This document shows positions 1-64,000 of a stretch of 64,000 nucleotides of DNA, in pieces. The DNA is taken from contig CAJQLE010000005.1 of assembly GCA_905479105.1 (NCBI GenBank), forward strand, positions 124,001 to 188,000, given 5' to 3'. The position numbers and the translations under genes were made by a program. Within the stretch, counting starts at the first letter, position 1. Each line of letters begins with the position of its first letter. The notes under the pieces were generated by a model, which worked only from the letters and a program-made list of their open reading frames with translations, searched no databases and was not told the origin of the DNA. This stretch comes from an uncultured Flavobacteriales bacterium (GTDB taxonomy: Bacteria > Bacteroidota > Bacteroidia > Flavobacteriales_G > Salibacteraceae).

Positions 1-314
1 CCCCAAGAAAACGCATTGGTTTCCTGAAACCCAAAAACGAATCCCACATAATCATCATCAGCGAAATCCTCCACCCTAAAAGTCCCTGTTACCTTGACAT
101 TTATCAATGTATCAGGACCTACGAACATGGTTGGGAAATTCAGATTAACACCTGATAATAATTCAGTGTTTGCTGCTTGAACGGTCCATACACTATTGAA
201 TGCTCCCGTTGCAGACCAAGTATTAAAATTTACAGATTGCACGCACTGAGCCGCCAAGAACAATGCTTGGGCTGTAAATGCAAAAAGTAGGGTTATGTTT
301 CTTATTATATTCAA
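1..314 (-). CDS. Secreted protein with thrombospondin-C-like domain (5' part only)
   Basis: Only the first 104 codons lie in the window; the gene continues past base 1. No ATG fits, because an in-frame stop lies three codons upstream of a TTG at 314, so TTG is the likely start. Residues 1-23 form a signal peptide (NIIRNITLLFAFTAQALFLAA). The mature part contains 'FRVEDFADDDYVGFVFGFQ', which resembles the DDDYVGFVFGYQ core of thrombospondin C-terminal (TSP-C) lectin-like beta-sandwich domains found in large Bacteroidota surface proteins. A candidate -7 element (TATATTCG on the minus strand) lies at 330-337. Adhesion or glycan binding is inference; the rest of the protein, probably including a sorting domain, is not visible. 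Confidence 0.6.
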   Translation of the reverse strand, partial: MNIIRNITLLFAFTAQALFLAAQCVQSVNFNTWSATGAFNSVWTVQAANTELLSGVNLNFPTMFVGPDTLINVKVTGTFRVEDFADDDYVGFVFGFQETNAFSW

Positions 315-408
315 GATAAATGCTCAAAGCGAATATACGTTTCAATCATTTTAAAAACGTATTCCAAATCAATTGGTTGGCTCATAACACGTTTTGGTCG
401 AAGAATAA

Positions 409-1830
409 TTACAATCCATACTTATCAATCAAATAAACTAAAGCGGCAATAGAAGCTGTTCCTAGTTCCAATTCTCGTTTATTGACTGTATCAAAAGTGT
501 CATTAGCGCTATGATGGTGGTCGAAATATCTTTGACTATCCGGCACAAAGCCAATTAACAAATTATTTTCTGTTTTAAGAAGACCTATATCAGCCCCTGT
601 TCCGCCTTCTTCGATCTGGTGTATACCATACTTATCCAAAATAGACTCCCAGCTCATCATTTTTTCAAGTTGAGACGTATTTCCATCCACATGAAATCCT
701 CGCGGTGTAAACCCCCCTCTGTCAGATTCAATTGCTGCTATATGTTCTTCAGTGGACGTCTCAGCATAATCCTTGTAAGCTTTTGCTCCTCTTAATCCAT
801 TTTCTTCATTCATAAAAAACACTACTCTAACTGTGTTCTTTGGCTTATAATTAAGCTTTTGAAGTAATTCAAGAACACCTAATGACTGCATTACGCCAGC
901 TCCATCATCGTGAGCGCCATCTCCCACGTCCCAGCTATCCAAATGCCCTCCAACTAAAATCACTCTCTCTGGGTTTTCAGATCCTTGAATCTCACCGATA
1001 ACATTGAATGACTCTTTGTCCTCGAGTGTTTCACACATTAAGCGCATCATCACATTTACTTCGTCTCCTTCTTCGAGAAGCTTAGATAATTTCTCCGCAT
1101 CACGAGTACTGATTGCCGCGGCTGGTATTTTGGTGATGCCATCGTCATACTTCATGCTTCCAGTGTGCGGGAAATCGTCTATTCTTAAATTTAGTGATCT
1201 GACCAAAACACCAATAGCTCCATATTTTGCCGCTTCAACAGCTCCACCCCATCGATGCATAACACAGTGTCCATAACTATGAAAAGTGTAAAGATTCTCT
1301 TTATTCATCTCTTCGTTAAAAAAGACGATTTTACCTCTCACACCTTCCTCTCCAAGCGTTTTTAGATCATCCCACGTTTCAACCTCAACAATAGGAGCAT
1401 AGATGCCTTCATCAACCGTAGCAATTGAACCACCCAAGGCCAAAATATTCAGTACATTTTTTTCGCCATTTGCAGATTTATAGAAGGCAAGTTCTTTTTC
1501 ACCGCGTTTCCAAACGGGAACCATCAAAGGCTGCTTTTTAGGATTTAGGCCGAGGGAATCCATCAAGTCAAACGAATAATTCACAGCTTGCTCAGCCTGA
1601 GTAGAGCCACTCAATCTGGGTCCAATGGTTTTACACATTTTGCCTAACCAGTCGTAGCTACTTCCTTCCGTCAGAGAAAGACGAAACAGTTCTGCTATTT
1701 GCAGACTATCTTCATCAAACTGTTGGCTGACGGGAACATCTGACAGATCAGAGCTACTTTGAGCGGAAAGAAATAGTGTAAAAAGCGACATTCCTAAAAT
1801 AAGGAATGAATAAGATGCAATAGACTTCAT
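409..1830 (-). CDS. Secreted M28 family zinc metallopeptidase with PA domain
   Basis: 473 residues. A signal peptide covers roughly residues 1-23 (ends LSAQ), followed by a PA-type insert at about 140-260 and an M28 catalytic domain at about 275-473. Visible zinc-site residues fit the co-catalytic M28 pattern: H296 in GGHLDSWD, D308 in HDDGAG, E342/E343 in NEENG, D370 in ESDRGG, and the 438-440 HHH near the C-terminus. The layout is closest to carboxypeptidase Q / plasma glutamate carboxypeptidase, an exported aminopeptidase or dipeptidase acting on peptides outside the inner membrane. No T9SS sorting domain is present, so a periplasmic location is likely. It appears to be transcribed alone. 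A promoter-like CTTG-N18-TACATTTG lies directly before the start. Confidence 0.9.
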   Translation of the reverse strand: MKSIASYSFLILGMSLFTLFLSAQSSSDLSDVPVSQQFDEDSLQIAELFRLSLTEGSSYDWLGKMCKTIGPRLSGSTQAEQAVNYSFDLMDSLGLNPKKQPLMVPVWKRGEKELAFYKSANGEKNVLNILALGGSIATVDEGIYAPIVEVETWDDLKTLGEEGVRGKIVFFNEEMNKENLYTFHSYGHCVMHRWGGAVEAAKYGAIGVLVRSLNLRIDDFPHTGSMKYDDGITKIPAAAISTRDAEKLSKLLEEGDEVNVMMRLMCETLEDKESFNVIGEIQGSENPERVILVGGHLDSWDVGDGAHDDGAGVMQSLGVLELLQKLNYKPKNTVRVVFFMNEENGLRGAKAYKDYAETSTEEHIAAIESDRGGFTPRGFHVDGNTSQLEKMMSWESILDKYGIHQIEEGGTGADIGLLKTENNLLIGFVPDSQRYFDHHHSANDTFDTVNKRELELGTASIAALVYLIDKYGL

Positions 1831-1834
1831 GCAT

Positions 1835-1864
1835 CAAATGTATTCAGCAATCTCCTATACCAAG
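1835..1864 (-). promoter_or_regulatory. Candidate promoter of the M28 peptidase gene
   Basis: On the minus strand CTTG (1861-1864), an 18-base spacer and TACATTTG (1835-1842) match the Bacteroidota TTTG/TAnnTTTG promoter pattern. The -7 element ends only five bases before the ATG at 1830, so transcription would begin at or next to the start codon. That implies a leaderless or very short-leader message. Confidence 0.4.
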
Positions 1865-1866
1865 AT

Positions 1867-2673
1867 TTATTGCTTTACAATTCTATGCTGAGCTAATTTA
1901 CCTTCCGAGGAAATCACAAGGCTGTATATACCTGAATCTAATTCATCCATGGCAAGATTAATGGCCATAGAATTTGGAGTCAATATGCGAACTAGAGCCC
2001 CTTGAACATTGTAAATTTTCACAGACTCAATAATACTATTTGATCTAATCGTCAGATTATCTTTGACCGGGTTAGGATAAAGACTGAAGGAATTAGAAAC
2101 CTCATTTACAGACAATGGTCTAAACCCTTTTTGAATTTCGTCTTGCCCATAGGCATTATAGGCAATAAGCTTGACGAAATACAATTCATCAACAGAATAC
2201 GAATGACACAAGGCTGAGAGATTGTTAGAATTGGTTACTCCATCGCCAAACAACCAAAATAAAGTTTCTGCTCTCAAGGAAGTACTTGTAAAACAAATCT
2301 CATTTACACTCCAATCCCAATAAAAATCAGCGACAGGAGCTAAACATGAATCAACCGTCAAAGAAGCCATGGAAGAAACCACACTATCGCCATTTTGATC
2401 AACTACAACACAGTAAAAAGAGCTGCCATGATACTGCAAGATAGAATCACAAAGTTGGAGAGTCTGCATCGATCCGACAGCAGAAATATTACCCACAGAA
2501 TCTTGTCTCATCCATTCATAAGCTAATCCATTACCAACAGCAAACACCGAAAAATTGGCACATGAATCAACACAAACTGCCGCATTTTGGGGATTCTGAG
2601 TAATAACAGGTTGCGCAAAAATGCTTGAAGAAATTAGAGACAGAAAAGATCCAAAGAGTAAAAGTTTTTTCAT
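1867..2673 (-). CDS. Secreted PKD-domain protein with T9SS type A sorting domain
   Basis: The start is placed at the ATG at 2673 (MKKLLLFGSFLSL...), which gives a clean signal peptide ending at SIFAQ; an upstream in-frame start would put eleven extra polar residues in front of it. The 268-residue product has an N-terminal Ig-like region (VITQNPQNAAVCVDSCANF), a PKD-type fold around 'FWLFGDGVTNSNNLSALCHSY', and a C-terminal type A T9SS signal beginning FSLYPNPVKDNLTIRS and ending with the usual basic tail (HRIVKQ). It should cross the outer membrane through T9SS and be released or anchored. No enzymatic domain is visible; a binding or structural role is inferred. Confidence 0.82.
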   Translation of the reverse strand: MKKLLLFGSFLSLISSSIFAQPVITQNPQNAAVCVDSCANFSVFAVGNGLAYEWMRQDSVGNISAVGSMQTLQLCDSILQYHGSSFYCVVVDQNGDSVVSSMASLTVDSCLAPVADFYWDWSVNEICFTSTSLRAETLFWLFGDGVTNSNNLSALCHSYSVDELYFVKLIAYNAYGQDEIQKGFRPLSVNEVSNSFSLYPNPVKDNLTIRSNSIIESVKIYNVQGALVRILTPNSMAINLAMDELDSGIYSLVISSEGKLAQHRIVKQ

Positions 2674-2846
2674 CGGTAGCATTTTATTCTGTTGTAAAAT
2701 TAACAACTAGACGCAAACTTTTACAAAGGCGGCTAAGTTTTAGGCTGCTTATCTGCTGTAAATCTTCTACCAAGGAAAAGTTCACTCCCACATGAAAAAA
2801 GTCATAATTGACCTAAAACGTGAAATACTGCTTTTTCAAAAAGTGT

Positions 2847-3338
2847 CTAATTTTCATTTAATAATTCGTTCAACACCTCTATCATTTTCCCGGCATCCAC
2901 AAATTCAGAGTATTGAAACACAATTTCAAAGTCTGAATTAAGAAAGCACATAGTTGGATAATTGACTCTCCCATTTAACATCGCCAACTGTTCGGCTAAC
3001 TCATGAATACCGAGATCATTTCCTGTCGGTTTGAATTTGAATACCCGATTTCTAAACCGAATTTCATTTTTATTCTCTGCATTTAACTCTACATAGTAAA
3101 AGCTCTGATTAAGAGAAATTTGAACAGCTTCACTTTTAAAGGTAGTATTGAGCATTGCATTACAATACTTGCACCAATCAGTATGAATAAAAACAGCAAT
3201 TGGTCGCTCCTCCACTTCCTGCAAACTATCTAGCTGCTCAAATGAGAAGGAATGAAGCTGTGCCATTGTAATCTCAGGAATAGCAAGCAGCATGAAAACT
3301 AGAATGACAATGACACCTTTCATCTCCTTTAAATTCAA
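2847..3338 (-). CDS. Periplasmic thioredoxin-like protein (WCKYC)
   Basis: 163 residues with an N-terminal hydrophobic export signal (about residues 8-27, ending TMAQ) and a thioredoxin-like fold. The redox motif W-C-K-Y-C puts the two cysteines at residues 56 and 59, and a cis-Pro region is recognisable at NYPTMCFLNSDFE. It belongs to the DUF255/thioredoxin_7-like group common in Bacteroidota. Its ATG overlaps the stop of the TonB receptor by four bases (ATGA), so the two are almost certainly translated from one mRNA. A disulfide reductase or isomerase role in the periplasm is likely. A link to the CxxC in the receptor plug is inference. Confidence 0.85.
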   Translation of the reverse strand: MNLKEMKGVIVILVFMLLAIPEITMAQLHSFSFEQLDSLQEVEERPIAVFIHTDWCKYCNAMLNTTFKSEAVQISLNQSFYYVELNAENKNEIRFRNRVFKFKPTGNDLGIHELAEQLAMLNGRVNYPTMCFLNSDFEIVFQYSEFVDAGKMIEVLNELLNEN

Positions 3339-5620
3339 TTTAGCGTGTACCTAAATCCAAGAAACCCCCTGATTCCTTGGTTTGCAGCATAGACATAAGT
3401 TGGGTCAAAAGTCAATGCATTTGGATTATTGGCCGTTGGAATTACTTGCCCATTGGTCTCAAATACCACGTTTTCATCAAAGGGATCAAAGGCTCGAGCT
3501 ATACTATTGGCAGGAGGCGTGAAATTGAGGAGGTTTTTAACTCCTCCATACAATTCCCATTGATTTCCAAAAGTCTTTGTGAGTTGAATGTTCTGAATAC
3601 TCCACCAAGGCGAGTATTCCGCTCGATCATCTAATTTACCAAGAAGTGGCAAACGCATTGGTCCATAGAGGTTTCCGGTATAATCAGCGCTTAACCCGAT
3701 TTGTTTGAAAGTGTAACCCACACTCCACACTCCTTGAACTGATTCTGTCAAGAGTTGTCTGAAACGTTCACCATTTTCCGTAACGCTGACATCCATTATT
3801 GTGACACCAGCAAGTGCTTTGAATCCATTGGTTAAGGCCAAATCAGTATTTAGCGACACACCTTTAGAAACAGAATAACCGTCAAGGTTTCCATAAATAA
3901 TCTTGTTGGGATCAGATTCGTAATCAGGCAATATTCGATTTGTGAAATAGGTGTAAAAAGCGGTAGCGTCTATACCAATGACACCATTGCCTTTAGTGTA
4001 AATTCTCTTTACAAAATTGACATTTGCATTCCAAGATGTCTCTGGATCAAGTTCGCCCTGAAATTCAACCGTTCTAGCTCCCGTAAGCGCTGCATGATCT
4101 TCGGTAAAAACATTTGCCACTCGATAACCATTGCCAGCGCTAATGCGCAATACATTCTTTTTATTGGCTGTATTCCATTTATAATTAATTCTTGGAGTGA
4201 AAATATTACCGTGTAAGCTATTGTAGTCATACCTGACCCCTAGCAGCACTTTATTAAACTCATTCAAACTGATTTCGTCCTGAATAAAAAGACCAGGTAA
4301 ATGAATAATCGAGGCTTGATTGGTATCAGCAATAGCGTTAAAAGTTGCAGGTGTATTATCGTCATAATACGTGTATCTGTATGAAGATCCAAGCAACATA
4401 TCATGTCGATTAACTTTCTTATTCCACGTCAATTGACCACAGCCAATGTATTGATCAGCTAAGTAAAGAACGTTTCCGTAAACCGAATTTTGAGAATGAC
4501 CATTAGCACTGAATTGAAAATTTACTGTTTCTTTTAATGGCAATTGGTACAAGCCAAATACCTCCCATCGATTAGTATAAATGCTTTCACCATAAATTAT
4601 ATCTCCGCCTCGATAATCATCTGTCCAATCCATTTCTCCGCCCCAACGATCTTCATAGAGATACCTACCCGCAAGAGTGAAAACGCGATTATCTTTCCTT
4701 TCAATATTAATTTTATTGAAAACTGAAATTCTATCCTGCAATGTCAAATCGGTGAAACCGTCATTGTTATTGTCAATAGGGTTTTGGTAGTTAAAGTAGT
4801 TTACTCCAAGCAGGGAAGAAACCTTCGTTCCAACATTAAACTTCAAACCAACATCTGTGTTGACTTCACCCCAACTTGTAGCAAAAACATCGACAGCAGC
4901 GCGAGGTGCTGAAGATGGGTTTTTAGTGATGATGTTAATCATTCCACCCACGGCCTCTGAACCATACAATGTTGATGCGGGACCTTTTACGATCTCCACA
5001 CGCTCTATTAAAGATTGTGGTATTCCAGTGAGTCCATAAACTGTTGACAATCCGCTCACAATGGGCATTCCATCTATCAACACCATGGTATATGGCCCTT
5101 CGAGACCATTGATATGAATATCTCCAGTATTGCATACGTTGCAATTCAACTGCGGACGTACTCCATTCACATTTTGAAGAGACTCGAATATGGACGGGGT
5201 TGGATTTGCTCGAAAAAAAACTTTGCTATAAACCTCCACAGGAACAGAACTTTCCAGCCGAGAAACTTCTTTCATCGTTCCCGAGACCACCACTTCATCT
5301 AACCCCAGCATATCTGTCTGCAGAGAGATCGAACCAAGATTCAAGGTTTGATTAGTAAGCAACTCAAAATTCACTATTTTTTGCTGGTAAGCAAGCAACG
5401 ACACTTTCAGTCTATGCTCTCCAGCAGGAATCTCCTCAATTTCAAAACGCCCATTATCACTAGTGGTTCCGCCTATACTTGTTCCAACTAGAACAACATT
5501 AGCAAAAGGAACGCCATCTCCTGTAGCTTTATCTATCAAATATCCAGTCAAAGTGCCAGTTTGTGCCTGAACTAATAAACTTGAAAATGCCAATGAGAGT
5601 AATATCAAAATTCTGCTCAT
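3335..5620 (-). CDS. TonB-dependent outer membrane receptor with CarboxypepD-reg-like domain
   Basis: 761 residues: signal peptide 1-20, CarboxypepD_reg-like beta-sandwich at about 21-105, TonB plug at about 115-235 (ends 'GSEAVGGMINIITK'), then a large beta-barrel to the C-terminal 'FLGFRYTLN'. The plug carries C160-x2-C163 (NCNVCNTGDIHINGLEG), an unusual cysteine pair on the periplasmic side. The substrate cannot be read from the sequence. Position opposite a DtxR regulator and ZIP transporter, with a DtxR-type palindrome inside its own promoter, suggests a metal or metal-chelate ligand. The following thioredoxin-like gene overlaps by four bases. Confidence 0.9.
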   Translation of the reverse strand: MSRILILLSLAFSSLLVQAQTGTLTGYLIDKATGDGVPFANVVLVGTSIGGTTSDNGRFEIEEIPAGEHRLKVSLLAYQQKIVNFELLTNQTLNLGSISLQTDMLGLDEVVVSGTMKEVSRLESSVPVEVYSKVFFRANPTPSIFESLQNVNGVRPQLNCNVCNTGDIHINGLEGPYTMVLIDGMPIVSGLSTVYGLTGIPQSLIERVEIVKGPASTLYGSEAVGGMINIITKNPSSAPRAAVDVFATSWGEVNTDVGLKFNVGTKVSSLLGVNYFNYQNPIDNNNDGFTDLTLQDRISVFNKINIERKDNRVFTLAGRYLYEDRWGGEMDWTDDYRGGDIIYGESIYTNRWEVFGLYQLPLKETVNFQFSANGHSQNSVYGNVLYLADQYIGCGQLTWNKKVNRHDMLLGSSYRYTYYDDNTPATFNAIADTNQASIIHLPGLFIQDEISLNEFNKVLLGVRYDYNSLHGNIFTPRINYKWNTANKKNVLRISAGNGYRVANVFTEDHAALTGARTVEFQGELDPETSWNANVNFVKRIYTKGNGVIGIDATAFYTYFTNRILPDYESDPNKIIYGNLDGYSVSKGVSLNTDLALTNGFKALAGVTIMDVSVTENGERFRQLLTESVQGVWSVGYTFKQIGLSADYTGNLYGPMRLPLLGKLDDRAEYSPWWSIQNIQLTKTFGNQWELYGGVKNLLNFTPPANSIARAFDPFDENVVFETNGQVIPTANNPNALTFDPTYVYAANQGIRGFLGFRYTLN

Positions 5621-5624
5621 AGTG

Positions 5625-5656
5625 CAAATCTAAATATATTTTTAGGCTAATCTAAA
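5625..5656 (-). promoter_or_regulatory. Candidate promoter of the TonB receptor
   Basis: Minus-strand TTTA (5653-5656), a 20-base spacer and TAGATTTG (5625-5632) fit the Bacteroidota core promoter. The palindrome at 5641-5656 overlaps the upstream element and fills most of the spacer, a geometry expected for repression by a bound regulator. Confidence 0.45.
5641..5656. promoter_or_regulatory. DtxR/MntR-type operator palindrome
   Basis: TTTAGGCTAATCTAAA is an imperfect palindrome (6 of 8 positions pair) resembling the TTAGGnTAnnCTAA core bound by DtxR, IdeR and SirR proteins. It lies between the divergent TonB receptor and the DtxR-family gene, overlapping the receptor promoter and just upstream of the regulator's own candidate promoter (TTTA 5663-5666, TATCTTTA 5687-5694). 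A further inverted pair CTAAA...TTTAG at 5630-5645 overlaps it. Binding is inferred from the motif and the adjacent regulator gene. Confidence 0.6.
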
Positions 5657-5711
5657 TTTATATTTACATTAATTGAATAATCGATTTATCTTTACCAAAC
5701 AAATCATTGGA

Positions 5712-6371
5712 ATGGCATCTTTTACAGTTGAGAATTATTTAAAGGCAATTTATTCACTTAGTAGATCCAATGAGACGGGTGTTTCAACGAATGCACTTGC
5801 TGATCATTTAGGCACCAAGGCGGCCACAATAACAGATATGCTGAAAAAGCTAAATGCCAATGGCCTTGTTCATTACAAGAAGTATCAAGCGACCACACTC
5901 ACCGATAAAGGGATTGAAATCGCCCTAAATATTGTCAGAAAGCATCGCCTTTGGGAAGTTTTTTTAGTAGAAAAGCTTGACTTTAAATGGGACGAAGTTC
6001 ATGACATGGCTGAAGAGCTTGAGCACATAGATTCCAATGAACTTATTGATCGCTTAGAAAGATTCTTAGACAATCCAAAGTTTGATCCTCATGGCGACCC
6101 CATTCCTGACAAGAATGGTGTAATTGAGCGGAGGGATCAAATCCAATTGACTGAATTAAAAGTCGGCCAAAAAGGATATGTAACAGGAGTGAAAGACAGC
6201 TCCAAAGAATTCCTTCAATACTTGGATAATCAAAACATCGAGTTAGGAAATGAATTACTTGTCAAAGACATTTTCGATTATGATAAATCACGCGTTTTAA
6301 TCATTGAAGGTCAAGAAACAACCTTCAGTCAACAAGTGTGTAAAAACCTTTATGTAAACATTATCGAATAG
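5712..6371 (+). CDS. DtxR/MntR-family metal-dependent transcriptional regulator
   Basis: 219 residues from the ATG at 5712; an upstream in-frame start at 5673 would add 13 residues that do not belong to the family. An N-terminal winged helix (ASFTVENYLKAIYSLS through KKLNANGLVHYKK) is followed by the metal-binding dimerisation domain with HRLWEVFLVEKL, the EELEH helix and the FDPHGDPIP loop. A C-terminal FeoA/SH3-like domain starts at about residue 145 (LTELKVGQKGYVTGV). Such proteins sense Fe(II) or Mn(II) and repress uptake genes. It ends immediately before the ZIP transporter start, and a DtxR-like palindrome lies upstream, so autoregulation and control of the divergent receptor are likely. 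Confidence 0.9.
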   Translation: MASFTVENYLKAIYSLSRSNETGVSTNALADHLGTKAATITDMLKKLNANGLVHYKKYQATTLTDKGIEIALNIVRKHRLWEVFLVEKLDFKWDEVHDMAEELEHIDSNELIDRLERFLDNPKFDPHGDPIPDKNGVIERRDQIQLTELKVGQKGYVTGVKDSSKEFLQYLDNQNIELGNELLVKDIFDYDKSRVLIIEGQETTFSQQVCKNLYVNIIE

Positions 6372-7193
6372 ATGGAAGTAATACTCGAATTTATGGGTAG
6401 CCTCGACCCAGTATTAGCCGCTTTAATAGCGACTACATTCACCTGGCTTCTTACCGCTGCTGGAGCATCCCTTGTTTTCTTTTTCAAGGAAATGAAGCGC
6501 GTTTGGTTGGATGGTATGCTCGGCTTTACAGGAGGTGTTATGATTGCCGCCAGTTTCTGGTCATTATTGGCGCCTTCCATTGCAATGGCCGAAAACCAAG
6601 GGCAAATACCATGGCTGCCGGCTGCTGTTGGATTTGCATCTGGTGCATTATTTCTTTTTGCACTAGACCGTTTTATGCCCCACTTACATATCAATTTCAA
6701 AAGAGAAGAAGCTGAAGGCGTTGAAACCAATTTGCATAAAACCACATTATTAGTTTTAGCTATTACACTTCATAATATCCCTGAAGGCTTAGCCGTTGGA
6801 GTTTTATTTGGTGGCGTTGCTGCAGGTATTGAAGGCGCCACAATAGGCGCTGCCGTAGCACTCGCTATTGGAATCGGAATTCAAAACTTTCCAGAAGGCC
6901 TCGCTGTATCCATGCCTCTAAGGAGGCAAGGAGTTTCGAGAGGACGGTCATTTTGGTATGGCCAGTTAAGTGCAATAGTAGAACCAATAGCTGGCGTAAT
7001 CGGAGCTGCGGCAGTTATGTTCTTTGAACCAATTCTTCCTTACGCTCTTTCATTTGCCGCTGGAGCGATGATCTATGTAGTAATAGAAGAAGTTGTTCCT
7101 GAAACTCAAAGAGATAAATATACTGACATAGCCACCCTAGGATTCATAGGCGGATTTCTAGTCATGATGATTTTGGATGTAGCCTTAGGTTAA
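6372..7193 (+). CDS. ZIP family divalent metal transporter
   Basis: 273 residues with about eight membrane helices. The two metal-site helices are clear: TM4 has HNIPEGLAVGV (H134, N135, E138) and TM5 has QNFPEGLAVSMP (N172, E175). A cytoplasmic loop between TM3 and TM4 carries H104/H106 (MPHLHINFK). The group is GufA/ZupT-like. Members move Zn, Fe, Mn or Co into the cytoplasm; the substrate here is not determined. The start codon directly follows the TAG of the DtxR gene with no gap, so the two are one transcriptional unit. Metal-dependent repression is therefore likely. Confidence 0.9.
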   Translation: MEVILEFMGSLDPVLAALIATTFTWLLTAAGASLVFFFKEMKRVWLDGMLGFTGGVMIAASFWSLLAPSIAMAENQGQIPWLPAAVGFASGALFLFALDRFMPHLHINFKREEAEGVETNLHKTTLLVLAITLHNIPEGLAVGVLFGGVAAGIEGATIGAAVALAIGIGIQNFPEGLAVSMPLRRQGVSRGRSFWYGQLSAIVEPIAGVIGAAAVMFFEPILPYALSFAAGAMIYVVIEEVVPETQRDKYTDIATLGFIGGFLVMMILDVALG

Positions 7194-7196
7194 AAG

Positions 7197-7745
7197 TCAC
7201 TCGCCTCCTATTCCATAATTCTTTGGGTCTTCACCTAACGGAACAAACACCATAGCATCAGAGTTAAGGCAGTACCTCAAACCTGTTGGTGGCGGTCCAT
7301 CATTAAATACATGGCCCAGATGACTACCACTCTTACTATCAAGAATTTCTATCCGCTTCATTCCATGCGCGTCATCTGATCGATATATTATAGCATCCTT
7401 ATCTATTGGTTCAAAGAATGACGGCCATCCACATCCCGAATCAAACTTTGCATCTGAAAGAAATAATGGCTGTCCTGAGGCCAAACTATAGTATGTACCT
7501 GTTTCCTTTGAATTCCAATATTTCCCAGTGTAGGCGCGCTCAGTGCCTTGTTGTCTCAATATATAGTATGCCTCATCTGAAAGTTTAGCCTTCCATTCTG
7601 CGTCAGTCATTTTAATTTCCACGGGCACTTCTTGTCCTGAAGAATAAACCTTTTCAATCAAATCGTTTCCTTCCATTTGTTCTTTGCTTTGGCCACAAGC
7701 ACTAATCGCTATGGCTATAATTATTAGTGTAAAAAGACTCTTCAT
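7197..7745 (-). CDS. msrB: Lipoprotein peptide-methionine (R)-S-oxide reductase
   Basis: 182 residues. The N-terminus MKSLFTLIIIAIAISAC is a lipoprotein signal with Cys17 as the lipidated residue, so the enzyme is anchored in the envelope. The SelR fold is clear: GTERAYTGKYWNS, SGCGWPSFFEPI, HLGHVFNDGPPPTG and the catalytic RYCLNS. The usual pair of structural zinc CxxC motifs is absent; where family members have an RCAVC-type segment this one has YYSLASGQP. It reduces methionine-R-sulfoxide in exported proteins. The gene ends three bases from the convergent ZIP gene. A second lipid-anchored reductase (MsrA) lies at 38.6-39.3 kb. Confidence 0.93.
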   Translation of the reverse strand: MKSLFTLIIIAIAISACGQSKEQMEGNDLIEKVYSSGQEVPVEIKMTDAEWKAKLSDEAYYILRQQGTERAYTGKYWNSKETGTYYSLASGQPLFLSDAKFDSGCGWPSFFEPIDKDAIIYRSDDAHGMKRIEILDSKSGSHLGHVFNDGPPPTGLRYCLNSDAMVFVPLGEDPKNYGIGGE

Positions 7746-7783
7746 AATATTGATATAACCGTTAGTAAATTAGAATTGTTCGA

Positions 7784-8410
7784 TCAATTCATAATCTTAT
7801 GAAGATCACTGTTGCGAATTCTTACAATATTTTCTGGAAGCATGAAATATGTATTATCGATAGGTTCATGTTTTAGCTCCCGAGCAGTAAGCTTCATAGT
7901 GATACCATTTCTCACTATTGAATATTCCAATGGCAGGTATTTAAGACCACTTAATTCCACTTTTAATGGATTAAGATATTTCCTATCGACCCAAGCGTAA
8001 AAGTTCTCACCTGTTCCCGATTGCAAATACATCTGCCGTGTATCAACGCCAAGAATATTCTTTATCTCATCTTTCTCAATTACCCTGAATCGTATTGACT
8101 TGTCTTCAATGGGCTCAACCATAAGAACATGTCTTTGCATGAAATGGAAAATTTGATAAACCGAATCAATACCTGCTTTATGAATCTGAAGAAGCTCCCC
8201 AGCTATTGCGCTTTGCTGAACTATTCGGAGATTCTCCCCTTTGACTATCATGGTCACTTGCTGAGGTAATGAGAGCTCTGCTCCTTCCATACCATCAGGA
8301 AAAGAGACGTATTCTACATCGTAAATTATTCTTCCTTCAAAAGGCTTTTGACCTTGGATATGGAATGAGAATGATAAAAAACACAATATTAAAACTAAGG
8401 TTCTACTCAA
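7784..8410 (-). CDS. Secreted protein of unknown function, coupled to dapA
   Basis: 208 residues starting with TTG at 8410; the resulting N-terminus SRTLVLILCFLSFSFHIQGQ is a good signal peptide, so the alternative start is believable. The mature protein begins 'KPFEGRIIYDVEYVS', a pattern shared by DUF4412/GLPGLI-like secreted Bacteroidota proteins, and appears mostly beta-stranded. It overlaps the dapA stop by eight bases, so it is translationally coupled to it. I do not recognise a specific function. Confidence 0.7.
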   Translation of the reverse strand: MSRTLVLILCFLSFSFHIQGQKPFEGRIIYDVEYVSFPDGMEGAELSLPQQVTMIVKGENLRIVQQSAIAGELLQIHKAGIDSVYQIFHFMQRHVLMVEPIEDKSIRFRVIEKDEIKNILGVDTRQMYLQSGTGENFYAWVDRKYLNPLKVELSGLKYLPLEYSIVRNGITMKLTARELKHEPIDNTYFMLPENIVRIRNSDLHKIMN

Positions 8411-9293
8411 CTTTAGCTCCTTTTATTTGCTCGATGGTTTTTTCCATCTTTTTATAAAGTTCATTACTTATAGGAGCTAAGGGCAGCCTGACATGTGCCT
8501 CTGTTACGCCCAATATTTCAAGAGCCGCCTTAATGCCACCAGGATTTCCTTCAGCAAATAGGAGATACACGAAATCAATCAATAAGTAATGGTATTTGCG
8601 GGCCTTATTGTAATCGCCAATAAAACAAGCCTTTGAAATTGCTGAAAACTCTTCAGGAAAAGCATTTGCAATTACCGAAATGATGCCATCACCACCAAGA
8701 GACATATGCGGAACAACCAGAGGGTCATCGCCACTAAGAACCAAGAATTTGGAAGGCTTTCGTTTAATGATGGCGCCAACTTGATCTAGGTCACCTGAAG
8801 CTTCCTTCATTGCGATGATATTTGAATGGTTAGCTAATTCCAACGTTGTTGACGATGACATATTTGAAGCCGTTCTTCCCGGAACATTGTACAAAATGAG
8901 CGGCAGTGGACTAGCATCTGCCAAAGCTTTATAATGAGCGATAATGCCATTCTGAGTAGGCTTGTTGTAATAAGGACTTGCAGATAATATCGCATCTACT
9001 CCTTTCAGGTCAATCTTTTCAAACCCATGAATTAAGGCCCTTGTATCATTTCCGCCATGACCAAATACTAGAGGAAGACGCCCTTCATTAACATCAACAA
9101 CACAATCTAAAACTTCTTGCTTCTCACTCTGAGTTAGTGTTGCTGATTCACCCGTTGTTCCTTGAACCACAAGGTAGTCTACACCACCATCAATAAGGTG
9201 ATTTGTCAATGCTTCAAGCGCTGGAAAATCAACCTCGCCTGAAACTTTAAAAGGTGTAACCATTGCTACTCCTGTTCCTCGAAAATCTTTCAT
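8403..9293 (-). CDS. dapA: 4-hydroxy-tetrahydrodipicolinate synthase
   Basis: 296 residues, the normal length for DapA. It condenses pyruvate and aspartate-semialdehyde in the first committed step of lysine and diaminopimelate synthesis in the cytoplasm. Visible active-site elements are TTGES (T46-T47), YYNKPTQ (about 108-114), Y135 in LYNVPGRT and the Schiff-base lysine K163 in IIAMKEASGD. It overlaps its upstream neighbour (DUF6913-like) by four bases and its downstream neighbour by eight, so three genes form a tight operon. Confidence 0.97.
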   Translation of the reverse strand: MKDFRGTGVAMVTPFKVSGEVDFPALEALTNHLIDGGVDYLVVQGTTGESATLTQSEKQEVLDCVVDVNEGRLPLVFGHGGNDTRALIHGFEKIDLKGVDAILSASPYYNKPTQNGIIAHYKALADASPLPLILYNVPGRTASNMSSSTTLELANHSNIIAMKEASGDLDQVGAIIKRKPSKFLVLSGDDPLVVPHMSLGGDGIISVIANAFPEEFSAISKACFIGDYNKARKYHYLLIDFVYLLFAEGNPGGIKAALEILGVTEAHVRLPLAPISNELYKKMEKTIEQIKGAKVE

Positions 9294-9832
9294 GCAGCTT
9301 TTGATTTATTAAACTTGGTGATGTAGTAGTCCAAATGATGAATTAGTTTTCGTACGTCCTTCTCGTCTTTTACATCAATCATAAAATCGAGCAAATATGT
9401 CCTATCCGCATCGTAAGCTCCCGTCTTCCATGAAGCTTTGAGCTTTGAAACTAATACATCACACGCTAACGCTTTTCCTCTTGTTAAGTCAATGAGAACA
9501 TCATAGTTCTTTTTTAGACTTTCTATTAATGATTCAGATTTATACTTTCCTAAAAGATTCAAATCAGCATTTGAGAAAACTATGTTCTTTTTGTTTGGCT
9601 GAGATTTTTGCAATAGTTTCTTCGAAGAAAAGTAAACATAGAAATCAACCTCTTTCAATCCTCTTTTTCGAAGCTCATTCACATAGCTCTGTATATGAGA
9701 AAAAGACGCATCCTCAGAAAACACAGCCACCACCGCCATCTTCATAATCAAATCACCATGAACTAAGCTAGAAAGTCTATCACTTTCCTTACTTCGTTTC
9801 TTAAGAATGTATTTTACAATTGGTGTGATCAC
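9290..9832 (-). CDS. DUF6913-like protein upstream of dapA
   Basis: 180 residues, starting with GTG at 9832; no signal peptide or membrane helix is visible, so it should be cytoplasmic. It is basic at the N-terminus (KYILKKRSKESDRL) with an alternating alpha/beta pattern including 'YDVLIDLTRGKALACDVLVS'. It looks like the DUF6913 family that sits next to dapA in many Flavobacteriales. The stop overlaps the dapA start (ATGA). Function is unknown; conserved linkage hints at a role near cell-wall or lysine metabolism, which is inference. Confidence 0.65.
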   Translation of the reverse strand: MITPIVKYILKKRSKESDRLSSLVHGDLIMKMAVVAVFSEDASFSHIQSYVNELRKRGLKEVDFYVYFSSKKLLQKSQPNKKNIVFSNADLNLLGKYKSESLIESLKKNYDVLIDLTRGKALACDVLVSKLKASWKTGAYDADRTYLLDFMIDVKDEKDVRKLIHHLDYYITKFNKSKAA

Positions 9833-9878
9833 TGTATTAAAAGAATCTATGACGCACGAAACGTCTTTTCAAAAATAA

Positions 9879-10772
9879 CTATCTAATGTTTTGAGACTCC
9901 GGAGGGTCATTGTATATTCTATCTTTCGACCCCGCCTTTAATTCAACATCCTCAACAAACTCCCATTTGCGTCTTTTCCATTGAAAGGCATCAAACTCAA
10001 GGACAGGAATATAAAACTCATACAACCCTTCTAAGTCAGGCTGCATTGGGACTAAATGGTTGAAAACTATACGTTTTTTCTGCTTGTCATAATTCATCGA
10101 AACGCTTGCATCAGTTTTATACTCAATTATAAATCTCTTGATCTTCGACTCATATGGGTAATCAAAAATATCAGCCCCAAATTTCAATCCCCTCTTTGTT
10201 ATGCTTAATACATCAATAACTTTTAAGGATGAATATTGATCCTGACCGTCCCAACCAAGCAACATATAAGCTCTTTTACGTTTCTTTTTACCAGATGCCT
10301 TTGAAGGAATTATGTTATAGTATAATGCACCATACCAATCTTTTTCACTAAAAATTTTGCGGTACTCTCCTTCTAAATTGCGGTATCCTCTTTTAAGCTC
10401 AATTACTTTATGAATATTTTCCTTTTTATCAAAATACTGCACAAAGCAGTAGTACCGATTAGTTTGATCATTAAAAGGCAGATTCCAATTAATCATTCTA
10501 AAATAGCCATCTCCACTGCGTAAATCGGCAATCATGGGGATGGTATCAAACTCAGTAACAAAACTTTTAGGGTGATTCAGCGCATCGCGCATAAACATTA
10601 AGAATTCGGCATTAGCCTGAACTCTTGTTTCGTCATCTTCAGCATCAAGCACCGCTTGACGAAGAACAACTAACTGTTTGATCTTAGCCTTAATGCTAAC
10701 ATCTTGATCATCTTCAGCTCTTAAATCAAAGCTTGAAAATAATAAGCAACAAAGTATAATTCGAGTAATCAT
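9879..10772 (-). CDS. Secreted protein of unknown function
   Basis: 297 residues from the ATG at 10772 (an in-frame TTG lies one codon earlier). A signal peptide covers residues 1-19 (ITRIILCCLLFSSFDLRA). The mature protein is basic in the middle (SGKKKRKRAYMLLGWDGQD) and rich in aromatic beta-strands, with no cysteine motif or recognised catalytic residues. It stands between a ferredoxin and the dapA cluster with gaps of roughly 60 and 46 bases. Proteins of this size and pattern are widespread in Bacteroidota, but I cannot name a family with confidence. Confidence 0.65.
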   Translation of the reverse strand: MITRIILCCLLFSSFDLRAEDDQDVSIKAKIKQLVVLRQAVLDAEDDETRVQANAEFLMFMRDALNHPKSFVTEFDTIPMIADLRSGDGYFRMINWNLPFNDQTNRYYCFVQYFDKKENIHKVIELKRGYRNLEGEYRKIFSEKDWYGALYYNIIPSKASGKKKRKRAYMLLGWDGQDQYSSLKVIDVLSITKRGLKFGADIFDYPYESKIKRFIIEYKTDASVSMNYDKQKKRIVFNHLVPMQPDLEGLYEFYIPVLEFDAFQWKRRKWEFVEDVELKAGSKDRIYNDPPESQNIR

Positions 10773-10833
10773 CAATGCGAAGATTGATCGATTATCACTT
10801 CAAATGATGAAAAGAAAAGAAAGTAATTGACGA

Positions 10834-11181
10834 TTAAAGGTGGAGAAACTCTTTTTTACCCACTAAATCTTCTCTAGACTCTCTGAAATCAGGGTCATCA
10901 ATACAGCAATCTACCGGACAAACAGCAGCACATTGGGGTTCATCATGAAACCCAACGCATTCGGTACATTTATCTGTAACGATGTAATAAACGTCCATAG
11001 AATTAGGCTCATTTTCAGCATCTGCTTCTGCCTCAGCACCATTCTTTCCTGCAACGTGACCTGTTAATCCTGTTCCATCAGCAAAACGCCATTCCATTCC
11101 ACCTTCGTAAATAGCGTTGTTTGGACACTCAGGTTCGCAAGCTCCACAGTTGATGCACTCATCGGTTATCATTATTGCCAT
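10834..11181 (-). CDS. 2[4Fe-4S] ferredoxin, Allochromatium type
   Basis: 115 residues. The first cluster motif is C9-x2-C12-x2-C15-x3-C19-P ([13 protein letters not shown]). The second is a long-loop type, C-x2-C-x8-C-x3-C-P ([21 protein letters not shown]), as in Alvin-type ferredoxins with a very low-potential cluster. An acidic insertion of about 40 residues ([14 protein letters not shown]) separates the motifs. It is a soluble electron carrier; partners are not visible nearby. A TACATTTG -7 element is present before the start. Confidence 0.92.
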
Positions 11182-11210
11182 GACCGAAATTCAATTTTAA
11201 GTTTGGGTGG

Positions 11211-11218
11211 CAAATGTA
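11211..11218 (-). promoter_or_regulatory. Candidate -7 element of the ferredoxin gene
   Basis: TACATTTG on the minus strand, 30 bases before the ATG, is a perfect TAnnTTTG and is followed by CCACCCAA much as before ychF (CCGCCCAA). A good TTTG -33 element is not visible. Confidence 0.35.
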
Positions 11219-11276
11219 ACAGGATGAAATGTGAATTGAATAAAGATCTTTACCAAACTTCAACAACAAATTACTT

Positions 11277-11657
11277 ATGGAAGACATTAAATCTCGGGAG
11301 GATATTGAGTTTTTAATTCAAACCTTTTATTCAAAGGCTTTAAAGGATAAAACGATTGGTCATTTTTTCAACGAAGTCGTTTCGCTTGATTTAGAATCTC
11401 ACCTACCGAAGATGTATGATTTTTGGGAAATGGTGCTATTTGACTCCAGTGAATACAAGGGTAATCCTATGAAAGTACACCAAGACTTAAACACAAAAAG
11501 TGCGATGAATAAAACTCACTTTGATGTATGGATCAGTCTATTCAATGAAACTGTTGACGCGAATTTTAGCGGTGTAAAAGCAAATCATGCAAAAACTAGA
11601 GCCTTGTCAATGGCGACAATGATCCAAATAAAGACCTTTAATCAGAATAAGGGCTGA
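11277..11657 (+). CDS. Group III truncated haemoglobin
   Basis: 126 residues. The sequence has the group III truncated globin pattern: FLIQTFYSKALKD at helix A/B, then HLPKMYDFWEMVLF, YKGNPMKVHQDL, and HFDVWISLFNETVD containing the probable proximal histidine (F8). Such globins bind O2 or NO at a haem iron. The gene is cytoplasmic (no signal), monocistronic and divergent from the ferredoxin. A physiological role in nitrosative stress or microaerobic growth is plausible but not shown. Confidence 0.9.
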   Translation: MEDIKSREDIEFLIQTFYSKALKDKTIGHFFNEVVSLDLESHLPKMYDFWEMVLFDSSEYKGNPMKVHQDLNTKSAMNKTHFDVWISLFNETVDANFSGVKANHAKTRALSMATMIQIKTFNQNKG

Positions 11658-11658
11658 T

Positions 11659-12756
11659 TTAGACGTTGAATCTGAAGTGCATTACGTCACCATCTTTAAC
11701 AACGTACTCTTTACCTTCAACATGAAGCTTTCCAGCGTCCTTTACTGCGCTTTCTGATTTGTAGTGAATGTAATCATCATAACCAATTACTTCTGCTCGA
11801 ATAAATCCTTTTTCGAAGTCTGTATGAATCACACCTGCGGCCTGAGGCGCTTTGAAACCCTCCAAAATCGTCCAAGCTCTTACTTCTTTTACCCCTGCAG
11901 TGAAATATGTATTAAGATTAAGCAGACGATACGCACTATTGATAAGCTTGGCTACACCAGCTTCTTCAAGGCCTAAGTCCTCCAAAAACATTTTACGCTC
12001 ATCATAAGTATCCAACGATGCAATGTCAGCCTCAATCCCTACACCCAACACCAACACCTCTGCATTTTCATCCTTTACAGCTTCCTTTACTTGATCAACC
12101 ATTGCATTGCCATTCACCGCAGAAGCTTCATCCACATTGCACACATACATCACTGGCTTATCAGTGAGTAAGTATAAATCTGATGTAAGCTCCTTTTCTT
12201 TTTCATCAATATCAGCAGATCTTGCAGACTTTCCAGTTTCAAGATGCAATCTGTATTTCTCATAGATATCAAATAGCTTCTTCGAATCTTTGTCGCCAAC
12301 TTGTGCCTGCTTCCTGATCTTGTCTGTTCTCTTTTGAAGTGTTTCAAGGTCTTTCAACTGCAGCTCCATATCAATCACTTCCTTGTCTCTAACTGGATTC
12401 ACATTGCCATCAACATGAACTATGTTTCCATCTTCAAAACATCTCAATACATGAATGATAGCATCACATTCGCGAATATTACCAAGGAACTGATTTCCTA
12501 AACCTTCTCCTTTACTTGCACCTTTAACCAATCCAGCAATATCAACGATTTCAATAGTGGTTGGAAGAATTCTTTCAGGATTAACCAGTTCTGCCAACTT
12601 ATTTAGCCTTTCGTCTGGAACAGTTATAGTTCCTACGTTCGGTTCGATCGTACAAAAAGGGAAATTAGCAGCTTGAGCTTTCGCGTTACTCAAACAATTG
12701 AAAAGGGTTGATTTACCAACATTAGGAAGACCAACAATACCACATTTTAAAGCCAT
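11659..12756 (-). CDS. ychF: Ribosome-associated ATPase YchF (Obg family)
   Basis: 365 residues, full length. The G domain has the P-loop GLPNVGKST (residues 8-16) and DIAGLVKGASKGEGLGNQFL (switch II). The NxxE-type specificity motif (CNVDEAS) explains the family's ATP preference. The helical coiled-coil insert is at about 140-200 and the C-terminal TGS domain ends KDGDVMHFRFNV. It is a universally conserved protein linked to translation and stress responses. It stands alone, convergent with the globin gene one base away. Confidence 0.97.
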   Translation of the reverse strand: MALKCGIVGLPNVGKSTLFNCLSNAKAQAANFPFCTIEPNVGTITVPDERLNKLAELVNPERILPTTIEIVDIAGLVKGASKGEGLGNQFLGNIRECDAIIHVLRCFEDGNIVHVDGNVNPVRDKEVIDMELQLKDLETLQKRTDKIRKQAQVGDKDSKKLFDIYEKYRLHLETGKSARSADIDEKEKELTSDLYLLTDKPVMYVCNVDEASAVNGNAMVDQVKEAVKDENAEVLVLGVGIEADIASLDTYDERKMFLEDLGLEEAGVAKLINSAYRLLNLNTYFTAGVKEVRAWTILEGFKAPQAAGVIHTDFEKGFIRAEVIGYDDYIHYKSESAVKDAGKLHVEGKEYVVKDGDVMHFRFNV

Positions 12757-12776
12757 TACATGTTCAAATTGGGCGG

Positions 12777-12806
12777 CAAATGTAGGTTAAAACTTATCGT
12801 TATAAA
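12777..12806 (-). promoter_or_regulatory. Candidate ychF promoter
   Basis: Minus strand TTTA (12803-12806), 18-base spacer, TACATTTG (12777-12784). This fits the Bacteroidota TTTG/TAnnTTTG consensus and would give a leader of about 15-20 bases. Confidence 0.45.
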
Positions 12807-12814
12807 CGGAGTAT

Positions 12815-15712
12815 TTATTCATACAAAACAGATACTGAGCCATTCTCCGTGCGACCGTCAACGACTAAATTATAAAAGTAAACTCCTGGCGAAACCAGCT
12901 CTCCGCTCGGAAGGTGTCCATCCCAACGTGCATTATTACCTGAGCCTTTGAAAATCAAAACTCCCCAACGATTATAAACAGATAAATAAATTTGATCAAA
13001 GTATTCGTAACCGCCCAAATCGAAGTAGTCATTTAAACCGTCTCCATTGGGCGTGATAACATTTGGCCCATGCACTTGACAATCAAGGAATGAGATGAAA
13101 ACTTCATCCGCATCAGTGCCGCATTCATTCGATATTATTACAGAATAATACCCCGTGTCATAAACCGCAATTGAGGAATCATTGCTCCCATTTGACCAAC
13201 GAAAAGAGTAATTATCCTTATGTCTTTGAGTTATTGTAAGTATAAAGGGTCTGTCCTTAGCACAAATAGTAGAATCGTTGATTGAAATTGAAGGCGCTTG
13301 ACCAAACTGCACTGGCAAACTATCGAGACTTGCACAAGTAGAATCGAAATAACCAACGGTCACAAAACCTCTTTGATCTGAAAATAGAATCGCCTCCTGA
13401 GCCGCTGATTGCAAAAAGACCAAGTTCGTATCAATTTCAGAGTCTAATATTGACCAGTATCCGCCCAACGAAGATTTACTAAGAGATATCGTATCTAAAC
13501 TATCGCAAACAGGATTTTGAGACAAGAGCCTTGGTGCTCTATAAAAAGTGACATCAATACTATCAGTCTGAGAATTGCATCCCGTAACGGTCAGGTAATA
13601 AGTTCCAGATTGAGTCACGACCAATTCTCTATCCGTCTCCCCACCTACGGACCAAGAATAGACAGCATTGAGCTCATCAGTAGCTGGGATAATCGCAAAA
13701 GTATCCCCAAAGCACCCTAATGTATCATTGAATAAATCTGCTGGAATATCGCCATAGTATGACAATTTCAATGTATCTAAGAACAAACATTGGTTCTTAA
13801 AATACTGCATTTCAATCAAGTAAGTGGCGTTAGAATCTGTAGTAATTAAGACGATTGTATCTTGATTACTAGGCGAAAATTGTAAATGACTCTCACCGTA
13901 AAGTGGATTCCAAAAAGTAGAGTCACTGTTGCTCACTGACAATGTTATTTCATCCAAACATGTTCCAGTGTCGATACTTACGGGCAATGGTTTTGGAGTT
14001 TGATAGACTGATATTGTAGTGTCAGAAAGGCAACCAAAATCATCTAAGACCTGAAAGGTATAGTAGTTAAAACCTGCTGTATCATTGAATAGTGAGACAA
14101 TAGTATCTCCGAAGCTTGTCACCGCTGGGTCATTTACAGAGTTACCATCATGCCATTGAGCATCAACAATTGTGCTTGTGTAGCTTTCAAAGTTGGGGTT
14201 GATATATGGATTAAAGAAAATCGCCCAATCGAATATATAACCATTGTCTACTGCCAGGTTATCTCTTATGGTTAGCTTCCAAGTTCCATTAACAGGACAT
14301 CCAATTAAATCATCAAAGGTTTGTTCGGGCAAGTAGATACTATCTGGATTCATTCCTTGCCCAGGAGAGAGAGTAGTCGGAAGCGTATTACCCAATCCGT
14401 GCTCTGTAGCCATAGTTCCCCAATCAGCTAGTGTATCACTAAAATTATATGTCCAGCCAATACCTGGATTACTGGTTCCATCGTCCAAAGCATCGCCCAA
14501 ATATGTTCCGCCACCATTAAATCCACCTGCAAAAGCTGGACCAATACCAGTGCCTCCGAAGCTATTAAAAACAATAATTGAATCACCATTCGGGCAACTT
14601 AACATCATCTCTAAATCTCCTAGAAAAGAATGTTCCATTGTTATGGAAAGACGCATAACATCCACTCCTGAACTTAACGTTTGTCCTGATCCAAATCCAG
14701 ATATTTCAACTTCAGCTTCGTAGTTCACTTGATTTCCATCTGGCAAAAAAGTTAACCCAGCAAAAGAGCCTCCTACTTCAGTAATCGAAACCGTAGAGCT
14801 CACCCCAACTGTGTCACTCCCTGTAAGGCCGGCTATTAAAATAACAGTATCTCCTTCGCAAATCGAATCATTCAATGCTCGCGTTTGAGAGAAATCAATC
14901 CTTGGAGCAACTCTTATGGATGAAGCAATCTGCTCTGTATAAGGAAATTGATCTGTAACCTGAAGTGTAACCACATAACCAGCGCTGTTAGGTGGAAAGT
15001 ACCAAACACTATCTCCAACAGCAGTTTGTCCATCACTAAAAAACCACTTATATATAACGTTGGTATCGTTTTGAGAATAACCTATGCCAGCATTTTCAAG
15101 TGAAAACGGGAAATCTGCTGTAGCCACATATAAAATAGAATCCTGTCCACACATTGTTATCCTTCCCGTATCCGCAGGAACCATTGAATCTGTCAAATTA
15201 CCGTTTACATAACCTTGCATATGGGGAACAAAAGGCTGAGGTAAACTTGCGCATGCTACATTGGCATCCCAGCCAGCACTATCTACAACTGGCCCTGATT
15301 GAAAAGCAACGGTGATGCATCCTGACGGATTATTAAAATAAGAAGCTTGAGCGCTAAATCCACTTGGATCTGTAAAACTATTATGAGCTCCTAAATAGGG
15401 CGAAAATACATCTGGCCCATCCCATGCATAAACACTATCACCTGCACCTACACTCCATCCAAAAGAAAATGCCACAACAACTTTGCTATTATTGACAAGA
15501 TCCGGACAAAAAACAATCGTATCAGAAAAGTTAGGGCTGTAATTTCCCCCGGGCCCTCCATCATCGTAAAAATTTGGTCCTACAATAGTGTTTATGACAG
15601 GGCAATCCAAGGGATTGGCTTGATCAAAACTTGGATCGGTAATAAGAATAGTCTGAGCATGAGAAACTGTTAAAACAGTAAGCAAAGCAAAAAATGATAG
15701 AAGCCTTTTCAT
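12815..15712 (-). CDS. Large secreted protein with P-domain and gliding-motility-type C-terminus (T9SS type B)
   Basis: 965 residues with a signal peptide (MKRLLSFFALLTVLTVSHAQ). A CUB/PKD-like region occupies the first 280 residues. A proprotein-convertase P-domain-like beta-sandwich lies at roughly 300-510 (SITMEHSFLGDLEMMLSCP ... NGTWKLTIRDN). Several Ig/PKD-like segments follow, and the C-terminal 90 residues are the CHU_C domain (VITPNGDGLNDYFDL ... YNRWGVLIFKG ... GVYFYNLVVDG). The ending marks export and surface attachment through T9SS (type B signal). No protease domain is present, so adhesion or a structural role is more likely. Its start overlaps the stop of the 103-residue gene by four bases. 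Confidence 0.88.
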   Translation of the reverse strand: MKRLLSFFALLTVLTVSHAQTILITDPSFDQANPLDCPVINTIVGPNFYDDGGPGGNYSPNFSDTIVFCPDLVNNSKVVVAFSFGWSVGAGDSVYAWDGPDVFSPYLGAHNSFTDPSGFSAQASYFNNPSGCITVAFQSGPVVDSAGWDANVACASLPQPFVPHMQGYVNGNLTDSMVPADTGRITMCGQDSILYVATADFPFSLENAGIGYSQNDTNVIYKWFFSDGQTAVGDSVWYFPPNSAGYVVTLQVTDQFPYTEQIASSIRVAPRIDFSQTRALNDSICEGDTVILIAGLTGSDTVGVSSTVSITEVGGSFAGLTFLPDGNQVNYEAEVEISGFGSGQTLSSGVDVMRLSITMEHSFLGDLEMMLSCPNGDSIIVFNSFGGTGIGPAFAGGFNGGGTYLGDALDDGTSNPGIGWTYNFSDTLADWGTMATEHGLGNTLPTTLSPGQGMNPDSIYLPEQTFDDLIGCPVNGTWKLTIRDNLAVDNGYIFDWAIFFNPYINPNFESYTSTIVDAQWHDGNSVNDPAVTSFGDTIVSLFNDTAGFNYYTFQVLDDFGCLSDTTISVYQTPKPLPVSIDTGTCLDEITLSVSNSDSTFWNPLYGESHLQFSPSNQDTIVLITTDSNATYLIEMQYFKNQCLFLDTLKLSYYGDIPADLFNDTLGCFGDTFAIIPATDELNAVYSWSVGGETDRELVVTQSGTYYLTVTGCNSQTDSIDVTFYRAPRLLSQNPVCDSLDTISLSKSSLGGYWSILDSEIDTNLVFLQSAAQEAILFSDQRGFVTVGYFDSTCASLDSLPVQFGQAPSISINDSTICAKDRPFILTITQRHKDNYSFRWSNGSNDSSIAVYDTGYYSVIISNECGTDADEVFISFLDCQVHGPNVITPNGDGLNDYFDLGGYEYFDQIYLSVYNRWGVLIFKGSGNNARWDGHLPSGELVSPGVYFYNLVVDGRTENGSVSVLYE

Positions 15713-16020
15713 TGTTCAAGCTCTTTAAATTCTCTTCTAACCAAATTCATTGGCTTAAGCACTAACATTCTATCGCCATCTGCAATAATGAAATATTGAA
15801 ATTTTTGATCATCAATTTCAAAAGGAATCATTTCAAAAGAAAATGGTTCAAAACCAATTTCACCAATTTTATTCTTAGGATCTGAAAGCTTTTCAGTTGG
15901 CACATTCGAAACGTACCAACTATTCTCTTTCACAAACTCATCAAAAGATGGAGCGTCTTGTGCACTTATACCTTTCGAAATAAAGGTGACTAATATTATA
16001 GTTAGAAATATCCTAATCAT
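15709..16020 (-). CDS. Small secreted protein coupled to the CHU_C protein
   Basis: 103 residues with a signal peptide (MIRIFLTIILVTFISKGISAQ) and a mature part of about 82 residues without cysteines. The ATGA overlap with the 965-residue surface protein indicates translational coupling, so it may assist folding, export or anchoring of that protein. That is inference from position only; I recognise no family. Confidence 0.65.
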   Translation of the reverse strand: MIRIFLTIILVTFISKGISAQDAPSFDEFVKENSWYVSNVPTEKLSDPKNKIGEIGFEPFSFEMIPFEIDDQKFQYFIIADGDRMLVLKPMNLVRREFKELEQ

Positions 16021-16132
16021 GTTTTAAAATTAAGTTTAAGAAAAATCTAGCCATTACAACTTCTCAAAAGTTTTAAACATTCGCTTTCTGCCGAAGCAAG
16101 GCCTTCTATTTTCGCGATCTGAAGCAAAACAA

Positions 16133-16978
16133 ATGGCAGAGATAGACTTCCTAACGAAACGTTCATCACAAGTAAGACGTGATATTGTAAGAATGGTGCA
16201 CTCGTGCTATAGCGGTCACCCAGGAGGCTCGCTTGGATGTGCCGATTTTTTCGTTGCACTCTATGGTGAAATGATGAGCTTCGACTCGAAGAACTTCGAA
16301 ATGGATGGAAAAGACGAGGATCTTTTCTTTTTATCTAACGGTCATATTAGTCCTGTGTGGTATTCAGCATTGGCGCGAAGCGGCTATTTCCCCATTGAAG
16401 AATTAGCAACATTCCGTCAAATAGATTCCCGCCTTCAAGGTCACCCAACTACCGCTGAGCATTTACCCGGAATTAGAATGGCCTCCGGTTCTTTAGGTCA
16501 AGGTCTAAGTGTGGCTATTGGAGCTGCTTTAGCGAAAAAGCTAAACAATGACGATCATCTGATTTACACGTTACATGGTGATGGTGAACTTCAGGAAGGA
16601 CAAATTTGGGAAGCTGCGATGTATGCACCACATCACAAAGTGGATAACCTCATTGCTTCTATAGATTACAATAGCCGTCAGATCGATGGTGATGTGGATG
16701 ACGTGCTATCTCTCGGAAACCTTCGAGCCAAGTGGGAAGCTTTTGGATGGGATGTGCTAGAAACGAATGGCAACAACATGGCTGAATTAGTGGGAACATT
16801 GAAAAAAGCCAAAGGAATGACCGGCAACGGAAAGCCTATCGTTATTATAATGACAACTGAAATGGGACAAGGTGTGGATTTCATGATGGGAAGTCATAAA
16901 TGGCATGGCGTTGCTCCAAATGATGAACAATTGGCCCAAGCTTTGAGTCAACTGGCCGAAACGGAAGGTGATTACTAA
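16133..16978 (+). CDS. Transketolase, N-terminal (TPP pyrophosphate-binding) subunit
   Basis: 281 residues, corresponding to the first half of classical transketolase. The TPP/Mg motif is visible as HGDGELQEGQIWEAAM ... NLIASIDYNSRQIDG, with SGHPGGSLGCADFF near the N-terminus and the family's H-rich loop. It needs the C-terminal subunit encoded at 18384-19343 to make the active alpha2beta2 enzyme of the pentose phosphate pathway. Split transketolases are usual in this phylum, but here another gene stands between the halves. A perfect hairpin covers its stop codon. Confidence 0.95.
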   Translation: MAEIDFLTKRSSQVRRDIVRMVHSCYSGHPGGSLGCADFFVALYGEMMSFDSKNFEMDGKDEDLFFLSNGHISPVWYSALARSGYFPIEELATFRQIDSRLQGHPTTAEHLPGIRMASGSLGQGLSVAIGAALAKKLNNDDHLIYTLHGDGELQEGQIWEAAMYAPHHKVDNLIASIDYNSRQIDGDVDDVLSLGNLRAKWEAFGWDVLETNGNNMAELVGTLKKAKGMTGNGKPIVIIMTTEMGQGVDFMMGSHKWHGVAPNDEQLAQALSQLAETEGDY

Positions 16979-16987
16979 ATCACCTTC
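16964..16987 (+). other. Perfect 10-bp inverted repeat across the transketolase-N stop codon
   Basis: GAAGGTGATT (16964-16973), loop ACTA, AATCACCTTC (16978-16987). The RNA would form a stable 10-bp stem with a tetraloop that contains the first two bases of the TAA stop. No T-run follows, so it is not a typical intrinsic terminator. It sits seven bases before the VWA start codon and could modulate translation or mRNA processing between the two genes. Confidence 0.6.
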
Positions 16988-16993
16988 AAATCA

Positions 16994-18376
16994 ATGAGCA
17001 TGCGAAATCACCTAGCTTTAATTTTTCTTCTTTCTCTGTTTTGTTCGAGTTCATTCGCCCAACAAGAGCAGCCGTTAACGCGCATCTTGTTCATCTTAGA
17101 TGCATCGAATAGCATGAATGGCGTTTGGGAAAACAAGCCGAAAATTGATGTTGCTACTCGACTGCTTTCAACCGCACTAGACTCTCTGAAGGACATCGAG
17201 AATCTTGAATTGGCCTTACGTGTTTATGGTCATGAGAAATACTACCAGAAAGGTCAAGACTGTGACGACACCAAACTATTGGTTCCTTTCGGTCCCAACA
17301 ATGCTATTCGCATGAAAACCGAGCTTCGAAAGCTCAAACCAAAAGGCACAACGCCAATTGCAGCGACACTTGAAAAATCTGCAAACGATTTTCCCAAATG
17401 CCCTCGTTCTGAATGCAGAAACATTATAATTCTTATCACAGATGGAATCGAAGAATGCAATGGAGATCCCTGTGCTGTGTCCTTAGCATTGCAGAAAAGA
17501 AACATCATATTAAAGCCTTTCGTAATAGGGGTTGGACTGAATGTTGAATTTAGAGAAGCCTTTGAATGCGTTGGAACATACTTTGATGCTACTAATCAGA
17601 AAAAATTCAAATCGGCACTTGACATTGTAATTTCTCAGGCACTTAATAATACTACTGCTCAAGTAAACCTCTTAGATTTTGCGGGGAACCCAACAGAGAC
17701 TAATGTAAACATGACGTTTTACGACCAGCGCACTGGAGCAATACTTCACAATTTTGTCCATACCATTAATAATCGTGGAAACCCTGACACTCTTGCTCTA
17801 GAGCCGGTCCATACTTATAGAGTTGTGGCACATACTATCCCTACAAGAGAGGAAGACAGCATTGTTATTACCGCTGGAAAACACACCATAATTGGTATCC
17901 CAACTCCACAAGGAGATTTAACGCTCAAAATGCAAGGCGTAAACCCTGAAAACAATGATTTATCCGTAATTGTGCGTGAAGCGGGCAAAATGCAAACACT
18001 GAATATTCAGCTCTTTTCAGAAACTCAGAAATACATCATCGGAAAATATGACCTAGAGATATTGACGATGCCGAGAACATATATTGAAGATGTAGACATT
18101 TCTCAAAGTCATACCACTACCATCGAAATTCCGCAGCCTGGAATTGCGACATTTAGTAAACTAGGCTATGGGTATGGGAGTGTATATGTGGTTAAAAACA
18201 ACCAACTCCAGTTGGTTGCTACACTAGACTTAATGAAGGAAAGAGAAACATTAACGCTTCAACCAGGTGAATACGTGGCCGTTTTCAGACCTAAACAGGC
18301 GAGAGAAAGCATATTTACTGTAGAAAAGAGATTTAAAGTGACATCTGGCGCATCCGCTGCTGTGAAGTTTAATTAA
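16994..18376 (+). CDS. Exported von Willebrand factor A (VWA) domain protein
   Basis: 460 residues; a signal peptide ([19 protein letters not shown]) precedes a VWA domain at about 28-215. The MIDAS metal site is intact: D36-A-S38-N-S40, a downstream Thr in [13 protein letters not shown] and the D of [10 protein letters not shown]. Cysteines C87 and those around KCPRSEC suggest disulfides. The C-terminal 240 residues look like beta-sandwich repeats of CarboxypepD-reg or PEGA style ([17 protein letters not shown]...). It lies between the two transketolase genes on the same strand with gaps of 15 and 7 bases. A cell-surface or periplasmic binding role is likely; any link with transketolase is unclear. 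Confidence 0.85.
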
Positions 18377-18383
18377 TAATATT

Positions 18384-19343
18384 ATGAGCATACACGATTT
18401 AAACCCTACCGATAAAAAAGACACGAGAAGTGGATTTGGCGATGCTATACTCGAACTTGGAAAAGAAGACGAACGTGTTGTTGCTCTTTGTGCCGACTTG
18501 ACAGGATCGTTAAAGATGAACGGATTTGCGAATGAATTTCCAGATCGTTTTTTTCAAACGGGAATTGCTGAGGCAAATATGATGGGTATGGCAGCAGGAC
18601 TGACCATTGGTGGAAAAATCCCGTTTACAGGAACATTTGCCAATTTCAGTACAGGACGAGTTTATGATCAAATTCGTCAGTCAATTGCATACTCGCAGAA
18701 GAATGTGAAAATATGCGCTTCACATGCAGGGTTAACATTAGGTGAAGATGGCGCAACTCATCAAATATTGGAAGACATTGGCCTTATGAGAATGTTGCCG
18801 AATATGACGGTGATTAATCCCTGTGACTACAATCAAACCTTTGCAGCAACCAAAGCGATTAAAGACCACGAAGGACCAGTTTATCTTAGATTTGGGCGAC
18901 CGAGTTGGCCAATTTTCGCCTCGAAAACATCTTTTGAAATAGGAAAGGCTTGGAAGATAAATGACGGAAAGGATGTGACGATCATAGCCACCGGACATAT
19001 GGTTTGGTATGCCGTGTTAGCCGCAAAAGAACTAGAGAAACTAGGTATCACTGTAGACTTATTGAACATACACACCATCAAACCGATTGATCAGGAAGCT
19101 ATTTTAGATTCGGTAAGCAAGACGGGCTGTGTTGTGACTGCTGAAGAGCATAACAGATTCGGAGGTCTTGGGGAGGCTGTTGCACAGGTTACATCAACCA
19201 ACCATCCGGTGCCACAAGAGTTTGTTGCGGTGAATGACAGCTTCGGTGAAAGTGGAAAACCAACAGACCTTCTCAAGAAATATGGCCTTGACGTGAGTGA
19301 TATTGTAAAAGCAGCTCAAAAAGTATTGCACAGAAAAGGTTAA
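18384..19343 (+). CDS. Transketolase, C-terminal (pyrimidine-binding) subunit
   Basis: 319 residues, equal to the central and C-terminal domains of transketolase. Recognisable blocks are [34 protein letters not shown] (with the catalytic Glu that contacts the TPP pyrimidine ring), [15 protein letters not shown] and the C-terminal transketolase_C fold ([16 protein letters not shown] ... [15 protein letters not shown]). It completes the enzyme begun by the gene at 16133-16978. The ATG follows the VWA stop by only seven bases. Confidence 0.95.
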
Positions 19344-19384
19344 AACAAACCTATTCATTGGCTTTCTTTGAATAAACAATCAAG

Positions 19385-20557
19385 ATGGCATTTTCTCCTC
19401 ACTTAGCGCAAACAAGCCCATTTCCATTAGGAATTGAAATTGCACGTGCTGATGGCTGCTACATCTTTGATACTGATGGTAAGCGATACCTGGACTTAAT
19501 TTCTGGAATAGCAGTTACCAATATTGGACATCGCCACCCGCATGTCATTGAGCGTATTAAAGCACAACTTGACCTTTATCAGCATGTGATCCCTTTTGGA
19601 GAGTTTTCACAAGCTCCTCAAAATAAACTTGCAGACAAACTAGCGTCACTTCTCCCCGATCAACTCAACTGCAGTTACTTCGTGAACAGCGGAACAGAAG
19701 CGAATGAAGCCGCCCTAAAACTAGCAAAACGCGCTACTGGAAGGTATGAGATTGTTTCCATGAAAAAGAGCTACCATGGAGCCACGCATGGTTCTTTGAG
19801 CGTGAGCGGTAATGAGATTAAAAAGCAACAATTTAGACCCTTTTTACCTGGCACAACATTTATCGACTTCAATGATATCAGTCAATTGGATCGAATCAAT
19901 GAGAAGACAGCAGCAGTTATCGTAGAGCCAATCCAAGGTGATGCTGGGGTTCGAATTCCAGATGCCAACTACTTGGCAGCCCTTAGATCAAAATGTGATG
20001 CCACTGGAGCCCTCTTAATTTTTGATGAAATTCAAACAGGCATGGGTCGTACAGGAAAACTTTTTGCCTTTGAACATTACAATGTAATTCCTGATATAAT
20101 TACGATAGCCAAAGCGTTTGGCGGTGGAATGCCAATAGGAGCCTTTATAAGCTCAAAAGAAAGAATGGATCTATTGACTCATGACCCCATTCTTGGTCAT
20201 ATTACAACATTTGGCGGTCATCCGGTTTGCTGCGCTGCTGCCTTAGCCAATCTTGAGGTACTCACAGAAAGAGAAACTTGGTTATCAGAAGTCGATTCAA
20301 AAGGGACTTTGTTTAAAGAGCTTCTTCAACACAATCAAATAAAGGAAGTTAGACAAATTGGACTTATGATGGCGGTTGAGCTGAACAGTCCAGATGAAGT
20401 TGATAAAGTGATTGCCCGCTTGCTTGAAGAGGGGATTATTGGGTTCTATTTCTTAAGTACTCGAAATGCTTTTAGGTTAGCACCACCACTTTGCATCTCT
20501 AATGAAGAAATTGAGTGGGCAAGCAGCAAGATTCTCAAAGTAATGGAAGAGCTGTGA
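19385..20557 (+). CDS. Class III PLP-dependent aminotransferase (acetylornithine/ornithine type)
   Basis: 390 residues. Class III hallmarks are NSGTEANEAALKLAKRATGR (phosphate/PLP contact), LIFDEIQTGMGRTGKLFAFEHYNV with D214 pairing to the PLP nitrogen, and the Schiff-base lysine K243 in IAKAFGGGMPIGAF. It is nearest to ArgD/RocD-like 4- or 5-carbon omega-aminotransferases, but the exact substrate cannot be assigned; no arginine biosynthetic genes are adjacent. It follows transketolase-C on the same strand after 41 bases. Its TGA overlaps the GTG start of the next gene. Confidence 0.88.
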   Translation: MAFSPHLAQTSPFPLGIEIARADGCYIFDTDGKRYLDLISGIAVTNIGHRHPHVIERIKAQLDLYQHVIPFGEFSQAPQNKLADKLASLLPDQLNCSYFVNSGTEANEAALKLAKRATGRYEIVSMKKSYHGATHGSLSVSGNEIKKQQFRPFLPGTTFIDFNDISQLDRINEKTAAVIVEPIQGDAGVRIPDANYLAALRSKCDATGALLIFDEIQTGMGRTGKLFAFEHYNVIPDIITIAKAFGGGMPIGAFISSKERMDLLTHDPILGHITTFGGHPVCCAAALANLEVLTERETWLSEVDSKGTLFKELLQHNQIKEVRQIGLMMAVELNSPDEVDKVIARLLEEGIIGFYFLSTRNAFRLAPPLCISNEEIEWASSKILKVMEEL

Positions 20558-21201
20558 AATGGCTCTTGTTCAGTTTATTACTTATGTTTTGTTTGCTTTC
20601 TAGCGCGCAAAAACAGACTTTACCAATCGACAGTATTAATCCCATTCATTATCACTCTTTAGATTCCCTTGTCGCAAACGCCTATCTTGATCATTCGATG
20701 TTCGAGCATCAATCTCGATTTTCATTGATCACCGAAACTAAAAATGGGTTCTCTGCTCTTATAGTTAATGGCGAAAGTGCCGAGGAATTCCCATTAGTTA
20801 AGCCGAATTCGTCCCATCGTATTACGCTTGCTGAAATGGAATCATTTGATGTAAATCTTGATGGTATCTACGACTTAATTATTTCACTTAACCATTTGCA
20901 AGGTCATAGCTTGGGTGAAGAAACCTTCCAAGAAATCATTATTTCAAAGTATATTTTAGACACGGCTAACTCCACCTTGTTGCTGAAGGACACCACCTTT
21001 GTTGAAGGCATTTCAACCCTGTTGCTTGGAGAGAGCCCAATTCCTGTTGAACGCATCTTTACATCTAACAGTCCAATTCATGTTTTCGAAGGCAAACTTT
21101 TATTCATGCCATGCACCGGAAATAACTGCGAAACATCTGCGAGTAAAAAGGAATCGGAATACCTATGGATTGAAAATAGATTTATTCTAAAAGAATATTA
21201 A
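20554..21201 (+). CDS. Secreted protein of unknown function
   Basis: The chosen start is GTG at 20554, overlapping the aminotransferase TGA (GTGA). It gives 215 residues with a signal peptide KWLLFSLLLMFCLLSSAQ, whereas an upstream in-frame GTG would bury that signal behind 13 polar residues. The mature protein contains 'FDVNLDGIYDLIISLNHLQG', like the VDLDGDGxxD beta-propeller/FG-GAP type or a calcium loop, and a CTGNNC pair near the C-terminus. No family could be named. It shares its TAA with the convergent SRAP gene. Confidence 0.7.
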   Translation: MKWLLFSLLLMFCLLSSAQKQTLPIDSINPIHYHSLDSLVANAYLDHSMFEHQSRFSLITETKNGFSALIVNGESAEEFPLVKPNSSHRITLAEMESFDVNLDGIYDLIISLNHLQGHSLGEETFQEIIISKYILDTANSTLLLKDTTFVEGISTLLLGESPIPVERIFTSNSPIHVFEGKLLFMPCTGNNCETSASKKESEYLWIENRFILKEY

Positions 21202-22004
21202 TCATCAAACAACCTTCGTTGTCGAGCAGGAGCAGCGCCCATTCCTTCCAAATTTAGAGAGGTAAAAAGCTCATATTCATATTCAGGAACTACCCTCTCA
21301 CCTATTGGTCTTAATAAATGTAAGCCTTCATTCTTTGGATTTCTTATTTCAGAGGATATTGGATATGCATTCATACAATCGCCAGAAATTGGCTTTAACA
21401 GTGCCGTAATATCTCCCAAATCGGCTGAGCTATCCAACCAAAGCGCTTCATCTTCTTGACTTAGAATGACTGGAGAGCGATGATGCATGAGCTTTTTGGT
21501 CACGCTATTAGCGGGAGCCGTTATTATTGCAAAGGATTTAAAAATCTCTCCACTGGATTTATCAACCCATTCATCCCAAATTCCTGCAAAAGCGAAAGGA
21601 CGTTGACCATCTTTCATATACACACAATATGGCTTTTTCAATTTCTCCACCTTAGGGCCTTCAATAAATGCATCCGCCACAACTAAACACCTTTTGGATC
21701 TTATAGATGTTCGAAACATTGGTTTTGAAATGATCCCTTTCGCGCCTGAATAGCGATCATCGTTTTCCTTATTGTGATCACCTTCTGAACGCGCGTTAAT
21801 CACGTACATTTTCTTTTGAGCCCAAGAAGGAGTGAACCCGAACGTGAATAGACTCAATTCATTCGGCTCGCTATTAGTGATTACAAGGGCTAATTGTCCA
21901 GCAGAAACATTAGCACTTGATTCAATATTAATTCCCTCGGCAGTGACACCAAATCGCTTTTCAATTTCTTTGACTTTTGTAATTGTTACATACCTGCCGC
22001 ACAT
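21198..22004 (-). CDS. SRAP (YedK/HMCES-like) abasic-site protein
   Basis: 268 residues beginning MCGRYV; after methionine removal Cys2 is the catalytic N-terminal residue that forms a thiazolidine crosslink with abasic sites in single-stranded DNA. Other SRAP elements are V-I-N70-A-R72-S-E74, the active-site Glu in ADAFIEGP (E115, where many members have GFYEW) and the histidine of KLMHHRSPVIL (H174/H175). It protects stalled replication forks. The gene is monocistronic and preceded by a terminator that separates it from a small upstream gene. Confidence 0.93.
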   Translation of the reverse strand: MCGRYVTITKVKEIEKRFGVTAEGINIESSANVSAGQLALVITNSEPNELSLFTFGFTPSWAQKKMYVINARSEGDHNKENDDRYSGAKGIISKPMFRTSIRSKRCLVVADAFIEGPKVEKLKKPYCVYMKDGQRPFAFAGIWDEWVDKSSGEIFKSFAIITAPANSVTKKLMHHRSPVILSQEDEALWLDSSADLGDITALLKPISGDCMNAYPISSEIRNPKNEGLHLLRPIGERVVPEYEYELFTSLNLEGMGAAPARQRRLFDD

Positions 22005-22034
22005 ACTAACGAAGATGCATAACTTTTAGATCAC

Positions 22035-22063
22035 AAAAAAGCCTCCCAAATTGAGGAGGCTTT
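22035..22063 (-). terminator. Intrinsic terminator after the 44-codon gene
   Basis: GCCTCC (22041-22046) pairs with GGAGGC (22055-22060). On the minus strand the stem is followed by a T-run (A's at 22035-22040). It lies between the small gene at 22093-22227 and the SRAP start, so it insulates SRAP. Confidence 0.8.
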
Positions 22064-22092
22064 GATTAAACTCAGGTTCAAAATACTTTTGG

Positions 22093-22227
22093 TTAATCAT
22101 CAAAATCTTCCGTTTCCAAAAACTTTTTCCAGCTTTTACTAAGCTGCTTATTAGCATCAATTTTTTTAATCTTGAACTCTCGCTCAAAACTAGATCTCTG
22201 GCGATCCGTAGACTGTATTTTTCTCAT
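22093..22227 (-). CDS. Small basic protein, 44 residues
   Basis: ATG at 22227 to TAA at 22095-22093. The protein starts MRKIQSTDRQRSSFEREFKI and ends KSWKKFLETEDFDD: a strongly charged, helical, cytoplasmic product with no cysteine and no signal. It is the only open frame in the 396-base space between SRAP and the DUF6580 gene, and it is followed at the right distance by a strong intrinsic terminator, which supports it as a real transcript. Bases 22228-22354 upstream are AT-rich and hold nothing else recognised. Function is unknown. Confidence 0.55.
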   Translation of the reverse strand: MRKIQSTDRQRSSFEREFKIKKIDANKQLSKSWKKFLETEDFDD

Positions 22228-22354
22228 AGCCTAAAATGAATATTTTTTCAAAATATAATTATGTGAACTTTTGTTTAATAGTTCTTTTTAACCAAATACA
22301 TAATTAATAAAAAGGAAAACAGAATATTCAATCGTTCGAAAATATTTTTGAGTA

Positions 22355-22378
22355 TAAAAAAAGCCCCAAATGGGGCCT
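22355..22378 (-). terminator. Intrinsic terminator of the DUF6580 gene
   Basis: GCCCC (22363-22367) and GGGGC (22372-22376) form the stem; the A-run 22356-22362 gives the U-tract on the minus strand. It lies 23 bases after the stop of the membrane protein gene. Confidence 0.8.
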
Positions 22379-22400
22379 TATTGCATTTCAAGTAAAATCC

Positions 22401-22958
22401 TTACTCAGATTCTATCTTTTTAGCCGTCAATTGCGCTTTGAAAATCTTCTCGTAAGCAATAAATAAAGCTACTGAATAGACTAAGTCTCCAGTAATGGTA
22501 TTTTGAAAAAATGGTATTGCCGCAGCATAACATGCAATCAAACCATCAAATGACATAGGATACATCAAGCCTCCTGCCCAAACACCAAAATTGGACACAA
22601 TGAAAAAAATCAGCGATGCCGCCAAGCTTCCTCCTAGCATCCTGGTCATTGTGACTTTCGAAAACAACTTAGTTCCTAAAAGGTAAATCAAAACAATGCT
22701 TGCGTAAATGAATATTGCACCATCCGTGAAAAGCGTAAACCCTCCAGTTGAATAAACTAGATTATTCAATATCAAATCACTGGCCATCCATGCCAGCATG
22801 GTTACCAATAAGCCTAAACCCTTTCTACCTAAATAAGCAGATCCGAATAAAGCCATTGCACCAAGAGGAGCAAAATTCATTGGATGAGGAATAAGCCTTG
22901 TCAAGGCAGCTACTATAATGATGGCAATAATTGCGATTGTCTTCTTGTTCATTTGCAT
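22401..22958 (-). CDS. DUF6580-type integral membrane protein
   Basis: 185 residues from ATG at 22958 (or 183 from 22952); a longer in-frame extension to 23069 would overlap the AlkD remnant and is not preferred. Five or six hydrophobic helices are visible: KTIAIIAIIIVAAL, FAPLGAMALFGSAYLG, LGLLVTMLAWMASDLIL, AIFIYASIVLIYLLG, LGGSLAASLIFFIVS and DLVYSVALFIAYEKIF. The pattern 'HPMNFAPLGAMALFGSAYL' is typical of DUF6580, a family resembling small-molecule ECF S-components. The substrate is unknown and no riboswitch was seen upstream. Confidence 0.75.
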   Translation of the reverse strand: MQMNKKTIAIIAIIIVAALTRLIPHPMNFAPLGAMALFGSAYLGRKGLGLLVTMLAWMASDLILNNLVYSTGGFTLFTDGAIFIYASIVLIYLLGTKLFSKVTMTRMLGGSLAASLIFFIVSNFGVWAGGLMYPMSFDGLIACYAAAIPFFQNTITGDLVYSVALFIAYEKIFKAQLTAKKIESE

Positions 22959-23041
22959 ACTGCGAAAATAGCCATCGTTTTGAAAAAGACACGCCAAGAA
23001 GTTTGAGCATTTTATTTCCTTTGACTTCAACACGTGGGATA

Positions 23042-23489
23042 ATGTATTCAATTCATCTTCTAAATTCATTGCAAAGCCAAGCCTCTGAAGAAAAGTGAGT
23101 TTGCATGGAGGCCTATATAAAGAATCAATTCACTTTCGTTGGGGTACCTTCTAAATTAAGGAAGGAAGTATTAAAGAGACATATTCGAATTCAAGGCATA
23201 CCAAGGGATGAACAATTTGAAATTGAAATAAAAGCACTTTGGAAACTCAAAATAAGAGAGCTCAACTATTGTGCTCAAGAATTAATGAATCAAAAGAAAT
23301 GGTTTAGGCAAAAAGACTCAATTCACTGACTAGAATGGATGATCTTAAACGAATCTTGGTGGGACACCGTTGACTATATTGCTACCACACTGGCAGGTTT
23401 CAAAATCAAATCCCGTGTTTGCAAGAAATTTTATAGCCAAGCATGAGCTAAAGCCATTAAGTCTGCGCGAAGCCAAAAAATACATCTAG
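23042..23489 (+). pseudogene. Decayed AlkD-type DNA alkylation repair gene
   Basis: Reading from ATG 23042 gives an AlkD-family N-terminus interrupted by in-frame TGA at 23096-23098. It continues as MEAYIKNQFTFVGVPSKLRK ... ALWKLKIRELNYCAQELM, hits TGA at 23327-23329, and continues in the same frame as LEWMILNESWWDTVDYIATT, the HEAT-repeat block of the family. At about 23400 some 75 family residues are missing. The true C-terminus NPVFARNF ... HELKPLSLREAKKYI follows in another frame (23407-23489, ending TAG). Two stops, a large deletion and a frame change make it a pseudogene. The intact family excises alkylated bases as a DNA glycosylase. Confidence 0.88.
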
Positions 23490-23855
23490 TCAAATTTCAA
23501 ACCTTGCAGACCATACCAAACCCTGGTATCGAACGATAACGATATAAATTCCACTCTTTAAATTGTTAGAAATATCTTCATGAGTGTTCACTTGACCACA
23601 TTCTATTTTAGCACTAAAGCTCTTGGCTTTCGTTCCCTGAACATCGAATACCTCAACGGAGTAAACCTCAGTATACTCTGACATTATCATTAACCCAAAT
23701 CCGTTTGGGCTATTAAACAGGGTTATTTCAAAACCTACTTCATTAAAAGTCGAATCTGCATCAAAAAATTCATTAGTCTGAGCATATAAATGATCAACAC
23801 TTGAGCCTAGCGCCAATATTATAACCACCAAACATACTCGATATGTTGCTTTCAT
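23490..23855 (-). CDS. Small secreted protein resembling a stand-alone T9SS sorting fold
   Basis: 121 residues from ATG 23855, which gives a signal peptide (KATYRVCLVVIILALGSSVDHLYAQ). The mature 96 residues resemble a type A T9SS C-terminal domain: 'VYSVEVFDVQGTKAKSF', then 'NNLKSGIYIVIVRYQGLVWSARFEI'. The initial YPNP-type motif is degenerate (FNSPNGFGL) and there is no cargo domain, so it could be a remnant of a larger gene or a true mini-protein. The stop abuts the AlkD pseudogene end. Confidence 0.6.
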   Translation of the reverse strand: MKATYRVCLVVIILALGSSVDHLYAQTNEFFDADSTFNEVGFEITLFNSPNGFGLMIMSEYTEVYSVEVFDVQGTKAKSFSAKIECGQVNTHEDISNNLKSGIYIVIVRYQGLVWSARFEI

Positions 23856-24022
23856 TGCTGCAAGTTTTCCACCCATAAAGATGTATAAAAACTATTGATT
23901 TTCACCACTTTAAGCGATTGATTATAGTCAGAAAAGAAGGTGATTAAAGGCATATAAGTTTATCTGATCGCAAATCCTTAAAAAGATGTGTAAAGAATTG
24001 GCAACTTAGAAGGATTAAGACC

Positions 24023-24051
24023 TTGTCATTCTATCTGCTTGCTTATTTTTG
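24023..24051 (+). promoter_or_regulatory. Candidate promoter of the ABC transporter gene
   Basis: TTG (24023-24025), 18-base spacer, TATTTTTG (24044-24051) match the Bacteroidota consensus; a start about six bases downstream leaves a leader of roughly 30 bases before ATG 24086. Confidence 0.45.
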
Positions 24052-24085
24052 AAGCTCAAGACTATTGGTGAATTACACAGAATAA

Positions 24086-27000
24086 ATGAGTGAAAAGCTT
24101 CTAAAAGCGATGATGCAGCTATTTGCGATAATAGCTGACATTGACGAATTAAATAACAAGAGTAGAATTGTAGTTGAGCACTTCCTGAAACAACGGTTGG
24201 CGCTTGATCAAGTTGAAATCTATCTTGGTCATTACGATAAATATCTAGAAACGCATCATAAAGTTTCCACCAAAAAAGAGGGGAAACGCAAGAAGACTTC
24301 ACTAAACTCAGTGAAAGTTCTCAAGATCTGTACACAGATCAATGGCGAGTTAGAGCAGCGTCAAAAAATATTCGTTCTACTTCGCCTTGTCGAATACATC
24401 AATACGGATAAAACACCAACCGATCAAGAACTTGAATTCGTTGATACGGTATCCGATGTCTTCAACATTCCAAGTGAAGAGCTTTCTGACATCAAAAAAT
24501 TTGTAACCTGCTCCGAAACATCTGTTGAAGATTCTGAAAAGCTGCTTATCATTAACTCCCAGGAAGAATTAGCCAGCAGAACAAAGAATAAGCACATTAA
24601 GCATGACACCCTTTCTGGATCTCTATTGATCCTTTCGGTTGAGAGTGTAAACATGTACGCTCTAAAATTCTTTGGCGATGACGAATTACTTCTAAACGGG
24701 CAAATTATTGACCCTGAGAGAGTTTATATTCTTACCCAAGGATCTTCTATCAGAAGTTCTAAGGTCAGCCCTATTTATTACAGTGATATTATTAGCCGAT
24801 TCCTCAGTGATAAAAGTGTAAGTAAAATCATTTTTACAGCCGATGAAATCACTTATCGATTTAAAGGTGGCACTATTGGTCTTCATCCTTTAAGCTTTAG
24901 TGAAGAATCGGGGAAACTTATCGGAATAATGGGAGCCAGTGGATCTGGTAAATCTACGCTGCTGAATATTCTGAATGGAAATTACACACCGTATTCTGGA
25001 GCTGTAACCATAAATGGAAACGACATCCACCATAGCCGCGGAGACGTGAGCGGTATGATTGGATATATTTCTCAGGATGACCTTCTCATTGAAGAGCTGA
25101 CTGTATATCAAAACCTCTTCCTAAATGCTAAGCTTTGCTTTGATGGATTGAGTGATGAAGCCATTCGTGAGCGCGTTGATAAAACATTGATTTCTTTAGG
25201 TCTTTATGAGATTAAGGATATTGAGGTTGGAAACCCAATGAATAAAAAAATCAGTGGTGGTCAACGTAAGCGTTTGAACTGTGGACTGGAATTGATTCGA
25301 GAACCATCTGTTTTGTTTGTTGATGAGCCTACTTCTGGCCTTTCTTCCAGAGATTCAGAAAACATAATGGACTTGTTGAAGGAACTTGCTCTCAAGGGGA
25401 AGTTGATTTTCGTTGTAATTCACCAGCCGTCATCTGAAATTTTCAAGATGTTTGATAAGTTGATGATTACGGATACTGGCGGATACCCTATCTATTTTGG
25501 AAATCCACTGGACGCAATTGTTTACTTCAAAAGTGAAGTGCAAGCTATCAATCAGTCCGAAAGTGAATGTGCAAGATGTGGTAACGTAAATCCGGAACAA
25601 ATCTTCAACATCATCGAAGCAAAAGTTGTAGATGAATATGGCAATCTAACTGAAAAACGAAAAACATCTCCTAAAGAATGGAATGAAGTTTTCAATAGAA
25701 AATTCGATGAGGAACTAAACAAAGAAAACCCTGACCTTCCTGAAGTTGAATTCAAAACCCCTAACGTTTTTAATCAGTTTAAGGTATTCGTAACACGTGA
25801 TGTGCTTTCTAAAATCACAAACAAGCAATACCTGGCAATTAACTTACTTGAAGCTCCTTTGCTTGGATTCATTCTGAGTTATTTCCTGCGTTACATAATG
25901 ATTGGTGAGCAAGATTCTGGTGAGTACGTGTTCTATGAAAACGACAACCTTATCGTATACATGTTTATGGCAATTATTGTTGCCTTATTCCTTGGCCTCA
26001 CAGTTAGTGCTGAAGAAATATTCAAGGATCAAAAAATACGGAAGAGAGAATCGTTCCTCAGTTTGAGTAAAGGCAGTTATTTGATTTCGAAGATCGTAAT
26101 CATGTTTCTTCTTTCAGGAATTCAGATGTTCATGTTCATCTTACTGGGAAACTTGATTTTAGGAATTGATGGAGTGCTCTGGGATTACTGGCTTATCCTC
26201 TTCTCTACAGCATGTTTTGCTAATATGTTAGGGCTTAATATTTCAGCCAGTTTTAATTCTGCTGTGACTATTTACATCATTATTCCTTTTCTCATCATTC
26301 CACAGATTTTATTCAGTGGTGTACTTGTGAAATTTGAGAAGCTTAATCCTGTCATCACGTCTCAAAGTATTGTGCCCTTAATTGGAGAGGTTATGGCATC
26401 CAGATGGGCCTTTGAGGCTTTGGCCGTGAATCAATTTGTAGAAAACGACTATGAGAAGTTATTCTATGATTATGACCAACAAATGAGTGATGCCAACTTC
26501 AAAAAGAATTTCTGGATTCCTGAAATGAAGGCTAAGGTTGGAAAGTTCAAAGAATATTTACGAAATAAGGAGTCCGCAGATATTCAAGATCTAACGTCTG
26601 ATTTCAAAACTGTCCGTGGCGAAGTTTCGAAAGAGAATAAGTTCAATGATGCAATCACTTTTGACGAATTAGATCAATTCACTCTAGGCGGCATCAATCA
26701 AGAATTGCTGGAAGATTTCTCGACTTATTTGACTACTCTGAATAAGCTATATGTAAGACAGTGGAACAACAACAGTGATGAAAAAGACCGCGTCATCAGA
26801 GAACACCAAAAAACAGATGAAGAAAAGACTGCTTTCAACAATTTGAGAAACAACTTTGAAAATGAGTCATTGAGCGATTTAGTGACGAATAAGAATGAGT
26901 TTAATCAGATTACTGAATATGATGGAGAGCTCATCCAACGAGCTGATCCCGTTTTTAATATTCCTGATGGATTCAGATCTCACTTCTATGCACCTAAGAA

Positions 27001-27154
27001 ACTTGTTTTCGGTAAATATTACAGCACTAAGCAAGTGAATGTCTTAGTCTTATGGTTAATGTCTATTGCATTGGCTATAAGCCTTTATTTCGATGGATTG
27101 AAAAGACTTCTGAATGTTTTCTCTGAAGTAAAAATCTTCAATAAAAAGAAATAG
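24086..27154 (+). CDS. ABCG-like half-transporter with TerB-like N-terminal domain
   Basis: 1022 residues, much longer than a usual 600-residue ABCG half-transporter. Residues 1-145 are a helical TerB-like domain (MMQLFAIIADIDELNNKSRI). Residues 155-250 are a beta-rich, possibly FHA-like segment. The nucleotide-binding domain has Walker A GASGSGKST (283-291), signature ISGGQRKR (389-396) and Walker B VLFVDEPTSGL (409-419). After a CARCGNVNPEQIF stretch (about 493-505) come ABC-2-type membrane helices (about 590-770), then a 200-residue soluble insert, and a last helix near 985-1005. NBD-before-TMD order is White/ABCG style. Substrate unknown; probably a homodimeric exporter or envelope-lipid transporter. 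Confidence 0.85.
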   Translation: MSEKLLKAMMQLFAIIADIDELNNKSRIVVEHFLKQRLALDQVEIYLGHYDKYLETHHKVSTKKEGKRKKTSLNSVKVLKICTQINGELEQRQKIFVLLRLVEYINTDKTPTDQELEFVDTVSDVFNIPSEELSDIKKFVTCSETSVEDSEKLLIINSQEELASRTKNKHIKHDTLSGSLLILSVESVNMYALKFFGDDELLLNGQIIDPERVYILTQGSSIRSSKVSPIYYSDIISRFLSDKSVSKIIFTADEITYRFKGGTIGLHPLSFSEESGKLIGIMGASGSGKSTLLNILNGNYTPYSGAVTINGNDIHHSRGDVSGMIGYISQDDLLIEELTVYQNLFLNAKLCFDGLSDEAIRERVDKTLISLGLYEIKDIEVGNPMNKKISGGQRKRLNCGLELIREPSVLFVDEPTSGLSSRDSENIMDLLKELALKGKLIFVVIHQPSSEIFKMFDKLMITDTGGYPIYFGNPLDAIVYFKSEVQAINQSESECARCGNVNPEQIFNIIEAKVVDEYGNLTEKRKTSPKEWNEVFNRKFDEELNKENPDLPEVEFKTPNVFNQFKVFVTRDVLSKITNKQYLAINLLEAPLLGFILSYFLRYIMIGEQDSGEYVFYENDNLIVYMFMAIIVALFLGLTVSAEEIFKDQKIRKRESFLSLSKGSYLISKIVIMFLLSGIQMFMFILLGNLILGIDGVLWDYWLILFSTACFANMLGLNISASFNSAVTIYIIIPFLIIPQILFSGVLVKFEKLNPVITSQSIVPLIGEVMASRWAFEALAVNQFVENDYEKLFYDYDQQMSDANFKKNFWIPEMKAKVGKFKEYLRNKESADIQDLTSDFKTVRGEVSKENKFNDAITFDELDQFTLGGINQELLEDFSTYLTTLNKLYVRQWNNNSDEKDRVIREHQKTDEEKTAFNNLRNNFENESLSDLVTNKNEFNQITEYDGELIQRADPVFNIPDGFRSHFYAPKKLVFGKYYSTKQVNVLVLWLMSIALAISLYFDGLKRLLNVFSEVKIFNKKK

Positions 27155-27234
27155 TGATATATATCATTATGGTCTTTTAACGCATATTTTCCAAGGCATA
27201 GTCGTTATCTTCATTGTATCAAAAATCAAGAATC

Positions 27235-27537
27235 ATGAAATGGGACATTCAAACAGTCGGATTCAACGCTAAGGAAGAGTTGATGGACACAACCAAGGAA
27301 CAAGTAATGAGCCTTGAAAAGTATTATAATCCAATTATTGGAGCAGAGGTTTACTTACGTCTAGAATATGACGAGCATAAGGAGAATAAGAAGGTTGAGC
27401 TCAAACTAAATATTCCAGGAGAGGATGTTTTCGCAGAGCATCAATCTGACACATTCGAACATTCTTTACACGAAACAATAGATAAAGTAAAACGTCAATT
27501 ACTTAAGAAAAAAGAGCTTGAAAGAGCTCACCGATGA
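27235..27537 (+). CDS. Ribosome hibernation-promoting factor, short form
   Basis: 100 residues from ATG 27235 (MKWDIQTVGFNAKEELMDTT); an upstream in-frame TTG would add seven residues not seen in the family. The beta-alpha-beta-beta-beta-alpha RaiA/HPF fold is visible with DVFAEHQSDTFEHSLHETIDKVKRQLLKKK, where the basic last helix contacts 16S rRNA. Short HPF favours 100S ribosome dimers in stationary phase together with other factors. A shared terminator separates it from convergent fabI. Confidence 0.88.
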   Translation: MKWDIQTVGFNAKEELMDTTKEQVMSLEKYYNPIIGAEVYLRLEYDEHKENKKVELKLNIPGEDVFAEHQSDTFEHSLHETIDKVKRQLLKKKELERAHR

Positions 27538-27540
27538 AAC

Positions 27541-27570
27541 AAAAAAGCCTCGAAATCGAGGCTTTTTTTT
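27541..27570. terminator. Bidirectional terminator between hpf and fabI
   Basis: GCCTCG (27547-27552) with CGAGGC (27557-27562), loop AAAT, A-run on one side and T-run on the other. It can end transcripts from both convergent genes. Confidence 0.85.
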
Positions 27571-27588
27571 ATGCTTTATATTTTGATA

Positions 27589-28392
27589 TTAACTCCATTT
27601 ATCGATCACTTTTGAGGAGATGCCCGTTGTAGAATATCCTCCATCATGGAATAAGTTTTGCATCGTGACATATCGTGTAAGATCACTGAACATTGCAACA
27701 CAGTAATCAGCGCAAGAATCAGCATCAGCATTTCCAAGAGGCGACATATCATCCGCAAAATCAAAGAACTTATCGAAACCAGAAATTCCACTTCCAGCAG
27801 CAGTTACTGTTGGTGATTGAGATATAGTGTTTACTCTCACTTTATTCTTCACACCGAAGTGATAGCCAAAACTACGAGCAATAGATTCTAAAACGGCTTT
27901 GGCATCAGCCATATCACCGTAAAAAGGATAAGCCTCTTGAGCCGCAATGTATGACAAAGCCAAAATTGACCCCCAATCGTTCATTGCATCTTTATTATAA
28001 GCTGTTTGAAGCACCTTATGAAATGAAAGACCAGAAATATCCAATGTTTTTAGAAACCAATCATGATTCAAATCTGTGTAAGACTTATCCTTTCGAACAT
28101 TCGGAGACATTCCAATTGAATGCAATACAAAATCAAGCTTTCCAAAACGCTCAGTAGCTGCATCGAATAACTTACCTAAGTCCTCCATGCTTGTCGCATC
28201 AGCAGGAATCACTGTAGTTCCACATTTCTCAGCCAATTCGTTAATTTTACCCATACGCATAGCAACGGGTGCATTGCTCAAAATAAATTCGCCACCTTGT
28301 TCGTGTACTTTTTCTGCGACTTTCCAAGCAATTGAACGCTCATCAAGTGCACCGAAAATTATTCCCTTTTTGTTTTGCAGTAAATTGCTCAT
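27589..28392 (-). CDS. fabI: Enoyl-[acyl-carrier-protein] reductase (NADH)
   Basis: 267 residues, SDR fold. The N-terminal dinucleotide site reads GIIFGALDERSIAWKVAE, characteristic of FabI rather than classical SDRs. The FabI-specific catalytic pair is Y158-x6-K165 (FYGDMADAK), and the substrate-loop stretch VNTISQSPTVTAAGSGISGFDKF is typical of the Bacteroidota/chlamydial branch. It completes each elongation round of fatty acid synthesis. It is the expected target type for triclosan-like inhibitors. Single gene, 51 bases from recN. Confidence 0.96.
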   Translation of the reverse strand: MSNLLQNKKGIIFGALDERSIAWKVAEKVHEQGGEFILSNAPVAMRMGKINELAEKCGTTVIPADATSMEDLGKLFDAATERFGKLDFVLHSIGMSPNVRKDKSYTDLNHDWFLKTLDISGLSFHKVLQTAYNKDAMNDWGSILALSYIAAQEAYPFYGDMADAKAVLESIARSFGYHFGVKNKVRVNTISQSPTVTAAGSGISGFDKFFDFADDMSPLGNADADSCADYCVAMFSDLTRYVTMQNLFHDGGYSTTGISSKVIDKWS

Positions 28393-28443
28393 ATCTCTAT
28401 TCCCAAATTAGTTAGTACGTAAAAATAGTATTGTTCCTGAAAG

Positions 28444-30102
28444 TTAGTTTTCGTGAAGTAAATTTCTTGCACTTTCCAATGCAGCATCGGTCAACTTATG
28501 ACCAGAAAACATCGCTGCAATTTCCTTTACTCGCTCATCATCAGAGAGTTGTTCAAGGCGAGAGACCACTTCTTCTTTTTCTTCGAATTTTTGAATCTTA
28601 AAGTGGTTTTTTCCTTTGGCTGCCACACCAGGCAAATGCGTTATAGCCAAAATCTGAGTTGAGCCACTTATTTCTTTCATAAGAGCACCAATTTGCTTCG
28701 CAACCTCTCCACTTACTCCAGTATCTATTTCGTCAAAGATTAATGTTGGTGTTTGGTCATTTGCGGCTAAAATGCTCTTCAAAGCAAGCATAAGTCTACT
28801 TACTTCTCCACCTGATGCGCTCTCACGCAACGGCACTAGATTCGAGCTTCCGTTTGCATCAAATAAAATATCTATGGCATCTTTACCCGTGGTAGATAAG
28901 TTACCTGTGGATTCTAAGCGGATTTGCACTGTGGCCTTCCCCATTCCCAATTGTCTAACTTTTTGAATTAATCCTTTTTCAAAAGACTCGACAACTGAAT
29001 ATCTACGCTTTGAAAGAATCAATCCTTTCTCTTCAGCATCGATAAGTGCAGTTTTTAGTTTAGTCTCCAAATCTTCTAGCTCTGTATCGTAAGATGCAAT
29101 TCCATCTAGCTTAATTCTATACTCTTCCCTGATTTCAATTAATTCAACTGCAGTAGTTACGTTATGCTTATGCATCAGTTTTTGATATTGATCCAAACGC
29201 TCTCGCACTGCTTCTAATCGACTCGGGTTCCATTCAACTGACTGCTGCACACGATTGCAATCAGACAAAATATCCTCGATTTCAATCATTGATGAACTCA
29301 AACGCTCATGCAACTCAGCCAGCTTGGAGCTAAACGACCCAACGCTTCTCAATTCGGCTATTGCGAGCCGAATGGCGCTCAATGCACTTTCCTGATCACC
29401 ATCAATAGAAGCTTGTACAGCCGTCAAGGACCTTTGTATCTCTTCAGCATGCTCCAACTCCCCTAGCTCATTGATCAAACCATCAAATTCATCTTCATTT
29501 AAATTAACCGTGTTCAGCTCTTCATACTGAAAAGAAAAATAATCTTCGTCTTTCCGAACTTGAACAGCTGCCTCTTTCAATTGATTCAACTGTTTTTCAA
29601 TTGAACGCATTGAAGAATAAGCTTTTAAGTAGTCTTCCAGTAAAGTTTTATTCTGAGCGAATGCATCCAACTGTTTAAGCTGATAATTCGGTGTTTGCAA
29701 TGAAATATTCTCCTGTTGACCATGCAGGTCCACTAAGAACACAGAAATCTCTTTCAATTGCGAAATGCTAACAGGAGAATCATTAATAAAACCTCGACTT
29801 CTGCCTGACCTCGTGATTTCTCTTCTCAGAATTAAATCACTCAAAAGATCCAATCCGTTTTGTCTAAGAAACATATCTACCGCTTCACTCTCATAATTAA
29901 ATGAAGCTTCTATAGCACATTTTTCTTCCCCCTTTCTAATGCTATTAAAATTAGCCCTGCTACCCAGCACGAGGCCTAAAGCTTCCAATAATATTGACTT
30001 TCCGGCACCTGTTTCACCTGTAATCACAGTGAAGCCCTGATCAAACTCAACTTCGGTTCGAGCGATCAACGCATAATTTATTATTTGAAGGTGCTTAAGC
30101 AT
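28444..30102 (-). CDS. recN: DNA repair protein RecN (SMC-like ATPase)
   Basis: 552 residues from ATG 30102 (MLKHLQIINYALI), matching the family N-terminus; 24 further in-frame upstream codons look non-coding. Walker A is GETGAGKS (29-36) followed by the RecN RGFINDSPVS region. Long coiled coils occupy about residues 150-350, the ABC signature region is ESASGGEVSRLMLALKSIL, and Walker B is TLIFDEIDTGVSG. It acts in double-strand break repair by holding DNA ends. No LexA-type operator was recognised upstream. Confidence 0.95.
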   Translation of the reverse strand: MLKHLQIINYALIARTEVEFDQGFTVITGETGAGKSILLEALGLVLGSRANFNSIRKGEEKCAIEASFNYESEAVDMFLRQNGLDLLSDLILRREITRSGRSRGFINDSPVSISQLKEISVFLVDLHGQQENISLQTPNYQLKQLDAFAQNKTLLEDYLKAYSSMRSIEKQLNQLKEAAVQVRKDEDYFSFQYEELNTVNLNEDEFDGLINELGELEHAEEIQRSLTAVQASIDGDQESALSAIRLAIAELRSVGSFSSKLAELHERLSSSMIEIEDILSDCNRVQQSVEWNPSRLEAVRERLDQYQKLMHKHNVTTAVELIEIREEYRIKLDGIASYDTELEDLETKLKTALIDAEEKGLILSKRRYSVVESFEKGLIQKVRQLGMGKATVQIRLESTGNLSTTGKDAIDILFDANGSSNLVPLRESASGGEVSRLMLALKSILAANDQTPTLIFDEIDTGVSGEVAKQIGALMKEISGSTQILAITHLPGVAAKGKNHFKIQKFEEKEEVVSRLEQLSDDERVKEIAAMFSGHKLTDAALESARNLLHEN

Positions 30103-30270
30103 ATTGTGTTTTACGAATAGTCCAAAACTAAAACCATTGCTCTGAAATGCGCATAAATTATTATGTTTTTGCAAACAGTTTATCAGTCCGCTTCACTTTT
30201 ACTTTCCGGCCTATTCAGCGCGGCCACTAGAAATTATTTGTGCTTAAGAAACGGATTAAAGTTTGGCTTA

Positions 30271-30873
30271 CTAGATGGCCCCAGCCTCAATCAAGTATAT
30301 AATATTTTCAATCTCAGCATCTTCTCCAAGCGGATCGTACCTACTCTTTAGATCTTGACCAAACATTTTTGAGAATCCTTGCCAAAAAAAAGCAGTAAAG
30401 CTTCCTCTGAATTCTTGAACAATTTCGAACGATGAATTGCCAGTTTCTCGATCAATAAGCTTAACCAAGATGCGGCCTTGGGTGGTTGTCATGTTTCGGA
30501 TATCATCGTCAAACTCTGCCTTCAATTCTTTTTCGATAAGCCTAAAGTATTTTTTGCGCTCTCTTTTTGTTTCTACTGAATCTAATTGGACTTGATATTT
30601 ATCCAATAGCTGCCCTGCGAGCTTCGCATATGGATACACCTTTTTGACATTTCGTTTCAACCGCTCCCATTTGCGCCTTTCAAAATCACTCTTAAAAGGC
30701 TTCGATTCAACAATGGTAACATAAGGCAAATAGCGCATTGGAAAAGTATCACCATCGATGACCTCCGCCATCATAACAAAGCCTTTAGATCCGACACCTT
30801 GGGCGTGAACATCTTCTGTATGCAATAAAAATTGCATACTTAATAACAATATAATAACGAGTCTGGAGACCAT
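30271..30873 (-). CDS. DUF4294 family secreted protein
   Basis: 200 residues with a signal peptide (SRLVIILLLSMQFLLHTEDVHAQ). The family block 'RYLPYVTIVESKPFKSDFERRKWERLKRNVKKVYPYAKLA' and C-terminal 'FWQGFSKMFGQDLKSRYDPLGEDAEIENIIYLIE' are characteristic of DUF4294, a Bacteroidota family of unknown role. It follows the biotin carboxylase gene after 54 bases on the same strand and is probably the last gene of that operon. The 168 bases between it and recN contain no gene. Confidence 0.82.
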   Translation of the reverse strand: MVSRLVIILLLSMQFLLHTEDVHAQGVGSKGFVMMAEVIDGDTFPMRYLPYVTIVESKPFKSDFERRKWERLKRNVKKVYPYAKLAGQLLDKYQVQLDSVETKRERKKYFRLIEKELKAEFDDDIRNMTTTQGRILVKLIDRETGNSSFEIVQEFRGSFTAFFWQGFSKMFGQDLKSRYDPLGEDAEIENIIYLIEAGAI

Positions 30874-30927
30874 TAGTGAAGTCGATATTCAAAGGTCATA
30901 CCAAAGTACGATGCTCCGTGATTCAAT

Positions 30928-32412
30928 TTACCTTCTATTGATTTTCCACTTAGAAGTAATAGGCTTCTGCTGGACATTACTAGATTCACTGTTCGAAGCA
31001 GATGAAAGCGCGATAGATCCAATAAACGCAGCAAGTGCCACTTCATTGGCAATTTGAGGTTCATCAAGGTACTCTGGCTTAAAGTGATCCTTCACAAAAT
31101 GAGTGTCAAAATTTCCCGAAACAAACGCCTCGTGATTAATAGCAAATCGACAAAACTCCAGTGTAGTAGCCACGCCCGAAATTTCATACTCATCTATTGC
31201 TCTGGTCATTCTTTGAATAGCGGTTATTCGATCTTCCGCGTATGTAACCAGTTTAGCTATCATTGGATCATAGTAAATTGGAATATTCATTCCTTCTTCA
31301 AAACCATCATCCACTCGAACACCAGGACCTTGAGGTCTTCTATAAGTCTGCAATTTCCCAATATCAGGTAAGAAATTATTCCTTGGATCTTCTGCATATA
31401 CTCTTACTTCGAGGGCATGACCGCGTATCTTAAGGTCTTCTTGTGTGAAAGCAAGCTTTTCTCCGCGAGCCACTAATATTTGCTGCTTCACTAGATCAAT
31501 ACCCGTAATCATCTCAGTAACCGGATGCTCAACCTGAAGTCGAGTATTCATTTCAAGGAAAAAGAAGTCCATTTTATCATCGACCAAAAACTCAACAGTG
31601 CCGGCACCTTTGTAGTTGCAGCCTTTAGCCAGACTTACAGCGCACTCACCCATTTTTTTGCGCATTTCGGGCGTCAATACTGAAGCGGGAGCTTCCTCAA
31701 TAACTTTTTGATGTCTGCGCTGAATACTGCAATCTCGGTCAAAGAGGTAAACGCAATTACCGTGCTTATCAGCCAATATTTGAACTTCAATATGGCGCGG
31801 TGAAGTAACATATCGCTCAATAAAGACACTTGGATCACCAAACGCAGATTTAGCCTCACTCATTGCTAAATGCAACTCCTCATCTATAGATTCCTCGTTA
31901 TAAACTGCGCGCATTCCTTTACCACCTCCTCCAGCTGAAGCCTTTATAAGCAAAGGGAAACCGACCTCTCTAGCTACTACTTTTGCTTCTTCCAGGCTGT
32001 TAACAGCTCCTTCAGAACCTGGAACTAGAGGTACATTTTGTTTAAGTGCTGTTTCTTTTGCGGACAGCTTATCCCCCATCACTTCCATAGAATGCGCTGA
32101 AGGCCCAATCAATTCGATACCTTCTTGCTCTAACCTTCTCGCAAAAGCTGCATTCTCAGATAGAAATCCATAACCTGGATGAACTCCATCAGCACCTGAT
32201 TTTCTAGCTACATCAATAATCTTGTCGATTACCAGATAAGACTGTGATGAGGCCGGAGGTCCAATACAGTATGCCTCATCTGCAAAACGCACAAATAATG
32301 CGTTACGATCCGCCTCTGAGAAAACTGCCACAGTTTTGATGTTCATCTCTCGACATGTGCGCATGATTCGCAATGCTATTTCTCCTCTATTTGCTACTAA
32401 AATCTTTTTCAT
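30928..32412 (-). CDS. accC: Biotin carboxylase subunit of an acyl-CoA carboxylase
   Basis: 494 residues: an N-terminal Rossmann-like preATP-grasp domain (KKILVANRGEIALRIMRTCRE), an ATP-grasp core with ASAGGGGKGMRAV and EMNTRLQVEHPVTEMITGIDL, and a C-terminal biotin carboxylase domain. It extends about 45 residues past the E. coli length with a low-complexity Ser-rich tail. No BCCP domain is fused and accB is not adjacent, so it could serve acetyl- or propionyl-CoA carboxylase; acetyl-CoA is most common. Its ATG overlaps the stop of an outer-membrane-type protein by four bases, an unusual genomic partner. Confidence 0.93.
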   Translation of the reverse strand: MKKILVANRGEIALRIMRTCREMNIKTVAVFSEADRNALFVRFADEAYCIGPPASSQSYLVIDKIIDVARKSGADGVHPGYGFLSENAAFARRLEQEGIELIGPSAHSMEVMGDKLSAKETALKQNVPLVPGSEGAVNSLEEAKVVAREVGFPLLIKASAGGGGKGMRAVYNEESIDEELHLAMSEAKSAFGDPSVFIERYVTSPRHIEVQILADKHGNCVYLFDRDCSIQRRHQKVIEEAPASVLTPEMRKKMGECAVSLAKGCNYKGAGTVEFLVDDKMDFFFLEMNTRLQVEHPVTEMITGIDLVKQQILVARGEKLAFTQEDLKIRGHALEVRVYAEDPRNNFLPDIGKLQTYRRPQGPGVRVDDGFEEGMNIPIYYDPMIAKLVTYAEDRITAIQRMTRAIDEYEISGVATTLEFCRFAINHEAFVSGNFDTHFVKDHFKPEYLDEPQIANEVALAAFIGSIALSSASNSESSNVQQKPITSKWKINRR

Positions 32413-33209
32413 CTCCCTAATCTGAATGATATACTAAAACGGTTGTATGTGTTGGTATAGACAGTTCTTTCATTTCCTAAAGCTGTGTAGTAAAGAGCCC
32501 TAGTCGGGTTGATTCCAATAGTGTAATAAAAAACAACCCTACCTGCATGAACTCCCAGTCTTCCAACAACTGAAGTCCAATTTAAAAATCCTTTATAATC
32601 ACTCCTTTGGTACTCATCAATGAAATTCATGGCCAAGGGGGCGCTAATATAATTAACCCCTCCTGAGAATGTTAATCCAAGAGCATTAATATTTTCAATT
32701 GTTGATCCTTGAAAGAAGTTAAATGAAATCAGCGCCCCAAATTCAGCGTTCATCAAGCCTAAATTGGACGATCTTTCCTTAGAGAATACACCAGTACTAA
32801 TATCATTTGGCGTAACTTCTTCAGAAGAATAGCTCACGCCATCTGGAGTAGTAAGATCTACAACCGAAAAACCACCAGTAAGGGGTAAGTCAAGAGAAAG
32901 CGAAAAGCTAGAACCAGCCTCAATCAATCTGAATTTTGGCTCATAGGTCAGAGCAAAAACTCCAAAAACATTATTGTAAACCGGCTGAGGATATGAAACA
33001 CCAGAAGAAACCAAATTATACTCAGCAACTATTGGTGATCGAGCAAAGTGGGAAATAAATGAAAATCCTATTTCTTGACGAAATGACGATTTGAAATTAT
33101 TGAAATCAATGGAGTAGACCGATTTTTGAGGATTATTTTCTTGAGCCAACAGAGATACCTGAGGGGTGCATAATAGTATTGCAAAGACAAGTCTGATTCT
33201 CAACTCCAT
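32409..33209 (-). CDS. Probable outer-membrane beta-barrel protein of unknown function
   Basis: 266 residues, signal peptide ending VSLLAQ. The mature chain consists of alternating amphipathic strands with aromatic ends, for example FSFISHFAR, FGVFALTYEP, FSLSLDLPL, GVNYISAPLAMNF, GRVVFYYTIGI, and ends with RFSISFRLGR, a terminal strand suited to BAM assembly. It overlaps accC by four bases and abuts the preceding lipoprotein gene (TAATG). A small outer membrane barrel, partner of the co-transcribed lipoprotein and protease, is the likeliest reading; function unknown. Confidence 0.6.
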   Translation of the reverse strand: MELRIRLVFAILLCTPQVSLLAQENNPQKSVYSIDFNNFKSSFRQEIGFSFISHFARSPIVAEYNLVSSGVSYPQPVYNNVFGVFALTYEPKFRLIEAGSSFSLSLDLPLTGGFSVVDLTTPDGVSYSSEEVTPNDISTGVFSKERSSNLGLMNAEFGALISFNFFQGSTIENINALGLTFSGGVNYISAPLAMNFIDEYQRSDYKGFLNWTSVVGRLGVHAGRVVFYYTIGINPTRALYYTALGNERTVYTNTYNRFSISFRLGR

Positions 33210-34378
33210 TACAAGTAATAATCTAACAATTCATTTATATAGCTACTAATAGTGCGCGTTTGAAGGTCATAAACAAACAACCCATTGCGTGTTCCAATAT
33301 AAACAGTATTGTCCATGACATCAAGGTCTTGAATTGAACTACTGTTGTTCAATATTGAATTAGGCTCAAGACTTAATACGTCACAAGAGCCAGAGGAGAC
33401 ATCATAACTCAGTAGGTAACCCAATGAATTACTAGAAAAACTGGGTAAATACATTCTAGCCACTTCCTCTTTCTGATCAATCATTCTAGCCACACCTTGG
33501 GTTTGTTCAGGATAATCACATGCGTTTTCCAAAGCGATAGACTGCACTTCATTTTCATTGATCTGGGTTACAATCAGATTTTGAATTGGCGAGTTAATAT
33601 CAGGCACTTTATCAAAACCATATGAAGCTCCAGTAGAGCTTATGTATGGCGAGTAAATGGTTTCATATGAAAACCCAGATCCGGCTTTACCAAGAAGAGT
33701 GAATTCGGTATTCGTCTGAGAAATAATACTCACCACAAATTGCGGATTTGTGAGGATAAGAAGTTCTCCAGATGGCATGAAAATGCTATTCGGATCAGTT
33801 TGAAAATCACTTTTCACGATCATTTCAGTTTGAAACTCTTGCCATGTATTGTTTTGATTTCCAATGAACCTGTATATTCCAATGTAGAGGTCAGTGGTAA
33901 ATCCACTCGAGGAACCAGCCCAAATTTCTTTGTAAAACCCAATTCGATACAATTCGCCATCATTAGACAATGTGTAATCGAAATAACTTGAAGTGGAAAT
34001 ATTAAACTGAGTTTGATCTTCGTGGACAGTCAAACTTTTTGACCTATCTAAGTTCATAAAAACAGAGTCTTGGATAACCCAAAAAGTCTCTGTCGCAGAA
34101 GAGTACAGAACCTCTGACTCTTCCCAATTTATCAAATTCAACTCTGGAAATAAGTCAGCATCGTAAATCACTTGATCTTTTTTATCAGCAAAGAGAAGAA
34201 GCACGCCTTCATCTGTGGCTATCAAGGCGGCACTTTCTTGATCAAAGCATTCTACTTTTCTCACAAATGATTGAACCAAATCTGGAAGTTCAAAAAGAGT
34301 TAATGTAACTTCTTTCACACATGACGTCAAAAGGACGGAAGATAAAACACCAAGCAATATGTTCTTTAGACTATTCAT
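33209..34378 (-). CDS. Lipoprotein with propeller-like repeats
   Basis: 389 residues. Lipobox LLTSC places the lipidated cysteine at residue 20 (NSLKNILLGVLSSVLLTSC). The mature protein is beta-rich with repeated 'GVLLLFADKKD', 'FWVIQDSVFMNL', 'VYIGTRNGLFVYDLQTRTIS' segments, suggestive of a beta-propeller. Three cysteines occur late (ALENACDYPEQ, SGSCDVLS). It overlaps the protease gene by eight bases and shares one base with the next start. No catalytic motif; a binding or sensing role near the protease is inference. Confidence 0.6.
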   Translation of the reverse strand: MNSLKNILLGVLSSVLLTSCVKEVTLTLFELPDLVQSFVRKVECFDQESAALIATDEGVLLLFADKKDQVIYDADLFPELNLINWEESEVLYSSATETFWVIQDSVFMNLDRSKSLTVHEDQTQFNISTSSYFDYTLSNDGELYRIGFYKEIWAGSSSGFTTDLYIGIYRFIGNQNNTWQEFQTEMIVKSDFQTDPNSIFMPSGELLILTNPQFVVSIISQTNTEFTLLGKAGSGFSYETIYSPYISSTGASYGFDKVPDINSPIQNLIVTQINENEVQSIALENACDYPEQTQGVARMIDQKEEVARMYLPSFSSNSLGYLLSYDVSSGSCDVLSLEPNSILNNSSSIQDLDVMDNTVYIGTRNGLFVYDLQTRTISSYINELLDYYL

Positions 34379-35927
34379 ACTTAAGACCCAAGACGTTATA
34401 TAGGTAACGCGCGTCTATAGCAAAACCGAGGCCTTCCACTCCTTCATCAATAAATTTAGAGTTGATCACTCCTACTACTTCTCCGTTCATATTTATCAAT
34501 GGACTTCCTGAATTTCCAGGACTTATCTTGGTATCAGTTTGAAGAATTTTAACTCCTTCATTTGAACGCTTGCCGCTTATAATGCCTTTGCTTACACTTT
34601 GTCCAAGTTCTTTAAACCCTGGAGCTCCTACAACGAAAACTTCATCGCCTTGTCTTACATTGGAAAGATCACCTGCAATTGGCAAAGCAGTCAGGCCTCC
34701 TGCTCTAACCTTAATCAAAGCCAAGTCATATTTTTCCGAAGACGTTACAATATCACCGGGAAGAATAATTCCATTATTAAATTGAACATCCACATATTTA
34801 GCATCATCTATTACATGATGATTTGTCACAATGTATCCATTAGAACTAACCACAAAACCACTACCGTGGCCTCGATCATCAATAAGAACGGTAACACTAG
34901 CATTTGAAGAGACAGCGACTAAATCAGCAAAAACATCCATTTTTTCCAACTGGACAAAAGGAATTAACACTTCTTCTTCGTACAGTATTTGATCTTCAAA
35001 AAGATCGCTCGAGACAACCTTTTGAACTTCATTTGATTGACCTGAACTATCGATTATAGTGCTATCAGTTTCTAATTCCTCTGCACTTATGCTTGAAAAG
35101 TCAACTCTATTGGCTGTTTGATTTTTAAGAATCTCCTTTAGCCCCTTGCCTTGATTAAACAAAACGTAGAAATTCTCAACCACGGAATTATAAAATTCTT
35201 CTGTAATCAAACTAGACTCAAAAAAATAATCTGAGGAAATAGTTTCTTTGAAAATGATCTCTTTTTTGTGACGATCATAGAACTGCCAATTGATTGAAAT
35301 GGAAGATGTATAACCTGAAGATGAATAGTACGAATACCCAGATTCCGCACCACCTCTTTTAAGGTTGAACTTTTCAACTCGACCAGCGATTAATATGTCA
35401 GCTGTTTTGGGCTTATCGTTTCCAGTATTAAAAAGGTCATCGCTTGGGCCATCAATTGTTTTGAGGCCCATTTTAGAGAGAACCTCAATCATTTTATATT
35501 TCTTCTGATCAAGGTCAATCTCTTCATTGAAACGGAACTTCCATCTTGTGTTAGCCCCCACTTCCGTTGAATATTCAACACCGGAAACAACCTTTTCAAT
35601 ATCAATATAAAATTCTGGTGCTGGGTCAAACGTTGGCAACTCACGTTCTAGTTTAATCACCACAGATTCTTTTCGAGGCATACCAACCTCAAACACTTGC
35701 TTGAAGTTCTGATATCCTTTGGCACTCACAACAATTTCATGTTCTACGATACCTTTCCTCTCGTTAAAACCCATTTTCAGGGTATTACGATTGGCTTTAC
35801 CCATATCCTCGCCATCTAGACTCACCTCGGCACTTCTTGGAGTCACCTTGAGATACACCTTAGATTGCTGAGCAATCAAGTTTAGACAAGAAAGAAACAG
35901 GATCAAAAAAGATCCAAACAACTTCAT
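34371..35927 (-). CDS. PEGA-like plus trypsin-like serine protease (DegP-type catalytic domain)
   Basis: 518 residues: signal peptide 1-20, PEGA-like domain about 22-95 (VTPRSAEVSLDGEDMGKANRN), a middle domain of about 200 residues, and a C-terminal chymotrypsin-fold protease from about 335. The triad is complete: H371 in VTNHHVID, D401 in KYDLALIKV, S473 in GNSGSPL. There is no PDZ domain, unlike DegP/HtrA. It is periplasmic or surface exposed. It follows sucC by seven bases and overlaps the next lipoprotein gene by eight, so it belongs to the sucC-accC operon. Substrate unknown. Confidence 0.85.
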   Translation of the reverse strand: MKLFGSFLILFLSCLNLIAQQSKVYLKVTPRSAEVSLDGEDMGKANRNTLKMGFNERKGIVEHEIVVSAKGYQNFKQVFEVGMPRKESVVIKLERELPTFDPAPEFYIDIEKVVSGVEYSTEVGANTRWKFRFNEEIDLDQKKYKMIEVLSKMGLKTIDGPSDDLFNTGNDKPKTADILIAGRVEKFNLKRGGAESGYSYYSSSGYTSSISINWQFYDRHKKEIIFKETISSDYFFESSLITEEFYNSVVENFYVLFNQGKGLKEILKNQTANRVDFSSISAEELETDSTIIDSSGQSNEVQKVVSSDLFEDQILYEEEVLIPFVQLEKMDVFADLVAVSSNASVTVLIDDRGHGSGFVVSSNGYIVTNHHVIDDAKYVDVQFNNGIILPGDIVTSSEKYDLALIKVRAGGLTALPIAGDLSNVRQGDEVFVVGAPGFKELGQSVSKGIISGKRSNEGVKILQTDTKISPGNSGSPLINMNGEVVGVINSKFIDEGVEGLGFAIDARYLYNVLGLKYE

Positions 35928-35934
35928 ATTTATG

Positions 35935-37149
35935 CTATTGTGCGAGCACCTCTTTCACTATATCCGCAGCTTCTTGAAGGGCTATGGCTGATTGAACTTT
36001 AAGTCCGGATTCATCAATGATTTTCTTTGCTTCTTCAGCATTTGTGCCTTGAAGACGAACAATTATTGGCACTGGAATCTCACCGATATTCTTATATGCG
36101 TCAACCACACCTTGCGCTACACGATCGCATCGAACAATACCACCAAAAATGTTAATTAGAATCGCTTTCACATTCTCATCTTGAAGGATGATTCGAAATG
36201 CATTTTCAACACGCTCCGCATTGGCTGTTCCTCCTACATCAAGAAAGTTAGCTGGCTCTCCACCACTCAACTTGATCATATCCATCGTAGCCATAGCTAG
36301 TCCAGCTCCGTTCACCATGCATCCAACATTACCATCAAGCTTTACATAATTCAGACTGAATTTATCCGCCTCAACTTCTGTCGGATCTTCTTCGGTCACA
36401 TCGCGCATCGCAGCGTAATCAGGGTGTCTGAAAAGTGAGTTTCCGTCTAAAGTCACCTTAGAATCAACAGCCATGATCATGTCATCACTCGTTTTGAGAA
36501 CAGGGTTGATTTCAAACATTGACGCATCGCATCCTTCGTATGCCTTGTACAACGAAGTCACAAATTTCGCCATCTCCTTTAAAGCAACACCTGAAAGCCC
36601 AAGGTTATATGCAACCTTCCTTGCTTGAAAAGGCATTAAACCTACTTTAGGGTCGATTTCTTCTTTAAAAATAAGGTGCGGAGTTTGCTCAGCAACGGTT
36701 TCAATATCCATTCCTCCTTCGGTAGAGTACATGATCATATTTCTTCCCGTTTGACGGTTCAGTAATACACTCATATAAAATTCAGATGGTTCGCTAGCAC
36801 CTGGGTAATAGACATCTTGTGCCAATAAAACTTTACTCACTAATTTTCCCTTTTCACCAGTTTGAAGAGTAACTAATGTTCCTCCCAATATGTTAGATGC
36901 AATTGTCTTTACTTCATCCAATGATTTAGCCAGGGCAACTCCACGTTGCTCACTACCAATAATTTTTCCTTTTCCTCTTCCACCAGCGTGAATTTGAGCT
37001 TTAACAACCCACCAGCCTGTTCCAGTTTCTTCTTGAAGTTTCTTTGCCGCAGCAACAGCCTCTTCAGCTGAAGCAGCCACAAGCCCTTCTTGTATTCTTA
37101 CTCCAAAACTTTTTAATATCGATTTACCTTGGTATTCGTGTAGATTCAT
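35935..37149 (-). CDS. sucC: Succinate-CoA ligase (ADP/GDP-forming), beta subunit
   Basis: 404 residues. The N-terminal ATP-grasp part (MNLHEYQGKSILKSFGV ... GGRGKGKIIGS) and the C-terminal CoA-ligase domain (NIFGGIVRCDRVAQGVVDA) are both present. With SucD, which is not in this window, it makes succinyl-CoA synthetase of the TCA cycle. It has the best core promoter in the window directly upstream and leads an apparent operon of envelope genes, separating it from the usual sucCD arrangement. Confidence 0.97.
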   Translation of the reverse strand: MNLHEYQGKSILKSFGVRIQEGLVAASAEEAVAAAKKLQEETGTGWWVVKAQIHAGGRGKGKIIGSEQRGVALAKSLDEVKTIASNILGGTLVTLQTGEKGKLVSKVLLAQDVYYPGASEPSEFYMSVLLNRQTGRNMIMYSTEGGMDIETVAEQTPHLIFKEEIDPKVGLMPFQARKVAYNLGLSGVALKEMAKFVTSLYKAYEGCDASMFEINPVLKTSDDMIMAVDSKVTLDGNSLFRHPDYAAMRDVTEEDPTEVEADKFSLNYVKLDGNVGCMVNGAGLAMATMDMIKLSGGEPANFLDVGGTANAERVENAFRIILQDENVKAILINIFGGIVRCDRVAQGVVDAYKNIGEIPVPIIVRLQGTNAEEAKKIIDESGLKVQSAIALQEAADIVKEVLAQ

Positions 37150-37180
37150 GATCTCAGTTATTCTAGTTGTTGTTGGTTTT

Positions 37181-37211
37181 CAAATGTATGCTTACAAATA
37201 AAAGATTCAAA
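37181..37211 (-). promoter_or_regulatory. sucC promoter (consensus Bacteroidota type)
   Basis: Minus-strand TTTG (37208-37211), exactly 19 bases, TACATTTG (37181-37188): a full match to TTTG-N19-TAnnTTTG. The leader to ATG 37149 would be about 25 bases. Confidence 0.7.
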
Positions 37212-37220
37212 TTCATTTTC

Positions 37221-38051
37221 TCAAGGCAACATAGCCTTGAAGTTCTCGTAACTGCTTGGAGCGTAATATTCTGTTGAGCAACCGAGTTCATCAGCTTTTG
37301 CTCTGATATCCTCAACTCGTGTTTCAGGATTGGGATGCGTGCTTAAAAATGTCGGCACACTCGAACCATCTCCTTCAGCGGTAATTTTTTCAAAAAAAAC
37401 AGCAGCACCATCGCATCGATAAGGCGTTACTGATAAATAGTCAACTGAGTAAGAATCTGCTTCAGACTCATCTGATCTGCTGAACTTTAAGGCTGCAGCA
37501 TTTCCCGCCAATCCCGCAGCCAATTGAGCAACTTGAGAAGGACTATCACCCAACGCCATAGATATAACAGTCTGAACACCATAGGTCTCTAACATCTGTT
37601 TTGCAGAATGACGCCTGTCGGCATGCGCTATTTCATGACCTAAAACCCCCATTAAATCATCTTCGTTTTCAAGGTACTTGATGATACCTGTGTAGAAATA
37701 TATATAACCTCCAGGAGCAGCAAAAGCATTCAATACATCATCATCAATAATATGAACCTCCCATGTAAATTCATCTTTATATCGAACGTCAGGTGATGCT
37801 AAGATTTGATCACGTAAATCCTCTAAGTAAGCGTAGGCTTCGGCATATTCAGTTCTATCTAAAACAGGATACAGATCGGGGTTAGATGCAATTTCATTTT
37901 GCAATTGAAGTCCTAAGGACTTATCATCTTCTAATGTATATACCAAGTCAACTATCTCTTTGTCACAACCGCTTAATCCCATTGAGGAGATTAGAACAAT
38001 GGCAAGAATTCTGTTCAAAGGCTTAGTTAGAAGGTGGTTTATCATTATCAT
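37221..38051 (-). CDS. Lipoprotein M48 family metalloprotease
   Basis: 276 residues with a lipoprotein signal (lipid Cys29 in MGLSGC). The zincin motif is H139-E140-x2-H143 (LGHEIAHADRRHS), and the third ligand is the Glu of the SRSDESEADSYSVDYL helix near residue 196, as in BepA/YfgC-like M48C peptidases. These act in outer-membrane protein quality control. Its ATG overlaps the upstream 149-residue gene by four bases. Confidence 0.9.
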   Translation of the reverse strand: MIMINHLLTKPLNRILAIVLISSMGLSGCDKEIVDLVYTLEDDKSLGLQLQNEIASNPDLYPVLDRTEYAEAYAYLEDLRDQILASPDVRYKDEFTWEVHIIDDDVLNAFAAPGGYIYFYTGIIKYLENEDDLMGVLGHEIAHADRRHSAKQMLETYGVQTVISMALGDSPSQVAQLAAGLAGNAAALKFSRSDESEADSYSVDYLSVTPYRCDGAAVFFEKITAEGDGSSVPTFLSTHPNPETRVEDIRAKADELGCSTEYYAPSSYENFKAMLP

Positions 38052-38497
38052 CCTCTTTTATGGCGATCTAGATGAGCGCTAAGTAATGGGAAAGCAAAAG
38101 ACTGGAAAACTGTTGAATTAGCATTAAAGACCTTATCGTAAAAAGACTCTAAGCTCTTACTAAATTCAGTGGTAAAGACAGGACCGACTTCATTCAATAT
38201 GTCCATGGATTCTTCTAACTTCTTTTGAATAAAGGCCTCTTTATTCGCATACTCTTTAGGTAACATGGCTGTGTATCTGTCAAAGTCACTTTCAAAATGC
38301 AAATCCAATTTCTCATAAATTGGCTGCAAGTATTCTTCACTGCTAAAGGTTCGAATGTGTGCCTGCTTAATTGCTACTGCTCTCTCCTCTTCATGAATAA
38401 CACCATCTTGATGAACCGCTGCAAGTATGGCTGTCCAAACAACTGCATCTCCGAGCTGTGAAATTACATTGTCAGAGTAATCATATTTTCCTTCCAT
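38048..38497 (-). CDS. Cytoplasmic helical protein of unknown function (TerB-like pattern)
   Basis: 149 residues, no signal peptide. 'VVWTAILAAVHQDGVIHEEERAVAIKQAH' resembles the acidic helical repeat of TerB/DUF533-type proteins, although identity is too weak to assign the family. The rest is helical and acidic. It is coupled to the M48 lipoprotein through a four-base overlap. An AT-rich palindrome (38562-38573) lies upstream. Confidence 0.6.
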   Translation of the reverse strand: MEGKYDYSDNVISQLGDAVVWTAILAAVHQDGVIHEEERAVAIKQAHIRTFSSEEYLQPIYEKLDLHFESDFDRYTAMLPKEYANKEAFIQKKLEESMDILNEVGPVFTTEFSKSLESFYDKVFNANSTVFQSFAFPLLSAHLDRHKRG

Positions 38498-38561
38498 TGC
38501 GTAGTGCTTAATTGAACTGCGAAAGTGTGATTTTTAAACGTGATTCGCCACCGGAAAATTG

Positions 38562-38573
38562 CCAATTAATTGG
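38562..38573. other. Perfect 12-bp palindrome upstream of the 149-residue gene
   Basis: CCAATTAATTGG, flanked by AAAATTG and AAGTTTT giving further partial symmetry, in the 114-base gap between msrA (downstream end) and the next gene's start. It could be an operator or part of a weak terminator for msrA. Confidence 0.35.
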
Positions 38574-38611
38574 AAGTTTTCAAAACATAATGAACCAATA
38601 AACAAACCTCA

Positions 38612-39271
38612 TCATTTCAATTTGTCGGCAAACGCCTTTCGAAACTTTTCCACTTTGGGTTGAATCACAAACGTACAGTATGGTTGAGAAGAGTTGTTGT
38701 TGTAGTAATTCTGATGACTATCTTCCGCAACATAAAAGTCTGTAAGTTCCTCAATGGTCGTAATAATTTGGTTGGAATAAGCTCCAGACTCATCCAATTT
38801 CACTTTGTAGTATTCAGCCTTTTTTTTCTGATCATCATTATGATAAAAAACTGATGATCTGTATTGGGTTCCCACGTCATTACCTTGTCTATTCAAGGTT
38901 GTTGGGTCATGTGTTTTCCAAAACACCTCCAACAAGTCATCAAACGAAATAACTTCTGGATCAAAAACAATTTGAGCAACTTCGGCATGTCCTGTTCTTC
39001 CCGTGCATACTTCTTTGTAAGAGGGGTTCTTGACAAATCCACCAGCATATCCAGAAGAAACGCTTTGAACTCCTTTGAGTTCTTGAAAAACAGCTTCAAT
39101 ACACCAAAAACATCCTGCACCAAACGTGGCTGTGTCCATTCCTTCCGTATTCATTATATCTTCAGTTTTTTGTGACAGCATCTCTTCCTTAACCGATTCA
39201 CTTGCATTCGAACAAGAAAATAAAGTCATTAGAAATGCCGAAGCGCCTATTGCTTTGATTGTTGCGTTCAT
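38612..39271 (-). CDS. msrA: Lipoprotein peptide-methionine (S)-S-oxide reductase
   Basis: 219 residues. Lipobox LMTLFSC places lipid Cys at residue 20. The MsrA catalytic motif G-C54-F-W-C57 (FGAGCFWCIEAVF) is intact, with SGYAGGFVKNPSYKEVCTGRTGHAE and the DVGTQYRSSVFYH block. It repairs methionine-S-sulfoxide in exported proteins and complements the envelope-anchored MsrB at 7.2-7.7 kb. Monocistronic here. Confidence 0.95.
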   Translation of the reverse strand: MNATIKAIGASAFLMTLFSCSNASESVKEEMLSQKTEDIMNTEGMDTATFGAGCFWCIEAVFQELKGVQSVSSGYAGGFVKNPSYKEVCTGRTGHAEVAQIVFDPEVISFDDLLEVFWKTHDPTTLNRQGNDVGTQYRSSVFYHNDDQKKKAEYYKVKLDESGAYSNQIITTIEELTDFYVAEDSHQNYYNNNSSQPYCTFVIQPKVEKFRKAFADKLK

Positions 39272-39328
39272 AACTGTGTTTTTAACAGTTGCAAAGACGA
39301 ATAGTTTTTAATCTACTTACAATTAAAA

Positions 39329-39709
39329 TCAGTCTGCTATATCACTGAAGCCATCATCGTCACCATCATCATTCAAATCATCAAGATGAGACTCTAGTTC
39401 GCGGACTTCTATTGTTCCACCAAATTCGAATATTGGACAATCTTGAGCCATCTCAACAGCCATTTCCATATCCGAGGTTTCCAGAATAAGATATCCTGTT
39501 ACGCTATCATCAGCACTTTCTTGTCTAGCTGAAGCTCCATCTTTATCCACGATTACCGCATGATCCTTCATTGGTAGTCCGTCAATTAATACTCCTTCCT
39601 CTTCTAAACTGTCCATCCACAGGTCCCAAGCGCGCTCATGGTCGTCTAATTCTTGATCTGACGCTGAATTGGTTTGACCTCCTTTGAAAAGCAAAATATA
39701 CTCTTTCAT
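39329..39709 (-). CDS. YCII-related (DGPF) domain protein with acidic tail
   Basis: 126 residues from ATG 39709 (MKEYILLFKGGQ), the usual N-terminus of this fold. The alpha+beta YciI-like dimer fold shows SLEEEGVLIDGLPM and 'VTGYLILETSDMEMAVEMAQDCP'. The last 20 residues are almost all Asp/Asn/Glu/Ser (LDDLNDDGDDDGF), an unusual acidic extension. Enzymatic role is unknown for this branch. Confidence 0.82.
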   Translation of the reverse strand: MKEYILLFKGGQTNSASDQELDDHERAWDLWMDSLEEEGVLIDGLPMKDHAVIVDKDGASARQESADDSVTGYLILETSDMEMAVEMAQDCPIFEFGGTIEVRELESHLDDLNDDGDDDGFSDIAD

Positions 39710-39843
39710 CTTGTTTGTATTTAGGGTGCTAATTAAAGACAATCATTTCACACTAACATGACGATTGTCAAAAGATTTCAATGACTTAACATTTACCGAA
39801 AATTAACCCTCTCTTTATTCTTCTTTCTATAATATTGACGATT

Positions 39844-41157
39844 ATGAAGATGAGACTTTTTACGACAATTATTGCGACCTTTTATTTAACGTTTCAGATT
39901 GCAGCTCAGGTCAAAATACAAAGTGGACCGATGCTCGGTTATAGCACTCTTAATGAAGTTGGTATCTGGCTTCAATTAACTGATTCCGCCTCGGTTTCTA
40001 TAGAATATTGGGAAGCTGATAAAGAATTTATAAAGAAAAAATTGAGACCGTCATATCTTGAAATGGATGAAACACACATCGCAAAATTTGCGGTCAGTGA
40101 GCTGATCCCAGGAACTGATTACGAGTATGAAATATCGGTCAACGGAGACATACAGAGCACAGATAGTGTTCTAAGTTTCTCCACGCAAGTATTGTGGCAG
40201 TTCAGAACAGATCCACCTACTACTCGAATAGCTATAGGAAGCTGTACTTATATCAATGAGGCTTCTTATGACCGACCTGGGAAAGCCTATGGAAGTAATT
40301 ACAAAATACTAGAAAGCATTGCAGATAAGAATCCTGATGCAATGATTTGGCTAGGAGACAATATCTATTTGAGAGAATACGACTTTTTCACATGGAAAGG
40401 ATATTTACATCGTTACAACCATACGCGCAGCAATCGCGAGATGCAAAGATTATTGCGAACTACGAATAATTACGCCATTTGGGATGACCATGATTTTGGT
40501 CCGAACGATGCCAATGGAAGTTGGATCCATAAGGATTGGGCATTGGATGCCTTTAAGTTGTTTTGGATGAACCCTTCCTATGGAATAGCCGGAGTACCAG
40601 GAATTACCACTGCTTTTCCGATAAACGATATCCATTTCTTCTTCCTGGATAATAGATACAATCGAACCTCACCTGACAATAAGGGAGTCGAACCTCAGAT
40701 TTTAGGGAAAGATCAAATTGAGTGGTTGATTGAGGCATTAAAGTTTAGCAACGCTCCTTTTAAAATGATAGCTATTGGAGGTCAAGTGTTAAACCCTGCA
40801 AAAGTGTATGAGAATTACGCCCAATATCCGGAAGAACGTAAATATTTGATAGAGCGAATCGTTGAAGAGAAAATTGAAGGTGTGATATTTTTAACAGGCG
40901 ATCGTCATCATACCGAATTAAGAAAGATTGATGTGGACGGAATAGTGATCCACGACTTAACCGTTAGTCCGCTTACTTCAGGAGTGCATAGTGTCACGAA
41001 TGAAGCCAACGAAAATCTGATAAGCGGAACTATGATTTCAGAACATAATTTTGCCGTTTTAGAATTTACTGGCGAACGCTTGTCTCGTCAGTTGAAAATA
41101 TCCATTTTTGACAAAGAAGGTTCGGAGCTTTGGAGCCGAGCAGTAAACGCAAAATAA
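39844..41157 (+). CDS. PhoD-like metallophosphatase, exported
   Basis: 437 residues from ATG 39844. Signal peptide ends FQIAAQ; a fibronectin-like N-terminal domain precedes the metallophosphoesterase core. Metal-site motifs are WLGDNIYLREYDF, WDDHDFGPND and LTGDRHHTELRKID. PhoD-type enzymes hydrolyse phosphodiesters or monoesters outside the cytoplasm, usually with Ca/Fe. The next gene starts six bases after its stop, so the three plus-strand genes here are probably co-transcribed. Confidence 0.9.
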   Translation: MKMRLFTTIIATFYLTFQIAAQVKIQSGPMLGYSTLNEVGIWLQLTDSASVSIEYWEADKEFIKKKLRPSYLEMDETHIAKFAVSELIPGTDYEYEISVNGDIQSTDSVLSFSTQVLWQFRTDPPTTRIAIGSCTYINEASYDRPGKAYGSNYKILESIADKNPDAMIWLGDNIYLREYDFFTWKGYLHRYNHTRSNREMQRLLRTTNNYAIWDDHDFGPNDANGSWIHKDWALDAFKLFWMNPSYGIAGVPGITTAFPINDIHFFFLDNRYNRTSPDNKGVEPQILGKDQIEWLIEALKFSNAPFKMIAIGGQVLNPAKVYENYAQYPEERKYLIERIVEEKIEGVIFLTGDRHHTELRKIDVDGIVIHDLTVSPLTSGVHSVTNEANENLISGTMISEHNFAVLEFTGERLSRQLKISIFDKEGSELWSRAVNAK

Positions 41158-41163
41158 AGACAA

Positions 41164-41688
41164 ATGGGAGAATTTCAAGACGGACTTTCAGATCAAGCCA
41201 TTATTAATGCCTCAGGAAGAACATGGCAACAATGGTTTGATGAATTAAAGCAAAAAGGCTTTAACCATAAGTCTGAAGAAGAAATCGTAAACACGCTAGA
41301 ATCAGAATATTTCCTTGACAAAGATTGGGCAGTTGACATCTCAAGAACCTTTTCTGATGCATTCGACATCAATAAAGCTGGCGTCAAAAAGCAAGATTTT
41401 GAGATATCGGTGCGTAAAACCTTCCCCTATCCACTCGAAAGTGTTGTTTTCCATGCTAAAAGTTGGTTTCAGCATGAGAATCGAGCTATTGAAACAAAAT
41501 TCAATACTAAGTCGATCTGCTGCGAATGGAAAACTGATCATTCCAATGTTGAAGTGCATTTTTTATCGAAAGGCAAATCAAAAACTCAAATGGTTGTGCA
41601 ACATGATCACCTTTCAAGCTCAATGGATGCTGAGATCATGCGTAATTTTTGGAAAGAAAATATTTCAAGTATTGTCGAAGCCTTGTAA
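41164..41688 (+). CDS. DUF4287-like / SRPBCC-type cytoplasmic protein
   Basis: 174 residues, no signal. The N-terminal 60 residues (LSDQAIINASGRTWQQWFDELKQKGF) resemble DUF4287. The C-terminal part (ISVRKTFPYPLESVVFHAKSWF ... KSKTQMVVQHDHLSS) resembles an AHSA1/START-like helix-grip domain. Such two-domain proteins are common and uncharacterised. It sits between a phosphatase and an alpha/beta hydrolase gene, overlapping the latter by 17 bases. Confidence 0.7.
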   Translation: MGEFQDGLSDQAIINASGRTWQQWFDELKQKGFNHKSEEEIVNTLESEYFLDKDWAVDISRTFSDAFDINKAGVKKQDFEISVRKTFPYPLESVVFHAKSWFQHENRAIETKFNTKSICCEWKTDHSNVEVHFLSKGKSKTQMVVQHDHLSSSMDAEIMRNFWKENISSIVEAL

Positions 41689-42427
41689 ATCATCTCATCC
41701 TTTTTCTCTTTATATTCTATTGGCCCTATTCCTTCTTGAATGCCAAACCTCTTGGTCTCAAGAAAAGCACAATGTCTACCTCATTCCAGGACAAGGATCG
41801 GACTTCAGAGTTTTTGACTCATTAAAACTTGATGCGGCACTATTTGACACCACGCATGTGCACTTCATTCTTCCCGACAGAAAAGAAAATATGCTTGACT
41901 ATGCTCGAAGAATGAGCGCTCAAATTGACACATCACAAAATTTTTCACTTATTGGCGTTTCACTTGGAGGAATGATCAGCTCTGAAATAATGACATTTCT
42001 TAAGCCCTTGAGCGTCATCATTATTTCAAGTGCAGCTTGCAGAAAGGAATTACCTGTCAGGTATAAATTTCAGCGAAGAATTCCTCTTTATGCGATTGTT
42101 CCAAAAGGCCTGATTAAGGCTGGCGCATTTATTCTTCAGCCTATTTTTGAACCAGATCGCAAAATGCATAAAACAACATTCAAGGCAATGCTGAAAGCAA
42201 AGGACAAGCGGTTCTTAAAAAGAACTGTAAGAATGATTATTCATTGGGACAAAGAAGAATGCGCTACGAAAGTTTACCATATTCATGGAGATAATGATCA
42301 CACTTTACCCATTAAACATATATCGGCAGATATTGTAATTGATCATGGATCACACATGATGACATTGACCAGGGCTGAAGAAATCAACCCCATTATAGAA
42401 CAGTTTCTAAAAGACGCTTTGGATTAA
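41672..42427 (+). CDS. Exported alpha/beta hydrolase
   Basis: The frame is open further upstream, but the part before about 41670 is only the shadow of the preceding gene. TTG at 41672 gives 251 residues with an N-terminal signal (PFSLYILLALFLLECQTSWSQ). Alpha/beta-hydrolase features are VYLIPGQGSDFRVFDSL, the nucleophile elbow GVSLGG and a late DHGSH histidine; the acid is probably in IHGDNDHTLP. Substrate not assignable. It converges with the Sua5 gene with a four-base overlap. Confidence 0.75.
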   Translation: MSKPCKSSHPFSLYILLALFLLECQTSWSQEKHNVYLIPGQGSDFRVFDSLKLDAALFDTTHVHFILPDRKENMLDYARRMSAQIDTSQNFSLIGVSLGGMISSEIMTFLKPLSVIIISSAACRKELPVRYKFQRRIPLYAIVPKGLIKAGAFILQPIFEPDRKMHKTTFKAMLKAKDKRFLKRTVRMIIHWDKEECATKVYHIHGDNDHTLPIKHISADIVIDHGSHMMTLTRAEEINPIIEQFLKDALD

Positions 42428-43044
42428 TAAAGATTCTCAATCTCACCCAATCCTTGACGAATCACCTCTACTTCTCCTGATGAGCAGTCCACAATTGTAG
42501 ATGCTACTTGATTACCATATCCACCATCAATAACACAATCGACAATATTCTCAAACTTTTCGTGGATCAACTCTGGGTCAGTTGAGTATTCCATGATATC
42601 ATCTTCATCGTGAATTGAAGTTGTAACGATAGGGTTTCCTAAAAGTCTGACTAGCTCTCTTGGGATGCTATGGTCAGGAATACGGATACCAATGGTTTTC
42701 TTCTTAGAAGTAAAAATCTTCGGAATTAAATTGCTTGCTTCAAGGATGAACGTGAACGGCCCAGGAAGACCTTTCTTCATCATTTTAAAGGTTCTGTTAT
42801 CTACATGTTTCGCATAATCAGTGATGTGACTCAGGTCATAGCATATGATAGACAAGTTAGCTTTCTCTGGCCTCAAACCCTTTATTTGGGCGATGCGCTC
42901 AACAGCCTTTTTACTATTAATATCACATCCGAGACCATATACTGTGTCTGTTGGATAAATTATTACGCCTCCATTTTTCAATATACCAACCACCTTCAAT
43001 AGGTCTCGCTCATTGGGGTTCTCAGGATATATGCGTATAATCAT
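42424..43044 (-). CDS. L-threonylcarbamoyladenylate synthase (YrdC/Sua5 type)
   Basis: 206 residues, the single-domain form. Motifs: IIYPTDTVYGLGCDI, the KGLRPEKANLSIICYD lysine/arginine region for ATP/carbonate binding, and GNPIVTTSIHDED. It makes threonylcarbamoyl-AMP for tRNA t6A37 formation, an essential modification. A Sua5 C-terminal domain is absent, as expected for this form. Confidence 0.92.
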   Translation of the reverse strand: MIIRIYPENPNERDLLKVVGILKNGGVIIYPTDTVYGLGCDINSKKAVERIAQIKGLRPEKANLSIICYDLSHITDYAKHVDNRTFKMMKKGLPGPFTFILEASNLIPKIFTSKKKTIGIRIPDHSIPRELVRLLGNPIVTTSIHDEDDIMEYSTDPELIHEKFENIVDCVIDGGYGNQVASTIVDCSSGEVEVIRQGLGEIENLY

Positions 43045-43140
43045 CGGGGAACATTAGTGGATAACAATATTAACCATTCAGAGATTCAATTGCCCTATTA
43101 ATTGAGCATTGAATTATACTTGTGATCAAATTGAAACCCA

Positions 43141-45177
43141 ATGAAATTATCAGCCTTTCTTTTATCATTCATTATTTCATCGATCTGCATTGGTCAAAAT
43201 ACGCTAACACCAGAAAGTCTGTGGGAACTAAAGCGTATTTATGGTGAATCTATTTCTCCAGATGGAAAATCCGTTTTATACAGTGTTAAAGATTATCAAC
43301 TAGAAGAAGATAAAGGCACCGCTCATCTTTATATGATGGATTCAGATGGAAATAACGCGAAGCGAATTTCAGATGGCACATCAAGTATTTATGACGCACA
43401 CTGGAGACCAGATGGTCAAAAAATTGGATACCTAAGCGCGGAAAGCGGCATCATGCAATTGTGGGAAATGAACCCAAATGGAACTGAAGCCAAGCAAATA
43501 AGCTCCTTTAGCGCTGATATAGCCAATTGGCAATATTCACCAGACATGAAAAACATCAGCTACACAATGGATGTAAAAATTGAAGAATCTCTAGCTGACA
43601 AGTATCCGGATTTACCAAAAGCCACAGGTAGAGCATATGAAAACTTGATGTTTAGGCATTGGACGCAATGGCACGATTACAGCTATTCACATATTCTTTT
43701 GAGCGAGTATGTAAATGGTCTCGTTGCTCCTGACGCCAATGACATAATGCAAGGCGAACCTTACGACTCACCAATGAATCCATTCGGTGGATCGGAACAA
43801 ATCACCTGGAGTAAGGATGGGAAATCGATTTTTTATGTGTGTAAGAAGTTGGTAGGAACTGATTACGCTCAAAGCACCAATTCTGAAATCTATCAGTTTG
43901 ATCTAGCTACTCAAAAAACCACCAACCTCACAGCGGGTAACATGGGTTATGATAATGAGCCTGTTTTATCTCCTGACGGAAGTAAAATAGCTTGGATGAG
44001 CATGGCCCGCAATGGCTTTGAATCTGATAAAAACGATATAAGACTACTGGATCTTAAGACAGGAACTCAGACGAATATTACCAACGATATTGATCAAACA
44101 TTCGGCAGCATCGTATGGTCAGCTCAAGGAAATAAAATCTATGCGCTCAGTCCGGTGAATGCCACTTACCAAATATTTGAAATGGGCATTGATAAAAACA
44201 TGAAACGATCCTCATTCAGGGCAGTTACCAAAGGCGAGCATAATATCAATTCGATTCACTTAGCGGGAGATGCAATAATCGGGACAAAAAGCACAATTAG
44301 CAGTCCGAATGGACTTTATAGCTGGAATATCAAAACTGGAAAAGAGACAAAACTGAGCACTGCAAATAATGAGATGCTAGCTTCAACCAAAATGGGTAAG
44401 GTTGAAAATCGAATGATCAAAACTTCAGATGGAAAAGACATGCTCACGTGGGTAATATATCCACCAGATTTTGATCCAACCAAAAAGTATCCTGCTCTGC
44501 TCTATTGTCAAGGGGGTCCACAAAGTGCTGTAAGTCAATTCTTCAGCTTTCGATGGAACTTCCAATTAATGGCTGCCAATGGTTACATTGTTGTGGCACC
44601 AAACCGCAGAGGCTTGCCAAGTTTTGGTCAAAAATGGAATGACGATATTTCCAAAGATTGGGGCGGACAAGCGATTACTGATTACTTAAGTGCGATCGAT
44701 GAGGTAGCTAAAGAGCCTTTCGTGGACAATGATAAAATTGGAGCAGTAGGTGCAAGCTATGGAGGATACAGTGTATACTACTTGGCCGGTGTTCATGAAG
44801 GCCGGTTTAAAACCTTCATCAGTCACTGTGGATTATTCAATCTAGAAAGTTGGTATGCTAGTACCGAAGAACTTTTCTTCGCAAACTGGGACATCGGAGG
44901 TCCGTATTGGGAAAGCCCGATACCTGAAAGTTACAAGAACTTTAGTCCTCATAAAATGGTTGGGAATTGGGATACTCCGATCATGGTGATTCACAATGAG
45001 CTAGACTTCAGAGTGCCTTTAAATCAAGGATTAGAAGCCTTTACAGCAGCTCAAATACAAGGAATTCCGAGTAAATTACTTTACTACCCTGATGAAGGAC
45101 ATTGGGTACTTAAGCCACAAAATGGTGTTATGTGGCACCGTGAGTTCTATGGATGGTTAGACCAGTGGTTGAAATAG
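43141..45177 (+). CDS. Exported S9 family prolyl oligopeptidase / dipeptidyl peptidase
   Basis: 678 residues with a signal peptide (KLSAFLLSFIISSICIGQ). An eight-bladed propeller of WD40/PD40 repeats (ISPDGKSVLYSV, LSPDGSKIAWMS) precedes the peptidase domain. The triad is S539 in GASYGGYS, D622 in NELDFRVP and H654 in DEGHWV. It cleaves short peptides in the periplasm. A candidate promoter (TTG 43090-43092, TATACTTG 43115-43122) lies upstream. Confidence 0.92.
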   Translation: MKLSAFLLSFIISSICIGQNTLTPESLWELKRIYGESISPDGKSVLYSVKDYQLEEDKGTAHLYMMDSDGNNAKRISDGTSSIYDAHWRPDGQKIGYLSAESGIMQLWEMNPNGTEAKQISSFSADIANWQYSPDMKNISYTMDVKIEESLADKYPDLPKATGRAYENLMFRHWTQWHDYSYSHILLSEYVNGLVAPDANDIMQGEPYDSPMNPFGGSEQITWSKDGKSIFYVCKKLVGTDYAQSTNSEIYQFDLATQKTTNLTAGNMGYDNEPVLSPDGSKIAWMSMARNGFESDKNDIRLLDLKTGTQTNITNDIDQTFGSIVWSAQGNKIYALSPVNATYQIFEMGIDKNMKRSSFRAVTKGEHNINSIHLAGDAIIGTKSTISSPNGLYSWNIKTGKETKLSTANNEMLASTKMGKVENRMIKTSDGKDMLTWVIYPPDFDPTKKYPALLYCQGGPQSAVSQFFSFRWNFQLMAANGYIVVAPNRRGLPSFGQKWNDDISKDWGGQAITDYLSAIDEVAKEPFVDNDKIGAVGASYGGYSVYYLAGVHEGRFKTFISHCGLFNLESWYASTEELFFANWDIGGPYWESPIPESYKNFSPHKMVGNWDTPIMVIHNELDFRVPLNQGLEAFTAAQIQGIPSKLLYYPDEGHWVLKPQNGVMWHREFYGWLDQWLK

Positions 45178-45178
45178 G

Positions 45179-45730
45179 TTATTTTTCCTCAACTGGAATT
45201 ACAAAGCGAACGTCAGACCATTCACAAATGATCTGAATGCCTGTATTACTTTCTCCCAATCGAATGGTAAACTGTTCGATTGGTTGAGAAAGATGCTCAA
45301 CTGGAACAGTAAGATTAACTATGTCTTGAGAGTAATCGGGCTCAGAAAAACCCCATCTATCCCATGTTTTGTTCAGTGCAATATCGAACGAATCTTTTCC
45401 AGGAAAAGCGTGAATGCCATAATATCCAGCAGAAACAGTTGTTCCATTAATAATAATATCCTCACTAAAATTGGCAACAGTAGCTTCGTTTGCACCCAAT
45501 CGCCAATAGACCCCATAAGGCTGAAGCGCCCCTTCTTCTTGGGTGCCAAAGATTAACCTTTCTCTCGCTGATGGACGGCTATAATCAATGCTTACGGTCA
45601 ATCCATCATTTGTAGTAATACGCTGCTCTGCTGAAGGACTGAGTGTTCTATTACGATTGTTCAAATAAAACATACCAGCACCTAGAATCACGAAAATTAA
45701 GCTGATAGCAATGAGGATTTTCTTTTTCAT
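45179..45730 (-). CDS. DUF2911 domain protein, membrane-anchored
   Basis: 183 residues with one N-terminal hydrophobic segment (KKKILIAISLIFVILGAGMFYL) that looks like an anchor or uncleaved signal. DUF2911 features are VSIDYSRPSARERLIFG, VYWRLGANEATVANFSED and 'AGYYGIHAFPGKDSFDIALNKTWDRWGF'. Function unknown. The stop is one base from the convergent S9 gene end. Confidence 0.87.
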   Translation of the reverse strand: MKKKILIAISLIFVILGAGMFYLNNRNRTLSPSAEQRITTNDGLTVSIDYSRPSARERLIFGTQEEGALQPYGVYWRLGANEATVANFSEDIIINGTTVSAGYYGIHAFPGKDSFDIALNKTWDRWGFSEPDYSQDIVNLTVPVEHLSQPIEQFTIRLGESNTGIQIICEWSDVRFVIPVEEK

Positions 45731-45801
45731 AGTTCTTAAATCGTGGCTAAAATTGATTTATTCTTTGCTTTTGGTCTGTTCTAGTTCCGAAGGAAAGTAA
45801 G

Positions 45802-46704
45802 CTATGTCACTAGACTCAGAGAGTCTTTGTCGAGTTCAAAGACAATGGTCTCCTTTTCATAAAGAATATCTAAAAACTCCCCGTCCGTTTCAATTGGCAT
45901 TTGACCGCTCAACACGGTGATCTTTACCTTTTTGCTTTTGTAGTAGTTTACCTCGTGTCTATCAAGCTTATCCTTGCCGTTCAGTTTTGATCTAAATGAA
46001 ATCATTTGCCAAACTGACGCTCTAGAGATTACCGTGACACCAAAATCACCACCTGTTAGAGATGCTTGAGGAGCAAACCCCAATCCATTTCCCATAAAAT
46101 GACCTTTACCAATAACGGCAAGCATCATTTCACCTTCATAAACCTCATCATCCATCTCAATTTTCACAAAAGGCCTCTTATACCTCATGACCCAGGCCAA
46201 TGTATTGACCAAATAATTCAAGCTAGAGGGCAACGATCGCCTTAGAGTGGAAACGTCTTTACAAACCAATGCACCAATACCAGCAGTAGAACCATTCACA
46301 AATCTTCGCTCCTTGCCATTCCTATCAATGAAAGCACAGTCTATTGACATGTACTCTCCCGATATTATTTTCTCCAAGTAATATTTGAGATCATGAAAAC
46401 CTATTGTTCTGGCAAGATCATTCGCATTGCCACATGGGTAGTGAGCGAACAAGACTTTATTCTTAGTGTTTGCATTAAAGACACCATTAACCACTTCGTT
46501 GAGCGTTCCATCCCCACCGCAAGCCAATATAGCATCCACCTTGTGAGTGGCGGCTACGTATGCATAACGAAAAGAATCTCCAGCTGACTTTGTTACACGA
46601 ACATCAATACTGTGCTCGCTGTATTTACTAGCGAGAGTTGCTGCTGAAGCCTCAATTGAAGCAAGCCTGTCAGACAAGCCATTTATTACAATAAGGATAT
46701 TCAT
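45802..46704 (-). CDS. Diacylglycerol/sphingosine kinase-family lipid kinase
   Basis: 300 residues from ATG 46704 (MNILIVINGLSDRLASIEAS); an earlier in-frame start at 46755 would add an implausible hydrophobic leader and run across the inverted repeat at 46753-46774. The catalytic glycine-rich motif is GGDGTLNE (63-70), and the C-terminal YegS/LCB5-like beta-sandwich ends METDGEFLD-like (PIETDGEFLDIL). It phosphorylates a lipid hydroxyl, most often diacylglycerol or a sphingoid base; Bacteroidota make sphingolipids, so either is possible. Confidence 0.88.
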   Translation of the reverse strand: MNILIVINGLSDRLASIEASAATLASKYSEHSIDVRVTKSAGDSFRYAYVAATHKVDAILACGGDGTLNEVVNGVFNANTKNKVLFAHYPCGNANDLARTIGFHDLKYYLEKIISGEYMSIDCAFIDRNGKERRFVNGSTAGIGALVCKDVSTLRRSLPSSLNYLVNTLAWVMRYKRPFVKIEMDDEVYEGEMMLAVIGKGHFMGNGLGFAPQASLTGGDFGVTVISRASVWQMISFRSKLNGKDKLDRHEVNYYKSKKVKITVLSGQMPIETDGEFLDILYEKETIVFELDKDSLSLVT

Positions 46705-46752
46705 TAGGAGTGCCAAATGTATCTCAATTTGACCGAATAAGAAAAGATGAAA

Positions 46753-46774
46753 CAATACCTCATTATAGGTATTG
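46753..46774. promoter_or_regulatory. Perfect inverted repeat in the lipid kinase / cytochrome-FTR1 divergent region
   Basis: CAATACCT-CATTAT-AGGTATTG: two 8-bp arms with a 6-bp spacer, in the 138-base divergent promoter region. The size suits a dimeric repressor or activator site. No matching regulator gene is adjacent. Confidence 0.5.
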
Positions 46775-46806
46775 CATTGTGAACATTCGAATCGTTCTTT
46801 TGTCCT

Positions 46807-46826
46807 TATCTAAAATTAATCTAAAT
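46807..46826. promoter_or_regulatory. Tandem ATCTAAA repeats upstream of the cytochrome-FTR1 gene
   Basis: TATCTAAAATTAATCTAAAT contains ATCTAAA twice at an 11-base period. TAATCTAAAT (46817-46826) is identical to the right half of the DtxR-type palindrome region at 5648-5657. It ends 16 bases before ATG 46843. It could be a degenerate site for the same regulator. Confidence 0.4.
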
Positions 46827-46842
46827 AAGATCAAATCTTAAC

Positions 46843-48747
46843 ATGACTGGCAAGATAACGAAGACAATCACCACCTTTATTTTACTGTTTTTCATTGCTT
46901 TAAACTCATCATTTGCAATAAGCGATTCGGAATCTACAAAAGTTAGAATGCTGATTAACTTGATGGACTACATCGCCAAAGACTACAAGATGGCTGTGAG
47001 TAATGGCGCAATAGTAAATGAGTTTGAATATGGTGAGATGACTGAGTTCTCTGGTAATGCAAGCAAGTTTTACAAGGAATTGGTCTCGTCCAACACTATC
47101 AGAGAAGATTATGAAATTGTAAAGGAACTTGATAACCTCCAATCATTAATTCAGGATAAAGGAAACGTCACGGAGGTTAAGGTCAGTGCAGATCATGTGA
47201 AGCAAGCAATTATCAGTTTAGACCTGGTATCGCTTGTCCCTGGCTCATGGCCAAACTTTTCAAACGGAAAATCAATTTTCGAAGCAGAGTGTGCCTCATG
47301 CCATGGTCAAGCTGGAAATGGACAAGGATCTGCGGGGGTTGGTCTTTCCCCTTCTCCAACCAATTTCACTGATACTGATATCATGCAAGGTATTTCACCT
47401 TTGCAGGCGTTCAATACTATTACCCTTGGAATTGAAGGAACTTCCATGCGCGCTTTCACAGAACTGAGTAGCGAAGAGATTTGGGATTTATCCTTCTACA
47501 TCATGCAATTTCAGTTCGGAACTCAAAATGACCTCGCAGGAACTTCAAAGCATGAAATAGGATTAGAACAACTTGCCATCATGAGTAATGAAGAGCTCAT
47601 TGCTGAAAATCCAGCATTGGATATTCAAAAACTCCGCACTACCAACCCTAGCAAGAATGATGATCATATTGCAATTGCTAACGATCTACTCAAGGCTTCA
47701 GAAGAGGCGCTTCGAAAAGGTGAATTAGACAGGGCAACAACCTCTGCGTTGGCGGCATACTTAAAGGGTGTTGAGCCTATAGAGCCGCGCATCAAAGCTT
47801 CGGACAATAAGCTTTTTGAAGAACTAGAATCTGCGATGCTTGGCGTGAGAACATTGATAAAATCGAATCCCAATGAACAAGAGATAACCGATGGCTTTGC
47901 GAAAGCGTATACAGCCCTTGACGAAGCGGAGGTTTTACTTGGTGAGGCAGACAGAGGCATGCTAATGACCGCTGCACTAACTTTTTCAATCCTAATCAGA
48001 GAAGCACTTGAGGCGTTTTTTGTGATACTTGCTATTCTAAGTATCCTGCAATCGGTGAATGCAAAAACTGCGATTCGCTATGTGCATGGCGGATGGATCA
48101 CTGCTCTAATATTTGGTTTAATCGGCTGGTTCTTTGCAGGATATTTAATGAACTGGGATGCTCAAAGCAGAGAATTAATGGAAGGTGTGATTGCTCTATT
48201 TGCGGTCTCCGTTCTTTTGTATCTTGGATTTTGGATGCATGGTAAGTCAAACGCCATTAAGTGGAAGGCTTTTGTTGAAGATCGCGTAAAGGGATTACTT
48301 TCTAAAAACAACATGATTGGTCTGGCTTCTTTTTCATTCTTAGTGGTTTTCAGAGAAGCATTTGAATCGGTAATATTCGTCTCATCGCTCACGTTAGATG
48401 GCAATCCAGATAGCAACATTGGTGTATTGATCGGTGCAATAGTTTCAGCTGTTGTGTTATTCGGGTTTGCTTGGAGTATGCTGAAATGGTTTAAGAAAAT
48501 GCCAATCACCAAAGTATTCCTCTACTCAACTTATGTAGTGCTTGCATTGGCATTCATTCTGGCAGGTCAAGGAATTCATGCAATACAAGAAGGCGGTTAT
48601 TTAGACATCAGTTCTTTTCCTTTAAACATCAAGTGGACTCTGATCGGTCTTTACCCAACCTATGAGACCATTCTGACTCAATTGGTTGTTTTTGGTTTGA
48701 TTGTATTGCTCTGGAAAGTCAGTGCACGCAAGCTTGTGAAATCTTAA
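46843..48747 (+). CDS. Cytochrome c / FTR1 family iron permease fusion
   Basis: 634 residues: signal peptide 1-25, a helical region, a monohaem cytochrome c domain with C150-A-S-C153-H154 and probable axial M202, a helical linker, then an FTR1/EfeU permease domain of about seven helices (370-630). FTR1 iron motifs are REALE (386-390) and REAFE (504-508), variants of the canonical REGLE. The fusion suggests that Fe(II) is oxidised by electron transfer through the haem and Fe(III) is then imported across the inner membrane. A 163-residue membrane protein follows after 61 bases. Confidence 0.92.
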   Translation: MTGKITKTITTFILLFFIALNSSFAISDSESTKVRMLINLMDYIAKDYKMAVSNGAIVNEFEYGEMTEFSGNASKFYKELVSSNTIREDYEIVKELDNLQSLIQDKGNVTEVKVSADHVKQAIISLDLVSLVPGSWPNFSNGKSIFEAECASCHGQAGNGQGSAGVGLSPSPTNFTDTDIMQGISPLQAFNTITLGIEGTSMRAFTELSSEEIWDLSFYIMQFQFGTQNDLAGTSKHEIGLEQLAIMSNEELIAENPALDIQKLRTTNPSKNDDHIAIANDLLKASEEALRKGELDRATTSALAAYLKGVEPIEPRIKASDNKLFEELESAMLGVRTLIKSNPNEQEITDGFAKAYTALDEAEVLLGEADRGMLMTAALTFSILIREALEAFFVILAILSILQSVNAKTAIRYVHGGWITALIFGLIGWFFAGYLMNWDAQSRELMEGVIALFAVSVLLYLGFWMHGKSNAIKWKAFVEDRVKGLLSKNNMIGLASFSFLVVFREAFESVIFVSSLTLDGNPDSNIGVLIGAIVSAVVLFGFAWSMLKWFKKMPITKVFLYSTYVVLALAFILAGQGIHAIQEGGYLDISSFPLNIKWTLIGLYPTYETILTQLVVFGLIVLLWKVSARKLVKS

Positions 48748-48808
48748 AGTTAGCTTAAGGCGCAGGAATAACTCAAGAATAGTTCCACCTTAGCGGAAAC
48801 ATATAATC

Positions 48809-49300
48809 ATGGATGCCACACACGCACACTTACTCACCAATCATATTCCCATTTTAGGATCAATTTTTGGAGTTTTACTTTTGATCATTGGTATGGTCTT
48901 AAGGAATAAAACTGCTGAAATAATCGCCATTTCAACTATACTTCTTGCTTCAATCTTTACTATTCCCGTCTATCTCTCAGGCGAAGAAGCAGAAGACAAG
49001 GTTGAGAGTTTACAGGGAGTTTCTGAGCATGAATTAGAAGAACACGAAGAACATGCAGAGCTTTCACTTTGGCTGATGCTAGTCAGTGGTGGATTAGCGT
49101 TGATGACGTTGGCTTCTTATAAAATGGCACCAAAACTTACAAAAACTGCCCGCATTTCAACGTTAGTCGTTACTGGTGTCGCATTTTTAAGCTTGATTCC
49201 ACTTGCCGATCATGGGGGCAAAATCAGGCATTCTGAACTCAGAGATGGAGCAGCGGCTCCTCAAGAAGCAGTGCTGGAAGATGATGATGACAACGATTAA
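48809..49300 (+). CDS. Small membrane protein downstream of cytochrome-FTR1
   Basis: 163 residues with four hydrophobic helices (ILGSIFGVLLLIIGMVL, IIAISTILLASIFTIPVYL, LSLWLMLVSGGLALMTL, ISTLVVTGVAFLSLIPLA) and histidines at the ends: an N-terminal ATHAHLLTNHIP, a central EHELEEHEEHAE loop and a DHGGKIRHSE segment. The C-terminus is acidic (EDDDDND). The His/acid loops could bind metal or haem. Its place in one transcript with the iron permease makes an accessory role plausible. Family not certain (DUF2231-like pattern). Confidence 0.7.
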   Translation: MDATHAHLLTNHIPILGSIFGVLLLIIGMVLRNKTAEIIAISTILLASIFTIPVYLSGEEAEDKVESLQGVSEHELEEHEEHAELSLWLMLVSGGLALMTLASYKMAPKLTKTARISTLVVTGVAFLSLIPLADHGGKIRHSELRDGAAAPQEAVLEDDDDND

Positions 49301-49318
49301 AAACCGCGTGATCTAAAA

Positions 49319-49348
49319 CAAAAAAAGGGCGCCAATGGCGCCCTTTTT
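49319..49348. terminator. Bidirectional terminator between the FTR1 operon and clpB
   Basis: GGGCGCC (49327-49333), loop AAT, GGCGCCC (49337-49343), with an A-run before and T-run after. It serves both convergent units. Confidence 0.88.
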
Positions 49349-49362
49349 CATTCATACGATTC

Positions 49363-51987
49363 TTAGTCCTTTTGTACCTTTTCTGTTTCCTTAATGGGTT
49401 TTCTAAAGGCGTATTCACCATCAAAAATATCAAGTACAATATCCTGGCCACGTTTCACCTTTCCTGATAAAATTTGTTTACTCAATTCGTTCAACACATT
49501 TTTCTGAATCAATCGCTTTATAGGTCTCGCTCCAAATTGAGGATCAAATCCCTCGTTACTCAAATAATCAATCACTTCATCAGTAGCTGTCATATGAATG
49601 TCCTGTGCCTTAAGGTGCTCAAACAAGTGTCTGAGTTGAATTTTAACAATCGACTTCACATCACGCTTATTCAGAGGTTTGAAGACTATCGTCTCATCAA
49701 TCCTATTCAAAAACTCAGGCTTCAACGTTCTGCGGAGCATTTCCTTCATTTCCAATTCGGTTTTCGCAAGCACTGAATCGAGCATTTCATCGCTTACACC
49801 TTCAAAGTTTTGGGTGATGATATCAGATCCTAAATTCGAAGTCATGATAATAATGGTGTTCTTAAAGTTTGCTACTCGTCCCTTATTGTCGGTTAATCTT
49901 CCTTCATCCAAAACTTGCAAGAGAATATTAAACACATCAGGATGCGCTTTCTCAATTTCATCCAAAAGCACCACTGAATATGGTTTTCTTCTCACCGCTT
50001 CTGTCAACTGACCGCCTTCCTCATAACCCACATATCCTGGAGGTGCACCAACTAATCTACTGACAGCGTGCCGCTCTTGGTATTCACTCATATCGATGCG
50101 TGTTAGAGCATTTTCATTGTCGAACAAATATTCCGCTAAAGCCTTCGCAAGTTCAGTTTTACCAACTCCAGTGGTTCCCATGAAGATGAAAGACCCAATT
50201 GGGCGATTCATATCCTGCAACCCACTTCTGCTTCTACGAACCGCATCAGCTACAGCGGTTATGGCTTCCTCTTGACTCACTACACGCTTATGCAGCTCAT
50301 CTTCCAGATGAAGCAGCTTTTCAACATCACTTTGCAGCATCTTTTGAACCGGAATTCCAGTCCATTTGGCAACTACTTCAGCTATATCTTCTGCATCTAC
50401 TTCTTCTTTTATCATTCGTGAACCGCTTGTATCTAACTCGCTCCATTGCAATTCATAATCTTTAAGTTTCGCTTCGGTCTCAACTACCTTTCCATACCTG
50501 ATTTCTGCCACCTTACCCAGATCACCTTGGCGTTCAGCTTTGTCGGCTTCGAGCTTCAATTCTTCCAATCGTTTCTTTTCGTTTTGGATTCCTTCAACTA
50601 CTTCCTTCTCTCCCTCCCACTTGGCTTTCAGGCTATCACGCTTCTCTTGAAGATCAGCAATTTGTCGATTCAATGCCTCTAACTTCTTGGTATCATCTTC
50701 TCTTTTTATCGCTTCTCGTTCAATCTCGAGCTGACGCATTTTTCGTTGCACCTCATCCAATTCAACAGGCATGCTGTTGATCTGCAGTCTTAACTTAGAT
50801 GCGGCCTCATCAATCAAATCAATGGCTTTGTCTGGTAAGAATCGATCGGTTATGTATCGCTGACTCAATTGCACCGCACCGATGATCGCTTCATCTTTAA
50901 TACGAACTTTATGATGGGTTTCATAACGTTCTTTCAGTCCTCTTAAGATGCTAATTGCATCCTCTTCAGATGGCTCATCAACCAATACAGTCTGAAACCT
51001 ACGCTCCAATGCCTTGTCATTTTCAAAGTACTTCTGATACTCACTCAAGGTTGTAGCGCCTATTGCTCTCAAGTCACCTCTGGCTAAAGCTGGTTTCAGG
51101 ATATTCGCTGCATCCATCGCTCCATCACTTTTACCCGCTCCTACTAGCGTGTGAATCTCATCAATGAAGAGAACGATTTTCCCATCGCTTCCAGTGACTT
51201 CTTTCACAACTGATTTCAATCGCTCTTCAAATTCCCCTTTGTATTTGGCTCCTGCTATCAAAGCCCCCATGTCTAAACTGTACAGCTCCTTATCCTTTAA
51301 GTTTTCCGGAACATCACCATTCACAATTCGATGCGCCAAGCCTTCGGCTATAGCTGTTTTACCAACTCCGGGTTCTCCGATTAGAATGGGATTATTCTTT
51401 GTTCTTCTCGATAAAATTTGAAGCACCCTCCTTATTTCCTCATCACGTCCAATGACTGGATCAAGTTTGCCGTTCTTCGCTTGCTCATTGAGATGCACTG
51501 CATATTTATTCAGCGAATTGTAGTTGTCCTCAGCAGATTGAGAAGTAACTTTCTCACCCTTTCTGAGTTCCTCAATGGCCTTTTTTAAAGAAGACTGATC
51601 AACACCACTATCTTTCATTAATGTGCCTGCTTGATCTTTTATATCTAGCAAGGCCAATAAAATGTGTTCGATAGAAACGTACTCATCCCCAAACCCTTTG
51701 ATAAGGTCTTCTGCTTTTGCCAAAACTTGATTGGCCTTTGGACTAAGGTATTGACTTCCGCCATCAACCTTAGGCATCGACTCAATCATCTTATCTAAAG
51801 CAAGATTGAGCATTTGAACATTCGCTCCTACCTTTTTAAAAAGATAAGGAGAAACATTCTCATCAACCTCGAGCACCCCTTTCAAAATATGAGCTGGCTC
51901 GATGGACTGATGTCCGCTACTCGTGGCAAGTTGCTGCGCCTGTTGGACGGCTTCCTGCGCTTTGATTGTAAATTTATTAAAGTTCAT
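49363..51987 (-). CDS. clpB: ATP-dependent disaggregase ClpB
   Basis: 874 residues, the normal length. Double Clp-N repeat at 1-145, first AAA+ module with GEPGVGKTA and LFIDEIHTLVGAG, the long middle coiled coil (about 405-525, including ERQGDLGKVAEIRYGKV), second AAA+ module with GTTGVGKTELAKALAE and VVLLDEIEKAHPDVFN, and the C-terminal D2-small domain (GFDPQFGARPIKRLIQ). It works with DnaK to rescue aggregated proteins after heat stress. No CIRCE element is present; direct repeats of CAATTTGACG are upstream. Confidence 0.97.
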   Translation of the reverse strand: MNFNKFTIKAQEAVQQAQQLATSSGHQSIEPAHILKGVLEVDENVSPYLFKKVGANVQMLNLALDKMIESMPKVDGGSQYLSPKANQVLAKAEDLIKGFGDEYVSIEHILLALLDIKDQAGTLMKDSGVDQSSLKKAIEELRKGEKVTSQSAEDNYNSLNKYAVHLNEQAKNGKLDPVIGRDEEIRRVLQILSRRTKNNPILIGEPGVGKTAIAEGLAHRIVNGDVPENLKDKELYSLDMGALIAGAKYKGEFEERLKSVVKEVTGSDGKIVLFIDEIHTLVGAGKSDGAMDAANILKPALARGDLRAIGATTLSEYQKYFENDKALERRFQTVLVDEPSEEDAISILRGLKERYETHHKVRIKDEAIIGAVQLSQRYITDRFLPDKAIDLIDEAASKLRLQINSMPVELDEVQRKMRQLEIEREAIKREDDTKKLEALNRQIADLQEKRDSLKAKWEGEKEVVEGIQNEKKRLEELKLEADKAERQGDLGKVAEIRYGKVVETEAKLKDYELQWSELDTSGSRMIKEEVDAEDIAEVVAKWTGIPVQKMLQSDVEKLLHLEDELHKRVVSQEEAITAVADAVRRSRSGLQDMNRPIGSFIFMGTTGVGKTELAKALAEYLFDNENALTRIDMSEYQERHAVSRLVGAPPGYVGYEEGGQLTEAVRRKPYSVVLLDEIEKAHPDVFNILLQVLDEGRLTDNKGRVANFKNTIIIMTSNLGSDIITQNFEGVSDEMLDSVLAKTELEMKEMLRRTLKPEFLNRIDETIVFKPLNKRDVKSIVKIQLRHLFEHLKAQDIHMTATDEVIDYLSNEGFDPQFGARPIKRLIQKNVLNELSKQILSGKVKRGQDIVLDIFDGEYAFRKPIKETEKVQKD

Positions 51988-51998
51988 TTCCGTTGTTT

Positions 51999-52026
51999 TA
52001 AAGTTAAGTCAACCTTCGGCCTTCAA
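51999..52026 (-). promoter_or_regulatory. Candidate clpB promoter
   Basis: Minus strand TTG (52024-52026), 17-base spacer and TAACTTTA (51999-52006), one base off the TAnnTTTG consensus. It lies 12 bases before the ATG at 51987. Confidence 0.35.
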
Positions 52027-52119
52027 CTGCCCGTTCTATTGCTCAAGCAATTAAGAGTCGAACGCTGACAATCTCATAAAGCAAATCATATTCCAACGGA
52101 GCTAGAAGCTTGATTTCAA

Positions 52120-52162
52120 GTCAATTTGACGTACGAAAGCCGCTTGCACAGCCAATTTGACG
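52120..52162. repeat. Direct repeat CAATTTGACG upstream of clpB
   Basis: CAATTTGACG occurs at 52122-52131 and 52153-52162, a 31-base period (about three helical turns). The first copy is part of the perfect 11-bp palindrome GTCAATTTGAC (52120-52130). It is positioned about 100 bases upstream of the clpB promoter and could be a stress-regulator site; it also lies just beyond the stop of the TonB receptor gene. Confidence 0.4.
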
Positions 52163-52198
52163 GCAAATTTGAAATTCGACTGATGAATTGTTTGGTTT

Positions 52199-54043
52199 TT
52201 ATTTCAAGGTCAACGAAAAACCTAACCTGAACCACCTTCCGGGCATAGATGCATTGGCTGTCTCAACATAATCGGTATTCAAAAGATTGGTGCAATCTAT
52301 CCATACTGCTGCTGTATTGAACGCATATTGAACGCGAGCATCTGCAATCCAATAGCTCTTATATACTGGTCGATCAAGATAACGGCTAGTAAGGCTAAGA
52401 GTAAGTTTATCCTTCAATGAGATGGCGGATTGAATCGTTACTTGATTACGAAGATTACTCAAAGCATATCGAGAAATAGACTCACCTTGACTTTGCAATT
52501 CCATTTCGAGATACGTATAACCAAGGCGCGCCATGTCTAATGTCCAATCGCTATTTCCAATTTTCTGTTTTATCCTTAATTCATAGTTCACTTCCAATCC
52601 AGTTAAAGTTACACCTTCATAATTTTGCGGTTTCCAGGGTTGGGATAGACTATCCCTTACCCAATCGATCAAATCAGCAGCATCTTGGTAAAATCCACTA
52701 ACTTGAATGAAATGTGCCCCCTCTTTTAACTTGAACCCAAGTTCGAAATTGGTGCTGCTCTCTGGCTTTAGATTGGCATTACCAATATTCGTTGGACCCA
52801 CATAGTAAAGATCTGTAAAGGTTGGTACTCTAAAAGATTGACCGACATTTCCAAAGAATGCAAAACTTTCACTTAATTTAAAATTCAATTCGATGGAAGG
52901 AAGCACCTGAGTACCAAAATCACTCGACACATTGATGTATGCTCCTGTATTCAGGGCGAGTCTTTCCTGAAATAACCAAGACCTATTTTCAACGAAAACA
53001 CCAATATTGTCTCTTGTCCACAATCCTAAATTACTGCTATTGATCGCTTCTCTGCGATATTCACTGCCGAGCCCCAATGTTCCATACTTATAAGAATATG
53101 TGCCATGAACCTCAGCTCCTTCCACGTCAGTGCGATGCCTGTTTTGAAAAACAGACGGTGCTTCTCTGAATAAGGTATAAGTGTCAAAATTCTTACGACT
53201 ATAAACTTTGGAATGCAATTTAAATGCGCCCTTCTTTATTGTGTGCTGCACCGCAGTTAAAAACGTATTCACTCGTTCTTCACTAGAAGAGTCAATAGGG
53301 AAAGCATAGAAACCGCTTGCGCCAAAATCATTGCTTACAAAGGAGCCCATCACATTAAAACTTCCAATGTTGGTCTCAGTGACTGATTGATACATCAAGG
53401 TGTGTCTGCTTAAATCTGTATTAGCTCTATAACCCGTGGACTGAATGCGAGATCCGCTTATAAAATGACGAGATTTTTTTGATCCAAAGTGACCAGTAGC
53501 CTTAGTCTCATAACCTCCATAAAATTGATTTGGAAGACTTGAATCATACGCTTGCCCGAGAGAGCCCCCAACTTCCAATTTATTGCTTTCTGCTGGCTCA
53601 GTAATAATATTGATTACCCCACTGAAGGAATTCAATCCATATCTCGAAGCGGCTGGCCCTTTAATCACTTCAATTTGCTTGATGCTGTTCAAGTCTATGC
53701 CCAAATTCATTGCGTGATGCCCTGTTTGAGGATCTGACACTTTAATTCCATTCACCAAAATGAGTGTTTGATCGAAGGTTCCCCCTCGCATACTGACATC
53801 AGCCTGAGCGCCCCATGCTCCTCGATGACGAAAATCCACCCCCGAAATATGCTGAAAAAGATCATTTAGATTTTGCACAGGTAAAGCACTGATCTGCCTC
53901 TTAGTAAGCACTTGCACATTTCGACCAGACTCCATAATTGAAGTTTCGATTCGATTATCTGTAACAACTAGTTCATTCAAGGAATTGGTATCTTGACCGA
54001 AAGAGATAAGGGGCAAGAAAAGAAAGAATAGAATTCTTTTCAT
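52199..54043 (-). CDS. BtuB-like TonB-dependent outer membrane receptor
   Basis: 614 residues, without the CarboxypepD-like domain of the receptor at 3.3 kb. Signal peptide (KRILFFLFLPLISFG), a TonB-box-like LNELVVTDNRI at about 23-33, a plug to about residue 150 (RRGGTFDQTLILVNGIK ... YGLNSFSGVINIITEPA), then a 22-strand-type barrel ending RWFRLGFSLTLK. The size fits the small BtuB/vitamin or siderophore receptor class. No cobalamin riboswitch was found upstream, so the ligand is open. Confidence 0.88.
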   Translation of the reverse strand: MKRILFFLFLPLISFGQDTNSLNELVVTDNRIETSIMESGRNVQVLTKRQISALPVQNLNDLFQHISGVDFRHRGAWGAQADVSMRGGTFDQTLILVNGIKVSDPQTGHHAMNLGIDLNSIKQIEVIKGPAASRYGLNSFSGVINIITEPAESNKLEVGGSLGQAYDSSLPNQFYGGYETKATGHFGSKKSRHFISGSRIQSTGYRANTDLSRHTLMYQSVTETNIGSFNVMGSFVSNDFGASGFYAFPIDSSSEERVNTFLTAVQHTIKKGAFKLHSKVYSRKNFDTYTLFREAPSVFQNRHRTDVEGAEVHGTYSYKYGTLGLGSEYRREAINSSNLGLWTRDNIGVFVENRSWLFQERLALNTGAYINVSSDFGTQVLPSIELNFKLSESFAFFGNVGQSFRVPTFTDLYYVGPTNIGNANLKPESSTNFELGFKLKEGAHFIQVSGFYQDAADLIDWVRDSLSQPWKPQNYEGVTLTGLEVNYELRIKQKIGNSDWTLDMARLGYTYLEMELQSQGESISRYALSNLRNQVTIQSAISLKDKLTLSLTSRYLDRPVYKSYWIADARVQYAFNTAAVWIDCTNLLNTDYVETANASMPGRWFRLGFSLTLK

Positions 54044-54171
54044 TGATTTTTGTTTGGCCGCAAAGATATTTTTTTAGCTCACTTTCCCAACAAATGCGCC
54101 AATAGTATGACTTGCATCATGATTAAACTGATAATATGCACCCATATTTGCCCTCAACATAAAACAAAACT

Positions 54172-55122
54172 ATGAGTCAATCGAGAGAAGAGTTGCTAAC
54201 ACGATTAGAGAAAAAATACGAAAGCATTGGTCAAAAACTAGACACTCATTTGAGCGGGCTATTGCATTCTACTCCAATCACCTATTGGGACTACGTTCAA
54301 ACCGATGCCCTATTAAATCTTCAAACACAACGCACCAATCAACCCGATGAAATGGTGTTTATCATGTATCATCAAGTGAATGAGTTGTTATTTAAGATGA
54401 TTCTTTGGGAAATTGATCAAGTAGCCGAAAACAAAGCTTTGACGGCTGAATTCTTTGCAGAGCGTTTGGGTCGAGTAAGCCGTTATTTTGATGTTTTATC
54501 ATCATCTTTCACTGTCATGGGCGATGGCATGGATGTAGCTCAATACATGAAGTTCAGAGACACACTTACACCTGCAAGTGGATTTCAAAGCGCCCAATAC
54601 CGTATGATTGAATTTGCTTCTACTGAGCTCATCAATTTGATCGACATCCGATTCAGAGCTACGATTGATCGCGACACTCCGTTTAAGCATGCATTCGATC
54701 ACTTGTATTGGCAAGCAGCTGGAAAAGATTACGCTACTGGCAAGAAAAACACTTTACTTCAACTGTTTGAAGAACGCTATATGGACGATTTCATATTGTT
54801 TATGCAGCGATACAACACATTGAATCTCTGGAGTAAGTTTCAAGAACTCCCAAAGGAAGACCAAGAAAATGTTGAACTGCGCAACGCCATGCGCCACTAT
54901 GACCACACCGTGAATGTGAAATGGGTGATGGCGCATTATGATGCTGCTGGGAAATACCTGAACAGCGGAAAAGAAAAAGCAGAGGCTACAGGTGGAAGCG
55001 ATTGGCAGAAATATATGCACCCACGCTATCAAAAGCGGATTTTCTTCCCTGGATTATGGTCAGAGGAGGAATTAAGTAATTGGGGAATTGACAACTTTGA
55101 AACGATCAAAATAATAAAGTAA
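54172..55122 (+). CDS. Tryptophan 2,3-dioxygenase family haem protein
   Basis: 316 residues. Family blocks: YWDYVQTDALLNLQTQ and DEMVFIMYHQVNELLFKMILWEID (active-site His67), FRDTLTPASGFQSAQYR (128-144), and a TGGS loop (273-276) preceded by a candidate haem ligand H255. The bacterial TDO core is recognisable, but the C-terminal region (KEKAEATGGSDWQKYMHP) is divergent, so the exact substrate is less certain than the fold. The enzyme would open the indole ring to N-formylkynurenine. No kynurenine genes are adjacent. Confidence 0.85.
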   Translation: MSQSREELLTRLEKKYESIGQKLDTHLSGLLHSTPITYWDYVQTDALLNLQTQRTNQPDEMVFIMYHQVNELLFKMILWEIDQVAENKALTAEFFAERLGRVSRYFDVLSSSFTVMGDGMDVAQYMKFRDTLTPASGFQSAQYRMIEFASTELINLIDIRFRATIDRDTPFKHAFDHLYWQAAGKDYATGKKNTLLQLFEERYMDDFILFMQRYNTLNLWSKFQELPKEDQENVELRNAMRHYDHTVNVKWVMAHYDAAGKYLNSGKEKAEATGGSDWQKYMHPRYQKRIFFPGLWSEEELSNWGIDNFETIKIIK

Positions 55123-55208
55123 GTAGCTCTAAATTTTGCTTCTAGTTTTAATTTATCGCTTTCAAATCCGATTGAATTTGATTGAGCTTGCTATATTGCC
55201 GCCCAATC

Positions 55209-56597
55209 ATGCATATACACCAACCTCTTCTAACAAATGATGCCACTGTCCTAGGAATTTTAATGGGACTTCTTGGCGTCATCTTTTATACAAACTCTAT
55301 TAAAACAGGCGCTTGGGGTAAGTTCTACACCTATGTTCCTGCATTGCTCCTTTGTTACTTCTTGCCGAGTGTTTTCACTTCTTTAGGTATCATAGCGCCA
55401 AGCTGGTATGATCTTTCAGCGTTGGCTGATCATTTGGTAGGTTTAGGATACTCATTGCCGCAAAACTGGTCTGCAAAAGATCTTCAAGCTGGAGCAGAAT
55501 CTTTGGGTTTAGAAGTGGAAGACTTGAGCGCTTTTAAGCGTGAATCAAAATTATACTTCGTGGCTTCTCGCTACTTTTTGCCTGCTAGTTTAGTGCTACT
55601 GACGCTCAGTATTAGTATAAAAGAATTGGTTAAGCTAGGGCCAAAGGCATTGGTCATGTTCGTTACAGGAACGGTAGGAGTAGTTATTGGTGGACCGCTG
55701 GCAATTTTGGCATTCTCCTTCATTGCGCCTGACGTAGTCGGAGGAGTCGGTCCAGAAGCCGTATGGAGAGGAATGACCACTGTTGCAGGAAGCTGGATAG
55801 GAGGAGGTGCCAATCAAGCAGCCATGTTTGAAGTATTTGAACCAAGCTCTAAACTCTATTCTATGATGATTACAGTAGATGTGATCGTGGCAGAAATATG
55901 GATGGCTGTATTGCTCTTTGGTGTGGGTAAAGCAGAAATGATTGATCGATTTTTCAAGGCTGATGCGAGCAGCGTTGAAAATCTTAAAAACAAGATGCAT
56001 GAATTCAGTCAAAAAATGGCCCGTATTCCAAGTATGACTGACTTGTTCATCATTTTAGGAATAGCACTATTAGCTACAGGAGCATCACATCTTTTAGCCG
56101 ATAATCTAGCTCCTTACATCGCTGAGAATCTTCCTTTCCTCAAGAAATTCAGTCTTGACTCTAAATTCTTTTGGCTCATTGTTCTAGCTACCACATTCGG
56201 GCTCATCTTCAGTTTTACTAAACTTAAAAACTATGAAGGTGCTGGAGCATCTAAAATTGGAGGTGTTTTTATTTACTTCTTGGTAGCGACAATTGGAATG
56301 AAAATGAATGTAATGGAGATCTTTTCTAATCCAGCTATTTTCTTAGTAGGACTGCTTTGGATGGCCATTCATGTCGTTCTGCTGATTATAGTGGCGAAGC
56401 TTATTCGCGCCCCATTCTTTTTCTTAGCGGTAGGCTCTAAAGCGAATATTGGTGGAGCTGCTTCAGCACCTGTGGTTGCAGCTGCATTTCATCCATCATT
56501 GGCTCCTGTTGGAGTATTATTGGCCGTACTTGGATATGCTTTAGGAACATATGGAGCCTACATCTGTGGACTTCTTATGCAAGCGGTTGCACCCTAA
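55209..56597 (+). CDS. DUF819 family integral membrane protein
   Basis: 462 residues from ATG 55209; the frame is open from a TTG at 55182, which is less likely. About eleven membrane helices, with glycine-rich signature stretches VGPEAVWRGMTTVAGSWIGGGANQAAMFEVF and 'GSKANIGGAASAPVVAAAFHPSLAPVGVLLAVLGYALGTYGAY' (DUF819/YjcL-like; shortened here to the key blocks GGGANQAAMFE and GGAASAPVVAAAF). Probably a carrier for a small organic solute. Converges with the DnaJ-like gene, overlapping four bases. Confidence 0.87.
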   Translation: MHIHQPLLTNDATVLGILMGLLGVIFYTNSIKTGAWGKFYTYVPALLLCYFLPSVFTSLGIIAPSWYDLSALADHLVGLGYSLPQNWSAKDLQAGAESLGLEVEDLSAFKRESKLYFVASRYFLPASLVLLTLSISIKELVKLGPKALVMFVTGTVGVVIGGPLAILAFSFIAPDVVGGVGPEAVWRGMTTVAGSWIGGGANQAAMFEVFEPSSKLYSMMITVDVIVAEIWMAVLLFGVGKAEMIDRFFKADASSVENLKNKMHEFSQKMARIPSMTDLFIILGIALLATGASHLLADNLAPYIAENLPFLKKFSLDSKFFWLIVLATTFGLIFSFTKLKNYEGAGASKIGGVFIYFLVATIGMKMNVMEIFSNPAIFLVGLLWMAIHVVLLIIVAKLIRAPFFFLAVGSKANIGGAASAPVVAAAFHPSLAPVGVLLAVLGYALGTYGAYICGLLMQAVAP

Positions 56598-57427
56598 AAA
56601 ATGAGAAAGCTGGCGATAAAAATGATCACGCCATATCGAGCAAATGCTCCTGCAGAATAAAATACAGCGCTCGGTCTATCTACAAAAAGGATAAGCACCG
56701 GAACCATAATGAAAAGAATGAAAAACAGGTATGGAGGCTTGTTGAATCCGCTCATAGAAAACTCCTTGAAGTTTCTATTGACGACATGAATTTCAGGAAC
56801 ATCCCGAAAAATCATAGTTTCAGCTAGACTCACGTAGGAGGCTACTGAAATATTATTGGCCGGACGCGAACCTAGAATAACGCTGCTGCCATCTTTAAAG
56901 TCAATGGAATAACCTGTAATCACTTCCACACCAAAAGCCTCAATGGTAACTGGTGTTTTAGAAACCACAAAACCAGAATGAACAATATTGACGGTGAACG
57001 CATCAATCAACATTAAGATGATGAAGATCAATGAGAAGTAACTCATAGACATTGTCCATGGATAATATATAGTGCGCTTAAACCTGGCAAAATGCTTAGC
57101 ATCGAGCTGCACCCTCATTTCTTCATAACGCTTGATCTTCTCTCGCGCCCTGCTCATTGCCTGTTGCTTGCTTATCTTTTCTTTATCACGATCCCTCGAC
57201 CTTCTCTCTTTCTTATGGAGTATTGGTTCTTGATTAAAGGTGCGATCTGCAGTAAGGATAATGTCATAAGCCTTCTTGATGAGTATAAATTTCTCTCCCG
57301 CTCCTGGCTTAGAATTTAAGTCGGGATGATAACGCAGCGCTAATCTTCTGTAGGACTTTTTTACCTGCTCTAGACTTGCATCAGGAGAAAGTTCCATTAT
57401 TTCATATGCCTTTCGAAAACGTTCCAT
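56594..57427 (-). CDS. DnaJ-domain membrane protein
   Basis: 277 residues. An N-terminal J domain (residues 5-62) has the HPD motif at 34-36 (LRYHPDLNSKPG). A basic, charged stretch follows (KKERRSRDRDKEKISKQQ). Then come three or four hydrophobic helices (YFSLIFIILMLIDAF, FLFILFIMVPVLILFV, AFARYGVIIFIASFLIF). It should recruit an Hsp70 to the inner membrane. The client is unknown; no DnaK gene is nearby. Confidence 0.85.
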   Translation of the reverse strand: MERFRKAYEIMELSPDASLEQVKKSYRRLALRYHPDLNSKPGAGEKFILIKKAYDIILTADRTFNQEPILHKKERRSRDRDKEKISKQQAMSRAREKIKRYEEMRVQLDAKHFARFKRTIYYPWTMSMSYFSLIFIILMLIDAFTVNIVHSGFVVSKTPVTIEAFGVEVITGYSIDFKDGSSVILGSRPANNISVASYVSLAETMIFRDVPEIHVVNRNFKEFSMSGFNKPPYLFFILFIMVPVLILFVDRPSAVFYSAGAFARYGVIIFIASFLIF

Positions 57428-57506
57428 CTATTACTAAAACGAAAATAAGACGACTATGGTTGACAATAACATTTTCAAAATGAGAATGCGGAAGTAACTT
57501 TGTGCC

Positions 57507-58049
57507 ATGCAATCGGATTTCAAACCAGGTGACCGTGTGAGGCTTTTAGACCAAGAAGGCGAAGGCGTAGTATGTGATGCAATCGGGACGAGGATCGTAA
57601 TAGACCTTGACGGAATGGAAATGACCTACGATGCTTCAGAACTTGTTGTCGTGAAGTATGATGATTTGGTAGATCATAAAATTGAATCAAAAGACGTCAG
57701 CGTCAAGGACAAGGAAATAAGAACGCAAGGAAAAACCAAATTGAAAGATCTAGAGGAAGTGACTCAGGCGGTATACGAGCTCGACCTTCACATCCATGAG
57801 TTGTTGGACCATTACAAAAACATGACCAATGGAGAGATCTTACAACATCAAATGCGCTGTTGCAGGCAGTTTATGCGTGAAGCAATTGACAAACGTTACC
57901 ATAAAGTCGTTTTGATTCATGGTGTAGGTGAAGGCGTTTTGCGAACTGAAATACATCATTACTTGGACACGCTTCAGCGCATTGAGTACCACGATGCATC
58001 TTACCGTATATACGGTTATGGCGCCACAGAGGTGATCATCCATCGATGA
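57507..58049 (+). CDS. Smr-domain protein
   Basis: 180 residues. The N-terminal 50 residues resemble a small KOW/SH3-like barrel (FKPGDRVRLLDQEGEGVV). The C-terminal Smr domain has ELDLHIHELL (91-100) and the catalytic-type VLIHGVGEGVLR (134-145, H137). Smr domains act as DNA or RNA endonucleases; free-standing Smr proteins of this type in Bacteroidota are uncharacterised but resemble ribosome-rescue nucleases. It precedes the RNase P RNA gene by 18 bases. Confidence 0.88.
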   Translation: MQSDFKPGDRVRLLDQEGEGVVCDAIGTRIVIDLDGMEMTYDASELVVVKYDDLVDHKIESKDVSVKDKEIRTQGKTKLKDLEEVTQAVYELDLHIHELLDHYKNMTNGEILQHQMRCCRQFMREAIDKRYHKVVLIHGVGEGVLRTEIHHYLDTLQRIEYHDASYRIYGYGATEVIIHR

Positions 58050-58068
58050 ATTAGAGATACATTCGCAG

Positions 58069-58428
58069 CGAAATCGTTCTGTCGCTCTCAAAGACTTCGG
58101 TCAATGAGGGAGGAAAGTCCGGACAGCATAGAGCACTGCACCTTGAGAAACTGAGGGTGTCGGTTGAGGAATCTCCGATATCAGAAAGTGCCACAGAAAA
58201 TAAACAGCCTATGTTTTGGTTTCGACCAAAGCAGGTGATGGTGAAAACGTGAGGTAAGAGCTCACGCACTTTGCTGGCAACAGCACTTTGGGTAAACCTT
58301 GCAGGCTGCAAGACCATGTAAACCTAGGCTTGAGAGCTGCTCGCTCGATCTGGGAGGGTAGGTCGCATAGATAAATGGCAGAACATCATCTTAGGATGAG
58401 GACAGAATCCGGCTTATAGATTTCATCA
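58069..58428 (+). ncRNA. rnpB: RNase P RNA (bacterial type A)
   Basis: The conserved GAGGAAAGTCCGGACAGC core (58106-58123) and the matching 3' GACAGAATCCGGCTTAT (58401-58417) are diagnostic. The P1 helix can form between GAAATC (58070-58075) and GATTTC (58419-58424). Other conserved parts are AGTGCCACAGAAA, GTGAAAACGTGAGGTAAGAGCTCACG and the GGGTAAACC loop. A TACATTCG -7 element (58058-58065) lies just before the 5' end and an intrinsic terminator follows. It is the ribozyme that matures tRNA 5' ends with the RnpA protein. Confidence 0.97.
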
Positions 58429-58452
58429 GGCTACCTTCGGGTAGCCTTTTTT
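58429..58452 (+). terminator. rnpB intrinsic terminator
   Basis: GGCTACC (58429-58435), TTCG tetraloop, GGTAGCC (58440-58446), then TTTTTT. Strong and specific to the plus strand. Confidence 0.92.
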
Positions 58453-58453
58453 A

Positions 58454-60496
58454 TTAGTCGTAGCTGATGCGCTGATGAAAGATTCCTTTTATCGCAGCCT
58501 TCAACACACTCTTGGCTATCGTAATATCCTTAAACGTAATTGGCGCTTCGGTAAACTGACCGTCATCTTTCTGACCATCAATGATCATATCAACCAATCG
58601 CTCTAAACTTTCGTGATCATACTTTTTCAAGCTGCGAGATGCTGCTTCAACAGAATCAGCCATCATTAATATTGCCTGCTCTTTAGTACTCGGGCGCGGT
58701 CCGGGATAGGTGAATGTAGCCTCGTCAGCATCAGGATTCGCATCTAAAGCGCGCTTATAAAAATACCTCGCCTTGCTTGTGCCGTGATGTGTTTGAATAA
58801 ACTGAATGATGTCAATCGGAATATTAAACTGCAGGGCTTTTTCGATTCCTTGGCGCACATGATCAATAATGATTTGCGCACTTTCCTGCGGCTCTAAATC
58901 ATCATGAGGATTGTTATCAGGTAATTGATTTTCAATGAAAAACTGTGGCTCATTCATCTTACCAATATCATGATACATGGCCGCTGTGCGCAACAGCACT
59001 GAGTTTCCTCCAATCTTTGAGGAAATCTTTTCAGCCAAATTTGCTACTTGCATTGAGTGCTGGAAGGTGCCGGGAGCTTTCACAGCCAACTCTTTGAGTA
59101 AGGGCTGATTGCTGTCTGAAAGCTCTAGCAGTGTAGTTTCTGAAGTGTAACCGAATACTTTCTCTACCACATAAATCAGCGGAAACACCATCATACAAAG
59201 CAATCCATTGATGGCAAACCAACCGAAATTGGCGGTGATAATACCATTCATACTACCATTTTGAGCGACCGAAATAGCCATATAGATGACAGAATAGCCT
59301 AAGAAAACCAGCATTGCTGTGCCTAGCATGCGTGAACGTTTCACCGATGAAGATTGATAGAGAGTGGCAAAGGATATCGCGCTCATCTGCACCAAAATAT
59401 ATTCGAGCGGATTAGAAGAAAACAAAGCCACCATCAATATGAGAATAAGGAAACTGAAGATGGAAACCCTAAAATCAAAAAACATGCGCAGCAAGAGCGG
59501 TGCAATTCCTATGGGAATGATATACATCGAAACTGCATTGCTTGAATACGCAATGGCACTCATGGCAAAACCCAAGGTGACAAGCGACAACGAAAGCGTA
59601 ATAGGACGCGGATCATTGAACAAACGCGTTTGATTCATGTAAATGAATAACGCCAGCAATCCAAGTAAAATGGTAACGATGGCCATCTGCCCTATTAATG
59701 ACCATTGAAATCCGGTAACCGACATTGTTCGCTCTGCAAATTCTTTTTCAAGGCTCGCTAGTACTTTATATCGCTCGTTATTCACGATCTCGCCTCTATC
59801 GATGATGGATTGTCCCTTATTCACCTTGCCTTCAATCTCGATGATATCTGCATAACCATTCTCAATCAAAAGCTCTGTGAGGCTATCATTATAGGCCGCA
59901 TTAGAAACCAGATTTTCGGTAATAATGCGCATCACAATCGGAGCACAATGGCTATCGGCTTCTATTTCCACCATACCAGCCATATAGTCAAATACCATAT
60001 TGATGTTGAGTGCATCGCCATAAGAAATGGATGTGAGGTTTCCACCTCTGTCAATGAAAATCAGATCGAAACGAGATAAGTTCCGGGTTTGTTCTCCACG
60101 TTGGATGATTCCAGTGCTAAGCCATTCACCTATCAATTCTGTACTACTTTTTCGAATGGAATCGCACGCATAATTGCTGTCAACGCTGAGCTCCCATGCA
60201 TCATCAATTCTTGAGAGCATTTGTTCATTAAACGCTTGATCTATCGAAAATACGGGGGCTTGATTAGACGTAATCTCCTCCTTTGCTTGGGTAATTTCTT
60301 CGGCTGATTTATGTATGCCAAAATCGAACGGAGCAAATAATTTGTCATGCTTCCAAGGTTGATTCAATTGATACTCATAGCGGATCATTCCTTCGTTTGG
60401 AAAGAATAAAAACACCACCAATAATGTCAATATGAATGCAACGATGCGTTGTATCAACGCAAAGTTTTTGAACCGATCTTTAAAGTTGTACTTCAC
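58454..60496 (-). CDS. 7TM receptor with HD domain, PgpH-like c-di-AMP phosphodiesterase
   Basis: 680 residues, starting with GTG at 60496. One N-terminal helix (ALIQRIVAFILTLLVVFLFF), a 7TMR-HDED extracellular region (about 50-265), seven membrane helices (about 270-450) and a cytoplasmic HD domain whose metal pair is H509-D510 (YHDIGKMNEP), with HHGTSKARYFY further on. These enzymes degrade cyclic di-AMP. In some Bacteroidota they tune osmolyte balance and envelope stress. The gene ends one base after the rnpB terminator. Confidence 0.93.
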   Translation of the reverse strand: MKYNFKDRFKNFALIQRIVAFILTLLVVFLFFPNEGMIRYEYQLNQPWKHDKLFAPFDFGIHKSAEEITQAKEEITSNQAPVFSIDQAFNEQMLSRIDDAWELSVDSNYACDSIRKSSTELIGEWLSTGIIQRGEQTRNLSRFDLIFIDRGGNLTSISYGDALNINMVFDYMAGMVEIEADSHCAPIVMRIITENLVSNAAYNDSLTELLIENGYADIIEIEGKVNKGQSIIDRGEIVNNERYKVLASLEKEFAERTMSVTGFQWSLIGQMAIVTILLGLLALFIYMNQTRLFNDPRPITLSLSLVTLGFAMSAIAYSSNAVSMYIIPIGIAPLLLRMFFDFRVSIFSFLILILMVALFSSNPLEYILVQMSAISFATLYQSSSVKRSRMLGTAMLVFLGYSVIYMAISVAQNGSMNGIITANFGWFAINGLLCMMVFPLIYVVEKVFGYTSETTLLELSDSNQPLLKELAVKAPGTFQHSMQVANLAEKISSKIGGNSVLLRTAAMYHDIGKMNEPQFFIENQLPDNNPHDDLEPQESAQIIIDHVRQGIEKALQFNIPIDIIQFIQTHHGTSKARYFYKRALDANPDADEATFTYPGPRPSTKEQAILMMADSVEAASRSLKKYDHESLERLVDMIIDGQKDDGQFTEAPITFKDITIAKSVLKAAIKGIFHQRISYD

Positions 60497-60519
60497 TTAG
60501 GCGAATGTAATATTCCTCA

Positions 60520-61443
60520 CTAGAAGAGTGCACTTAGAAATCCTAAAATAAACGCCAGCATAACAGTTACACCTGCTACTAATACTGGAGAAAAAAGAAT
60601 AGTCAACAATCTAAAAGTATCGACAAAATTCCCGCTGTGAGTTAATATGTTAAGAACCATGGCAGACCAATAAGCCATCAAGTATAAGCTCCCAATAATT
60701 AAGACCATGATCGCCCAAAGCAAAATGTATTTCATGCTAATAAATAGTAGAATTCCTACGAGAAAAATTATGATGGAAAGGAGGCTAAACAGAGCTAACA
60801 GACGTACACTTCGCTTTGACCATATGTTCAGCTTTACCATTCGTTCTTCGCTGAAAATTGAACGCCCTCGACTTAAAGCAATGTGTTCAACGAGGTAGAG
60901 AGCACTTAATACTATTGGAATCGGCAGAATAAAAATGCCAATTATTACCACGAGGAATGGGAAATCAATAAAGACCAAAGCACCAAGCAACAAGGAAGTC
61001 AACAACAGCAGAAAACTACCAAACCAAGCCCAAAATCGTATTAAATTCTTGCGTATTTTCTCTCGATCGCTCGGTTCTTCTTTGTCTGCAATTATGCTTG
61101 ATTCTTGAGTTTTATTCTCGGATTTGCCAAGAATAATTGCTTCAAAGCTTTCCTCTTTTGGCCGAGAGAAATATTTCATGATCAGAAGTTTAGGCTTCTT
61201 AAAAACCTGTTGTTTTTGAACAACCTCATTGTTTATGTTCTCTGAAGGACCTCTATTCGGAGTTTTCGCACTGAGCACAAATGTGTCTTCAAGCTTCTTT
61301 TTCTTGGCAATGTCAAAATGGAAACCTTTACGGTATTTTCTTTTCTGAAACCATCCGTTTGAAGCAACATCTGCCGATGGTTTGCATGAGGCAAGTATGA
61401 AAACCCCAATTATGAATATCCCGAATAAACTAGTGTTTCTCAA
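60520..61443 (-). CDS. Lipoprotein-signal protein with basic motif and four or five membrane helices
   Basis: 307 residues. Lipobox LASC puts lipid Cys at residue 20, followed by WFQKRKYRKGFHFDIAKKKK, a basic motif seen in many short Bacteroidota lipoproteins. Then come a 90-residue hydrophilic linker and about five hydrophobic helices (WAWFGSFLLLLTSLLLGALVF, LVVIIGIFILPIPIVLSALY, LLALFSLLSIIIFLVGILLF, YILLWAIMVLIIGSLYLM, LVAGVTVMLAFILGFLSALF). A lipidated N-terminus combined with multiple membrane spans is uncommon. Function unknown. Confidence 0.7.
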   Translation of the reverse strand: MRNTSLFGIFIIGVFILASCKPSADVASNGWFQKRKYRKGFHFDIAKKKKLEDTFVLSAKTPNRGPSENINNEVVQKQQVFKKPKLLIMKYFSRPKEESFEAIILGKSENKTQESSIIADKEEPSDREKIRKNLIRFWAWFGSFLLLLTSLLLGALVFIDFPFLVVIIGIFILPIPIVLSALYLVEHIALSRGRSIFSEERMVKLNIWSKRSVRLLALFSLLSIIIFLVGILLFISMKYILLWAIMVLIIGSLYLMAYWSAMVLNILTHSGNFVDTFRLLTILFSPVLVAGVTVMLAFILGFLSALF

Positions 61444-61518
61444 TCCACTGATTTTTTTAATCCTTTCGCAAGGATATAAAATTCAGTTTACTGCAATCTA
61501 CAGGTTCTCGCAATCTCC

Positions 61519-61549
61519 TTTCCGATCCGCCTCGCGATTCTTACCTTTG
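61519..61549 (+). promoter_or_regulatory. Candidate promoter of the thiolase gene
   Basis: TTTC (61519-61522), 19 bases, TACCTTTG (61542-61549): a near-consensus Bacteroidota promoter with about 40 bases of leader before ATG 61597. Confidence 0.45.
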
Positions 61550-61596
61550 AGGCCCTTTAAAACAGAACAAAGTTCACAAACTATAAATAGATCAAA

Positions 61597-62772
61597 ATGA
61601 AAGAAGTTGTAATTGTAAGTGCCGTGCGCACACCAATTGGAAGTTTCATGGGAAGCCTATCTAGCATTCCTGCAACTAAGTTGGGTGCAACAGCTATAAA
61701 AGGTGCCATAGCTAAGGCGGGCATCGATCCAAATGCCGTGCAAGAAGTATTCATGGGCAACGTGTTGCAAGCAGGCGTTGGTCAAGCACCAGCGCGTCAA
61801 GCAGCAATTTTTGCGGGATTGAGCACTAATGTACCTTGCACTACCATCAATAAAGTATGTGCTTCAGGCATGAAGTCAATCATGCTAGGTGCGCAAAGCA
61901 TTATGACAGGAATGAACGACATCGTTGTTGCAGGTGGAATGGAAAACATGAGTCAAGCGCCTCATTATGTGAGCATGCGCAACGGACATAAATACGGAAA
62001 TGGTAAAATGGTAGATGGCATCATCAACGATGGTTTGATGGATGTTTATTCAGACCAATTAATGGGAACCTGCGCTGAGCTTTGTGCTGAAGAATATAAA
62101 TTCTCTCGCGAAGACCAAGACAATTTCGCCATTGAGTCTTACAAGAAATCTGCAAAAGCTTGGGATAATGGATGGTTTGATGAAGAAATCGTTCCAGTTG
62201 AGATTCCTCAGCGCAAAGGCGACCCAATCCTTTTCAGCAAAGACGAAGAATATACCAACGTTAAGTTTGAGAAAATTCCAACGTTAAGAACGGTATTCAA
62301 GAAGGACGGAACAGTAACTGCAGCTAATGCATCTACCATCAATGATGGAGCTTCGGCTTTGGTTTTGATGAGTGCTGAGAAAGCGGCAGAACTTGGATTG
62401 AAGCCTATCGCTAAAATCAAGTCGTTTGCTGATGCAGCACAAAGTAGTGAGTGGTTCACAACAGCTCCGTCTAAGGCAGTGCCAATTGCTTTAGACCGCG
62501 CTAGAATGAGCGTAAATGATGTTGATTTCTGGGAATTAAACGAAGCATTCGCAGTAGTGAGTTTAGCTAACGTTAAAATTTTAGGCATTGACCCAGCCAA
62601 GGTTGATGTGCACGGTGGAGCCGTTTCTTTGGGTCACCCACTGGGAAACTCTGGCAGCCGCATCATAGTAACATTGATCAACGTATTGCGCCAACAAGGC
62701 GGCAAGATTGGTGGAGCTGGCATATGCAATGGTGGTGGTGGCGCAAGTGCCATGATCATTGAGTTGTTATAA
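61597..62772 (+). CDS. Thiolase (acetyl-CoA C-acetyltransferase/acyltransferase)
   Basis: 391 residues, full-length thiolase. Nucleophile C88 is in NKVCASGMKS, followed by GGMENMSQAPHYV. The general-base histidine H347 is in SLGHPLGNSG, and C377 is in the GGAGICNGGGGASAM C-terminal motif. It condenses or cleaves acetyl/acyl-CoA in beta-oxidation or acetoacetyl-CoA formation. No fadB-type neighbour is present, so direction is undetermined. Own promoter and own terminator indicate a single-gene unit. Confidence 0.95.
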   Translation: MKEVVIVSAVRTPIGSFMGSLSSIPATKLGATAIKGAIAKAGIDPNAVQEVFMGNVLQAGVGQAPARQAAIFAGLSTNVPCTTINKVCASGMKSIMLGAQSIMTGMNDIVVAGGMENMSQAPHYVSMRNGHKYGNGKMVDGIINDGLMDVYSDQLMGTCAELCAEEYKFSREDQDNFAIESYKKSAKAWDNGWFDEEIVPVEIPQRKGDPILFSKDEEYTNVKFEKIPTLRTVFKKDGTVTAANASTINDGASALVLMSAEKAAELGLKPIAKIKSFADAAQSSEWFTTAPSKAVPIALDRARMSVNDVDFWELNEAFAVVSLANVKILGIDPAKVDVHGGAVSLGHPLGNSGSRIIVTLINVLRQQGGKIGGAGICNGGGGASAMIIELL

Positions 62773-62800
62773 ACTATTATCACATATAGATTTTTTAAAA

Positions 62801-62824
62801 GCGCCCTTTACGGGCGCTTTTTTT
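62801..62824 (+). terminator. Thiolase terminator
   Basis: GCGCCC (62801-62806), loop TTTAC, GGGCGC (62812-62817), then a run of seven T. Strong rho-independent type. Confidence 0.88.
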
Positions 62825-62890
62825 ATGGCTGACCAATTATTTACAGTCTATAAAGTCAGCTAACTTATTGATTTATCGTACATTCCAGAG

Positions 62891-64000
62891 TTGAACCTAA
62901 TAAAAAACATAGCTTTTCTTGTGCTTTTAGCCATAACTCAATTGAGTTTTGGTACAAATTATACCAGCACTTCAAACGGAGATTATGATCTTGCAATATG
63001 GACGCTACAAGCCCCTAACCCTATCCCAGTGGGAGATACTGTTTTCATTAATCATTCGGTTACATTAATGGCCGAGCTAAAAGTAAGGGATGTGCTTGTA
63101 ATCAACGCATCAGGCACGGTAAATGGCGATAACAAACTTACTAATGACGCTGTTGGAGGAGCTATTTTAAACTACGGCTCTATAGACATTGACAAAGAGC
63201 TGCATATTGATGGCAGTTTTTTCAATTACAATTACGCGAAAGCTCTTAAGATGCACATAGACGGCTATGTCTGCAACCTAGATACAATGGAAGTGGCAGC
63301 TGATGAAAAAATTGATCTGCACGGAGGAGAGCTGGATTGTGGAGGAACAGTGATCGCTTGTGAAGTAAAATTTCACGATAATGGAGGCACACCTTCTAAG
63401 TTAACCAGTGTCAACATTGACACCTGCTCCCTTACCTGCCCTAGCCCACCAATATTTGTTGTGGATCCTCCGGGTGAAGATCCAACAGTAGACTCAAACA
63501 ACACGGCCGTTTGCAACATTGTTTTGGCTACTGGCATAGCCTTACCGATTGAACTGTCTTACTTTGATGTTTTCTCAGAAGGTGATTATGTCAAAGTCAT
63601 TTGGGAAACACTCAGCGAAGTAGAAAATGACCACTTCATACTTCAACGCTCAGAAAATGGATACCATTGGTCTGACCTTGCTACCATTTCTGGGGCTGGC
63701 TTCTCCAACGAAATAATAAAGTATGAGCACTTGGATTTCAAACCCTTGAATGGTTTATCATACTATAGACTCAAGCAAGTTGATTTTAATGGTCGGCCTG
63801 ATTATTCAGAATCAATCAGCGTTTCACTTAATTTTGATACGGAAGAAATCATTCGTTTGTTTCCTAGTCCAGCACGTTCAATCTTGCATGTAAGAGGTGT
63901 GAACTCCGATGATCAAAAGATTTCCGTTTTTGACTCTTTTGGAAGAGACTTGACACCGCAAATTGATCAAACAAGAACTTCGAAAAACGAAGTTTCATTG
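62891..64000 (+). CDS. Secreted protein with T9SS type A sorting domain (3' end beyond window)
   Basis: 370 codons are visible; the gene runs off the window. TTG at 62891 is the probable start and gives a signal peptide (NLIKNIAFLVLLAITQLSFG). Residues 22-170 are repeated beta-helix-like 'LTNDAVGGAILNYGSIDIDKELHI' and 'DTMEVAADEKIDLHGGELDCGG' segments. A Cys pair (DTCSLTCPSPP) follows, then the typical Bacteroidota module LPIELSYFDV ... VKVIWETLSEVENDHFILQRSENGYHW. The last visible part is the start of the sorting domain (RLFPSPARSILHVRG). It is exported by T9SS; role unknown. Confidence 0.78.
   Translation, partial: MNLIKNIAFLVLLAITQLSFGTNYTSTSNGDYDLAIWTLQAPNPIPVGDTVFINHSVTLMAELKVRDVLVINASGTVNGDNKLTNDAVGGAILNYGSIDIDKELHIDGSFFNYNYAKALKMHIDGYVCNLDTMEVAADEKIDLHGGELDCGGTVIACEVKFHDNGGTPSKLTSVNIDTCSLTCPSPPIFVVDPPGEDPTVDSNNTAVCNIVLATGIALPIELSYFDVFSEGDYVKVIWETLSEVENDHFILQRSENGYHWSDLATISGAGFSNEIIKYEHLDFKPLNGLSYYRLKQVDFNGRPDYSESISVSLNFDTEEIIRLFPSPARSILHVRGVNSDDQKISVFDSFGRDLTPQIDQTRTSKNEVSL

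Follow-up and report, generated by a model that had tools for sequence, protein, structure and literature searches.

Does the interval at positions 23042-23489 (+ strand) of the 64,000-nucleotide stretch of a Flavobacteriales genome analyzed here (the window) hold a broken DNA repair gene, and if so, what broke it, and how long ago? A reading frame of 119 codons at 23042-23398 (+, frame 1) begins with ATG, and its AlkD-like translation runs MYSIHLLNSLQSQASEEK, stop, VCMEAYIKNQ...SIH, stop, LEWMILNESWWDTVDYIATTLAG, with WWDTVDYIATTLAG as the final residues; this N-terminal part, which extends to the deletion junction described below, aligns with residues 1-119 of the orthologue in a genus mate, G003 (E = 1.2e-45, about 58-59% identity). 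The AlkD C-terminus, QVSKSNPVFARNFIAKHELKPLSLREAKKYI, is encoded at 23394-23486 in a frame differing from that of the N-terminal part, and is followed by a TAG stop at 23487-23489; this C-terminal part (23394-23489, +) aligns with the 31 C-terminal residues of the G003 protein (E = 5.5e-5, 61% identity). Read through its two TGA codons, the remnant scored 67.4 bits against PF08713 (E = 1.8e-18; curated cut-off, 21 bits). Because of this profile match, and because the G003 protein matches both pieces, we judge from the sequence that the resemblance is not chance and that the remnant is alkD, of the HEAT-like-repeat alkylpurine DNA glycosylase family. A sequence-only reading of this DNA had proposed an AlkD-like frame with TGA codons at 23096-23098 and 23327-23329, a C-terminus regained in another frame, and remains that are still clearly alignable; both stops are indeed present, and the matches just given bear out the other two points.

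Instead of one continuous frame of about 220 codons, the remnant has a frame interrupted by the two TGA codons and by a 212-bp deletion. The first TGA (23096-23098, +), at codon 19, stands where G003 has CGC and another genus mate, G011, has CGA; the second (23327-23329, +), at codon 96, stands where all six compared orthologues encode Leu (CTT in G003, TTG in G011). Compared with G003 and with G011 alike, 212 bp are gone (70 codons plus 2 bases), a loss that shifts the frame. The earlier reading had placed a loss of about 75 residues near 23400: the loss and its site hold, but the size is the smaller one given here. The deleted span runs from the C of CAGG in an Ala-Gly codon pair, which both relatives spell GCAGG, to a C in a Gln-Val codon pair, where it opens CAGG in G003 and CAAG in G011; a DNA alignment locates this gap with less precision. 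At the junction (23394-23398, +), one CAGGT is left, into which the CAGG of the left edge and the CAGGT of the right edge have merged. G003 carries CAGG at both deletion edges, and the right edge in G011 is CAAG, not CAGG. The junction is consistent with a deletion between direct repeats of 4-5 bp, although a match of that length may arise by chance.

The first TGA, the weakest of the three lesions, stands before a possible internal start: it lies 5' of an internal ATG (MEAY), which is the first ATG, GTG or TTG start in the uninterrupted frame of G011. A 74-codon open reading frame (23105-23329) is still open in the remnant. We also noted that alkD of G011 (locus L042, G011:C14, 9098-9790) has ATA at the position of the start ATG shared by the genome under study (G000) and G003; its frame has no ATG, GTG or TTG upstream of this ATA, and the earliest start available to it is the ATG of MEAY, 21 codons further in.

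We compared the locus across 13 genomes of the genus, one per species (G000 and 12 others). The G003 AlkD protein, used as the query, matched 8 of the 13, G000 included, and the match was near full-length in seven of the 12 others: without a stop in G001, G003, G005, G007, G008 and G011, and with one TAA in G009. In all seven, alkD lies between a DUF6580 gene on the opposite strand and an ABC transporter gene (in G005 the end of the contig cuts the transporter off after 86 residues). The same conserved flanks stand in the window, with the divergent DUF6580 gene at 22401-22958 (-) and the gene for a 1022-aa ABC transporter downstream at 24086-27154 (+). The longest DUF6580 open reading frame (22401-23069, -) overlaps the start of alkD; since its G003 counterpart begins MQMNKK, the true start is probably at 22958, with no overlap. 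Directly beside the alkD stop ends a 128-aa open reading frame (23490-23876, -) with a signal-like N-terminus and no Pfam match, which has a partial homologue at the corresponding site in two genus mates, G011 (59% over 90 aa) and G005 (34% over 87 aa). When the window genes were compared with 30 loci (L002-L031) in a search beyond the genus, the DUF6580 and transporter neighbours turned up in genus members alone, within the limits of flanks of 1.5 kb.

The remnant is identical at 95 of 148 residues with G011 and at 90 of 148 with G003, compared to 57-72 of 148 with G007, G008, G001 and G005. This greater likeness to G011 and G003 agrees with a tree of the ABC transporter, which was built without G005 (too little sequence) and with G002 represented in 28% of columns: G000 groups with G011 (support 81/75) and then with G003 (99/99), and G007 groups with G009 (100/100). 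A profile search of the G000 genome (2,787,496 bases in 7 contigs, 99.85% complete) found no PF08713 match other than the remnant itself, and hence no second copy of alkD; the genome of a laboratory Bacillus subtilis, run as a control, did match this profile.

A resident alkD gene has thus almost certainly been inactivated in place by the 212-bp deletion and the two TGA stops. The decay of an AlkD gene, as the sequence-only reading had it, is upheld by the uninterrupted orthologues at the locus in six of the 12 genus mates (and a seventh with one stop), by the three lesions and by the lack of a second copy. The starting state would have been a resident alkD whose product was a HEAT-like-repeat alkylpurine DNA glycosylase. 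A deletion between two copies of CAGG(T), for which strand slippage or joining at short homologies is the probable mechanism, would then have taken about 70 codons (residues 120-188 and surrounding bases) and shifted the frame, and two point changes would have given TGA at codons 19 and 96; this order of the lesions is presumptive.

We considered that a sequencing or assembly error might have disrupted an intact alkD. Such an error would have to account for two separate substitutions and a 212-bp deletion inside 450 bp, in a genome of the contiguity and completeness given above and with both neighbouring genes intact, and we regard it as very unlikely indeed. If instead TGA were decoded as an amino acid, the deletion would be the sole relevant lesion. 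Both internal stops are TGA, as that reading predicts, but TGA recoding is unlikely because TGA ends 15 of the 56 open reading frames in the window; the neighbours are of normal length, and the deletion breaks the frame regardless. We therefore rate recoding as the least credible of the alternatives, close to negligible.

A very small chance also attaches to the idea that a short peptide of 74 aa, covering the first HEAT-like repeats, is still produced from 23105-23329 and retained for another role. Its frame is open from an ATG and matches PF08713 (E = 1.7e-9). Moreover, at otherwise invariant columns the retained parts of the remnant deviate at 4-5 of 33-45, about as often as the six unbroken orthologues (0-12 of 33-45). 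However, this frame stops ahead of WWDTVD, the short form is absent from all seven orthologues found, and the sequence past its stop is equally alignable; the conservation is thus inherited rather than specific to the short frame.

How recently the gene was inactivated is less clear-cut. The earlier reading had taken the event to look recent, which is only weakly supported: the remaining codons look no more damaged than those of unbroken orthologues, but the presence of two stops hints at more neutral changes than a handful. Across the codons still present, the G000 branch carries 17, 12 and 25 substitutions at the three codon positions (17, 11 and 32 for G003; 20, 9 and 26 for G011). The pattern did not differ from that of the two relatives in a chi-square test of little power (P = 0.75) and so gives no sign of its own of relaxed selection; the share at positions 1 and 2 (29 of 54) fell just short of departing significantly from the two-thirds neutral expectation (P = 0.059). 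The corresponding own-branch counts were 15, 8 and 30 for DUF6580, 26, 12 and 65 for SRAP, and 43, 12 and 179 for the ABC transporter; by these counts, the neighbour genes are under stronger constraint on that branch than the remnant is. Together, the codon-position and invariant-column data favour little decay since inactivation. Against this, about 5-6.6% of random substitutions here would create a stop, such that some 30-40 neutral substitutions would be needed for two stops to be expected, and the chance of at least two stops after 10 is roughly 0.09-0.14; this argument is weaker if the first stop falls in a dispensable start region. Dating by dN/dS was dropped because silent sites among G000, G003 and G011 are saturated and dS was not computable. 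We conclude that inactivation came later than the split from G011, and give no finer date.

The intact gene provides a view of what was lost. The G003 protein aligns with AlkD structures (PDB 3bvs, 5cl3) over residues 10-219 (E = 7.7e-45). According to PMC8626424, Trp109, Asp113 and Trp187 are the catalytic residues of AlkD, whose source organism is Bacillus cereus according to a reference title in that paper. On the alignment of G003 with the structures, with a two-residue offset in 3bvs, Trp109 and Asp113 map to WWDSVD and Trp187 to AIGW; we infer the offset from Asp110 of that paper, which it brings onto the first D of WWDSVD. In the remnant, WWDTVD is retained, with the equivalents of Trp109 and Asp113, and the AIGW with the Trp187 equivalent lies in the deleted part. 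As read from its sequence, the remnant cannot encode the full AlkD enzyme, and with the Trp187 equivalent gone, its AlkD activity would be lost.

We surveyed four other alkylation repair families (PF02245, PF13532, PF01035 and PF00730) in the 13 genus genomes. AAG-type glycosylases (PF02245) and AlkB-type proteins (PF13532) each occur in one of the 13, and G000 has neither. Ogt/ATL-type proteins (PF01035) occur in all 13, with two in G000: a 162-aa protein with VPCHRI, which we take to be an Ogt-like methyltransferase, and a 111-aa protein with VPAHRV, presumably an alkyltransferase-like protein. HhH-GPD proteins (PF00730) likewise occur in all 13, with three in G000; one of these, of 198 aa, is a candidate AlkA-like glycosylase, its best NCBIfam match being DNA-3-methyladenine glycosylase 2 at 45 bits, far below the cut-off of 229. 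Since G000 keeps a candidate AlkA-like HhH-GPD protein, an Ogt-like protein and an alkyltransferase-like one, the effect on mutation pattern that the earlier reading had suggested is only a possibility.

The other genomes put this loss in context. No alkD lies between the adjacent DUF6580 and transporter genes in G002, G004, G006, G010 and G012 (L049-L053), where the best match was at chance level (E = 0.045); PF08713 matches that the G003 protein did not detect occur elsewhere in the first four of these, and none occurs in G012. These five genomes fall together on a weak branch of the transporter tree (84/75), so the absence may represent one loss or a primitive absence. In G009, alkD (minus strand; L045, G009:C1:32000-51999; also L012) has TAA at codon 47 of the compared frame, against CAA in its near relative G007, and is otherwise open; this is either another, separate break or a sequencing error. 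As placed on the tree, the G000 and G009 breaks are separate events, because they fall in different pairs, and in each pair the sister is unbroken or nearly so. On these comparisons, the alkD slot is unstable in the genus, with a remnant in G000, a stop in G009 and no alkD there in five. We raise only tentatively, as somewhat doubtful, the idea that these cases, together with the missing start in G011, reflect repeated loss through a genus-wide lapse of selection for AlkD; the AlkA-like HhH-GPD protein would then be the one candidate alkylpurine glycosylase left to most members.

Among the matches listed in a title-level literature search, no title described a loss of AlkD in this group. One alkD pseudogene alone is routine, with a related repair protein still present; a well-dated case in which a base-excision glycosylase was lost step by step could serve to ask if AlkD loss alters natural bacterial mutation spectra. 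The case is gene loss of an ordinary kind, affecting a known repair gene, and no new system. Compared to AlkD of Bacillus cereus (PF08713), to whose structures the intact G003 orthologue aligns and whose motif persists as WWDTVD, the remnant differs in its two stops and in the lack of about 70 codons, among them the equivalent of Trp187. Compared to the ordinary bacterial pseudogene formed in place by stops and a short-repeat deletion, it shows no notable difference, and shares with it conserved flanks, alignable remains and several lesions.
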